Below are positions 1 to 36,523 of a stretch of DNA of 36,523 nucleotides, piece by piece; position 1 is the first letter of the stretch; each line of letters starts with the position of its first letter. The stretch is from the NCBI RefSeq assembly GCF_900101165.1, contig NZ_FNFK01000018.1, positions 1-36,523 of the forward strand, given 5' to 3'. The DNA is from Alkalibacterium thalassium. Lineage in GTDB: Bacteria > Bacillota > Bacilli > Lactobacillales > Carnobacteriaceae_A. The notes under the pieces are model-generated. The model worked only from the letters and a program-made list of their open reading frames with translations, made no database searches and was not told the origin of the DNA. Both the position numbers and the translations under genes were made by a program.

Positions 1-53
1 AAAAGAAAAAGAAGACAAAACAATCAGACATTTATCTCAATATGCGCTCTCAT

Positions 54-73
54 CCCACGATTAAAACCGTGGG
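54..73. repeat. Hairpin resembling an IS200/IS605-type element end
   Basis: A 6-bp perfect inverted repeat (CCCACG, 8-nt loop, CGTGGG) lies in a context (CTCATCCCACG, then GGGCTTTC) that resembles the subterminal hairpin at the right end of many TnpB-carrying IS200/IS605-family elements in Bacilli. No transposase is visible because the window starts only about 50 bases to the left. This could be the end of an element outside the window, a decayed remnant, or chance. Confidence 0.35.
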
Positions 74-93
74 CTTTCACGCTTGATAGTTCT

Positions 94-163
94 GTAAAAA
101 AGACACGGTAACGGTCATTTCCTTTGTTAAATCAGGACCTGACTCGTCTCGTGTCTTTTTTAC
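94..163 (-). terminator. Terminator of the yeiH-gdpd-nucleotidase operon
   Basis: A 14-bp perfect inverted repeat (GTAAAAAAGACACG at 94-107, its complement at 150-163) brackets a loop of about 42 nt, with a second small palindrome (TCAGG/CCTGA) inside the loop. It begins 8 nt past the stop of the minus-strand 5'-nucleotidase gene and ends in a U-run on that strand. The A-rich left arm would let it act from the other side too. Confidence 0.75.
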
Positions 164-170
164 TTTCTGA

Positions 171-1730
171 TTACTTTGTTGCCGTTACTTTGAAGTTGTA
201 GTTGGCTTCTGCCTTGATTGGTGAAAACCGACTGAAGTAGTCTCCCATCAGCTCATTCATAGGGATCGTGACCTCGCGGATGATTTTAGAGGCATCAAAC
301 ATGTCGTAATCCCCTCCGCCAACAGCTCGGTACTGATTAATAACGATCTCCAGGCTGTCTTCAGGCATGATGTCTTTCCCTTCATAGGAAAATTCAACGA
401 TCCGTTCCCCTTGAGGCATTGCCACATCGATAGTATACTCAATGCCCTCGTACATATCATAGTTGTACATTTGGGGTTTCGGTGTCATAAATGACGGATT
501 GACGATGATGTCCCCACTTTCATCCAGCTCAAAGTAAGTTGCCGACCGCTCTAGTGCCGCTTTCAGATCTTTTCCACTTACTTTCAGTACAGCCAGTGTG
601 TTCGGATAAATGTAATTCAGGACGACATCTCGCATCGTTACTTCTTTTTTGAATCCTCTAGCTTGGTTATTGAAAAGAGCCGTACCTGAAATGTCACACT
701 CCGCATAATACATCTGAACCTTATTTACAAATTCCACATAAGGATGTTCTATACGGCGAGCGGCTTCCACATCCGAAATCGTCATATCTCCTTCGACTTT
801 TCCGATTGGCTGATCCAGCCATGCTTCTACCTCTTCATTTACTGATCTGAACGCACCAGCGGTCGATTCATCTACATCCACCTGTTCCGTCGACAGAACT
901 TCAGGTATGGCATCGATCAGGATGTACTGTCCGTCAGCTTCTTCAATGTCCAATGTCACTTTTCCTAAATATCTTCCTTTATCCCCAGGCATAACGACTG
1001 CGGTCTGCCCCACTTTCTGAGCAATGACCCTGTGCTGGTGTCCGCTGAGCAGCACATCTATCCCTTCTATGTCATGCAGCAATGCATAGCCTTCATTCTC
1101 TCCGGTCTGTATTTCCGTCTCTTCTCCTGTCTCCAGGTCTTTTTCAAAACCGCCATGATAACTTACGACTACAACGTCGGCCTGCTCTTTTAAATAAGGC
1201 ACATATTTCTTTGCACTCTCAACTGCAGAAACAAATGTAAGGCCTTCGTAGTTCTCAGGGTGTTCCCAGTTAGGGATATAAGGGGTGGTCAGCCCAAGTA
1301 TGGCTATTTTAACGCCTTCTTTTTCGATAATTTTATACGCCTGACCAAAAGCCGGTTCGCCATTATCGTTAAGGATATTTGCGCTAAGTATAGGATAGTC
1401 TGCACTCCTGACCGCACTATTGAGATAGTCCAGCCCGTAGTTGAACTCATGGTTTCCAATGACTCCTATATCAAATCCACAGGCGTTGGCCGCTTCCATC
1501 ACCACAGTCGCTTCTTTCTTTTCCTTTACCACATAATGTGTAAACGGCGAACCCTGTATCAGATCACCATTTTCAATCGTGATACTCGGTCCATTAAGTT
1601 TTTCACGTTCACTTTTAAGGAGTGAGGCAATCTTGAACAGTCCGTAAGTCGCTTCATGACGACGTGACTGATAGTCAGTTGGGAAAAGGTAGCCGTGCAC
1701 GTCACTTGTTTCAAATAGTGTTATCTTCAT
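171..1730 (-). CDS. Bifunctional metallophosphatase/5'-nucleotidase family protein
   Basis: A 519-residue two-domain phosphoesterase of the 5'-nucleotidase / 2',3'-cyclic-nucleotide phosphodiesterase family. The N-terminal calcineurin-like metal centre is complete: D10 and H12 (SDVHG), D56 (ENGDL), N93-H94-E95 (GNHE), H192 (SYHGG) and H231/H233 (GHQH). The 5'-nucleotidase C-terminal substrate domain spans roughly residues 310-490. No signal peptide or LPXTG anchor is visible, so it is probably cytoplasmic, unlike secreted UshA/CpdB, and resembles YunD-type proteins in this respect. The ATG has a GAAAGGA ribosome site at good spacing. It is the last gene of a minus-strand operon, 27 nt after a glycerophosphodiesterase gene, which suggests phosphate recovery from nucleotides and phosphodiesters. 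The exact substrate cannot be read from sequence. Confidence 0.9.
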   Translation of the reverse strand: MKITLFETSDVHGYLFPTDYQSRRHEATYGLFKIASLLKSEREKLNGPSITIENGDLIQGSPFTHYVVKEKKEATVVMEAANACGFDIGVIGNHEFNYGLDYLNSAVRSADYPILSANILNDNGEPAFGQAYKIIEKEGVKIAILGLTTPYIPNWEHPENYEGLTFVSAVESAKKYVPYLKEQADVVVVSYHGGFEKDLETGEETEIQTGENEGYALLHDIEGIDVLLSGHQHRVIAQKVGQTAVVMPGDKGRYLGKVTLDIEEADGQYILIDAIPEVLSTEQVDVDESTAGAFRSVNEEVEAWLDQPIGKVEGDMTISDVEAARRIEHPYVEFVNKVQMYYAECDISGTALFNNQARGFKKEVTMRDVVLNYIYPNTLAVLKVSGKDLKAALERSATYFELDESGDIIVNPSFMTPKPQMYNYDMYEGIEYTIDVAMPQGERIVEFSYEGKDIMPEDSLEIVINQYRAVGGGDYDMFDASKIIREVTIPMNELMGDYFSRFSPIKAEANYNFKVTATK

Positions 1731-1757
1731 AAGTCAGTCCTTTCAAGACAATTAATG

Positions 1758-2660
1758 TCAATCTTCATTTAAAATATCGATCAGTAATTCAGGATTATCT
1801 GTCATGATGCCATGTGCCCCAAGATCGATCAGATCTCTCATCGTGGCTTCGTTGTTGATCGTCCAGTAGTAGACATCCATGCCCCTGTTTTCGGCTCCTC
1901 TGATCAGCTTCCAGTCAGCAAGATTAAAGCCTTCCTGTTCGACAGGAAGCTGAAAAGCATCCGCTGTTGGCTGATAGACCAGGTTCAGAAAAGCCTTATG
2001 CAGAGTAACAAACTGGCGCGTTTCCTGCTCGCCTGCACCGATAGCCACTGACCCGTCAGCTACTTCATTAAATCTTAGATTGATTTCGTGGTCAAAACTA
2101 GCTATCAGCACCGTATCATGCATATCATATTCTTGGATTAGTCGCCACATTTCCTGGATCATTTCTTCATAGCGCTCCGGATCATTCGTTGCTTTCAGTT
2201 CGATCAGCTGTCTCACATTGCTGAACTCCTGGAATACTTCTTCTACTGTCGGAATATATACTCCAGTATTTCTATATTCATGCTCTCCGGACTCATTTTG
2301 AAAGTGGTAGCCGGCATCCAGAGACTGAATTTCTTCCAGAGTCATCTCATTCACACGGCCTGTTCCGTCTGTTGTACGGTCGACTGTCTCGTCGTGAATA
2401 ACCACCAGTTCGCCATCTGCAGTGATGAAGACGTCATACTCCAGGATATCTACACCTATGGTTCGGGCATAACTGAATGCCTCCAGCGTATTTTCAGGGG
2501 CATGATCCAGTCCTCCACGATGAGCAATGACTAATGTGCCTTCATCTCCTTCAAAAAATGCTCGTTCACTATCTGAAGACAGCGGAAAAAGGAATAGAAT
2601 AAACCAGATAAATAAAATGATACCTAAAAGTATACCGATATACTTGAGTAATTTTTTCAC
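1758..2660 (-). CDS. Membrane-anchored glycerophosphodiester phosphodiesterase
   Basis: A 300-residue GDPD-family protein that hydrolyses glycerophosphodiesters to sn-glycerol-3-phosphate and an alcohol. An N-terminal hydrophobic segment (about residues 5-27) would anchor it, with the catalytic TIM barrel outside the cell. Family motifs are all present: H47-R48-G (AHRGG), E56-N57, E74 and D76 (EYDVFIT), H89-D90 (IHDETVDRTTDG) and a late KATND-like segment. The start is GTG, preceded by a strong AAGGAGGG site 5-6 nt upstream. It sits 16 nt after the YeiH gene and 27 nt before the nucleotidase gene, so the three are probably co-transcribed. Substrates could be lipid head-group products or teichoic acid fragments; this is inference. 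Confidence 0.92.
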   Translation of the reverse strand: MKKLLKYIGILLGIILFIWFILFLFPLSSDSERAFFEGDEGTLVIAHRGGLDHAPENTLEAFSYARTIGVDILEYDVFITADGELVVIHDETVDRTTDGTGRVNEMTLEEIQSLDAGYHFQNESGEHEYRNTGVYIPTVEEVFQEFSNVRQLIELKATNDPERYEEMIQEMWRLIQEYDMHDTVLIASFDHEINLRFNEVADGSVAIGAGEQETRQFVTLHKAFLNLVYQPTADAFQLPVEQEGFNLADWKLIRGAENRGMDVYYWTINNEATMRDLIDLGAHGIMTDNPELLIDILNED

Positions 2661-2676
2661 TCGTTCCCTCCTTGTA

Positions 2677-3681
2677 TTATATCACTATGGCTACGACTGC
2701 AAAAGATACAACGACTACGAGACTGGACAGGATGATTGCATGGACAAATGGCTTCCACCCTGTTCGGGCAAACTGTCTTACATTCGTTTTCAGACCGATT
2801 GCTGCCAGAGCAATGACCATTAAAAATCGGCTGGCTTGTCGCATTGCACCACTTAGCTCTGCTGGTATCAGTCCAATTGTGTTCAGTCCTGCGAAAAGTA
2901 CAAAACATGCGATGAACCATGGGAATAGCTTCTGCAGTGACACTTTCTCTTTCCGCTGATTGGGCTGCTTCAGTTTCTGTCTAAAATAGATAGCAGAAAA
3001 AATAATTACGGTCGGTATGATAGCCAGTGTCCGGGTCAGTTTGACCATGGTCGCAATTTCTCCAGCTGCTTCTGAAAATGCAAAGCTGGCAGCCACTACA
3101 CTTGAGGTATCATTGATGGATGTCCCTGACCAGAACCCGAAGAACTGATCGCTTAAAGAAAGGAGTTGGCCAACAATAGGATACAGAATGACCATCCCCA
3201 TATCGAAGATAAATGTAGAAGAAATAGCGTATGAGACATCCCCATCATCCGCTTCAATAACTGGTGCCATTGCTGCAATGGCTGATCCTCCACAAATTGC
3301 CGTTCCCGCAGCAATCATGTTGCTCAGCTTCCAGTTGATCCTGAACAGTCTCCCCAGTAAATACCCTCCTCCGAAAGCTGTCAGTAAGGTAAATAACAGA
3401 ACGATCAATGTTCGGCTGCCCACTTGAAGAATGATGGACATGTTCAAGGAAGCTCCTAATAATATAATAGCAAATTTGAGTACTTTTTTTGAGGCGAACT
3501 GAACCCCTTCATTCAAAAGTTCAGGTTTATAATATAGTGCACGGAATCCTATGCCTATGAACATGGCTAAAACCGCTGAACCGATAAAATGCCCCGGAAG
3601 TATAGTTTCGATCAGAACAGCTGTAACGGCTATCCCTGTCGCAAGCAAGAGTCCGGGAAGTTTCTTTGTCAATTGGATCAT
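2677..3681 (-). CDS. YeiH/YadS-family putative sulfate exporter (UPF0324)
   Basis: A 334-residue polytopic membrane protein with about ten hydrophobic segments over its full length. Family-typical stretches include the glycine/alanine-rich segment around residues 140-155 (AGTAICGGSAIAA) and SGTSINDTSSVVAA near residue 190. The family is annotated as a putative sulfate exporter, but the transported substrate is poorly established. It is the first gene of the minus-strand operon with the glycerophosphodiesterase (16-nt gap) and the nucleotidase. The ribosome site GAAAGGGA lies upstream of the ATG. The terminator of the preceding tspO gene lies about 155 nt upstream, so the operon should have its own promoter in 3682-3836, where I could not define convincing -35/-10 boxes. 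Confidence 0.88.
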   Translation of the reverse strand: MIQLTKKLPGLLLATGIAVTAVLIETILPGHFIGSAVLAMFIGIGFRALYYKPELLNEGVQFASKKVLKFAIILLGASLNMSIILQVGSRTLIVLLFTLLTAFGGGYLLGRLFRINWKLSNMIAAGTAICGGSAIAAMAPVIEADDGDVSYAISSTFIFDMGMVILYPIVGQLLSLSDQFFGFWSGTSINDTSSVVAASFAFSEAAGEIATMVKLTRTLAIIPTVIIFSAIYFRQKLKQPNQRKEKVSLQKLFPWFIACFVLFAGLNTIGLIPAELSGAMRQASRFLMVIALAAIGLKTNVRQFARTGWKPFVHAIILSSLVVVVSFAVVAIVI

Positions 3682-3836
3682 TATGCTTCATCCCTTTCAA
3701 GTAATAACTGACTCATTATAACATTTTTTTATTCAGCTGAATGATCAATTCTCCAATCTCTAATGAAAAGCTTTTTGAACCGTTCAAGTCGTATAACATA
3801 TGTACCAACTAAACTACATAGTATGCAATAAAAATA

Positions 3837-3889
3837 GACTTTAAATCAGCTGATTAAAAGATATTAGTTCCTGCAGCTGATTTAAAGTC
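3837..3889 (-). terminator. Terminator of the uvsE-tspO operon
   Basis: A 16-bp perfect inverted repeat (3837-3852 with 3874-3889, core TTTAAATCAGCTG) around a 21-nt loop lies 8 nt past the tspO stop. On the minus strand the second arm is followed by TATTTTTATT, a weak U tail. The stem is AT-rich; the palindrome could also bind a regulator for the downstream yeiH operon. Confidence 0.65.
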
Positions 3890-3897
3890 CAGTTTAG

Positions 3898-4635
3898 TTA
3901 TCTGTCTGTTCTGCTTCTCATTTTATCAAAGCCGACGATCGCTGAAGCTAGAAGATGGAATACGACTCCAGCTCCCGCTATAATCGTCAGTAAGAACAGC
4001 TGATTTTCGTTTTCAATTATGATTCCTATATATGCCCAGGCAAATACCAGAGGATAAAGCCAGTCTTTATGGACAAGTGAAACAAATAATGCAATCAGCG
4101 TTGCGATAACCAGCAGAATAAGTGTCCACTGATATTCATTCAGTCCGATCAGTTCTTCAATCCCCTGGCCATTAACTGTATCAATAATGTTAACAATCGT
4201 GGCAACTGTTACCCAGCCGAAGTAGATTGAAAATGGAACCCGATCAAACCAGTGGATGCCGTGTCTCGTTAATTTCTTGTATATAACGATGAGAGTGATC
4301 AGAAGCCCGATTATGACTATTGTCGATGCAATCAGCCAGACTTGAGTAAATACAACGATCCATAATGCGTTTAAAGTAAAGTTTGCTACAAGCCAGTAGT
4401 GAATGCTCTTGTATATCGGACTGGGATCGTCTTTTCTTACAAACAACCGGATGATCCATATGGCAAGCAGCACATAAATAAGTCCCCAGATCGAAAACAC
4501 ATAACTGGCGGGCTGAATGATTGCCTGATCCTGATTAGCAATATTTCCAACATTTCCACCAACAAGGTAGTTCACTCCAACCATTATGACAAATGCCACA
4601 CTGTATATGATTCCCCATCTTTTCCTGTCTGTCAT
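3898..4635 (-). CDS. Tryptophan-rich sensory protein, TspO/MBR family (long form)
   Basis: A 245-residue integral membrane protein with about seven hydrophobic segments, longer than the classical TspO of about 155-160 residues with five helices. The TspO-like core is visible: QPASYVFSIWGLIY (about residues 40-53) and LNALWIVVFT (about 89-98). TspO proteins bind or degrade porphyrins and are linked to light and oxidative stress; whether this long form does so is not known from sequence. An AGAGGAGGT ribosome site precedes the ATG. The gene starts 18 nt after the uvsE stop, so the two almost surely form one transcript, pairing UV-lesion repair with a stress-linked membrane protein. Confidence 0.85.
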   Translation of the reverse strand: MTDRKRWGIIYSVAFVIMVGVNYLVGGNVGNIANQDQAIIQPASYVFSIWGLIYVLLAIWIIRLFVRKDDPSPIYKSIHYWLVANFTLNALWIVVFTQVWLIASTIVIIGLLITLIVIYKKLTRHGIHWFDRVPFSIYFGWVTVATIVNIIDTVNGQGIEELIGLNEYQWTLILLVIATLIALFVSLVHKDWLYPLVFAWAYIGIIIENENQLFLLTIIAGAGVVFHLLASAIVGFDKMRSRTDR

Positions 4636-4653
4636 TCAGAAACCTCCTCTAAT

Positions 4654-5913
4654 TTAAATATCAAAGTAATATGACTCGATTAAATATGATATGTCGTACT
4701 TCACCGCCAGCTTTCTCAACATTCGCTTTAGCTTTGGTAGACTGGACACATCCGATAGCACCTCCTCTTTATATCTGACGTACCTGTTCTTTTCTTTTTC
4801 TGAGACTTTATCATTGAAATACCCCCAAACATGTTCTATAGCATTCCTGACGCCCCCTATGGACAATGGCGTCTCCATAGCCTCCTCGATCTGTTCATAA
4901 AAAGGAACGACCGGATACTTATCTTTGTCTTTCAGCAGCTCCCTTATGAACTGATAAGACTGAGGCGACCGTTCAAGAACCGCATACTTATACCTGCTCC
5001 ATTCTTTCTCCAGATCTTTGATGGCCCCTTCGTTCTTAGTAGCCAGCACACATTTGACTGCTGACAGGTTCTTATCTTTTACTTCAAGCATGATGTCGAT
5101 ATCCAGTGACTTGACTGACTCGTAATAATCCATAAACTCCTTTATTCTGACAGTCTGGGAATGAGCCCCCTCTCTCGCATTCAACTGCTGCTGAGAATAG
5201 TGTACTTTTGCTCGCCCATCATCCAGACTCCAGGTTTCCTGAGCCTTTTCAATCCAATGCTTATCATTACCTAATGTTTCTCCGGGATTGATAAAATGGT
5301 GAAGGTTATCATACACAACAGGGGCACCTGTCTGCTGACTGATCGACAAAACATCCTCAATGGTATAAAGGCGGTCATCATTTTCAATAATCAGTCTTTT
5401 TTTAATCCTCTGATCCAGTTTCTTGTACACTTTGACGAAACGTTCTATGGCCTGATCTTTATCCCCATAAACACCCCCGATATGCAAGATGATTTTATGT
5501 GAGGCATCTACATTCAGGCTGTCAATGAACAGGGTATGGTATGTCAGATCATCTATTGCCCTGTTCACCACATCCTCATTTTTTGAGTTTAATACAGTAT
5601 ACTGTCCAGGGTGCATGGATACTCTTATACCGTAATCTTTCACTTTTTCACCGATCCGCTCAAACTGTTCCTTAAAGATTTGTGACCAGTCGAGGTCGTT
5701 AACGGAAAAATCTGAGCCGAATGGAATGATATCCGAGCTCATCCTGAACAGTCGGATATCATTTTGATTATTATAATCGATCATTGCTTCAAGGGTGGTC
5801 AGGTTGTGTTCGATCAGACTAAGCAGATTCTCTTCAGTCGCATTCTGCTTGCGGCAGGTTTTATAGCTGAGATCTGCAATTCCTCTTGTTAAACAGGCGT
5901 ATCCAATACTCAT
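4654..5913 (-). CDS. uvsE: UV damage endonuclease UvsE with C-terminal DUF1722-like domain
   Basis: A 419-residue protein. Residues 1 to about 300 are a UVDE endonuclease, which nicks DNA 5' to UV photoproducts and other lesions. Recognisable stretches are the N-terminal IGYACLTRG, FRMSSDIIPFG, RVSMHPGQY, ILHIGGVYGDK, the metal-ligand Glu in RLIIENDD, YDNLHHF and MLEVKDK. Residues from about 305 to the end form an extra module resembling DUF1722 of E. coli YbgA: RYKYAVLERSPQSYQ, then RNAIEHVWGYF, EK, and a final VKYDISYLIESYYFD. Standard UvsE proteins are about 300-320 residues. YbgA is encoded beside photolyase (phr) in E. coli, so both domains are linked to UV repair. AAGGAG lies 7 nt before the ATG. 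No LexA-type box was seen upstream. Confidence 0.93.
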   Translation of the reverse strand: MSIGYACLTRGIADLSYKTCRKQNATEENLLSLIEHNLTTLEAMIDYNNQNDIRLFRMSSDIIPFGSDFSVNDLDWSQIFKEQFERIGEKVKDYGIRVSMHPGQYTVLNSKNEDVVNRAIDDLTYHTLFIDSLNVDASHKIILHIGGVYGDKDQAIERFVKVYKKLDQRIKKRLIIENDDRLYTIEDVLSISQQTGAPVVYDNLHHFINPGETLGNDKHWIEKAQETWSLDDGRAKVHYSQQQLNAREGAHSQTVRIKEFMDYYESVKSLDIDIMLEVKDKNLSAVKCVLATKNEGAIKDLEKEWSRYKYAVLERSPQSYQFIRELLKDKDKYPVVPFYEQIEEAMETPLSIGGVRNAIEHVWGYFNDKVSEKEKNRYVRYKEEVLSDVSSLPKLKRMLRKLAVKYDISYLIESYYFDI

Positions 5914-5965
5914 AAAATTCTCCTTATACAGGTGTTATACATATAGTCTATCACTGATCGATTTA

Positions 5966-6016
5966 ATTCACTAATATTGTGAATGAACAGCTGATCACTT
6001 CTGATTTCAAGTGATC
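5966..6016. promoter_or_regulatory. Two palindromes in the divergent uvsE / micro-membrane-protein gap
   Basis: Two perfect interrupted palindromes lie close together: ATTCAC-N7-GTGAAT (5966-5984) and GATCACTT-N8-AAGTGATC (5993-6016). They sit between the minus-strand uvsE gene and the plus-strand small membrane gene, where an operator could control one or both. Neither matches the Gram-positive SOS box. No U tail follows on either strand, so they are not obvious terminators. Confidence 0.35.
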
Positions 6017-6109
6017 TTCCTGTATATTTAATAATTCAAGCATATCATTATACATGCGTCATTCTCCTCTGCTATACTCAATTTATAAAAATAAAGGAGT
6101 GCGTTAATC

Positions 6110-6256
6110 ATGTTGTGGACACTTATTGGACTTTTGATTTTATTCTGGATCCTGGGACTTGTATTTGAAATCGCTGGTGGTCTGGTTCATATCCTGCTTG
6201 TTATTGCCCTGATTGTATTTATCTTTAATATGATCACTGGTAGAAGAGGAAGGTAG
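6110..6256 (+). CDS. Small membrane protein, lmo0937 family
   Basis: A 48-residue protein starting MLWTLIGLLIL and ending in a basic tail (TGRRGR). It is nearly all hydrophobic, with two transmembrane stretches (about 3-19 and 25-42) separated by EIAGGLVH. The pattern of MLWT, a central G-LVFEIAGGLVHILLVIALIVF core and terminal RRGR matches the lmo0937-type micro-membrane family of Firmicutes, of unknown function and often stress-linked. AAAGGAG lies about 10 nt before the ATG. A TATACT box with an upstream TG (6073-6078) is about 32 nt before the start, and a terminator follows at once, so it is probably monocistronic. Confidence 0.85.
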   Translation: MLWTLIGLLILFWILGLVFEIAGGLVHILLVIALIVFIFNMITGRRGR

Positions 6257-6294
6257 CTTAATTCCCTCTTCATTGCTACTTATTATTAAGAAAA

Positions 6295-6330
6295 GGCTCC
6301 GTACGCACAGTGCGGAGCCTCTTCTTTTTT
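6295..6330 (+). terminator. Terminator of the small membrane protein gene
   Basis: GGCTCCG (6295-6301) pairs with CGGAGCC (6313-6319), followed by CTCTTCTTTTTT, a clear U tail on the plus strand. It lies about 40 nt past the stop and directly before the EAL gene, whose start must be downstream of it. Confidence 0.85.
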
Positions 6331-6357
6331 ATAAAAATGAGTACTGGGGTAAATACT

Positions 6358-7392
6358 GTGCTAGAATATAAACAGAGCGAATTGGAGGTAATGATAGGGC
6401 ATGCCCAGTATGTTCCATCATTAAACAGCGTATTTCCTTGGACATCCCTGATCAGCATGGTCACTGATCATTTTACCCATAGAGACTATCCGCATAAAGT
6501 CACTGATTCGATTATAATAACGACTGAAGATGCCACTAAAGACCTGCCGGATTTTCTTCTGGCAATGAATCTGACTGATAAGGTTAGATTTAAAGTTCAG
6601 ACGGGAGACTGGCTGGCTATAACTGATTTCTGTGCCTATACGGAATCTTCCTGGATCGACTCTATCATACGTGAAAAATACATAAACATGCATTTCCAGC
6701 CGATCATCACTTCTGAAGGGTCGATTTATGGATATGAATTGCTGGCCAGATTTATTAATAATGATGGGGAGACGATCTATCCAGATGTTATTTTCCCGGG
6801 CGCACGAGCTCGTGGACGGACTTTCGCCTTGGACCGTTTATGCCGGATCCAGGGTGTCCGTCAAGTCGCTCGGCTGCAAAAAAATCAGAAAGCCTTCATC
6901 AATTTCATCCCGACAGCTATTTACAGACCGGAGTATTGCCTGAAAACGACTACCGCTGTTGCTAATCAGCTGAACATCGATAACGAACGCTTTGTTTTTG
7001 AAGTAGTTGAAACAGAAAAAACAGATGATACTGATCATTTAAAGTCTATTCTTACCTATTATCAGGACAACGGGTTCTGTTATGCTCTGGATGATGTGGG
7101 TGCAGGATACAACACCTTAGATCTTTTGTCAGACTTGAAACCTCCATATGTAAAGCTCGATAGACAGTTTGTCGATGGCGTTCATGCCTCAAGTGACAAG
7201 CAGGCAGTGGCTTTGGCTTTCCTTGAAAAAGCTGATGAATATGGAGCCGTGACACTTGCGGAAGGAATCGAATCCGCTGATGACTTCAAGTGGCTTAAAT
7301 CACTCGGATATCAGCTCTTCCAAGGCTATCTGTTTGGAAAACCTTTGCCGGATCCGCTGGATGTCGACCGAATCGATCTGACACTTTTATAA
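6358..7392 (+). CDS. EAL-domain protein, probable cyclic-di-GMP phosphodiesterase
   Basis: Encodes about 345 residues. A short N-terminal region of about 95 residues precedes an EAL domain. The signature glutamate is present as YELLARF rather than EALLRF, followed by FINF (Asn ligand), FEVVETE, DDVGAGY (for DDFGTGY, both Asp kept), YVKLDRQFV (catalytic Lys), TLAEGIES and FQGYLFGKP. The metal and catalytic residues therefore look intact, and hydrolysis of c-di-GMP to pGpG is likely. Reading the frame open to a GTG at 6310 would put the start inside the preceding terminator. GTG 6358, after GGGGT, is chosen; ATG 6337 and ATG 6391 are alternatives. No signal peptide or membrane segment is visible. 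Confidence 0.85.
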   Translation: MLEYKQSELEVMIGHAQYVPSLNSVFPWTSLISMVTDHFTHRDYPHKVTDSIIITTEDATKDLPDFLLAMNLTDKVRFKVQTGDWLAITDFCAYTESSWIDSIIREKYINMHFQPIITSEGSIYGYELLARFINNDGETIYPDVIFPGARARGRTFALDRLCRIQGVRQVARLQKNQKAFINFIPTAIYRPEYCLKTTTAVANQLNIDNERFVFEVVETEKTDDTDHLKSILTYYQDNGFCYALDDVGAGYNTLDLLSDLKPPYVKLDRQFVDGVHASSDKQAVALAFLEKADEYGAVTLAEGIESADDFKWLKSLGYQLFQGYLFGKPLPDPLDVDRIDLTLL

Positions 7393-7420
7393 GTTTGAAT
7401 AGATTCAATTCAAAACTATT

Positions 7421-7462
7421 AAAAAATGCTTCAGGACCTGTACTCGGTCTGAAGCATTTTTT
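7421..7462. terminator. Bidirectional terminator between the EAL and capA-like genes
   Basis: A 14-bp perfect stem (AAAAAATGCTTCAG at 7421-7434, complement at 7449-7462) with partial pairing inside the loop. A-run and T-run flank both sides, so it can end both the plus-strand EAL gene and the convergent minus-strand gene, whose stop is 4 nt away. Confidence 0.9.
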
Positions 7463-7465
7463 ATG

Positions 7466-8782
7466 TTAATCAGTCAATTCAAGACGTATTGTGGTTTCAT
7501 CAAGAGATCGCTGCATCCGCTGACGGTCTGCGTCGGTAAACTCATCTGTTTCAAGTATACGTTCAACTGGTAAGATACGGTAAGTGTAGGTGCTGTCTCC
7601 TTCATACCTGTTACGATAAACCCAGGTCGGTGTATACTCGACATGCTGGACCGTAGTCTCTCCAGTCTGTTCATTTTTCTGAACATCCGCATGAAAAATG
7701 ACACCATCTTCAGTCGGCTCCCGCTCTTCTCCCAATGTCTCTCTTCGCTGATTGGAAACGAAATTCCCTAAAGAATACGCGACAATCGATTCATTTCCAT
7801 CCACTTCCAGATAAGTAGCCTGCTGGATAACATGAGGGTGACTGCCTAAAATGATGTCTACTCCTTCACGAGTCAGTAACTCAGCATAGTTCTGCTGAAA
7901 ATCATTAGGGTAGCGTTCATATTCTCCGCCCCAGTGCATGTATGCAATCATCAGATCCACATCTTCTGATTCAGCCTCTTCAATATCTGCCAGTATACGC
8001 TCTTCGCTGATTACATTTATCATTGACAGAACATCGTCTTGCGGATAACTGGCATCCAGACCATTCAGATGTTCTGTGTATGCAAGGATGGCAATCTTAA
8101 TGCCTTCAACGTCTTTGTAGAGCACACGGGAGTCCGGCTCTTCAGTAAAAGTTCCTGCCAGATCCAGACCTTTTTCTTCGATTACTTCGACCGTTCTTCT
8201 AACACCTTCCAGTCCAGTATCAAGGCTGTGGTTGTTTGTCGTGATGATCGTGTCAAACCCGGCATAGTCCAGTGCATCAATAATGGCATCTGGGGTGTTA
8301 AAAAGCGGGTATCCAATAAATGGGCGGTCTGAGCCTGCCAATGTAGTTTCCAGGTTGGCAATAGCCAGATCAGATTCAGAAATAATCGGCTGGACATCTT
8401 CGAATACTGAAGTAAAGTCATATTCTCCAGTTTCCGCATTATATGCAGCTTCCAGCTGACTCGTGTGTCCCATCACATCGCCGACTGCACTGACTCTAAT
8501 GTCAGTAAACTGCTCTTCTTCGGGCTCTTCTTCGTCGTCATCTTCAGCATCAGTCTGATCCGTTCCATCTAACTCAGAGGGGTCAGGCTCAGTTTCATCT
8601 GCCTGCTGGTTATCGTCTCCAGCCGGTTGTTCGGTCTGATCAGCTTCTTCATTGTTTTCCTGTGCCAGACTTATTGCATAAAAGGTTGCTCCAGATAACA
8701 CAAACACAAAAAGCAGAATGAGACCGATTAGTTTCAGTCGTCCGTTTCTTTTCTGATGTCCACGATTATTCGTCGATCTCAA
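7466..8782 (-). CDS. CapA/PgsA-like family protein, membrane anchored
   Basis: A 438-residue protein with a basic N-terminus, one transmembrane helix (about 17-40), a very acidic low-complexity linker (about 41-91) and a CapA-type metallophosphatase-like domain. Family motifs are SAVGDVMGH (about 98-106), AIANLETTLAG, TTNNHSLD, YMHWGGEY, ILGSHPHVIQ and YSLGNFVSNQ. Such proteins act outside the cell, some in poly-gamma-glutamate capsule export, but no pgsB or pgsC homologue is present, so a capsule role is not supported here. The start is TTG with GAAGGA 6-7 nt upstream. It overlaps the upstream VanY-like gene by 17 nt, which implies translational coupling. Confidence 0.9.
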   Translation of the reverse strand: MRSTNNRGHQKRNGRLKLIGLILLFVFVLSGATFYAISLAQENNEEADQTEQPAGDDNQQADETEPDPSELDGTDQTDAEDDDEEEPEEEQFTDIRVSAVGDVMGHTSQLEAAYNAETGEYDFTSVFEDVQPIISESDLAIANLETTLAGSDRPFIGYPLFNTPDAIIDALDYAGFDTIITTNNHSLDTGLEGVRRTVEVIEEKGLDLAGTFTEEPDSRVLYKDVEGIKIAILAYTEHLNGLDASYPQDDVLSMINVISEERILADIEEAESEDVDLMIAYMHWGGEYERYPNDFQQNYAELLTREGVDIILGSHPHVIQQATYLEVDGNESIVAYSLGNFVSNQRRETLGEEREPTEDGVIFHADVQKNEQTGETTVQHVEYTPTWVYRNRYEGDSTYTYRILPVERILETDEFTDADRQRMQRSLDETTIRLELTD

Positions 8783-9620
8783 TGTCTATCCTTCTTTCCA
8801 GTAGGTACTCTTCATAAGTCAGTCCACTCTCCGCAACATCAGCTGCCAGTTCTTTCCCTAAATACCTTAAATGCCAAGGCTCATACTGATAACCTGTAAT
8901 CTCTTCCTTCCCTTCCGGGTATCTGATAATATAACCGAACTCATGGGCATGTTCTTCCACCCATAGCCCTTCCGGTGTTTCACCAAATCTTTCAGTCAGC
9001 TGATAATTTACACTTTCGCTCGTTACATCTATTGCCAAACCAGTCTGATGTTCACTTTCACCTGGCCGAGCGCTGTAGCGATTAGCCGCTTCGAGACCAT
9101 CTCTATCTACATATCGATCAAATAATTGTGTTTGAGTCTGATATGATCGATAACCTGAACGAGCATAAAGTACTATCCCCTCATCTTTTGCAGAATGAAA
9201 CATTTCTCTTAAAGCCTGTGCAGCTCTCTCTCTCATATTAGTTAAATTAGGGTCGTCAAAAACTGTCGGCAAATCCAAAGTGACAAGATCATCTGGGGAA
9301 TAGTCTTCCGGAAGGGCATACTGCTTATTGACCAGGACTTTTATGCTGTCAGGATCAAGCAGGTCCTCTTCCATGTTAATAGTGATGACAGGTTCATCAG
9401 ACTCAACATCCTCATCTTCTTCAAAGTGAGTTCCTTCTTCTTCAGTTTCATTGTTTATTCCATCATTAATTTCTGCTTCATCATTATCCTGAGTTTCTTC
9501 CTGAGGCATTTCTTCAACTGTATCTTCAGGTTCTGTCTCGTAATCGTTATCTGTACACCCACTGAGAATAAATAGACTCATCAGGACACAAGTAAATAAT
9601 CGGAACTGTTTGTATGTCAA
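8766..9620 (-). CDS. D-alanyl-D-alanine carboxypeptidase lipoprotein, VanY/M15B family
   Basis: A 284-residue lipoprotein precursor. The signal peptide ends in a lipobox L19-S-G-C22; an acidic Asp/Glu-rich linker follows (about 23-78), then the M15 zinc peptidase domain. Zinc ligands and catalytic residues are in SEHQTGLAIDV (H191, D198) and YEPWHLRY (E247, H250); SGYRSYQTQTQLF (about 155-167) is the family substrate-binding stretch. It should trim the terminal D-Ala of peptidoglycan stem peptides. The start is TTG, with AAGGAG 8 nt upstream. No VanA/VanH/VanX or VanRS genes are nearby, so a cell-wall maintenance role is more likely than glycopeptide resistance. Confidence 0.92.
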   Translation of the reverse strand: MTYKQFRLFTCVLMSLFILSGCTDNDYETEPEDTVEEMPQEETQDNDEAEINDGINNETEEEGTHFEEDEDVESDEPVITINMEEDLLDPDSIKVLVNKQYALPEDYSPDDLVTLDLPTVFDDPNLTNMRERAAQALREMFHSAKDEGIVLYARSGYRSYQTQTQLFDRYVDRDGLEAANRYSARPGESEHQTGLAIDVTSESVNYQLTERFGETPEGLWVEEHAHEFGYIIRYPEGKEEITGYQYEPWHLRYLGKELAADVAESGLTYEEYLLERRIDIEIDE

Positions 9621-9750
9621 TTGTATGGCTCCTTTTTATTCTTTTAATATTTATCACAATAGGTATACAATACCATAAATTACCTGTCTTCTCTATTACA
9701 TTCTAACTTGTTATGATTTATAATAAACTAAATGGATATACCTCAAGTTC

Positions 9751-9775
9751 AGTTTATTCCATAAATGGATAAACT
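9751..9775. repeat. Short AT-rich palindrome
   Basis: AGTTTATTCCAT and ATGGATAAACT form an almost perfect hairpin with one extra base in one arm and a short AA spacer. A related TAAATGGATA occurs at 9729-9738. It lies past the end of the frameshifted hydrolase gene and could be a weak terminator, although no clear U tail follows. Confidence 0.4.
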
Positions 9776-9803
9776 AAGACCACCACATTCATTGTGTACA
9801 TTG

Positions 9804-10543
9804 TCACTGACGACTCCGAATAAAGTCATCAAGCCGCTCGGTCACTTCCTCATGCTGCTCTTCACGGCTTATCAGACTCTTCCCGTCCCCATTCTGAAAT
9901 CCGTAATAACCAAAATTAGAATGATCGCGGCCTTCAATCTGATAAAGCTCGGTTGCCAGAGGCAGATTGGAGGAAGCCGATTCATATGATTCTCTGTTTA
10001 TTATTTCATCTTGTGTGCCAGTAATCGAAAGTATAGGTAATTCCAGACCCGACAAATCGCTGCCATCATTTGGATAAGAGGCGAGAAAAAACAGTCCGTT
10101 AATTTTATCATGCTCGTCTGATGCATAAATTGAGGCGCTGGTCCCTCCAAGTGAATGTCCCCCCACCCACCACTCTTCCTGGTCATCATACATCTCCATT
10201 ATTTCGTCAGTTTTATCAGACCTTAAAATAGCAAGATTAAATGGCATGTATGGAATAAAAACCCTATATCCTTTTTCACTAAGCTGGTCAGCCAGTGGCA
10301 GATAGGCTTCTGGCTCAACAAGGCCCCCCTGGTAAAAGACGATATTTCCTCGATTACTATCAGAACCGACTTTGATCCAGTCTTCTTAATGGTCACGTGT
10401 GACTCATCAAGTAATGTCACGGCTTCGGGCATAGCCTGATATGTTCTAATTCGGATAAAAACGAGACCTGCTGCTATGGCTAATACTATACCGGCGATAA
10501 GCCACAAGAGGACTGATATCCATTTCTTTCGTTGTCTCTTCAT
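9804..10543 (-). pseudogene. Alpha/beta hydrolase gene split by a single-base frameshift
   Basis: Two overlapping minus-strand frames together make one alpha/beta hydrolase of about 246 residues. The first part (from the ATG at 10543, MKRQRKKWIS, GGA-containing ribosome site upstream) has an N-terminal transmembrane helix and reads to about 10385; the protein then continues in another frame as WIKVGSDSNRGNIVFYQGG, a typical beta-strand/oxyanion region. The second part carries the nucleophile elbow GGHSLGG, an acidic GTQDE and the catalytic His in GRDHSNFG. The span of 740 nt is one base short of 247 codons, which points to one lost base near AAGAAGACTGG. Without correction the product stops early, so it is probably a pseudogene or a sequencing error. 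Confidence 0.8.
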
Positions 10544-10584
10544 TCGTTCATTTCCTTTATACATATAGTTTATCTTTTTATAAA

Positions 10585-11802
10585 TCAAGAGGTAAAGCGT
10601 CTCGGAGATAGTGCAGTACGCCCATGAATTTTCAAATTGTTCCATAAAGGTTTCCATCCATTTTCACAATACAGCGGATCCTGCCCATCAGCCAGACGTC
10701 TGATCTGCTGTTCGTAGTAACTGATTCCCATGAGTCCACCGATCTTTCTGTCCAGAAAGGGCAGTCCTGTAGTCAGACGAGGAATCTGTATGTCTTTTAT
10801 TTCCTTATTCAGTAATTTTTTCGGAAGATCCGGATAAAGCACCATTGGCCTAGCTAGACCGACCATTTTTGTATGATCACATGCTAGAGCTTTCTCCATA
10901 CTTTCTGTGGAGCGAAAGCCCCCTGTGATCACTAGAACCGCATTTATCTCCTCCTGAATTTGCTTTGCGTCATCGATGAAAAAAACATCTTTTTCACTCG
11001 GGTCAAACATTCTAGGATTTTCATAATTCCCTCCAGAAAGTTCAATCAGATCGATCCCGTTCTTATCCAATGTTTTGATTACTTTAAGAGCCTCGTCAGT
11101 ACTGAATCCCCCTTCACTAAAGTCAGAAATATTCAGTTTAACACTGACTGGAAATTCCGGACCGACCTTCTCACGTATCCGAAAATAAATATCAATCAAA
11201 AACCGCATGCGATTCTCTAATGTCCCCCCGTAAACATCCTGCCTCCGATTGGTAAGAGGAGATAGAAATTGACTGATGAGATACCCATGAGCAGCATGAA
11301 TTTGAACACCTGTAAAGCCAGCCTTTCTGGCAATTTCAGCTGCTCGACCAAACTTATCAGTAATAGCAGTAATCTCTTCTATACTTAAAGCTCTGGGTGT
11401 ACTGAAGAATGGACGGTACTGTTTTTTTAAGGCAACCTCACTTGGAGCCACCGGTGTATCCGATAATGAACGGGGAGATTGTCTCCCTGGATGATTCAGC
11501 TGCATCCACAGGTGCGTCTGCTGTTCAGTACCTGCTTCGGCCCATTGTATCAACTCAGCAAGATGCCTTTCATCTTCAACTACAACATTCCCCGGTTCTC
11601 CCAGAGCTCGACTATCGATCATTACATTGCCAGTGACGACGATTCCGGCCCCGCCTCTCGCCCATCGTCTATATAAACGGAAAAGACGCTCGTCAGGCTG
11701 ATGGTCAGGTCCAGCCAGTGTTTCGCTCATAGCAGATTTAAATAATCTATTCTTAACTGTAACACCATTCGGTATGGTAAAGGATTGACTTAATATCATC
11801 AT
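10585..11802 (-). CDS. NADH:flavin oxidoreductase, Old Yellow Enzyme family
   Basis: A flavin-dependent oxidoreductase of about 405 residues with a single FMN TIM barrel. Family marks are the N-terminal IPNGVTVKNRLFKSAM, the GGAGIVVTGNVMID strand, QLNHPGRQSP, and the substrate/FMN stretch IHAAHGYLISQFLSPLTNRR, followed by YGGTLENRMRF and VSVKLN. It lacks the C-terminal Fe-S and FAD/NAD domains of 2,4-dienoyl-CoA reductases. The substrate is unknown; the family reduces activated alkenes and nitro compounds. ATG 11802, with a weak GGA 6 nt upstream, was chosen; ATGs at 11808 and 11820 are in frame. The stop lies about 40 nt upstream of the hydrolase start, so the two may be co-transcribed. Confidence 0.88.
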   Translation of the reverse strand: MMILSQSFTIPNGVTVKNRLFKSAMSETLAGPDHQPDERLFRLYRRWARGGAGIVVTGNVMIDSRALGEPGNVVVEDERHLAELIQWAEAGTEQQTHLWMQLNHPGRQSPRSLSDTPVAPSEVALKKQYRPFFSTPRALSIEEITAITDKFGRAAEIARKAGFTGVQIHAAHGYLISQFLSPLTNRRQDVYGGTLENRMRFLIDIYFRIREKVGPEFPVSVKLNISDFSEGGFSTDEALKVIKTLDKNGIDLIELSGGNYENPRMFDPSEKDVFFIDDAKQIQEEINAVLVITGGFRSTESMEKALACDHTKMVGLARPMVLYPDLPKKLLNKEIKDIQIPRLTTGLPFLDRKIGGLMGISYYEQQIRRLADGQDPLYCENGWKPLWNNLKIHGRTALSPRRFTS

Positions 11803-11840
11803 CTTCATTCCAGTTCTCATATTTTTTGGAGCTGTGAGTT

Positions 11841-11881
11841 GTGTTTCAGTGTTTCAGTGTTTCAGCGTTTCAGCGTTTCAG
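11841..11881. repeat. Five tandem copies of an 8-bp unit
   Basis: The unit G(T/C)GTTTCA is repeated five times without interruption (three with T, then two with C). The array covers the stop codon of the minus-strand gene at 11870-12964 and ends about 20-40 nt upstream of the oxidoreductase start. The 8-bp period is not a multiple of three, so copy number changes would shift frame or promoter/ribosome-site spacing. Confidence 0.9.
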
Positions 11882-12964
11882 CCTTTTCCAACTTGAACGT
11901 ATATGAAAATTCATAGGCGAACGTTCATCTATGAAGGCTTTCCACTCATATGACATCGGCCATTCCCGGTAGACAGGTGCACGCCTGTATAAAAAACGTA
12001 AAGACCATTTTTCAGGTATGGGAGACCACCCTTCTGTAGGGCAGCATTTGATTTTTGTACTGTTTACTCTCTTGATGACCCGATACCTTCCAATCAGCAG
12101 GCCCAGTGAAGGATGACAACTGATCTGAAATATCCCCTCTCTCACCTTATTGTGCTCCATGGTCAGTATATCAGGAAAAGGAGGAACAAAAGACAGTTCG
12201 ATTGGATAAATATGATTTGAGAATCTAAGGGTACGAATAGCTGGACTTGATCCCTGCCAGTCTATATCCAGAGTACAGTCTTTGGTTCTTACCGTTTCCT
12301 GTCCATCTGTTAATGACATAACTGCCATATGATTATCTGAAGATGGATTGAATTTTACTATCAGTGGTTTTGTGCTGTAACGGCTGAAGTACATCCGCAT
12401 CCCATCCATTGTTACCGGTAAATTATCTAATTTATGAGACTGGTCTCCAATGTGAACGTCAACGACTGTATGATTTTTTCTAACAAAATAAAAGTCGAAC
12501 AGGTAAACAAGTGGAAGATAGGACGGGGTCTGGGAGGCTGCTCCCACTGGTGCAAGCAGATTAAATGGCGAGCGTTTTTTGAAGTTTTTTTCGTGTATCT
12601 TTAGTTTGATTTTCCTGCCATATTTATCGGTAAAGCGGTATAAAGCTTGTACTCCTTTCTGACTGATATCAAAAGAAGCCACTTCAAAAGCACATTCTAT
12701 TTTTTCATTGAGCCCTTTGCCGAAGGTGTCATAGGTTTTATTCTGAATTTTCAGTGAAGGCTGATAGTAGACATCGATCTTCCCATCCGTCCTCCAGCCC
12801 AATATAACATGCCCGGTGCCATAGGTACTATCATCATAGTATTGAGGTTCAAACCCGATATAAAAAACATCCGGATCTTTTTCAAAGTTGATCTGAAGCA
12901 GTCTTTCCATCGGCTCAAGACTGAACCTGAATGGATTGATGAGTTTGACTGACTCCTCTTTCAT
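11870..12964 (-). CDS. Conserved-looking hypothetical protein, about 364 residues
   Basis: I do not recognise the family. The product is soluble, with no signal peptide or transmembrane helix, rich in aromatic and beta-strand-like residues, and has a basic C-terminus (RSSWKRLKR). Features that may help matching are PQYYDDSTYGTGHVILGW (about 41-58), DVHIGDQSHKLDNLP, DIDWQGSSPAIRTLRF, and a late ISCHPSLGLLIGRYRVIKRV. The alternating strands suggest a beta-sandwich or lipocalin-like fold, which is inference. The stop codon lies inside an 8-bp tandem repeat, so the C-terminus may be recently altered. It precedes the Old Yellow Enzyme gene on the same strand with a gap of about 65 nt. No Shine-Dalgarno-like site is clear upstream of the ATG. 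Confidence 0.7.
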   Translation of the reverse strand: MKEESVKLINPFRFSLEPMERLLQINFEKDPDVFYIGFEPQYYDDSTYGTGHVILGWRTDGKIDVYYQPSLKIQNKTYDTFGKGLNEKIECAFEVASFDISQKGVQALYRFTDKYGRKIKLKIHEKNFKKRSPFNLLAPVGAASQTPSYLPLVYLFDFYFVRKNHTVVDVHIGDQSHKLDNLPVTMDGMRMYFSRYSTKPLIVKFNPSSDNHMAVMSLTDGQETVRTKDCTLDIDWQGSSPAIRTLRFSNHIYPIELSFVPPFPDILTMEHNKVREGIFQISCHPSLGLLIGRYRVIKRVNSTKIKCCPTEGWSPIPEKWSLRFLYRRAPVYREWPMSYEWKAFIDERSPMNFHIRSSWKRLKR

Positions 12965-13307
12965 ACTCTCACATCCTTTGTTTTAGCGGTACTTGCAGAT
13001 GAGTTATTGGGTAAACGATCAGATTTGTTTTGATGATGACTGTAAATGATGGCAATCCGTCAAAAAGTTTGGTCACATGCAAGTATGTCATTCTCTTGTC
13101 TTACTATATATTACAATTGTTTTTTATTCCTACTTCTATTATACATTGGAAGAATAAAAACCGTAATCATTATGCATATTTTTCGAGATATATTTGTACC
13201 GTCAGTACGATCTATTCTCAGGCCCCTGTGATTATTATCTTTAATTGAATTAGTTAACTTAGACCTAAAAAAATCTGCCCTGAATCGGCAGATTTTCAGC
13301 AATCTAT
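12965..13307. other. Gene-poor gap upstream of the hypothetical gene
   Basis: Apart from the ywbE terminator near its right end, I see no gene here. Short frames on both strands lack ribosome sites and have AT-biased composition. It presumably carries the promoter of the minus-strand hypothetical gene, but no convincing -35/-10 pair was found. Confidence 0.5.
13270..13296 (-). terminator. Terminator of ywbE
   Basis: AAAATCTGCC (13270-13279) and GGCAGATTTT (13287-13296) form a 10-bp perfect stem with a 7-nt loop. On the minus strand it is followed by a run of T, 11 nt past the ywbE stop. Confidence 0.9.
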
Positions 13308-13502
13308 TTATTTTACGACTTCCTTCACACGTCCAACCACTTTATCTTCCAGCATCACTTTGATTCCGTGGGGATGGGCAGGCGACTTGGTCAGTAATTT
13401 CAGGACCACTCCTTCTGTTAACTTTCCTGATTTCTGATCCTGTTTCTGCACGACTTTGACTCTATCTCCTGGTTTTATATTGCTGCGTTTTGTACCGTCC
13501 AT
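13308..13502 (-). CDS. ywbE: YwbE family protein
   Basis: A 64-residue protein matching the YwbE family (DUF2196) of Bacilli along its whole length: KRSNIKPGDRVKVVQKQDQ, SGKLTEGVV, LLTKSPAHPHGIKV, LEDKVVGRVKEV. The fold is probably a small SH3-like/KOW-like beta barrel, and the function is unknown. The gene is monocistronic: a terminator follows at once, and the heliorhodopsin gene is divergent. A TATACT -10-like box on the minus strand (13589-13594) may be its promoter, though the -35 is weak. Confidence 0.92.
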   Translation of the reverse strand: MDGTKRSNIKPGDRVKVVQKQDQKSGKLTEGVVLKLLTKSPAHPHGIKVMLEDKVVGRVKEVVK

Positions 13503-13790
13503 ATTATAATTCCTCGCTTTCTTTTATTTTCCTGAATTACCTGATCACATTAATCCGAAATCCGACCAAATACTATCATCTCTCTTAAAGTATACAGACT
13601 TTTGACATCAATTGACATGCTCTGAAATAGAATCTTCACAAATAAATCAAATTATTAGAGGGGTAAACCTTAAATTAATAACACGCGTTATGATAAAATA
13701 ATCCAAAGGAGATCAATGTCCTATACCCTTTCAGGAAGGAGTGACCCTTCAATTCCGCTTCGACAATCCGTGGAAAGGCAGGTATCCGTT

Positions 13791-14543
13791 ATGTCAAAAC
13801 AAATTACATTCAGCTCTTTGAGACGGTTCAACTTGATTATGGGCTTTCTTCACCTTATTCAAGGCCTTCTCATGCTCGGATTTGCAATATTTATAGATCG
13901 TATTGCAGAGTTCAGAGTCCCTGTGATGTCCTATTTTCTCTCATTCGATACCACTCAGATGCGACTAGTTACAGAACCATCTCAGTTAGGTGAACTTCCA
14001 TTTGGTATAGCTGTTTCATTATTCCTCTTTCTATCAGCTCTAGCACATTTCATCATTGTCAGTTCCTGGGGTAACAAAATCTATAATCGCGACCTCGAAA
14101 AAGGGATGAACCGTTTCAGATGGTATGAATACGCCTTGAGTTCTTCTCTAATGATTGTGCTGATTGCTATGCTCTTTGGTGTTTATGATATAGGTGCAAT
14201 CATTCTTATTGCTGTTGTGAATGCATCAATGAACTTTTTCGGACTGGATATGGAAGAAATAAACTACTACACAAAAAAACTGAACTGGAAGCCTTTTGTA
14301 TTTGGTACCATAGCTGGTCTGGCTCCATGGGTAGTCATTCTTCTATATGCTTTTGGTAATTCTAATCCAGCAGATGTTCCGTGGTTTGCCTATGCAATTG
14401 TAGGGAGTTATTTTGTATTTTTCAATCTGTTCCCTATCAATATGATACTGCAGTATAAGAAAATCGGACCATGGGAAAACTATCTATATGGCGAAAGAGG
14501 ATATATCATCTTAAGTCTCGTCGCCAAGTCGGTCCTTGCCTAG
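13791..14543 (+). CDS. Heliorhodopsin with transmembrane helix 7 cut by an amber codon
   Basis: A retinal-binding membrane protein of the heliorhodopsin family. From the ATG at 13791 (MSKQITFSSLRRFNLIM) it has 250 residues and seven hydrophobic segments. Family residues are present: H21 in GFLHLIQG, H86 in SALAHFII, the counterion E113 in RWYEYALSSSLMI, and the retinal Schiff-base lysine K246 in LSLVAKSVLA (compare H23, H80, E107 and K241 in the founding protein 48C12). The frame stops at TAG (14541-14543) just after AKSVLA, where relatives have AKSxLAW; nine further in-frame codons (LTFAGVMQP) reach TAA at 14573 and look like the normal tail. A longer start at ATG 13716, with AAAGGAG 4 nt upstream, would add 25 residues not typical of the family. 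No retinal synthesis gene is in the window. Confidence 0.9.
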   Translation: MSKQITFSSLRRFNLIMGFLHLIQGLLMLGFAIFIDRIAEFRVPVMSYFLSFDTTQMRLVTEPSQLGELPFGIAVSLFLFLSALAHFIIVSSWGNKIYNRDLEKGMNRFRWYEYALSSSLMIVLIAMLFGVYDIGAIILIAVVNASMNFFGLDMEEINYYTKKLNWKPFVFGTIAGLAPWVVILLYAFGNSNPADVPWFAYAIVGSYFVFFNLFPINMILQYKKIGPWENYLYGERGYIILSLVAKSVLA

Positions 14544-14573
14544 CTTACTTTTGCGGGAGTCATGCAGCCATAA
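14544..14573 (+). other. In-frame remainder of the heliorhodopsin beyond the TAG
   Basis: Nine sense codons (LTFAGVMQP) and a TAA continue the heliorhodopsin frame after the amber codon. Together with one residue at the TAG they would complete helix 7 and match the usual C-terminus (LAW then FAG-like). A single G-to-A change (TGG to TAG) explains the interruption. The base after TAG is C, a context in which read-through tends to be more frequent. Confidence 0.75.
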
Positions 14574-14598
14574 ATCCGACTTCACCTATTACACCTGT

Positions 14599-14654
14599 AA
14601 AGCCCCGTGAGACTTGCAGCCACTTCAGCTGTTAATCTCAATGAGGGCTTTTTA
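14599..14654. terminator. Bidirectional terminator between heliorhodopsin and thpR
   Basis: Outer arms AAAGCCC (14599-14605) and GGGCTTT (14645-14651) with an inner TGAGA/TCTCA pair form a long hairpin ending in a T-run on the plus strand. It serves the heliorhodopsin transcript and overlaps the stop of the convergent thpR gene. Confidence 0.7.
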
Positions 14655-15212
14655 GTCTGTTATATTTGTACGAACAGGTTTGACGTATACCGGTCTATAT
14701 ATAAGCTCGCCATTCAGTCGAATGCTTTCCATTAAAGAAATTTTTTCGACCTTAATTTCTACAGGTGAGACAGACTGACTTCGACTCCATTCCTCAAAGT
14801 CCTGACTGAAAACGATTTGTCTCCCTAGAGTAATATGCGACGTATACTTTCCATTTTCAGCAGAATGCTCTTCTTCATTCAATTCAGCGCTGATCTGTCT
14901 GTTGACCTCTTTCAGCTCATTTATGTCACCATCAACCCCAGCCCATATGATAAGCTTGTTGCGCTTATTGAAAGATCCCAGTTTACTAAGTCTAAGCTTA
15001 AAAGGCATGCTATGCTCGGCACATTTATCGATCGCTTTCTTAATTTCCACGATTCTTTCGCTGTCAGCTTCTCCAATAAAGTAAAGAGTCAGATGGAAAT
15101 TGGATGCTGAAGTGAACCGCCCCTTTTCGGCCGTCGCTTTAACTTTTGACTGAATCCCGGTCAGCTTTTCTTTGACCTCTTCTTCCAGCTCGATAGCAAT
15201 GAATACTCTCAT
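14652..15212 (-). CDS. thpR: RNA 2',3'-cyclic phosphodiesterase (2H/LigT family)
   Basis: A 186-residue 2H phosphoesterase with both HxTx catalytic motifs: H40-L-T-L in the N-terminal lobe and H126-I-T-L in the C-terminal lobe, and the family start MRVFIAIEL. It should hydrolyse 2',3'-cyclic phosphate RNA ends to 2'-phosphates, probably in the cytoplasm in RNA turnover. The ribosome site is unusual: five near-perfect GGA repeats (15213-15234) end directly before the ATG, giving several overlapping registers for ribosome binding. It is monocistronic and convergent with the heliorhodopsin gene. Confidence 0.92.
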   Translation of the reverse strand: MRVFIAIELEEEVKEKLTGIQSKVKATAEKGRFTSASNFHLTLYFIGEADSERIVEIKKAIDKCAEHSMPFKLRLSKLGSFNKRNKLIIWAGVDGDINELKEVNRQISAELNEEEHSAENGKYTSHITLGRQIVFSQDFEEWSRSQSVSPVEIKVEKISLMESIRLNGELIYRPVYVKPVRTNITD

Positions 15213-15324
15213 CTCCTGCTCCTCCTCCTCCTCTCGTATGCTCCATTATTGATTACCAATGCTTCAATTTATTCAGGTTGTCATTTCCTATACCTTAACT
15301 GAAAAATTATTTTATCTCTAAATA

Positions 15325-15352
15325 AAAAAGGACACTTCACCGAGAAGTGTCC
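15325..15352 (-). terminator. Terminator of the YjiH-family gene
   Basis: GGACACTTC (15330-15338) and GAAGTGTCC (15344-15352) form a 9-bp perfect stem with a 5-nt loop, followed on the minus strand by a T-run (15325-15329). It lies 20 nt past the stop. Confidence 0.92.
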
Positions 15353-15372
15353 CTTTTTCATCTGATAAGTTT

Positions 15373-16728
15373 TTAAAATGATATGACTCCCATCCAGCCA
15401 AGAATATTTGTAAGAATAAGCAGGACGGGTATGGACAGGACTGTTCTGAATAAGAAGACTTTGACTACATCCCAGAAGTTCAAGCCAATTTTAGTTTTAA
15501 CTAGAATCATGCCCGTTTCTGACATGAACACGAGCTGTGTAAAGGCCAGCACTCCGATGAAAAAGCGAGCGGCTTCAGATTCTGCTCCACTGATGAACAA
15601 TGCTGGAAGATACATATCTGCAAAACCTGCCAGTGAAGCGGGTGCCATTTGAGCAGCTACTTCTCTGCTGTACCCAAGGAAATCATAAACAGGGACAAGT
15701 GGTGCGCTGATGAAATCGAAGAAGGGTGTATATTCTGCAATGACAAGCGAAATTGTTCCTACTGCCATGATGATTGGGAGGAAGCCCACATAGATATCCA
15801 CAATATTTTTAAGAGCCTCTAAAAATGCTCCTATAATGGATGTCTGTTCAGCCTGTTCGATTGCTGCCTCATATGAATGCTCCATGATTGTCTTGTCTTC
15901 AGGAACTTCAACTGATTTAGGCTCTATGCCTTTGTAGTATTCCGGCTCGAATTTCTTAAGCGGCAGTCGGGCAGTAATGAAAGCAAGGATCAGAGTTACA
16001 ATGGCGATCGATCCATAAAATATAGGAAAAATTGCACTGAAGCCAAGAAGATCCGCAACAGCCGCCGCAAAAGCGATACCGACTATGGAGAAGCTTGTCG
16101 CAATAATGTAGGCCTCTCTTTTGTTATAGTATCCCCTCTGATACTGTTTATCTGTTACGACAATACCTATCGTCCCATCACCAACAAATGAAGCAATTGC
16201 ATCGATCAGTGAATATCCAGGTACTCTGAACAGTTTTTCAACTACGGGACCTAGAAGTATGCCGACAAACTCTACGATTCCAAAATGAGTGAGTAACGGC
16301 AGTGCTAGAATACCAACAAAAAACGTGATATATAATGTCGTCAAGAGGCCATCTTCCCCTGCCATCAGCCCTCCAGTATCTGGATCCAGAATCATATCTG
16401 CAAGTGCGTTCCCTTCAAACCAGTTATAAACGACCATTAAGTATAAAAAGGATCCGATCAGTCTCAATGCCACATTGATCGGCGTAGTTTTAAAAATACC
16501 ATTCAAAAAGCCGCTATCCGATGTATAGAACAGAAAGACAACTGTGGCGATCAGAACAATCCATGCCGACAGTGCTGTAAATGTTATGAATAAATCCAGT
16601 ATATTATCCGTAACCAGATAAATAATGTGAGAAATCATAATACGGCTTTCTCCACCGATAGTAAATGGGACTAGGAAAAAGACGAATCCCAGTAAAGATA
16701 AAAATATGAACTTAAATTTATTAATCAT
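15373..16728 (-). CDS. YjiH family membrane protein (nucleoside-recognition/Gate domain)
   Basis: A polytopic membrane protein of about 451 residues with nine to eleven hydrophobic segments and the Gate/nucleoside-recognition-type pattern of the YjiH family, including FVGDGTIGIVVTDKQYQRGYYNKREAYIIATSFSIVG. The transported solute is unknown; related Gate-domain proteins include spore maturation SpmA/SpmB and nucleoside carriers. The ATG at 16743 gives five extra residues, but GGAGGG sits 8 nt before the ATG at 16728 (MINKFKF), which is preferred. It stands alone between two terminators. Confidence 0.85.
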   Translation of the reverse strand: MINKFKFIFLSLLGFVFFLVPFTIGGESRIMISHIIYLVTDNILDLFITFTALSAWIVLIATVVFLFYTSDSGFLNGIFKTTPINVALRLIGSFLYLMVVYNWFEGNALADMILDPDTGGLMAGEDGLLTTLYITFFVGILALPLLTHFGIVEFVGILLGPVVEKLFRVPGYSLIDAIASFVGDGTIGIVVTDKQYQRGYYNKREAYIIATSFSIVGIAFAAAVADLLGFSAIFPIFYGSIAIVTLILAFITARLPLKKFEPEYYKGIEPKSVEVPEDKTIMEHSYEAAIEQAEQTSIIGAFLEALKNIVDIYVGFLPIIMAVGTISLVIAEYTPFFDFISAPLVPVYDFLGYSREVAAQMAPASLAGFADMYLPALFISGAESEAARFFIGVLAFTQLVFMSETGMILVKTKIGLNFWDVVKVFLFRTVLSIPVLLILTNILGWMGVISF

Positions 16729-16882
16729 GTATAAACCCTCCATTATTGTCGCTTAACAGAATAGCATGTTTAAATCAGTAATACAATTAAACTTTTATAA
16801 TCATCCTATTCATGATGTTGTCTTATCGTGAATAAAAATACTCAGTTGCTTCATTTTCACTCTACCGCTATTCATAACCTTT

Positions 16883-16920
16883 ACCAAAAAAAAACTCCTC
16901 ATACGGTTGACGAGGAGTTT
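16883..16920 (-). terminator. Terminator of the first DUF1801 gene
   Basis: AAACTCCTC (16892-16900) pairs with GAGGAGTTT (16912-16920). On the minus strand the hairpin is followed by a run of about nine T. It lies about 60 nt past the gene stop. Confidence 0.85.
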
Positions 16921-16981
16921 AAAGATAATCATATCATGTGACTGTATAAGGTAATATGGATAAACAGATGATGAAATTAAA

Positions 16982-17365
16982 TCACTTATCTTGCAGCTCA
17001 TCGATCATGTGTTTTCTGTAAGTGATCATGTCCAAAATGAGCTGTTCAGGTAAAGGCTGATTCAGTGGAAACTGTACAGAACCCTTACCTGTTTTCAGAC
17101 CTTTCAAATCAGCGGAAAAATGACTGATCACTGAAGGATGAGGATAGAAGCCGATGTGGGATCTATAGCCTGCCATCATTATCTGTTTATCTCTTTTTCC
17201 TCCCTCGACCAAGGCGTAAGAAGGAAGATTGTAGTTCCACACTTCAATAGCTTCTGGAACAGCCTGATACACTAGGTCTCGTATTCTAAGCAGTCTTATC
17301 CTGACTTTTTCCGGCTGACTATTTATATATTCTCTCACATTTGATTCCATATCCTGATCAGGCAT
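16982..17365 (-). CDS. DUF1801 / YdhG-Fra-like protein
   Basis: A protein of about 127 residues of the DUF1801 (YdhG/YdeI, frataxin-like) superfamily. Typical stretches are VPEAIEVWNYNLPSY, IGFYPHPSVI, LKGLKTGKGSVQFPLNQPLP and the C-terminal LILDMITYRKHMIDE. Some relatives, such as B. subtilis Fra/YdhG, act as iron chaperones, but the family is wide and function is not assured. The 17374 ATG has no room for a ribosome site; ATG 17365 has AGGATGG upstream and is preferred. A second DUF1801 protein is at 32644-33063. Confidence 0.85.
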   Translation of the reverse strand: MPDQDMESNVREYINSQPEKVRIRLLRIRDLVYQAVPEAIEVWNYNLPSYALVEGGKRDKQIMMAGYRSHIGFYPHPSVISHFSADLKGLKTGKGSVQFPLNQPLPEQLILDMITYRKHMIDELQDK

Positions 17366-17446
17366 GCTATCCATCCTGTATCTCAGATACCAATGTTCTA
17401 GAATTAGCTTATATTGTGTAATCTAGTTCATCTGCTGACTCCCCCC

Positions 17447-18334
17447 TTAACTGGTCTCTTCATGCCAGACTTTTTCCAATAGAGCGGAGTCGATTTTCTT
17501 CATTTTCAAAAAGGCCTCAGTGACACGCTGGATCTGCCCTTTTGTCCCAGTCGATAAAAGATCATCCATATTGTCGGGGAGGACTTGCCAGGAGACACCG
17601 AACCGGTCCTTAAGCCAGCCACATTCCTCCGCCTGAGGATGAGCCGATAAGTTATTCCAGTAGTAATCAATCTCCTTCTGATCTTTACATAAAATCATAA
17701 ACGACAAGGCTTCATTGAAAGTGAATTCTTCTTCCATTGGATCATCCATCGCATTGAAGCTCTGGTTGTTCAGGCGAAATCCAGAAAACATCAGCTTCGC
17801 TTTCTTATTGTCAGCTTCTCCTTCTTTATAGTAGAGCATATCTTCTATTTCAGAATCCGGAAAGATTGACGTATAATACATCACTGCCTCTTCACCTTTT
17901 CCGGACTGGCGATGAGCAAAGAGAAGGTGAGGAACGATTTTCTCCTTAAACGGTTCTTCTGCAAATGCAATCTGCCACGTCAGACCAAAACGATCCTTAA
18001 GCCACCCATAATATTTATTGAATGGATACGTATCAAGAGGCATCAATACCTCCCCTTCAGATATCAGTGCGTTCCAGAGAAGATTAACTTCTTCCTCATC
18101 CCGGCAAAGAATCATAAGGGACACTGCAGGAGTAAAGGTGAATAACGGTCCATCACTAATTGCTGCAAAAGTCTGCCCGGCAAGATCAAAAGTAAATGAC
18201 TCTACGCTTCCAGAGGGAGTTCCTTCCAGTACATACCTGTTGACTACTTTCGAGTTACTGATCAGACTTGTATAGAAATCGACAGCTTCTCCGGCATTGT
18301 CATCAAACCAGAGATGTGGAACAATCGTTACCAC
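17447..18334 (-). CDS. VOC family protein with two tandem PhnB-like domains
   Basis: A protein of about 295 residues made of two repeats of the PhnB/3-dmu-9_3-mt type of VOC domain: residues about 1-130 (IVPHLWFDDNAGEAVDFYTS to YGWLKDRFGLTWQIA) and 135-295 (IVPHLLFAHRQSGKGEEAVMYYTS to CGWLKDRFGVSWQVLPD). The motif WLKDRFGxxWQ near each domain end is typical. Despite the old demethylubiquinone methyltransferase label, such proteins lack a methyltransferase fold, and the substrate is unknown. The first GTG (18343) directly abuts the GGAG site, so the second GTG at 18334, about 7 nt after it, is the better start. Confidence 0.88.
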   Translation of the reverse strand: MVTIVPHLWFDDNAGEAVDFYTSLISNSKVVNRYVLEGTPSGSVESFTFDLAGQTFAAISDGPLFTFTPAVSLMILCRDEEEVNLLWNALISEGEVLMPLDTYPFNKYYGWLKDRFGLTWQIAFAEEPFKEKIVPHLLFAHRQSGKGEEAVMYYTSIFPDSEIEDMLYYKEGEADNKKAKLMFSGFRLNNQSFNAMDDPMEEEFTFNEALSFMILCKDQKEIDYYWNNLSAHPQAEECGWLKDRFGVSWQVLPDNMDDLLSTGTKGQIQRVTEAFLKMKKIDSALLEKVWHEETS

Positions 18335-18522
18335 TCGAACCACTCCTTTTCCTTAAAGAAATCAGCCATTTAACACCATGAAATATCTATTTTTCGTATA
18401 CCAGTATACCATATACAGTCTTAATCCTTGCTCTGAACGCTCTCTGACCATTGATAGACCTGGCTTGAGTTGAGAAGTATATCCCCTGCCATTCAATTTC
18501 ATATATGGTTTTAAAAGAAAGC

Positions 18523-18561
18523 AAAAAAAAAGACAAGGTCAGGACTCATCGTCCTGCCTTG
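18523..18561 (-). terminator. Terminator of the cold shock gene
   Basis: CAAGG-T-CAGGAC (18534-18545) pairs with GTCCTGCCTTG (18551-18561), with one bulged base and a 5-nt loop. A run of nine T follows on the minus strand. It lies about 25 nt past the stop. Confidence 0.88.
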
Positions 18562-18584
18562 CCTTCATCTATTGGTTTAGGTTA

Positions 18585-18785
18585 TTAAGCCTTAGTAACG
18601 TTTGCTGCTTGAAGTCCGCGGTTGCCTTCTTCAATGTCAAAGTTTACTGCTTGGCCTTCATCTAAAGATTTGAATCCTTCTTCTTGGATAGCTGAGAAGT
18701 GTACGAATACATCGTCTGCTCCGTCACGTTCGATAAATCCAAACCCTTTTTCTGCGTTAAACCATTTTACTGTACCTGTTTCCAT
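18585..18785 (-). CDS. Cold shock protein, CspA/CspB family
   Basis: A 66-residue single-OB-fold RNA chaperone. RNP1 is KGFGFIE (13-19) and RNP2 is DVFVHF (about 25-30), with the usual [10 protein letters not shown] start. It binds single-stranded RNA and melts secondary structure in the cytoplasm. A strong GAGGAGGAA ribosome site (18793-18801) lies 7 nt before the ATG. A likely promoter gives a 5' leader of about 105 nt, as is common for cold-shock genes, which would allow temperature-dependent RNA folding. Confidence 0.95.
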
Positions 18786-18889
18786 AATAAAATTCCTCCT
18801 CGTGCCTTTAGCACTTTATATTTACATGATTGCTTAAGGACCAATTCGGAATGCATTACACAGTTCGTAAAATGTCTCTTACAATATGT

Positions 18890-18925
18890 TATACATAGTA
18901 TAGCACATGAATGAAATAAAACCAA
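18890..18925 (-). promoter_or_regulatory. Likely cold shock gene promoter, extended -10
   Basis: On the minus strand, TATACT (18897-18902) is preceded by TGC, an extended -10, and lies 17 nt after TTGGTT (18920-18925). It would start transcription near 18890 and leave a leader of about 105 nt before the cold shock start codon. Confidence 0.6.
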
Positions 18926-18986
18926 ATCTTTTTTAAAAAGACTTATTTTAGACTTAATTAAAAAATATTACGCAAAATAAAAACTA

Positions 18987-19838
18987 TTATCTTTCCTGAA
19001 AATCTTCTGGTGTGCTTAATTCATCGAAAGTCAATCCATCAAAATAAGTCATTTCTTCGTCAGTCAGTTCAAAATCAAAGATATCAGCATTAGATTTAAT
19101 CCGTTCTGCATGTACAGATTTAGTCAAGGTAACAAAGCCATGCTGGACACTCCATCTCAATAAAAGCTGAGCAATGGATTTGCCGTACTTGTCAGTCATT
19201 TCTTGAACAGTAGTATCTTCGCCTAAATATTTCATAGGAGAAAGGGGTGACCATCCTTCGATGACAATGTCGTTTTCACGGTTCAACTCAACGGTTTCTT
19301 TCTGAAGAACGCCTGGGTGCAGACGAATCTGATTGACCATCGGCTTGATTCGGGAATTTTCCAGAATATTGTTTAAATGAGGGACAGCAAAATTACTGAC
19401 ACCGATCGCTTTAAGTTTCCCTTCATCATACAAGTCTTCCAGCGCACGCCATGTGTCAATATTATCCTGTTTCCAGTCTCCACCGTTATTTTTTACAACC
19501 GGCCAGTGAATAAGAAAGAGGTCCAGGTAGTCAAGATCAAGTTTTTCCAGTGATTCTTCTATTGTCTTACGGGCACTGTCGTAGCCGTGATTCATATTGT
19601 TGAGTTTGCTGGTAACAAACATCTCTTCACGCGGGATGCCGCATTCCTTGATTCCTTTACCGACATATTCCTCATTCTGGTACATCTGAGCTGTATCGAT
19701 ATGACGATAGCCTACTTTAACTGCGTTCTTTACTCCATCGACAGCTTCCTGAGGATCGGTCACTTGCCATGTCCCATATCCTAGAATGGGGATCTTCACA
19801 CCATTTGATAAGGTGTATGTATCGCTTAAACTTGTCAT
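18987..19838 (-). CDS. Aldo/keto reductase
   Basis: A 283-residue NADPH-dependent carbonyl reductase of the AKR5-like (2,5-diketo-D-gluconate reductase-like) group. The catalytic tetrad is D48, Y53, K78 and H111, in GYRHIDTAQMY, VTSKL and DLFLIHWP. Cofactor-binding stretches near the C-terminus include SVHAERIKSNADIFDFELT. A GGGAGGAAAAAG ribosome site precedes the ATG. It is monocistronic; the physiological substrate cannot be told from sequence. Confidence 0.93.
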   Translation of the reverse strand: MTSLSDTYTLSNGVKIPILGYGTWQVTDPQEAVDGVKNAVKVGYRHIDTAQMYQNEEYVGKGIKECGIPREEMFVTSKLNNMNHGYDSARKTIEESLEKLDLDYLDLFLIHWPVVKNNGGDWKQDNIDTWRALEDLYDEGKLKAIGVSNFAVPHLNNILENSRIKPMVNQIRLHPGVLQKETVELNRENDIVIEGWSPLSPMKYLGEDTTVQEMTDKYGKSIAQLLLRWSVQHGFVTLTKSVHAERIKSNADIFDFELTDEEMTYFDGLTFDELSTPEDFQER

Positions 19839-19959
19839 ACTTTTTCCTCCCGATAATTAAATTGACAAGGCCTCTCTGACCCTGAAACTATTTGAGCTGA
19901 CTCAGAAGCGAAGCACTTCCAGTCGTCAATTAGGATCATCTCTTAATCAGATAATGGTC

Positions 19960-20130
19960 TCAGCTAATTATAAAGATCCCAATCAGACCAGCAAGAGCTA
20001 TGACCATCACTACCATGATGATGCCATTAACCACTCGTTCCTGACCGGTAGCATCTTCTGTAGCTGTCAATCTGCGATAAACAGTAATGACAACGGCTAT
20101 GATAAACGCCAGACTCAGAAAAAAACCCAT
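19960..20130 (-). CDS. Small two-helix membrane protein
   Basis: A 56-residue protein starting MGFFLSLAFIIAVVITVYRR, with a charged middle (TATEDATGQERVVN) and a second hydrophobic helix (GIIMVVMVIALAGLIGIFIIS). The ribosome site GAGGAG lies about 8 nt before the ATG. I do not recognise a family. It stands alone between the aldo/keto reductase and an SRPBCC gene, so it may be a stress-type micro-membrane protein, though that is only inference. Confidence 0.7.
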   Translation of the reverse strand: MGFFLSLAFIIAVVITVYRRLTATEDATGQERVVNGIIMVVMVIALAGLIGIFIIS

Positions 20131-20262
20131 ATTATCGTCTCCTCTTCAAGTCAGTTACCTGTTTAGTATACGCCTACTATGCTTTCGATTCCAGTCTGGC
20201 GCTTACATTTTGTAAGACTTTTTTCTCTTGTGTCGCAGGCCTCTTACCTTTCCTTTTCGCTT

Positions 20263-20291
20263 AAAAAGACACCCGTTAATAGTCGGGTGTC
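20263..20291 (-). terminator. Terminator of the SRPBCC gene
   Basis: GACACCCG (20268-20275) pairs with CGGGTGTC (20284-20291) around an 8-nt loop, followed on the minus strand by five T. It is about 54 nt past the stop at 20345. Confidence 0.85.
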
Positions 20292-20344
20292 ATCTGTTGT
20301 CTATCATAATATAAATTGAATGTCCTTGTTCATGTATACTGATT

Positions 20345-20776
20345 TTAGAAAGTGGTTTCCGTATACCTTTTAAAGTTTTCGAGAATCGCCTGCCATCCTT
20401 TTTTCTGTTCTTCTATTGAATACTGGTCGTCCGCTTCAAAATCCTCAATGATTTCCGTTCCATCCTCCAGTTCATTAAACTGGACCTCAACTTTTCTTCC
20501 GTCATCCAGGGTAAAAGCCAGCAACTGATATGGGCGAATAAGCGTATAGGTACCGGCAAAGTCAAATCCGAGGGTGCCGTCTTTTGATTCCATACGTGAG
20601 AGGAATCGCTCCCCTTCCGCCAGATCATTTAAAGAATACAATGTATGCCAGTCATCCGATGCCTGATTCCATCTTTCGATATGTTCAGGTCTTGTCCAGG
20701 ATTCCCAGACATCTTCTACACTAGCGTCCACCTTTATTTTGTTTGTAATTCTAGTGTGTTTCTCTGTTTGTCCCAT
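20345..20776 (-). CDS. SRPBCC family protein, AHSA1/polyketide-cyclase type
   Basis: A 143-residue START/Bet v1-like protein. AHSA1-type marks are the opening ITNKIKVDASVEDVWESWTRPEHIERWNQASDDWH, the GERFLSRMESKDGTLGFDFAGTY hairpin and the final GWQAILENFKRY. Such proteins bind hydrophobic ligands, and the ligand here is unknown. The AAGGGGGAAA ribosome site precedes the ATG, and it has its own terminator. Confidence 0.88.
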   Translation of the reverse strand: MGQTEKHTRITNKIKVDASVEDVWESWTRPEHIERWNQASDDWHTLYSLNDLAEGERFLSRMESKDGTLGFDFAGTYTLIRPYQLLAFTLDDGRKVEVQFNELEDGTEIIEDFEADDQYSIEEQKKGWQAILENFKRYTETTF

Positions 20777-21023
20777 CAGTCTATTTCCCCCTTATATTTA
20801 TCCGTCAGTTCATCACTGAACGGACCAGACTGTCTAGAGAACTGTCTTTCATAATCAAATAGTATCAGAATATTTGAAAAGTTCAATGCATAGGTCGTTT
20901 ATTCATACAAATAACTAAATTATGGTTTGCCAGTCATTAGAATGGCATAAATTTACAGTAGTGCTGCTCGACTATGTGACTCTTACGACCGTTTTTTGCT
21001 TCTTATGTGTCATATCCTGTTTT

Positions 21024-21135
21024 ATGGTCCATTCGCCAATTAATATAGGTGCCTAATGGACCATATAATATTATTTGGCATGTTCGACCAGACTTATTTC
21101 CATCGAATAGACAATAACTTGCTTTATGGTCCATT
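21024..21135. repeat. Cluster of ATGGTCCATT motifs, one pair palindromic
   Basis: ATGGTCCATT at 21024-21033 and AATGGACCAT at 21055-21064 form a 10-bp inverted pair with a 21-nt loop; a third copy lies at 21126-21135. A variant (ATGGTTCATT) occurs as a palindrome at 30348-30377. Both share a TTATGGT(C/T)CATTCGCCA stretch. Confidence 0.6.
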
Positions 21136-21181
21136 AACCTTCCCCCAGTCTGACTGTCGTTTGATTCATCTGCTCTTGATT

Positions 21182-21213
21182 ATAAAAAAGACTTTGCCTT
21201 TTCAGCAAAGTCT
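21182..21213 (-). terminator. Terminator of the dihydrouridine synthase gene
   Basis: AGACTTTGC (21189-21197) and GCAAAGTCT (21205-21213) form a 9-bp stem with a 7-nt loop, and six T follow on the minus strand. It starts 6 nt past the stop. Confidence 0.92.
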
Positions 21214-21218
21214 CTCTG

Positions 21219-22229
21219 TTATGCATGGTTTTCTACGGGCCGGTCACTTTCTTCAGCTTCAAAGCTCTTGAGTCTGTCTTCAAATTCATCTAGCAGCACT
21301 CTTACTTCATCTGTCGTGACTGTTTCCATCAGCTGCTGTCTCAGTTCACTGGCTCCTCGCATCCCTCGGACATAAATCTTGAAGATTCGACGGAGCGGTT
21401 TGAACGCTCGTCCTGCTTCCACACCGTAAGTGTCGAATAAATCGAGATGCAATCTGAGCAGATCCAGCATTTCTTCACTGCTGTGTTCTCTGGCTTCTTT
21501 TTCAAAAGCGAACGGATTCTTGAACACGCCTCGCCCAATCATGATCCCGTCAACGCCTGTTTCTTCAATCAGCTTTAGGCCCATCTCGCGATCCATGATA
21601 TCTCCATTAATCGTCAGCAGAGTATCCGGTGCGATTTCGTCCCGCATTTTTTTGATTTCAGGAATCAGTTCCCAATGCGCATCATATTTGCTCATCTCTT
21701 TTTTTGTGCGAAGGTGGATCGACAGATTCACGATATCCTGTCTCAGCAGATGAGCGATCCATTCGCGCCATTCATCGAGTCTGCTGTAGCCTAAACGTGT
21801 TTTCACACTGACCGGCAGCCCCCCTGCTTTTGCCGCTTCAATCAGTTCTGCAGCCACTTCGGGACGCTGAATCAGTCCGCTGCCTTTGCCTTTTCCAGCT
21901 ACGTTTGGAACAGGACAGCCCATATTGATATCGATCCCGGCAAATCCTGCTTCAGCCATGCCGATACTCATTTCACGAAAATACTTGGGTTCGTCTCCCC
22001 AAATATGAGCGACCAGAGGCTGTTCATCCTCAGTGAATGTCAGTCTTCCTCTTACACTGTCACGGCCATCCGGATGACAGTAGCTCACAGAGTTCGTGAA
22101 CTCTGTAAAGAAGACATCCGGTCGTCCGGCTTCAGCGATGACATGCCTGAATACGACATCTGTGACGTCTTCCATTGGCGCCAGAATAAAAAAGGGTTTA
22201 GGTAAGTTTTTCCAGAAATTCTCTTTCAT
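21219..22229 (-). CDS. tRNA-dihydrouridine synthase
   Basis: A protein of about 336 residues of the Dus family: an FMN TIM barrel ([13 protein letters not shown] at the N-terminus, [12 protein letters not shown] with the catalytic Cys near residue 105, [18 protein letters not shown] with family-typical polar residues, and [19 protein letters not shown]) and a C-terminal helical tRNA-binding domain. It reduces uridine to dihydrouridine in tRNA D-loops. The ATG at 22253 adds eight residues; GAGAGGA lies 6 nt before the ATG at 22229 (MKENFW), which is preferred. Single gene with its own terminator. Confidence 0.92.
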
Positions 22230-22253
22230 ATTAAATCCTCTCACTTTAAACAT

Positions 22254-22565
22254 AGATTATCGATCATTCTTTTTGTATACAGTATGTTTAATACTATCTG
22301 TTTTATCTAACCTTATCTATTTTAACGATTACAGCTCATTTGTCAAATTCCACTTACGTTTTGATAGTTCTCCAGTTTAAAGTGTGAAGAAAACGTGTCT
22401 GTTTTCAGGTGTGATCACATGCGTGAGAGGAGTACAAACTAATGCGCTCATTCATTCATCTATAAATGTCCGGTCTTGAAGCAGTAAAGAAAAAAGTCTT
22501 TCCTTTTGAACGAAAAAAACACTGACTCCATTATAAATGAAATCAGTGCTTATAAAATGATCGAT
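22254..22565. other. Gap between the zinc mini-protein and dus genes
   Basis: It holds the mini-protein terminator (22513-22548) and, presumably, the minus-strand dus promoter. A seven-residue plus-strand mini-frame (MRSFIHL at 22442) with a GAGAGGA upstream was seen but is not supported as a gene. No further structure was found. Confidence 0.5.
22513..22548 (-). terminator. Terminator of the zinc mini-protein gene
   Basis: CACTGA (22520-22525) pairs with TCAGTG (22543-22548), with weak pairing (CAT/ATG) inside the loop, followed by seven T on the minus strand. It lies about 17 nt past the stop. Confidence 0.75.
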
Positions 22566-22775
22566 TTAGCGGGAGGCTTTGGGTGGCTGGCAGACCTCAC
22601 ATTTGCGCTGCCCGTTATTCTTAAACTTTGTAAATGTCTTTTCAAATGTATTGCCACATCCGCACCTAAATGACAGTTTCTGTGAAAACCCACGGTATTC
22701 TGTAGTCAGCAGTGTACTTTCAGAATTGTTGTTTACGTATTTTCTAATCTCATTAATAGTCCATCGTTTATTCAT
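22566..22775 (-). CDS. Small four-cysteine (zinc-binding-like) protein
   Basis: A 69-residue basic protein with four cysteines spaced as in a treble-clef or zinc-ribbon: C38-x-C40 (FRCGCGNTF) and C59-xx-C62 (RKCEVCQ). The first half (WTINEIRKYVNNNSESTLLTTEYRGFSQKLSF) resembles the small DNA-binding repeats found beside HNH homing endonucleases. No nuclease is present, so a free-standing DNA-binding mini-protein is possible; this is inference. GGAGGTGTAAGG precedes the ATG. It is monocistronic with a terminator. Confidence 0.8.
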   Translation of the reverse strand: MNKRWTINEIRKYVNNNSESTLLTTEYRGFSQKLSFRCGCGNTFEKTFTKFKNNGQRKCEVCQPPKASR

Positions 22776-22934
22776 TACCTTACACCTCCATAGAGTAACG
22801 ACCAGCTGAGACTTTTAAATGCATCCCTTAATAAGTTCAGTCGTCAGATTCCTGATGCATTATACCATGGAGAATGGATGATTGATAGATGCTATCCACG
22901 TTCAGGTGTGAATCCTTTTATACATCTCCTAATT

Positions 22935-24248
22935 CTACTGATAAATGATCAGACCTGGCTGTGGATCAAGATCCAGAACCTCTTCAGGTGTCATTAGCGG
23001 ATTGTCATAGTGGACGCCTGGCTGATCAGAGAAATGATACCAGAGTTTAAATCCTTTGTATGGAACCTCGCTGGCTTCGGTAACTTTTTCGTGTGTCGCT
23101 CGTTTGCCTTCAGGTGCCCCCCATCCGGAAGTATTGTGGACCAGAAGGACCGGATCATAATCCGCTGATATATCTTCGACATCGACAATCATTTTTTCAA
23201 CAAACTGATGGAAGACAAACTGTCTCGTTCCCTGAATCTCATGCGTTTCAATGTATTCCTGCATTCTTTCCTGCACGTCATTCAGTTCAGATCCAGTAAT
23301 GTATCCCACTTCCTGCATCGGACGTTCCGTCCGCCACTCCGGGTCGAGTGCCAGATGGACATTCGGATACCTCAAGAATGACAGGATTTCATTAATGGAA
23401 TACGTCGGATGGTTGCGTCCCATCTGATGATCGATATAAACCAGGACGCCTCGCTGATATGCCGCTTCGATATAGGACATGACCAGATCGTAATTCATCT
23501 TATGAACGACGCCTCCAGGCTGAACCGTACCGTAGACAAGATAGATGGCAGGTACCGCCCCTTTGTCTTCATCAGCATCATCATAGGCCTGAGTCGTTTC
23601 TTCAAGCAGATCGATCAGATCTTCAAAAGAATGACGCCCGACGATGCCCATAATTTCTGAATTAGGGTGGCCATAATAAGCAACCACTCGATTGTCTTCG
23701 AACAAGGTCGGCGAGGTGAAGAATTCATTCATCTCTTCATCATCAAAATCGGTCGACATATGCAGCTCATTCAGATCACTGACCGTATATTCTGCAGAAA
23801 CCCATCCCTCATTCACATCCGGATTATGATGAGCAATCTGGTACCAGGTCACGTCGCCGTTTTCCACTTCCTCCAGCACACGCACTTCATTTCCTTTAGA
23901 CAGGCTTCCACGTGATTCGCTGTCCTCACTGCTGTCTGCTCTGACACTCAGACGGTCAGCACTGATGTATACCAAATCTTCCTGGAGTCCAAAAATAGAT
24001 GCTGTCTCCTCTTCCTCTGCTTCTTCTGACTCGTCTTCTTCTGTATCTGCAGACTCTTCCGATTCCGCATCTTCCTGTTCATCGTCAGTGTCTGCATCAT
24101 TCTGTTCGTCAGTTTCCTCAGGTTCGTTCTCCTGAATCTCATTTGCGTCTTCCTGGTTTACATCCTCCTGGTCCTGCTCACATCCCGATAAAGCGATCGT
24201 TGATGCCAGTAACAGTGATAATGCTGCTAAGTACGGCTTTTTTGACAT
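22935..24248 (-). CDS. Lipoprotein with SH3-like domain and large C-terminal domain of unknown function
   Basis: A 437-residue exported lipoprotein: signal peptide with lipobox L20-S-G-C23; a 60-residue linker made almost entirely of Glu, Asp, Asn and Gln; an SH3b-like domain from about 90 to 160 (SADRLSVRADSSEDS, RVLEEVENGDVTWYQIAHHN, EGWVSAEYT); then a domain of about 270 residues. The last domain has strand/helix repeats (VAYYGHPNSEIMGIVG, AIYLVYGTVQPGG, GVLVYIDHQMG, NVHLALDPEW, PVLLVHNTSGWG, GFKLWYHFSDQPG), consistent with a TIM-barrel hydrolase, but no known catalytic signature was identified. The SH3 part suggests cell-wall attachment. The ribosome site is weak (AAAGGGTGGG). Confidence 0.82.
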   Translation of the reverse strand: MSKKPYLAALSLLLASTIALSGCEQDQEDVNQEDANEIQENEPEETDEQNDADTDDEQEDAESEESADTEEDESEEAEEEETASIFGLQEDLVYISADRLSVRADSSEDSESRGSLSKGNEVRVLEEVENGDVTWYQIAHHNPDVNEGWVSAEYTVSDLNELHMSTDFDDEEMNEFFTSPTLFEDNRVVAYYGHPNSEIMGIVGRHSFEDLIDLLEETTQAYDDADEDKGAVPAIYLVYGTVQPGGVVHKMNYDLVMSYIEAAYQRGVLVYIDHQMGRNHPTYSINEILSFLRYPNVHLALDPEWRTERPMQEVGYITGSELNDVQERMQEYIETHEIQGTRQFVFHQFVEKMIVDVEDISADYDPVLLVHNTSGWGAPEGKRATHEKVTEASEVPYKGFKLWYHFSDQPGVHYDNPLMTPEEVLDLDPQPGLIIYQ

Positions 24249-24281
24249 GGTCCCACCCTTTCCAACTATCCGGTCTCCTGA

Positions 24282-25253
24282 TTAATTCCCCGTCTTTTCC
24301 TGCGGATACACGAGCCCCATCTGTCTGCGGCATTCGTCCAGCAGACTCATGACTTCGACTGTACTGTGCGCCGGTATCTTTTCGCCTTCTTTTCTGCCTG
24401 AACGGATTTCTTCAGCAACGTTTGAGAATTGCTTTCCATAGAGCAGCTCGTCCGTTTCAAATCGCTCTTCTCCATCGTCTGTCTTCAGCACAGCTTCCTT
24501 TGCCATATGGAATTTAGGAACAGTAATCGAGCCTTTCGTTCCGGTCACCTCAAAGAAGTGTCCGCCCTCTTCTGCCATCGAGACATGCATGGTCGCTTTA
24601 AATCCAGGGTAATGGAAGGTGATATCTTCCGAATGATCGACCTCATGCATATCTGCTTCGCAGTCGATTCGATCTGGTTTTCCAAACAGTTCGTAGGCAT
24701 ATCTGACATTGTACACGCCCAGATCCATTAAGGCTCCACCCAACATGGATGCAGTCGTCAGTCTGGGATTATCTGTCAGTTTGAGTAAAGGCACGGCGAA
24801 CGCACTATCTGAGGACACGATGTCTCCAATAGCTCCCGCGTCCACCCATTCTTTGACTTTCAAGGCAGTATCATTGTGCCAGGTCCACATGGCTTCTGAA
24901 ACATATACTCCTTTTTCAGCTGCGTAATCAAGCAGCTCCTTTGTATCCTTTGCATTGAAGGTAAATGGCTTTTCACACAGTACCGGCTTCCCGAGGTCGA
25001 TCGCCAGTTTAGTGTAATAGGCGTGCTGATCACCATTGACGTTAACATACACGCCTTCGACACCATCGGCCATAATCGCCTCTTCGGCTGTGTCATAAAC
25101 TGTTCCTCCAAAGTCTTTTACAAAACCCTCGGCTTTCTCCTTTGTTCTGTTCCATGCTGCTACAATTTTATTGTCATCTGTCTGTACAAGTTCGCTGGCC
25201 GTAGTTCTGGCAATGCCCCCACAGCCGATGTAAGCCCATCCAAATTTACTCAT
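24282..25253 (-). CDS. Gfo/Idh/MocA family oxidoreductase
   Basis: A 323-residue NAD(P)-dependent dehydrogenase. The N-terminal Rossmann fold has the GCGGIART nucleotide-binding loop (about 10-17), and the EKPF motif (about 93-97) carries the conserved Lys. The C-terminal alpha/beta domain includes DLGVYNVRYAYELFG and FFEVTGTKGSITVP. Members act on sugars, inositols or other polyols. GGAGG lies 7 nt before the ATG. A long palindrome (25314-25346) overlaps the -35 position of its likely promoter (TATAAT at 25298-25303). Confidence 0.9.
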   Translation of the reverse strand: MSKFGWAYIGCGGIARTTASELVQTDDNKIVAAWNRTKEKAEGFVKDFGGTVYDTAEEAIMADGVEGVYVNVNGDQHAYYTKLAIDLGKPVLCEKPFTFNAKDTKELLDYAAEKGVYVSEAMWTWHNDTALKVKEWVDAGAIGDIVSSDSAFAVPLLKLTDNPRLTTASMLGGALMDLGVYNVRYAYELFGKPDRIDCEADMHEVDHSEDITFHYPGFKATMHVSMAEEGGHFFEVTGTKGSITVPKFHMAKEAVLKTDDGEERFETDELLYGKQFSNVAEEIRSGRKEGEKIPAHSTVEVMSLLDECRRQMGLVYPQEKTGN

Positions 25254-25297
25254 GTCTGTCGCCTCCGATATATAGGTGTCGCGTACTCTTTACTTCT

Positions 25298-25346
25298 ATT
25301 ATATTTTGAGGGCATCTTCTTTAAACCACCTGGTTTTAAAGAAGAT
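25298..25346 (-). promoter_or_regulatory. Palindromic operator candidate and -10 box upstream of the Gfo/Idh gene
   Basis: ATCTTCTTTAAACCA (25314-25328), a CC centre, and TGGTTTTAAAGAAGAT (25331-25346) form a near-perfect palindrome of over 30 bp with one extra base in one arm. On the minus strand TATAAT lies at 25303-25298, so the -35 region falls inside the palindrome. No U tail follows on that strand, which argues against a terminator. It could be a regulator's operator or the tail hairpin of the upstream DUF6671 transcript. Confidence 0.45.
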
Positions 25347-25369
25347 ACCTCAATTATCTATCAAGCTGT

Positions 25370-26245
25370 TTAAGGATTGCAGTAACTGCATTGACCTGGA
25401 TCAGCTTGTTCTATTCCTTCTGGATAAAGTTGTTCTTCATTATATCCACACTTTGTGCATTCATACTTCAGCGAGAGGGTAAGTCCTGTAGGCTGTCTGC
25501 ACCATTCGCATGGGAGTCCTTTTTTGCTGCTGACTGCTTTGTATCCTGGCCATTCACATGCAGGACAAGAGGAAAGTATGTTTTTTACCAGATCTCGTGC
25601 AGCTGCTTCAATGTTTTTCATACGCTTGGGGTTATACATTGCTCTTACATCTGTTTCGATGAATATCGTCCCATCCGATGACTTAGTCAATGCCTTATGC
25701 ACAGCTTCCTTCAGCAAGTCCGTGGAGATGATGCCTTTTGTCATCTCGTCCGGGTCAATGGACTGTTCCTTTACTTTTACTACGATTCCAGTATCTGGAA
25801 ATTCAACTGATTCAGCAAAGCTGCAGGCTTCTTCAAAGCTCGAAATTACTTTATGTTTAAAATAGGTATGTGTCGTAATTGCTGTTCCAATGATTTCCAA
25901 ATTCTGATCTTTATCTAACAGCATTACAACTTCACGGTTGCACGGCAGAAAAGGAATCATCGGGTGCGGGCCAAAAGATCCTTCACTCGACACAGCCAGG
26001 GTGCATCCAGTTAATTCTATTGCAGCTTCAGCTTTAAGCCTGGCCGCTTCCAGCTGGTTTCCCGTTCGCTCTATTTCTCCAGTAAAGGTTCCGTAACGAT
26101 CAGAGTCAAAGCCTTCCGGCACATGGATATGAATCCCCAGCTCACTCTCCATAACTGGAGCGATGACTTGTTCTTTTTTATGCATCGTTGCGAGAACAGC
26201 ACTTCTGCCTTTGAATAAAGCAAACCCTTCTTCTTTCTTAACCAC
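25370..26245 (-). CDS. DUF6671-like protein with C-terminal zinc-ribbon cysteines
   Basis: A 291-residue protein. The N-terminal three quarters resemble DUF6671 proteins: GRSAVLATMHKKEQVIAPVMESELGI, RYGTFTGEIERTG, then the conserved AVSSEGSFGPHPMIPFLPCNRE. The last 65 residues carry four CxxC pairs (CPAC, CEWC, CTKC, CSYC), a double zinc-ribbon. Catalytic function is unknown, and I do not assign one. The start is GTG, 8 nt after GAAGGAG. It stands between the ThiF-type gene (upstream, about 170 nt away) and the Gfo/Idh gene (116 nt downstream), all on the minus strand. Confidence 0.75.
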   Translation of the reverse strand: MVKKEEGFALFKGRSAVLATMHKKEQVIAPVMESELGIHIHVPEGFDSDRYGTFTGEIERTGNQLEAARLKAEAAIELTGCTLAVSSEGSFGPHPMIPFLPCNREVVMLLDKDQNLEIIGTAITTHTYFKHKVISSFEEACSFAESVEFPDTGIVVKVKEQSIDPDEMTKGIISTDLLKEAVHKALTKSSDGTIFIETDVRAMYNPKRMKNIEAAARDLVKNILSSCPACEWPGYKAVSSKKGLPCEWCRQPTGLTLSLKYECTKCGYNEEQLYPEGIEQADPGQCSYCNP

Positions 26246-26418
26246 CGGTCATTCTCCTTCATTAACTTGTACATAAACAATTTGAACTGCTCTATATGAG
26301 TTGTTATTTAATTTCTTATATCATACCAGTATGAGGCAGGTTTTGCATCTAATTTCATGTCTATATAGTACTTTTACTAGCCATATTTCCGCTCAGCCTG
26401 ATACAGGCTGACCAGGAT

Positions 26419-27177
26419 TTATTCAAAACTGATCTGAAAATAATCGGGAACAAAATCAGGTGTCTGCCTGTCCAGTAGATGCAGAATCAGTTTAGACACG
26501 AGAACACCTGGACCGAGCGCCTGTCCAACACTAATCGTCGGGATGGACCGGTTTTCAATCCATTGAGTTATCTTCTCTTCAGTAGCATATTCTGGTAAAT
26601 TCTGGCTGTACTGGGAAGCCGGAAAAGTTTTCCCCTTCAGATCATCAATAGAGGTATGTTCAGGTATTCCTGTATACTCTTCAATCGTCATGCCATCTGG
26701 TGAAAAGGTCAGAACTGATGTACCAAAGCCTAACGCAACAGCTGTAGTGATGAACAGTTTATTTTTCCTTGCTGCACGATGAAGGGCGACCGCTTCCGGA
26801 AAGGCGAAATAATCGATCGCATCGATAACATAATCTGCTCCATCTATGAAGGTTGCTGCATTTTCCTCTGTCACTCCTTCGTAATAACACTCGATTTCAA
26901 TATCAGGGTTGATAGTCAGTAAATGATCTCTGAGCGCTTCCGCTTTTCTCTGGCCCACAGTCAGATGGGTGGATGCACACTGGCGATTTATATTTGATAC
27001 ATCAAACACATCGGGATCAGCCAATTTTAATTTACCCACACCCATACGTGTCAGCAGCTCTGCAGAAAATCCACCTATACATCCACATCCAGCAATAACA
27101 ATCGTTGAGTTATGCAGCTTATTAATTTCTTCTTCTGACATAATTCCCAAGTTTCTAGTAAATTGTTCTTTGATCAT
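26419..27177 (-). CDS. ThiF/MoeB/E1-like adenylyltransferase
   Basis: A 252-residue E1-superfamily protein. The ATP-binding G30-C-G-C-I-G-G36 loop, the DPDVFDVSNINRQ strand (D54, D56, N64, R65), K78 in GQRKAE, and DAID (D122) match the adenylation site of ThiF, MoeB and E1 enzymes, so carboxylate (often C-terminal glycine) or small-acid adenylation is likely. Absent are the CxxC zinc sites of MoeB/ThiF and a clear catalytic cysteine. The ATGA overlap (27174-27177) with the upstream acyltransferase gene implies translational coupling. Neither a ubiquitin-like protein (ThiS/MoaD) nor thi/moa genes are in the window, so thiamine or molybdopterin synthesis is not supported. Confidence 0.85.
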   Translation of the reverse strand: MIKEQFTRNLGIMSEEEINKLHNSTIVIAGCGCIGGFSAELLTRMGVGKLKLADPDVFDVSNINRQCASTHLTVGQRKAEALRDHLLTINPDIEIECYYEGVTEENAATFIDGADYVIDAIDYFAFPEAVALHRAARKNKLFITTAVALGFGTSVLTFSPDGMTIEEYTGIPEHTSIDDLKGKTFPASQYSQNLPEYATEEKITQWIENRSIPTISVGQALGPGVLVSKLILHLLDRQTPDFVPDYFQISFE

Positions 27178-27785
27178 ATGTTTGACCCCTCCATTAAGTT
27201 ATCTTCATTCTCCATAAAATAATCGTATAACTTACGTCTCTTTTCTTTAAGTGTATCCAGACATTGCTCCAGGTTCAGAACACATGGAATCGTTTTTGAT
27301 CCAAGATAGACATTCGGGTCCCCAATGACTTCAAAAGGAAACTTGAAAATCCGGTGCATATACCTGTAAACTCGTTCATCAATACAACATACCCAGTGAG
27401 TAAGTCCGTTAGATAATGAGTAATTCAGAACAGTCCGGATCAGTCCAAGACCGACATCATGCTTAGGCATCTTGGTAAATGCGCTGATTTCTGCATATTT
27501 TGTTCTTTCAAGACCGGCTATTTTCATTTTATCAATATCATATATAGTAAAATGCTTCATCGTCGGAAGGTCATCTAAAGGGCTGAAGATAAGTCTTGTC
27601 ACACCAACGACTTCCTCCATGTCAGGTGTCTGGACAATAAAGTAAGTCGACGCATCTATGTACGGGTCGTCCTCATCCTGTCTGAGAAAACCGACTTCCT
27701 GGTAACGCTGATGATGCAGTTCGATAGCCTTGCTGCGCATATATCCTTCTGCCTGGCAGTAATGATAGGCTTCATTTTGATCCAT
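27174..27785 (-). CDS. LuxI/FeeM-like GNAT-fold N-acyltransferase
   Basis: A 203-residue acyltransferase-like protein. It has the layout of autoinducer synthase and N-acyl amino acid synthase (FeeM) proteins: an N-terminal RSKAIELHHQRYQEVGFL helix, acidic DEDDPYIDASTYFIVQT, a VVGVTRLIFS strand, the ERTKYAEISAFTK signature in place of LuxI ELSRFAV, then THWVCCIDERVYRYMHRIFKFPFEVIGDPNVYLG. FeeM relatives join acyl chains from acyl-ACP to amino-group substrates. Likely donors here are acyl-CoA or acyl-ACP; this is inference. GGGAGAG lies 7 nt before the ATG. It overlaps the ThiF-type gene by 4 nt and is divergent from the HD-GYP gene. Confidence 0.7.
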   Translation of the reverse strand: MDQNEAYHYCQAEGYMRSKAIELHHQRYQEVGFLRQDEDDPYIDASTYFIVQTPDMEEVVGVTRLIFSPLDDLPTMKHFTIYDIDKMKIAGLERTKYAEISAFTKMPKHDVGLGLIRTVLNYSLSNGLTHWVCCIDERVYRYMHRIFKFPFEVIGDPNVYLGSKTIPCVLNLEQCLDTLKEKRRKLYDYFMENEDNLMEGSNI

Positions 27786-27958
27786 AGCTTCACTCTCCCT
27801 TTATTATGTAGGTTACTTTATATTAAACGTCATTTTCAGCTTAAATGATAGTCTTTTATGTGAACAACTCGCTGATTGTATAGTTATTCATTTGCAAAAG
27901 TGATAAACTCTTACAGGAACATATATATTATAAATATAAGGATTTGGAATGATATAAT

Positions 27959-29173
27959 ATGAATAAACTCTCATCTGAAAAAGAGCAGCTGCTTCAAAAA
28001 CTAATTCTTGATTATGACCGGACATTGAACATACAGATACTGAGAGTCTGTTCGATATATATTCTGCTCAGTCTCAGCTGGAATTTAATTTTTCAATGGC
28101 TGAATGTCCCCTTTTCAAGAGCTGACATTACTGTACTTCTGATATGCTTTGCAGTACTGGCAATTATCCAGATCATACTAAAATACGTTACAATCTCGGA
28201 GAAATTAAAGACACATGCCGTTCTCCTCTTTGTGGTCTTCGTTATTATCAGCCTGTACTATGGGTCAGGTTACAGTGAATCCTGGAGCTATTTTCTTCTG
28301 ATTCCTATTGTAACGAGCTTATATGGTAATCGTCTGTTGTCGATCTTTTATTCAATCATGGGTTTCGTCAGTTTGTTTATTGTGATTACAACTTTACCAA
28401 TCAGTACTTACTACGTATCTGATGGCATAGACATCTCCAATAGTCTTCTTCTCTATGTGATTGTTGCTACATTCAGCTATCTGCTCATCAATAAGTTAAA
28501 TATGCTGTACAATAAGCAGGTCAATACTGTCGTCGATTCTCTTGAAACAACCCTGGAACAAGTCGTGAACAGTTTTGTCGTCGCGATGGAAGCTAAGGAT
28601 CACTATACCTTCGGCCACAGCGAACGCGTCAGTAAGTATGCGGTGGCTTTAGCGGGCCAGCTCCCTGACTACCAGGATGAGCATCAGCTGAAAACAATCC
28701 GTTTAATTGGTTTAGTACATGATATTGGTAAAATCAGTATTCCCGAGGATATTCTGACCAAGTCCACACCTCTAACTAAAACGGAATTTGACATCATCAA
28801 GACCCATTCTGCTTTAGGAGCACAAATGATCGAGAAAGTCGAAGGCCTGAAGAGTCTGAAAAGCGGTGTACTGTATCATCATGAAAGATGGGATGGAAAA
28901 GGTTACCCTACAGGCAAAAAGGGGACTGACATTCCGATCGAAGCACGTATACTTGCAGTAGCGGATTCTTTTGATGCAATTACTTCGACACGTCCTTACC
29001 GGAGTGAACGGACCTTTGATGAAGCGATGACTGAAATAGAGTCTGGAATCGGCACTCATTATGATCCTGGTTTTGCTGATGCCATCAGAGCAGTTAAAGC
29101 TGAATTTAAAGAAATTTATTCAGATACACATGATCAGCTCGATGAATTTGAAAAGCTGACTGATTTTCTATAA
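27959..29173 (+). CDS. Membrane HD-GYP domain protein, probable c-di-GMP phosphodiesterase
   Basis: A 404-residue protein with about six transmembrane segments (residues about 28-180) followed by an HD-GYP domain (about 195-385). Catalytic residues are intact: H220, H254-D255 (LVHDIGKISIP), H283 (KTHSALG), H307-H308 (YHHERWDGKGYP, the GYP signature), and D338 in AVADSFDAITSTRPYR. It should hydrolyse c-di-GMP, with the membrane part as sensor. The ribosome site is weak (AAGGA about 16 nt before the ATG). It is transcribed away from the acyltransferase/ThiF pair and ends at a long bidirectional terminator. Confidence 0.92.
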   Translation: MNKLSSEKEQLLQKLILDYDRTLNIQILRVCSIYILLSLSWNLIFQWLNVPFSRADITVLLICFAVLAIIQIILKYVTISEKLKTHAVLLFVVFVIISLYYGSGYSESWSYFLLIPIVTSLYGNRLLSIFYSIMGFVSLFIVITTLPISTYYVSDGIDISNSLLLYVIVATFSYLLINKLNMLYNKQVNTVVDSLETTLEQVVNSFVVAMEAKDHYTFGHSERVSKYAVALAGQLPDYQDEHQLKTIRLIGLVHDIGKISIPEDILTKSTPLTKTEFDIIKTHSALGAQMIEKVEGLKSLKSGVLYHHERWDGKGYPTGKKGTDIPIEARILAVADSFDAITSTRPYRSERTFDEAMTEIESGIGTHYDPGFADAIRAVKAEFKEIYSDTHDQLDEFEKLTDFL

Positions 29174-29175
29174 AA

Positions 29176-29227
29176 AAATACTCATGAGCAGGAATCAGTA
29201 GACTGACCTTCTCATGAGTATTTATTT
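29176..29227. terminator. Long bidirectional terminator after the HD-GYP gene
   Basis: A 13-bp perfect stem (AAATACTCATGAG at 29176-29188, complement at 29211-29223) with an inner TCAGT/ACTGA pairing. The A-run on the left and TTTATTTT on the right give U tails in both directions, fitting the convergent HD-GYP and flavodoxin genes. Confidence 0.9.
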
Positions 29228-29251
29228 TAGCTTCTTTTTTAGCCTGGAGAA

Positions 29252-29791
29252 TCAGGCGCCTGTCCTTTTCTGGACATCTTTAATCAGGGGGCGAATGTAA
29301 TCCGGACTGGAATGATCATAGGATTCGCTCAAGGCCTGGATGGTTCCTATGTCTGTTTCTGATTTGCCTTTTCTTTTCTCAATAATGAACCTGTACAATT
29401 TCATCACGGCTCTTGACCAGCCCATCATATCTTCAAAGTTCAATCCACTCTCAAAATAGAAGAAAGGTACCGAACGCCCTTCTGACAAATGAAAACTGCT
29501 GGCAATGATTTCACTGACAGTCTGTTCGTCATATGGTGCTCCTCCAGTTGCAAAATATACGACCGGTCCGGTCCACCCGGATTTCTTCAATTTATAATGG
29601 AATGATTTCAGCTTACGCATGCGCCCTCCCCGTACACCTGATCCGAAAACGATCAGATCAGCATGCAAAAACTCTTCAGCCGTCACTTCTTCTAGAATCA
29701 GACAGCCACTGCCGAGTTCCTGACTGATCCATTTTGCATACTGTTTTGTCATCCCTGTTTCAGATGTGTAGATTATGACGATTTCAGCCAT
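29252..29791 (-). CDS. Flavodoxin-like domain protein
   Basis: A 179-residue protein with the short-chain flavodoxin FMN loop TSETGMTKQYA (T9-T15) near the N-terminus, then VFGSGVRGGRMRKLKSFHYKLK and VVYFATGGAPYDEQ, typical flavodoxin strands. It is related to the flavodoxin-domain proteins sometimes annotated as protoporphyrinogen oxidase-like (HemG type), but I cannot prove that activity. The open frame extends upstream to 29950, but AAAGGA 5 nt before the ATG at 29791 marks the start. The truncated AIM24 gene ends 61 nt upstream. Confidence 0.82.
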   Translation of the reverse strand: MAEIVIIYTSETGMTKQYAKWISQELGSGCLILEEVTAEEFLHADLIVFGSGVRGGRMRKLKSFHYKLKKSGWTGPVVYFATGGAPYDEQTVSEIIASSFHLSEGRSVPFFYFESGLNFEDMMGWSRAVMKLYRFIIEKRKGKSETDIGTIQALSESYDHSSPDYIRPLIKDVQKRTGA

Positions 29792-29852
29792 TGGTTCCTT
29801 TCCCTCCTTCTTTGTATTGAAGCTGGATTGGACTTCTGTACTCTTGTAAAAA

Positions 29853-30254
29853 TCAATTACTAGCTGGAACGAAGGGAATAATCTTCTCAGCCAAGTTACT
29901 GATCGGCATGGTCTGAAGCATAACTTTTCCTGGTCCGGAAAGTTTGACAAGAAAAGCCCCTTCTCCTCCGAACATCATATTTTTCAGGCCCTTGACGGTT
30001 TCAATTGAATAGCTGACCGTTTCGTCAAACATGAAGACATGCCCCTGGTCGACGAGCATCGATTCTCCACTACGAAGGTCATACTCGACAAGTGAACCGT
30101 CTGCTTCTAAAAACAAGTCGCCATAATCACTAAATTTCTGCAGGATGAATCCTTCACCTCCAATTAGACCAGCTGAAAACCGTTTGGTAAAGACTACTTC
30201 AAAATCGATTTGTTCAGACGACGCTATTATAGTCCTAACTAAGGGCAAAGACAA
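29853..30254 (-). pseudogene. AIM24/TIGR00266 family gene lacking its N-terminal part
   Basis: The 133-residue frame matches only the C-terminal half of AIM24 family proteins: FTKRFSAGLIGGEGFILQKFSDYGDLFLEADGSLVEYDL, GLKNMMFGGEGAFLVKLSGPGKVMLQTMP. Full family members are about 210-260 residues; the first 85-90 residues are missing, and an in-frame stop directly precedes the only available start (TTG at 30254). No family-like sequence was seen upstream in other frames. It is therefore probably a remnant left by a 5' deletion. A palindrome with a motif shared with 21.0 kb lies about 100-120 nt upstream. Confidence 0.75.
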
Positions 30255-30347
30255 TCACTTGCTCAGCTTTTAACAGAATAAATTCAGTAATGATACATTC
30301 ATCTTTAAGTGATTTTATAGTCTGTTAAAAGTACTGTTTTTTCTCTG

Positions 30348-30377
30348 AATGAACCATATATGTATTTATGGTTCATT
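30348..30377. repeat. ATGGTTCATT palindrome upstream of the truncated AIM24 gene
   Basis: AATGAACCAT (30348-30357) and ATGGTTCATT (30368-30377) form a perfect 10-bp inverted repeat with a 10-nt loop. The right arm and following bases (TTATGGTTCATTCGCCA) differ by one base from TTATGGTCCATTCGCCA at 21022-21038. Confidence 0.65.
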
Positions 30378-30395
30378 CGCCACCAATTAAAAAAT

Positions 30396-30438
30396 AAAGT
30401 AAAAGACCTTATCCGGATGATAATCGGTCTTTTACTTT
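30396..30438 (-). terminator. Terminator of the exonuclease III gene
   Basis: A 13-bp perfect stem (AAAGTAAAAGACC at 30396-30408, complement at 30426-30438) with an inner TTATC/GATAA pair, followed by a T-rich tail on the minus strand. It lies 34 nt past the stop. Confidence 0.9.
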
Positions 30439-30471
30439 AACTAATAAGCTCAAATTGCATAAAACCAACGT

Positions 30472-31305
30472 TTACTTGTCTAAGTCGATTTCCAGTAACA
30501 ATGGGGTATGGTCCTGTCGTGTACCTGAGTCAATAATGTCAGATTTCAGTACTTTGTCAGCCAGTCTGTCGCTGACCAGCCAGTAATCGATTCTCCATCC
30601 TGAGTTATTGACTTTACTTGTTTTCACACGCTGATTCCACCATGAGTACTGACCAGTGACATCTCCATGAATATAACGGAAAGTATCTGTGAAGCCTTTA
30701 TCCAGCAACCTTGTAAAGCCTTCACGCTCCTCGTCAGTAAAGCCTGCGGATCGACGGTTGTTGTTTGGGTGAGCCAGATCGATTTCTTTGTGAGCCACGT
30801 TGAAGTCACCAGTTGCGATAACGGCTTTCTTCTCATCCAGTCCAGCTAAGTAATCTGCATATTTTTTATCCCATTCCTGACGCTCTTCTAGGCGAACCAG
30901 ATTGGATCCGGCATTCGGTGTATATACTTGAGTCAGGTAAAAAGTGTCAAATTCAAGCGTGATCATGCGCCCTTCTACATCCATAGTATCTGGTGCACCG
31001 ATTTCAGGATAGGTTACGACTGGGTTCAGATTATTCTTATATAAAAACATGGTTCCTGCGTAACTCTTACGTGCTGGCTCTTGAGAGACACGCCATACGT
31101 AAGTATAATCCGGGAACAAGTCTTTCAGCAGCTGATCATGCTTTTTAGAAGGGCCCGTTCTTGGCAGTTTGGTTTCCTGAATTGCCAGAACATCGGGGTC
31201 TAGATCGATGATTGTCTTCATGACTTCACGAGATAATAGTGCCCGTGCAGAATCGCTCGTAAGTGTTGCATTTAATGAATCGATATTCCAAGTAATTAAT
31301 TTCAC
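30472..31305 (-). CDS. Exodeoxyribonuclease III (ExoA/Xth-type AP endonuclease)
   Basis: A 277-residue exonuclease/endonuclease/phosphatase-fold enzyme, removing abasic sites and 3' blocks in base-excision repair. Catalytic stretches: N7 in TWNIDSLNA, E44 in AIQETKL, the YTPNAGS segment, TGDFNVAH (Asp and Asn), SWWNQRVKTSKVNNSGWRIDYWLVS, and the terminal RQDHTPL His. The start is GTG after AAAAGGAG. It is monocistronic. With uvsE it makes the second DNA repair gene in the window. Confidence 0.94.
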   Translation of the reverse strand: MKLITWNIDSLNATLTSDSARALLSREVMKTIIDLDPDVLAIQETKLPRTGPSKKHDQLLKDLFPDYTYVWRVSQEPARKSYAGTMFLYKNNLNPVVTYPEIGAPDTMDVEGRMITLEFDTFYLTQVYTPNAGSNLVRLEERQEWDKKYADYLAGLDEKKAVIATGDFNVAHKEIDLAHPNNNRRSAGFTDEEREGFTRLLDKGFTDTFRYIHGDVTGQYSWWNQRVKTSKVNNSGWRIDYWLVSDRLADKVLKSDIIDSGTRQDHTPLLLEIDLDK

Positions 31306-31899
31306 TGTTATTCTCCTTTTATACTGTGATTAGTATTTCTTATTCAATACTAACATGATTTTGAAAAGAGAACGATTATTATTTATCTTTGATGGTCCGA
31401 TAAATGACCCCTAGCGTTCGATACTGTTTTTTTTAAAATGAGGAAATGAGTAGACCTTAAAAGCCATATAGTCTGAACAGTCTGATATTATATCACTAAA
31501 TGTCTTCTGTAATCGCAACTTTTCAGCTTATTATTCATCTCATTTCCGGGTGTTTTTTCACTTACCCAAAAAGAGCAGAGTCGCTGTTCAGCTTCCACTG
31601 CTCTTTCCGGCAATAGCTTTAAGGGCGATCACTGCCATTTTTATTTTATCTGTTTTCTTAACAGGTATCCAGATTCAGGAAACCATTCTAAATAGATTTT
31701 CCCCACACACCCTGAGAAGTGTGTCTGGAGACGTTTCGATGGCTTCAAATACTGCCAAGATCCCCACAGCTATATCTAAAACTGCATAGTTCTGATCTTT
31801 CGATTGAGTGATGGTAACCTCAATGTAATGACCAAGGTGTCTCATTGCTTTCATTCTACCATCTGAAAAATTAGTTGATGCACTAATTATTCCCCTCTG
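31306..31899. other. Gene-poor region next to a deletion scar
   Basis: No gene is firmly supported. A terminator-like hairpin (AAAGAGCAG at 31570-31578, complement at 31598-31606) and a low-confidence 59-codon minus-strand frame are present. A plus-strand 79-codon frame (31550-31789) has no ribosome site or family likeness. The region adjoins truncated alpha-galactosidase and AraC genes, so it is probably decayed sequence. Confidence 0.5.
31675..31854 (-). CDS. Possible small protein or gene remnant, 59 residues
   Basis: The frame starts MKAMRHLGHYIEVTITQSKD and continues QNYAVLDIAVGILAVFEAIETSPDTLL. The latter stretch looks like real coding sequence (a helix of mixed polarity), but the ribosome site is poor and no family is recognised. 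It may be the 3' end of a decayed gene. An in-frame ATG at 31845 is an alternative start. Confidence 0.3.
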   Translation of the reverse strand: MKAMRHLGHYIEVTITQSKDQNYAVLDIAVGILAVFEAIETSPDTLLRVCGENLFRMVS

Positions 31900-32286
31900 A
31901 TGATCGGCTGCGATATCCGTGAGGCGAATGAAACTACCCAGAATATTTTACTTAACAAAGTTCTCTTGGCAATCAATCAGGATGTGGAAGGCAGAGGCGC
32001 TTACCGTATTAAGCCGGAGCCTCAGTGGTTCCATGATGATGATGTCTTTATTCAAGTAAAAGTCCTGTCAGATGGTGATCTGGCAATCGGCTTCTTTAAC
32101 TTGAGTGACGCGCAGCGTGAGATTTCCCTTCAGTTCTGGGATCTGGGTCTGCCCTATGCGTCAGCTTATTCCCTTGATCTTTACGACTGCTGGGATCACA
32201 AGCCAATAGGTCAATTCAAAGAACGATATAATCCAGTAGTTCCCGCTCATGACTGTCTGGTCGTCAGAGCAAAGGTCGTCCGCTGA
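31891..32286 (+). pseudogene. 3' fragment of a GH27 alpha-galactosidase gene
   Basis: The frame matches the C-terminal third of GH27 alpha-galactosidases: SPLMIGCDIREANETTQNILLNKVLLAINQD, then a beta-sandwich domain (GDLAIGFFNLSDAQREISLQFWDLGLP). The catalytic barrel with the nucleophile Asp is absent: upstream of SPLM the family similarity ends abruptly at about 31891. Full enzymes are 380-430 residues. An internal ATG (31900) allows a short open frame, but no function is expected. It faces a truncated AraC gene and points to a lost alpha-galactoside locus. Confidence 0.8.
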
Positions 32287-32604
32287 CAGCCTCGTCAGGT
32301 CAAGTATGTGAGCAACCTCTTCTCCTGTAAATTCTACCCAGACATACTCCCATGGATCATTGGGATCTGGATAATAGTAAATTTCAGTGTAAGGATAAAT
32401 CAGGAAGCTCTGACCTGCTTGTAATTCGTACTCTCCGGAGCGAGTCTTATATATGCCCTTCCCTTTTATGATGTAATGCATAGCATAAATATCCCGGACA
32501 CCCGGTCCCCATTCATGCCTGTTTAAGGGCTTGTGTCCGCTGGAGACATAATTCAGTTGTCTTGATAGTCTTGACAGTCCATTGTTTTCAGATGCATTAA
32601 ACAT
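32161..32604 (-). pseudogene. 5' fragment of an AraC/MsmR-type regulator gene
   Basis: The first about 105 residues match the cupin sensor domain of AraC-family sugar regulators: HKPLNRHEWGPGVRDIYAMHYIIKGKGIYKTRSG, AGQSFLIYPYTEIYYYPDPNDPWEYVWVEFTG. The C-terminal helix-turn-helix domains are missing; from about residue 108 the frame runs antisense into the alpha-galactosidase fragment and stops. Neighbouring of AraC regulators and GH27 genes is typical of raffinose/melibiose loci, so one deletion probably removed the middle of such a locus. Without its DNA-binding domain it cannot act as a regulator. Confidence 0.8.
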
Positions 32605-32643
32605 GTTTTTTCTGCTTTCTGTCGGATCCTATTTTTTTAAAAC

Positions 32644-33063
32644 TTATTCAGGATACAGCTTCTGATACGTGTCCACTGTTTTTCTGATCAGCTCTTTCAG
32701 GATCGACTGATCTACATCATCAAGTTTATTGATATAGACACAAGCCTTTCCCGTTTTATGCTTGCCGAATGATGCCAGCAGCTGATTCCTTTCTGGGCTG
32801 TCATACATCAGATACAGACTGATTTTTCCCTTTCTGGGAGAAAATGCAACAAGCGGTGCATCCCCTTCATGACCGGAGGCGTATCGATAGTGATACTTTC
32901 CGAATCCGATGATGCTTGGACCCCAAAGTTTCGGCTCGAATCCCGTCTCTTCCTGAAAAATCTCTATCAGGCGGTAAGCATCTGCTTTTTTTGCCTCGCT
33001 CTCAACTGTTTCTAAAAATGTTCTGACACTATTGTCGGTCTCTTTGGTTTTTGCATCGTACAT
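32644..33063 (-). CDS. DUF1801 domain protein, second copy
   Basis: A 139-residue DUF1801 protein: GFEPKLWGPSIIGFGKYHYRY, APLVAFSPRKGKISLYLMYDSPERNQLL, GKACVYINKLDDVDQSILKELIRKTVDTYQKL. It belongs to the same superfamily as 16982-17365 but to a different subgroup, with little residue identity. Function unknown. It ends close to the AraC fragment on the same strand, and the GH120 gene is divergent. Confidence 0.85.
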   Translation of the reverse strand: MYDAKTKETDNSVRTFLETVESEAKKADAYRLIEIFQEETGFEPKLWGPSIIGFGKYHYRYASGHEGDAPLVAFSPRKGKISLYLMYDSPERNQLLASFGKHKTGKACVYINKLDDVDQSILKELIRKTVDTYQKLYPE

Positions 33064-33204
33064 CTCGTCTCACCCTTTCAGTTTTATAAGCTGCTTTTGT
33101 TATTCTTTTATGTCTATTATAATCCGTCTGACTCATTAATTCTAATCTGTTTTAAAGCCAATAATCTTCTCATTCACTCAACTATCTTAATTACTAGTGT
33201 TGTT

Positions 33205-33220
33205 ATGCAAGCGATTGCAT
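33205..33220 (+). promoter_or_regulatory. Perfect cre-type/LacI-family operator upstream of the beta-xylosidase
   Basis: ATGCAAGCGATTGCAT fits every position of the catabolite-response element consensus WTGNAANCGNWNNCW and is also a palindrome (ATGCAA/TTGCAT). It lies about 50 nt upstream of a TATAAT box (33270-33275). CcpA or a LacI-family sugar regulator could bind here; the sequence cannot tell which. Confidence 0.65.
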
Positions 33221-33248
33221 TTTTCTCTTCACTATGAAAGCCAATACA

Positions 33249-33275
33249 TTGTATACTAGTTAAGTACCCTATAAT
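33249..33275 (+). promoter_or_regulatory. Candidate promoter of the beta-xylosidase gene
   Basis: TATAAT (33270-33275) is preceded by a TTGTAT (33249-33254) at a short 15-nt spacing. A second TATACT-like box at 33252-33257 exists. Start would fall near 33282 with a leader of about 45 nt before the ATG. Confidence 0.45.
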
Positions 33276-33327
33276 TGTCTAATGACTCTGTCGATCACAA
33301 TCATGACAGAATACGAGGAGGAACCAA

Positions 33328-35349
33328 ATGAATTATCATGTATCAATTAATGGAAGTGATCAGGCTATAGGAACAGCTGACCAGCCTTTCCGTACCATTT
33401 CTCAAGCTGCAGCCCTGGCCATGCCTGGTGATACCGTTACCGTCCATGCAGGCGTGTACCGTGAATGGGTCAATCCCGCAAATGGTGGAACCGTCGATCA
33501 TCGAATCATCTACAAAGCAGCTGGAGATGGCGAAGTCGTCATTACTGGAGCAGAGCGCATGACAGACTGGACAGACGAAGGTGATCAGGTCTGGAGTACA
33601 GTGGTCCCTAACAGCCTGTTTTCCGCAAGACACCCTTTTAAAGAAGAACTAAGTGGCGACTGGCTTTTTGACGGCGCTTTTACGGCTCATCTCGGTGAAG
33701 TATACCTCGACGGTCAGTCGCTTTATGAATGTGAGAAAGTAGAGCACGTACATAAGCCTGAAGTCTGGTCGGAAGCCAAGTACTCAGAAGCTTCTCTGCT
33801 CAAATGGACAGCTGAGGTCGATTCTAAAACGACTAAGATCTGGGCTAATTTTGGTGGGAAAGATCCGCGCGATGAAAATGTCGAAATCAGCGTGCGTCCG
33901 CACTGTTTCTGGCCGGAAAAACCGGGTCTTGATTATATAACGGTCAGCGGATTCACTCTGTGTCAGGCCTCTCCTCAGTGGGCAGCGCCAACTGAATTTC
34001 AGGAAGGTCTGATCGGAACACACTGGAGTAAAGGATGGATCATCGAAAACAACGTGATCAGCGAGTCCAAGAACGTCGGGATCAGTCTTGGCACTGCCAT
34101 CGGGACTGGGCACACTAGAGACGGTGACAATCACAGTAAAGGTGGGACCCAGCGTGAACAGGAAGTAATTCTGAGAGCATTGCGATCCGGATGGGATAAG
34201 GACCGTGTCGGTAGTCATATTGTCCGCAACAATGTGATTCATGACTGTGAACAGGCTGGAATTGTCGGCCATATGGGTGCAGCCTTCAGCAGCATCTATC
34301 AAAATAAAATCTACAATATCCACCACAAGCGTATCCGACACGGTGCTGAAGTAGGAGGCATCAAGCTTCATGCTGCTTTGGACACTCAAATCAGTGACAA
34401 TAAGATATACAGTTCCTACCGTGGCCTTTGGCTTGACTGGCAAGCACAAGGAACTCGAATAAGCCGTAATCTGTTCTTCGACAATCTGTCAGAAGATTTA
34501 TTTGTTGAAGTCTGTCATGGCCCATATTTAGTTGATCATAACCTGTTCCTGTCTCCGATGAATTTCAGAAACATGGCTCAAGGTGGTGCTTTTGTTCATA
34601 ATTTGTTTGCCGGACAATTTGTCATTCAGTCCGAACTATCACGTACGACACCTTACCATTTCCCGCATGAGACAGCCATGGCTGGATATTCTAATATTAG
34701 TGGTGGAGATGACAGATTCTACAATAACCTTTTCTTAGGTAATGAAGAGACAAACAAAGAGCCTGTGCCTATCACCTTCTTTGAGCATCTTCCGCTTAAA
34801 GAAAGAGAAGAAACAGAGGGCAGTGGTGCTGTAATGGATGGTGTACCTGAAGATTCAATCTGCTACCTGCATCCAGTCGGGCTAGGCGGATACAACGACC
34901 ATCCCGATGCAAAAGACAAGCCGTGGTGGCAGTACACTAAAGAGGAAATGGCTGAACTTGGAGATGCCGCAAATGATATCCTGGTCGGTAATGCTGTGCT
35001 CCCTGTCGCTATGGGAGGAAACGTATACCTGAACAACGCTGTTTCTAGCAGCCACGATCCTCATGCTCCTTCTTCTGAACAGAAAGGAATCGATATCTCA
35101 ATCGATCAGAATGAAGGTAAAGTAAGCGTCGAAGTAAACGATCCAGACTTGCTTCGTGCTGCTTCTTCCATGGTGACTACAAGCGATCTTCTCGGAAAAG
35201 CTTATCATGCCGATATGACTTTCGAACAGCCTGACGGATCACCGTATCGCTTCGATTCGGACTTTTTCGGACACCGGAGGCCTGATGCTGGACTGACAGC
35301 CGGTCCATTTGAACTGGAAAAGAAAGCTTCTGCAGAATTTGATGTTTAA
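33328..35349 (+). CDS. GH120 beta-xylosidase, intracellular
   Basis: A 673-residue right-handed parallel beta-helix enzyme matching the GH120 family (such as XylC of Thermoanaerobacterium) from end to end: NYHVSINGSDQAIGTADQPF, GDTVTVHAGVYREWVNP, GSHIVRNNVIHDCEQAGIVGH, GGIKLHAALDTQI. The catalytic nucleophile and acid/base are expected at D370 (GLWLDWQAQGTR) and E394 (LFVEVCHGPYLVDHN), equivalent to Asp382 and Glu405 of XylC; both are present. No signal peptide, so it cleaves imported xylo-oligosaccharides. GGAGG lies 7 nt before the ATG, with a perfect cre-type site further upstream. No xylA, xylB or transporter gene is adjacent. The last part is longer than XylC (673 versus about 640), largely in the 540-600 region. 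Confidence 0.93.
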   Translation: MNYHVSINGSDQAIGTADQPFRTISQAAALAMPGDTVTVHAGVYREWVNPANGGTVDHRIIYKAAGDGEVVITGAERMTDWTDEGDQVWSTVVPNSLFSARHPFKEELSGDWLFDGAFTAHLGEVYLDGQSLYECEKVEHVHKPEVWSEAKYSEASLLKWTAEVDSKTTKIWANFGGKDPRDENVEISVRPHCFWPEKPGLDYITVSGFTLCQASPQWAAPTEFQEGLIGTHWSKGWIIENNVISESKNVGISLGTAIGTGHTRDGDNHSKGGTQREQEVILRALRSGWDKDRVGSHIVRNNVIHDCEQAGIVGHMGAAFSSIYQNKIYNIHHKRIRHGAEVGGIKLHAALDTQISDNKIYSSYRGLWLDWQAQGTRISRNLFFDNLSEDLFVEVCHGPYLVDHNLFLSPMNFRNMAQGGAFVHNLFAGQFVIQSELSRTTPYHFPHETAMAGYSNISGGDDRFYNNLFLGNEETNKEPVPITFFEHLPLKEREETEGSGAVMDGVPEDSICYLHPVGLGGYNDHPDAKDKPWWQYTKEEMAELGDAANDILVGNAVLPVAMGGNVYLNNAVSSSHDPHAPSSEQKGIDISIDQNEGKVSVEVNDPDLLRAASSMVTTSDLLGKAYHADMTFEQPDGSPYRFDSDFFGHRRPDAGLTAGPFELEKKASAEFDV

Positions 35350-35359
35350 ATAGTTTTTT

Positions 35360-35397
35360 AAAGAATCATACAGCACATTTGTCTGGTTCTTTTTTTA
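35360..35397 (+). terminator. Terminator of the beta-xylosidase gene
   Basis: AAAGAATCA (35360-35368) pairs with TGGTTCTTT (35384-35392), with one T-G wobble, and TTTTTTT follows on the plus strand. It lies 10 nt past the stop. Confidence 0.85.
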
Positions 35398-35485
35398 TTA
35401 ATACAATAAGATTATTGACTTCCACTCCACTAGAACGATTGATTATGCTATTATGTAATAAATTATATGCTAGGATGGTCATGAT

Positions 35486-35926
35486 ATGTATGCAAAAGTA
35501 ATTAACCTTTCCAATCGACTCATTACCTATCCGGTGTATGCCATCTACCCTGTCATCATCATGGTACTATTATTCTCAGGTGACTCCAGATTCTGGCGCG
35601 TGCTGCTGGGCCCACTTATCTCCTTTGTACTGGTGAGCCTGTTACGACGCTTTATCGATGCCCCCCGACCCTATGAAGTTACTGGCAAGGCACCTATTCT
35701 AAATAAAGATACTAAAGGCCAATCGTTTCCTAGTCGCCATGTCTTTTCAATTTTCGTGATCGCCTCCACCCTCTATTTTATATCCCGTCCACTAGGAGTC
35801 TTTCTCATGCTGATCGGATGCGTGCTGGCCGTCCTGCGTGTTATTGGCGGCGTCCATTATCCGAGAGATGTGATTGCTGGGGCAATTATCGGGATATTGT
35901 CCGGTATGTTGGGATTTCTTCTCTAG
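35486..35926 (+). CDS. PAP2 family lipid phosphatase
   Basis: A 146-residue membrane protein with four or five helices and all three PAP2 motifs: R54-x6-R61-P62, P82-S-R-H85, and R118-x5-H124-x3-D128. Such enzymes dephosphorylate undecaprenyl pyrophosphate or phosphatidic acid/phosphatidylglycerophosphate; the substrate cannot be read here. The C1 lysine is replaced by arginine, and the C3 serine by leucine, both common substitutions. The predicted ATG at 35486 has a weak AGGATGG upstream. A terminator follows. Confidence 0.85.
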   Translation: MYAKVINLSNRLITYPVYAIYPVIIMVLLFSGDSRFWRVLLGPLISFVLVSLLRRFIDAPRPYEVTGKAPILNKDTKGQSFPSRHVFSIFVIASTLYFISRPLGVFLMLIGCVLAVLRVIGGVHYPRDVIAGAIIGILSGMLGFLL

Positions 35927-35978
35927 TTTAGATAATTAACTGAGTAGTTTTATACAAGTATAACTCACATAGAGAATC

Positions 35979-36025
35979 AAAATGGAGGTGCACTTACTTA
36001 TTTTAAGTACATGCACCCCCATTTT
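35979..36025 (+). terminator. Terminator of the PAP2 gene
   Basis: AAAATGGAGGTGCA (35979-35992) pairs with TGCACCCCCATTTT (36012-36025), 14 bp with one mismatch, with extra CTTA/TAAG pairing in the loop. A modest T tail ends the right arm. Confidence 0.7.
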
Positions 36026-36171
36026 AATACTATCTAAGTGAACTGGTCTAAGGCAGACTGAACTTCCTTTCCAGCTAAGTGTGACTGACTTATCGAAAGC
36101 AGAACCTAGTTGAGCCAATTTCATAATTATTTGTCGTGTTTAACACCTGATAAATCAACTTTTTTAAAACA

Positions 36172-36523
36172 TAGAAAAAAGGACCCCCCCATATGGCACA
36201 ATTAGGTTGTCGACTAAGACACGTACTCCAGGAGGGATTCCTTATGTCCATTATACAACAACCCACTTTATTTGACATTGATTTTTTAGAAAAACTTGAC
36301 GTTCAGGAGAAATACCAAGAAATTCTCTCCCCACTTGAGTGGGGAAAAGTATTAGCTCTATTCGAAAAAGAATCTCGTGTGGGTCCACCCGTCAAATTGA
36401 ACTATCAAGCGCTCCTCCGTTCCTTGATGGTGCGTATCCATGAGAACATTCCGACACAAAAAGCACTGATTGCACGTTTGAAAAGCGACCTTCGCTTGAA
36501 ATTGAGTGTGGGATTTCTCTACT
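36172..36523 (+). mobile_element. Left end of an insertion sequence, truncated by the window edge
   Basis: A transposase gene (36244 onward) is preceded by GGACCCCCCC (36181-36190), a likely inverted-terminal-repeat candidate, inside a run beginning near 36172. The element probably starts somewhere in 36155-36190 and runs beyond the right edge. The exact left end and any target-site duplication cannot be fixed without the right end. Confidence 0.55.
36244..36523 (+). CDS. Transposase, N-terminal part (IS1182/IS5-like, DUF772)
   Basis: The first 93 codons of a transposase: MSIIQQPTLFDIDFLEKL and then KLNYQALLRSLMVRIHENIPTQKALIARLKSDLRLKLSVGF. The LLRSLMVRI...LIARLKSD...GF pattern matches the DUF772/InsH N-terminal DNA-binding domain of IS1182- and IS5-type transposases. 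The DDE catalytic part would lie outside the window. AGGAGGG is 7 nt before the ATG. Whether the element is intact is unknown. Confidence 0.8.
   Translation, partial: MSIIQQPTLFDIDFLEKLDVQEKYQEILSPLEWGKVLALFEKESRVGPPVKLNYQALLRSLMVRIHENIPTQKALIARLKSDLRLKLSVGFLY

Follow-up and report, generated by a model that had tools for sequence, protein, structure and literature searches.

A premature stop codon in the heliorhodopsin gene of Alkalibacterium thalassium, probably a recent nonsense mutation

The heliorhodopsin gene of Alkalibacterium thalassium carries an in-frame TAG in place of a conserved tryptophan codon. We consider it probable that this is a recent nonsense mutation and that it has produced an incipient pseudogene, to be counted among several apparent losses of this gene in the same bacterial family. 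The gene lies on the forward strand at positions 13791-14573 of the window, the 36,523-nucleotide stretch of A. thalassium DNA that was analyzed here. As we picture the sequence of events, purifying selection would have kept the gene intact until, not long ago, a nonsense mutation arose at a conserved Trp five residues past the retinal lysine. Translation would then end at residue 250, which would leave helix 7 to finish in mid-membrane, roughly a turn beyond that lysine. The outer third of the helix would be lost together with W251, at which a proposed light-signal chain has its outer end; the product would misfold or be degraded. The argument for loss of function comes entirely from the structure and the stop codon, and no missense decay has accumulated.

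The assignment of the gene to the heliorhodopsins is clear. The predicted protein matches Pfam family PF18761 at 2.6e-97 (325.3 bits, cut-off 26.7), with profile positions 1-234 of 242 covered. It also matches six distinct PDB sequences, all named heliorhodopsin, at 8.1e-51 to 2.5e-44. An earlier reading made from the sequence alone (hereafter the sequence-only reading) had described a heliorhodopsin with H21, H86, E113 and K246 in place, a TAG directly after AKSVLA and a C following the TAG, and in each of these respects it agrees with our results. The frame of 250 codons plus the premature TAG occupies 13791-14543 on the forward strand, with the TAG itself, codon 251, at 14541-14543. The leftover 3' end (14544-14573, forward strand) comprises nine codons, translated as LTFAGVMQP, and a TAA at 14571-14573, as that reading also stated, and one silent base in it differs from Alkalibacterium pelagium. 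Family sequence is read in the same frame before and after the TAG, so that chance does not account for the arrangement. Across the 40 rows of an alignment, H86, E113 and K246 do not vary, while H21 is present in at least 90%. Two hallmarks of PF18761, the retinal lysine in helix 7 (K246) and the glutamate counterion in helix 3 (E113), are thus found in the window protein, as judged by these 40 rows and by alignment with the heliorhodopsin 48C12; a third, the complete helix 7 with Trp five residues past the lysine, is absent, since the TAG stands at that codon. Judged by its sequence, the gene is a heliorhodopsin by descent, whose product as read would not be complete. Its frame is broken relative to intact orthologues, as is expected of a pseudogene; the relaxed selection that can follow such a break is not seen, with 0 missense changes among the 12 other changes, and it would be expected only of a break dating from before about the last 17-31% of the branch. 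A family search of the A. thalassium genome (2.36 Mb, 124 contigs, 99% complete) identified no second heliorhodopsin copy.

The protein may begin further upstream than proposed. An in-frame extension at 13716-13790 on the forward strand, part of an ORF at 13716-14543, has its own ATG, with AAAGGAG before it at 13705-13711, and is a possible true start; the N terminus may thus be 25 residues longer, from the ATG at 13716, 75 bases upstream of the proposed start. No conserved N-terminal extension was found in an alignment of ten upstream regions. Purine-rich runs upstream were also seen by eye in other Alkalibacterium, some of them before short reading frames. A scan of the locus for promoters and terminators returned nothing above chance.

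The codon at which the frame is broken was compared across the family by using the best 80 of 147 relatives in other genomes, a set that includes no viral collection. Two of these loci, L019 and L021, were omitted, their matches ending before the C terminus, leaving 78 readable loci. The equivalent of codon 251 is TGG in all 78, including Lokiarchaeota and Chloroflexota records at 56-57% identity, which bears out the earlier statement that relatives read Trp at this position. The sequence-only reading had also proposed looking for a clade in which the truncated end is normal. No such clade was found, and a short end as a clade norm is ruled out, as none of the 78 readable loci ends there. The closest among the listed relatives, the heliorhodopsin of A. 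pelagium DSM 19183 (L002), has the same 250 residues and the same nine codons past the stop, but it is intact, with TGG (Trp) at codon 251 where A. thalassium has TAG. The single-base change from TGG that had been suggested is therefore what separates the two species at this codon. The heliorhodopsin of Trichococcus flocculiformis (TfHeR) belongs to the same family, and the window gene shares 60% identity with a T. flocculiformis locus (L040). In the available part of PMC9769723, TfHeR is reported to bind a class 2 photolyase, whose activity is raised about 3-fold. TfHeR, as described there, is intact and forms an operon with the photolyase, whereas genes for LigT, an FMN oxidoreductase and a nucleoside-recognition protein lie near that of A. 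thalassium.

The likely consequences for the protein were examined by comparison with 48C12 (PDB 6SU3, 6SU4, 6UH3), which belongs to the same family as the window protein (E about 1e-50). With the numbering in the accessible portion of PMC9726877 and our alignment, His23, Gln26, His80, Glu107 and Lys241 of 48C12 correspond to H21, Q24, H86, E113 and K246 of the window protein. W251, the first of the ten lost residues, pairs with residue 246 of 48C12 in the PDB alignment. As far as the same portion of PMC9726877 describes it, Trp246 forms the extracellular end of a hydrogen-bond chain, His80-His23-Gln26-Trp246, that leads from the Schiff base region, and in simulation Trp246 swings outward upon protonation of His80 or His23. 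48C12 possesses both Trp246 and a complete helix 7, whereas the window protein stops just before that residue. According to the available part of PMC9385722, the C terminus of heliorhodopsins is outside, and therefore the end of the truncated chain would lie within the membrane, roughly one turn past the lysine. In AlphaFold models, helix 7 spans residues 231-258 in the A. pelagium protein and residues 231-249 in the window protein. Mean pLDDT is 90.8 for the truncated and 89.8 for the intact protein, values that neither support nor exclude misfolding; models of the AlphaFold type do not report stability. From these comparisons we infer that the truncated product would be poorly folded or signal-dead. 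It is very unlikely, in our judgment, that the shortened protein works, its helix 7 stopping past the Schiff base and its role being diminished or changed, perhaps to one insensitive to light. The gene does keep everything up to four residues past K246 with 0 missense changes, and the predicted fold is retained in the model at the mean pLDDT given above. Against such a working short protein stand the TGG found at every readable locus, none of which ends there, the mid-membrane end that the chain would have, and the role of Trp246 as proposed output residue in the part of PMC9726877 cited above.

The age of the stop can be gauged from the comparison with A. pelagium. The two genes differ at 13 of 783 bases, 12 of these differences being silent and the 13th being the TAG, and among the options offered by the sequence-only reading, a recent inactivation is accordingly the best supported. 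Without selection, about 69% of random changes are expected to be missense (transitions weighted fourfold), and the probability of 0 missense changes in 12 is then 2.6e-7. The stop appears to be recent because an unselected gene would have picked up missense changes. Assuming 4 to 6 silent changes on the A. thalassium branch, approximately 10 to 17 missense changes would be expected had the gene been unselected throughout, and, as a rough bound under the same assumption, the loss would fall within about the last 17-31% of the branch. The silent changes were not polarised, because outgroups vary at those sites, and a stretch of nine codons past the stop is too short to reveal relaxed selection. 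In the low-divergence tracts of the window (see below), other genes have 31 silent and 24 missense codons, compared to 12 and 0 for heliorhodopsin (p 0.003). Four genes chosen outside the tracts have 203 silent and 56 missense codons, from which the 12 and 0 of heliorhodopsin are not clearly different (p 0.14). By these substitution counts, purifying selection on the gene was ordinary to strong until recently, and not demonstrably stronger.

Over 31,095 aligned bases the window and A. pelagium diverge by about 8%, with mismatches and gaps counted, but this divergence is uneven. A low-divergence tract at 10392-15900 shows mostly 0-8 differences per 200-base bin, compared to 17-50 in the flanking bins; the exceptions within it are the bins at 11700 and 13100, with 24 and 13 differences, respectively. 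A second low-divergence tract is located near 17500-19500. We read these tracts as signs of probable recent recombination between A. thalassium and A. pelagium, in either direction. An alpha/beta hydrolase gene (9804-10657, reverse strand; PF12695 on the downstream piece) is split by a 1-base deletion at 10387/10388, a few bases at most from the left-hand boundary of the first tract.

Interrupted genes were surveyed in parts of both genomes, 854,867 bases from A. thalassium and 1,081,304 bases from A. pelagium. A strict filter disregarded stops within the first 25 residues or the first tenth of a frame and dropped counterparts covered to less than 85%; with it, 9 of 200 A. pelagium frames that have a counterpart were interrupted in A. 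thalassium, and 0 of 198 in the reverse comparison (p 0.004). A looser first pass over less sequence flagged 11 of 150 in A. thalassium and 6 of 147 in A. pelagium (p 0.32), with two of those flagged on each side being paralogue artefacts. Several of the 9 interruptions lie near C-terminal ends, and these may be harmless. Five are clearly interior breaks (asymmetry p 0.06), found in the heliorhodopsin gene, the hydrolase gene, a dehydrogenase-like gene, a channel gene and a further gene that is more diverged and has two stops. The dehydrogenase-like gene, presumably of the short-chain type, contains a 35-base tandem duplication. The channel gene (L236 6146-4560, reverse strand, G000:C74), which we take to be a ClC-type chloride channel, has a TAG at codon 152 of 529, followed by CT, and is 97% identical to its A. 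pelagium counterpart, with 97 silent and 14 non-silent codons between them. Within the window, a frame at 29853-30254 matches only residues 101-224 of a 224-residue A. pelagium counterpart, the first part being absent, and it fell below the coverage limit of the survey.

An excess of interrupted genes can mean genome decay or sequence errors, although the tandem duplication and the substitution-type stops argue against base-calling errors alone. The main rival to a recent nonsense mutation, which we nevertheless consider unlikely, is that the heliorhodopsin TAG is an artefact of sequencing, assembly or the culture strain and that the natural population is intact. Such an origin would fit a gene that is otherwise pristine, the excess of interrupted genes under the strict filter, and a genome that is a draft in 124 contigs. 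However, that excess is filter-dependent, amounting to 11 against 6 (p 0.32) in the looser pass and reaching only p 0.06 for the five interior breaks; the heliorhodopsin change is a substitution rather than an indel; the 35-base duplication in another broken gene is no base-calling error; there is no missense difference over 250 codons; and the same gene is broken in other genomes too (see below).

The sequence-only reading had listed suppression or read-through of the TAG among its options. Some full-length protein would then be made in this strain, but the evidence runs against it, and we regard it as highly improbable. A C after a stop codon favors read-through, and the channel gene provides a second well-kept gene with an in-frame TAG. 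In both genes the TAG is followed by CT, a likeness that was noticed post hoc; 3 of the 34 TAGs tallied as terminators have CT as well. Conversely, TAG ends 34 of the 180 genes compared, 22 of which have TAG in A. pelagium as well; two of the 34 face TGG and CAG in A. pelagium, as the TAGs of heliorhodopsin and the channel gene do. No CTA anticodon was present among the 31 tRNA genes found, an incomplete set in which both tRNA-Trp genes are CCA and the three tRNA-Gln genes are TTG. The signs of a genome with reassigned or suppressed TAG, namely rarity of TAG as a terminator and a cognate tRNA, were thus not observed in these genes. RNA editing at the stop was considered and set aside, the context being a poor fit to a TadA-type motif. 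That this heliorhodopsin, with its retinal lysine and its end right before the Trp246 equivalent, is a naturally signal-dead retinal protein, or one completed only via read-through of the TAG, we regard as decidedly unlikely.

A recent nonsense mutation, the reading that we favor, would not be the only loss of this gene. In a sample of 395 genomes of the order, heliorhodopsin matches exceed the cut-off in 33, of which 30 show no stop and 3 have one: A. thalassium, Alkalibacterium putridalgicola (G002) and G024. Among 398 genomes drawn from the phylum, 10 were over the cut-off, with a stop only in A. thalassium. In A. putridalgicola (L010 3001-3780) an in-frame TGA occupies codon 180, at a Trp that is invariant in the 40-row alignment. 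As in A. thalassium, the gene is broken by a stop in a Trp codon, but at another site and with its C terminus intact. It differs from the Alkalibacterium subtropicum gene by 64 silent and 11 non-silent codons, the stop included, which points to little decay in this gene too. Genome G024, 71% complete and from another genus of the family, retains a 33-codon 3' remnant with a TGA and a TAG (L132 6907-7005, reverse strand) beside an unrelated frame. The TAG of this remnant is at the same codon as that of A. thalassium, which we read as a probable coincidence, given that the relic is decayed and contains two stops. Besides L010, only L075 has a stop among the best 80 of 147 relatives. L075 (533-1306) is an Acholeplasmatales metagenome record with TAA at codon 102 and a frame that is otherwise open.

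Two congeners, G001 and G009, gave no heliorhodopsin match in the family search of their genomes. Each of them does match the downstream nucleoside-recognition gene, at 69-71% identity, and this gene lies downstream of heliorhodopsin in G002, G003 and G015. The presence of the nucleoside-recognition gene in G001 and G009 without heliorhodopsin suggests loss rather than late gain.

In A. pelagium, codon 251 falls within a CCTGG site, and a TAG occupies this codon in the G024 remnant as well. A CCWGG methylation hotspot was considered as the cause of the mutation and rejected, since C to T changes showed no clear excess in CCWGG over controls. From A. pelagium to A. thalassium, the inner C of CCWGG changed to T at 22 of 456 sites (4.8%), compared to 2.7% for NCWGG with other first bases, 4.1% for CCWGH, 4.9% for CCSGG and 5.4% for all C. 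For changes from A. thalassium to A. pelagium the value was 3.6% for CCWGG and 2.4, 3.0, 3.7 and 5.3% for the same controls in that order. Matches over the cut-off to the C5-methyltransferase family occur in 5 of 12 genus genomes, including A. thalassium and A. putridalgicola and excluding A. pelagium.

The supply of retinal and the presence of a photolyase were surveyed in the same 12 genus genomes. A phytoene/squalene synthase family gene was identified in 11 of them. No match to Blh-type carotene cleavage enzymes exceeded the cut-off in any of the 12, with weak matches below it in 8, A. thalassium included; retinal may therefore come from elsewhere or from an unrecognised enzyme. The photolyase family is represented in 11 of the 12, and the exception, G009, is without heliorhodopsin. 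A link between the break in heliorhodopsin and a loss of photolyase was rejected, the photolyase family being present in A. thalassium, and so was a link to retinal synthesis.

In the literature searched, no paper pairs heliorhodopsin with Alkalibacterium, an Alkalibacterium genome with rhodopsin, or heliorhodopsin with nonsense mutation. PMC8612252 makes no mention of truncation, pseudogenes, a stop codon or gene loss, and the available part of PMC7807009 contains nothing on truncated heliorhodopsin forms. As a broken allele of a known family, the A. thalassium gene is ordinary. Its value is that of a natural experiment, in which two closely related genes encode the same protein and one of them is cut just before the Trp proposed as a light-driven switch. 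That the gene is broken or missing in several related bacteria suggests that this group can do without it, a point of relevance to the question of heliorhodopsin function.
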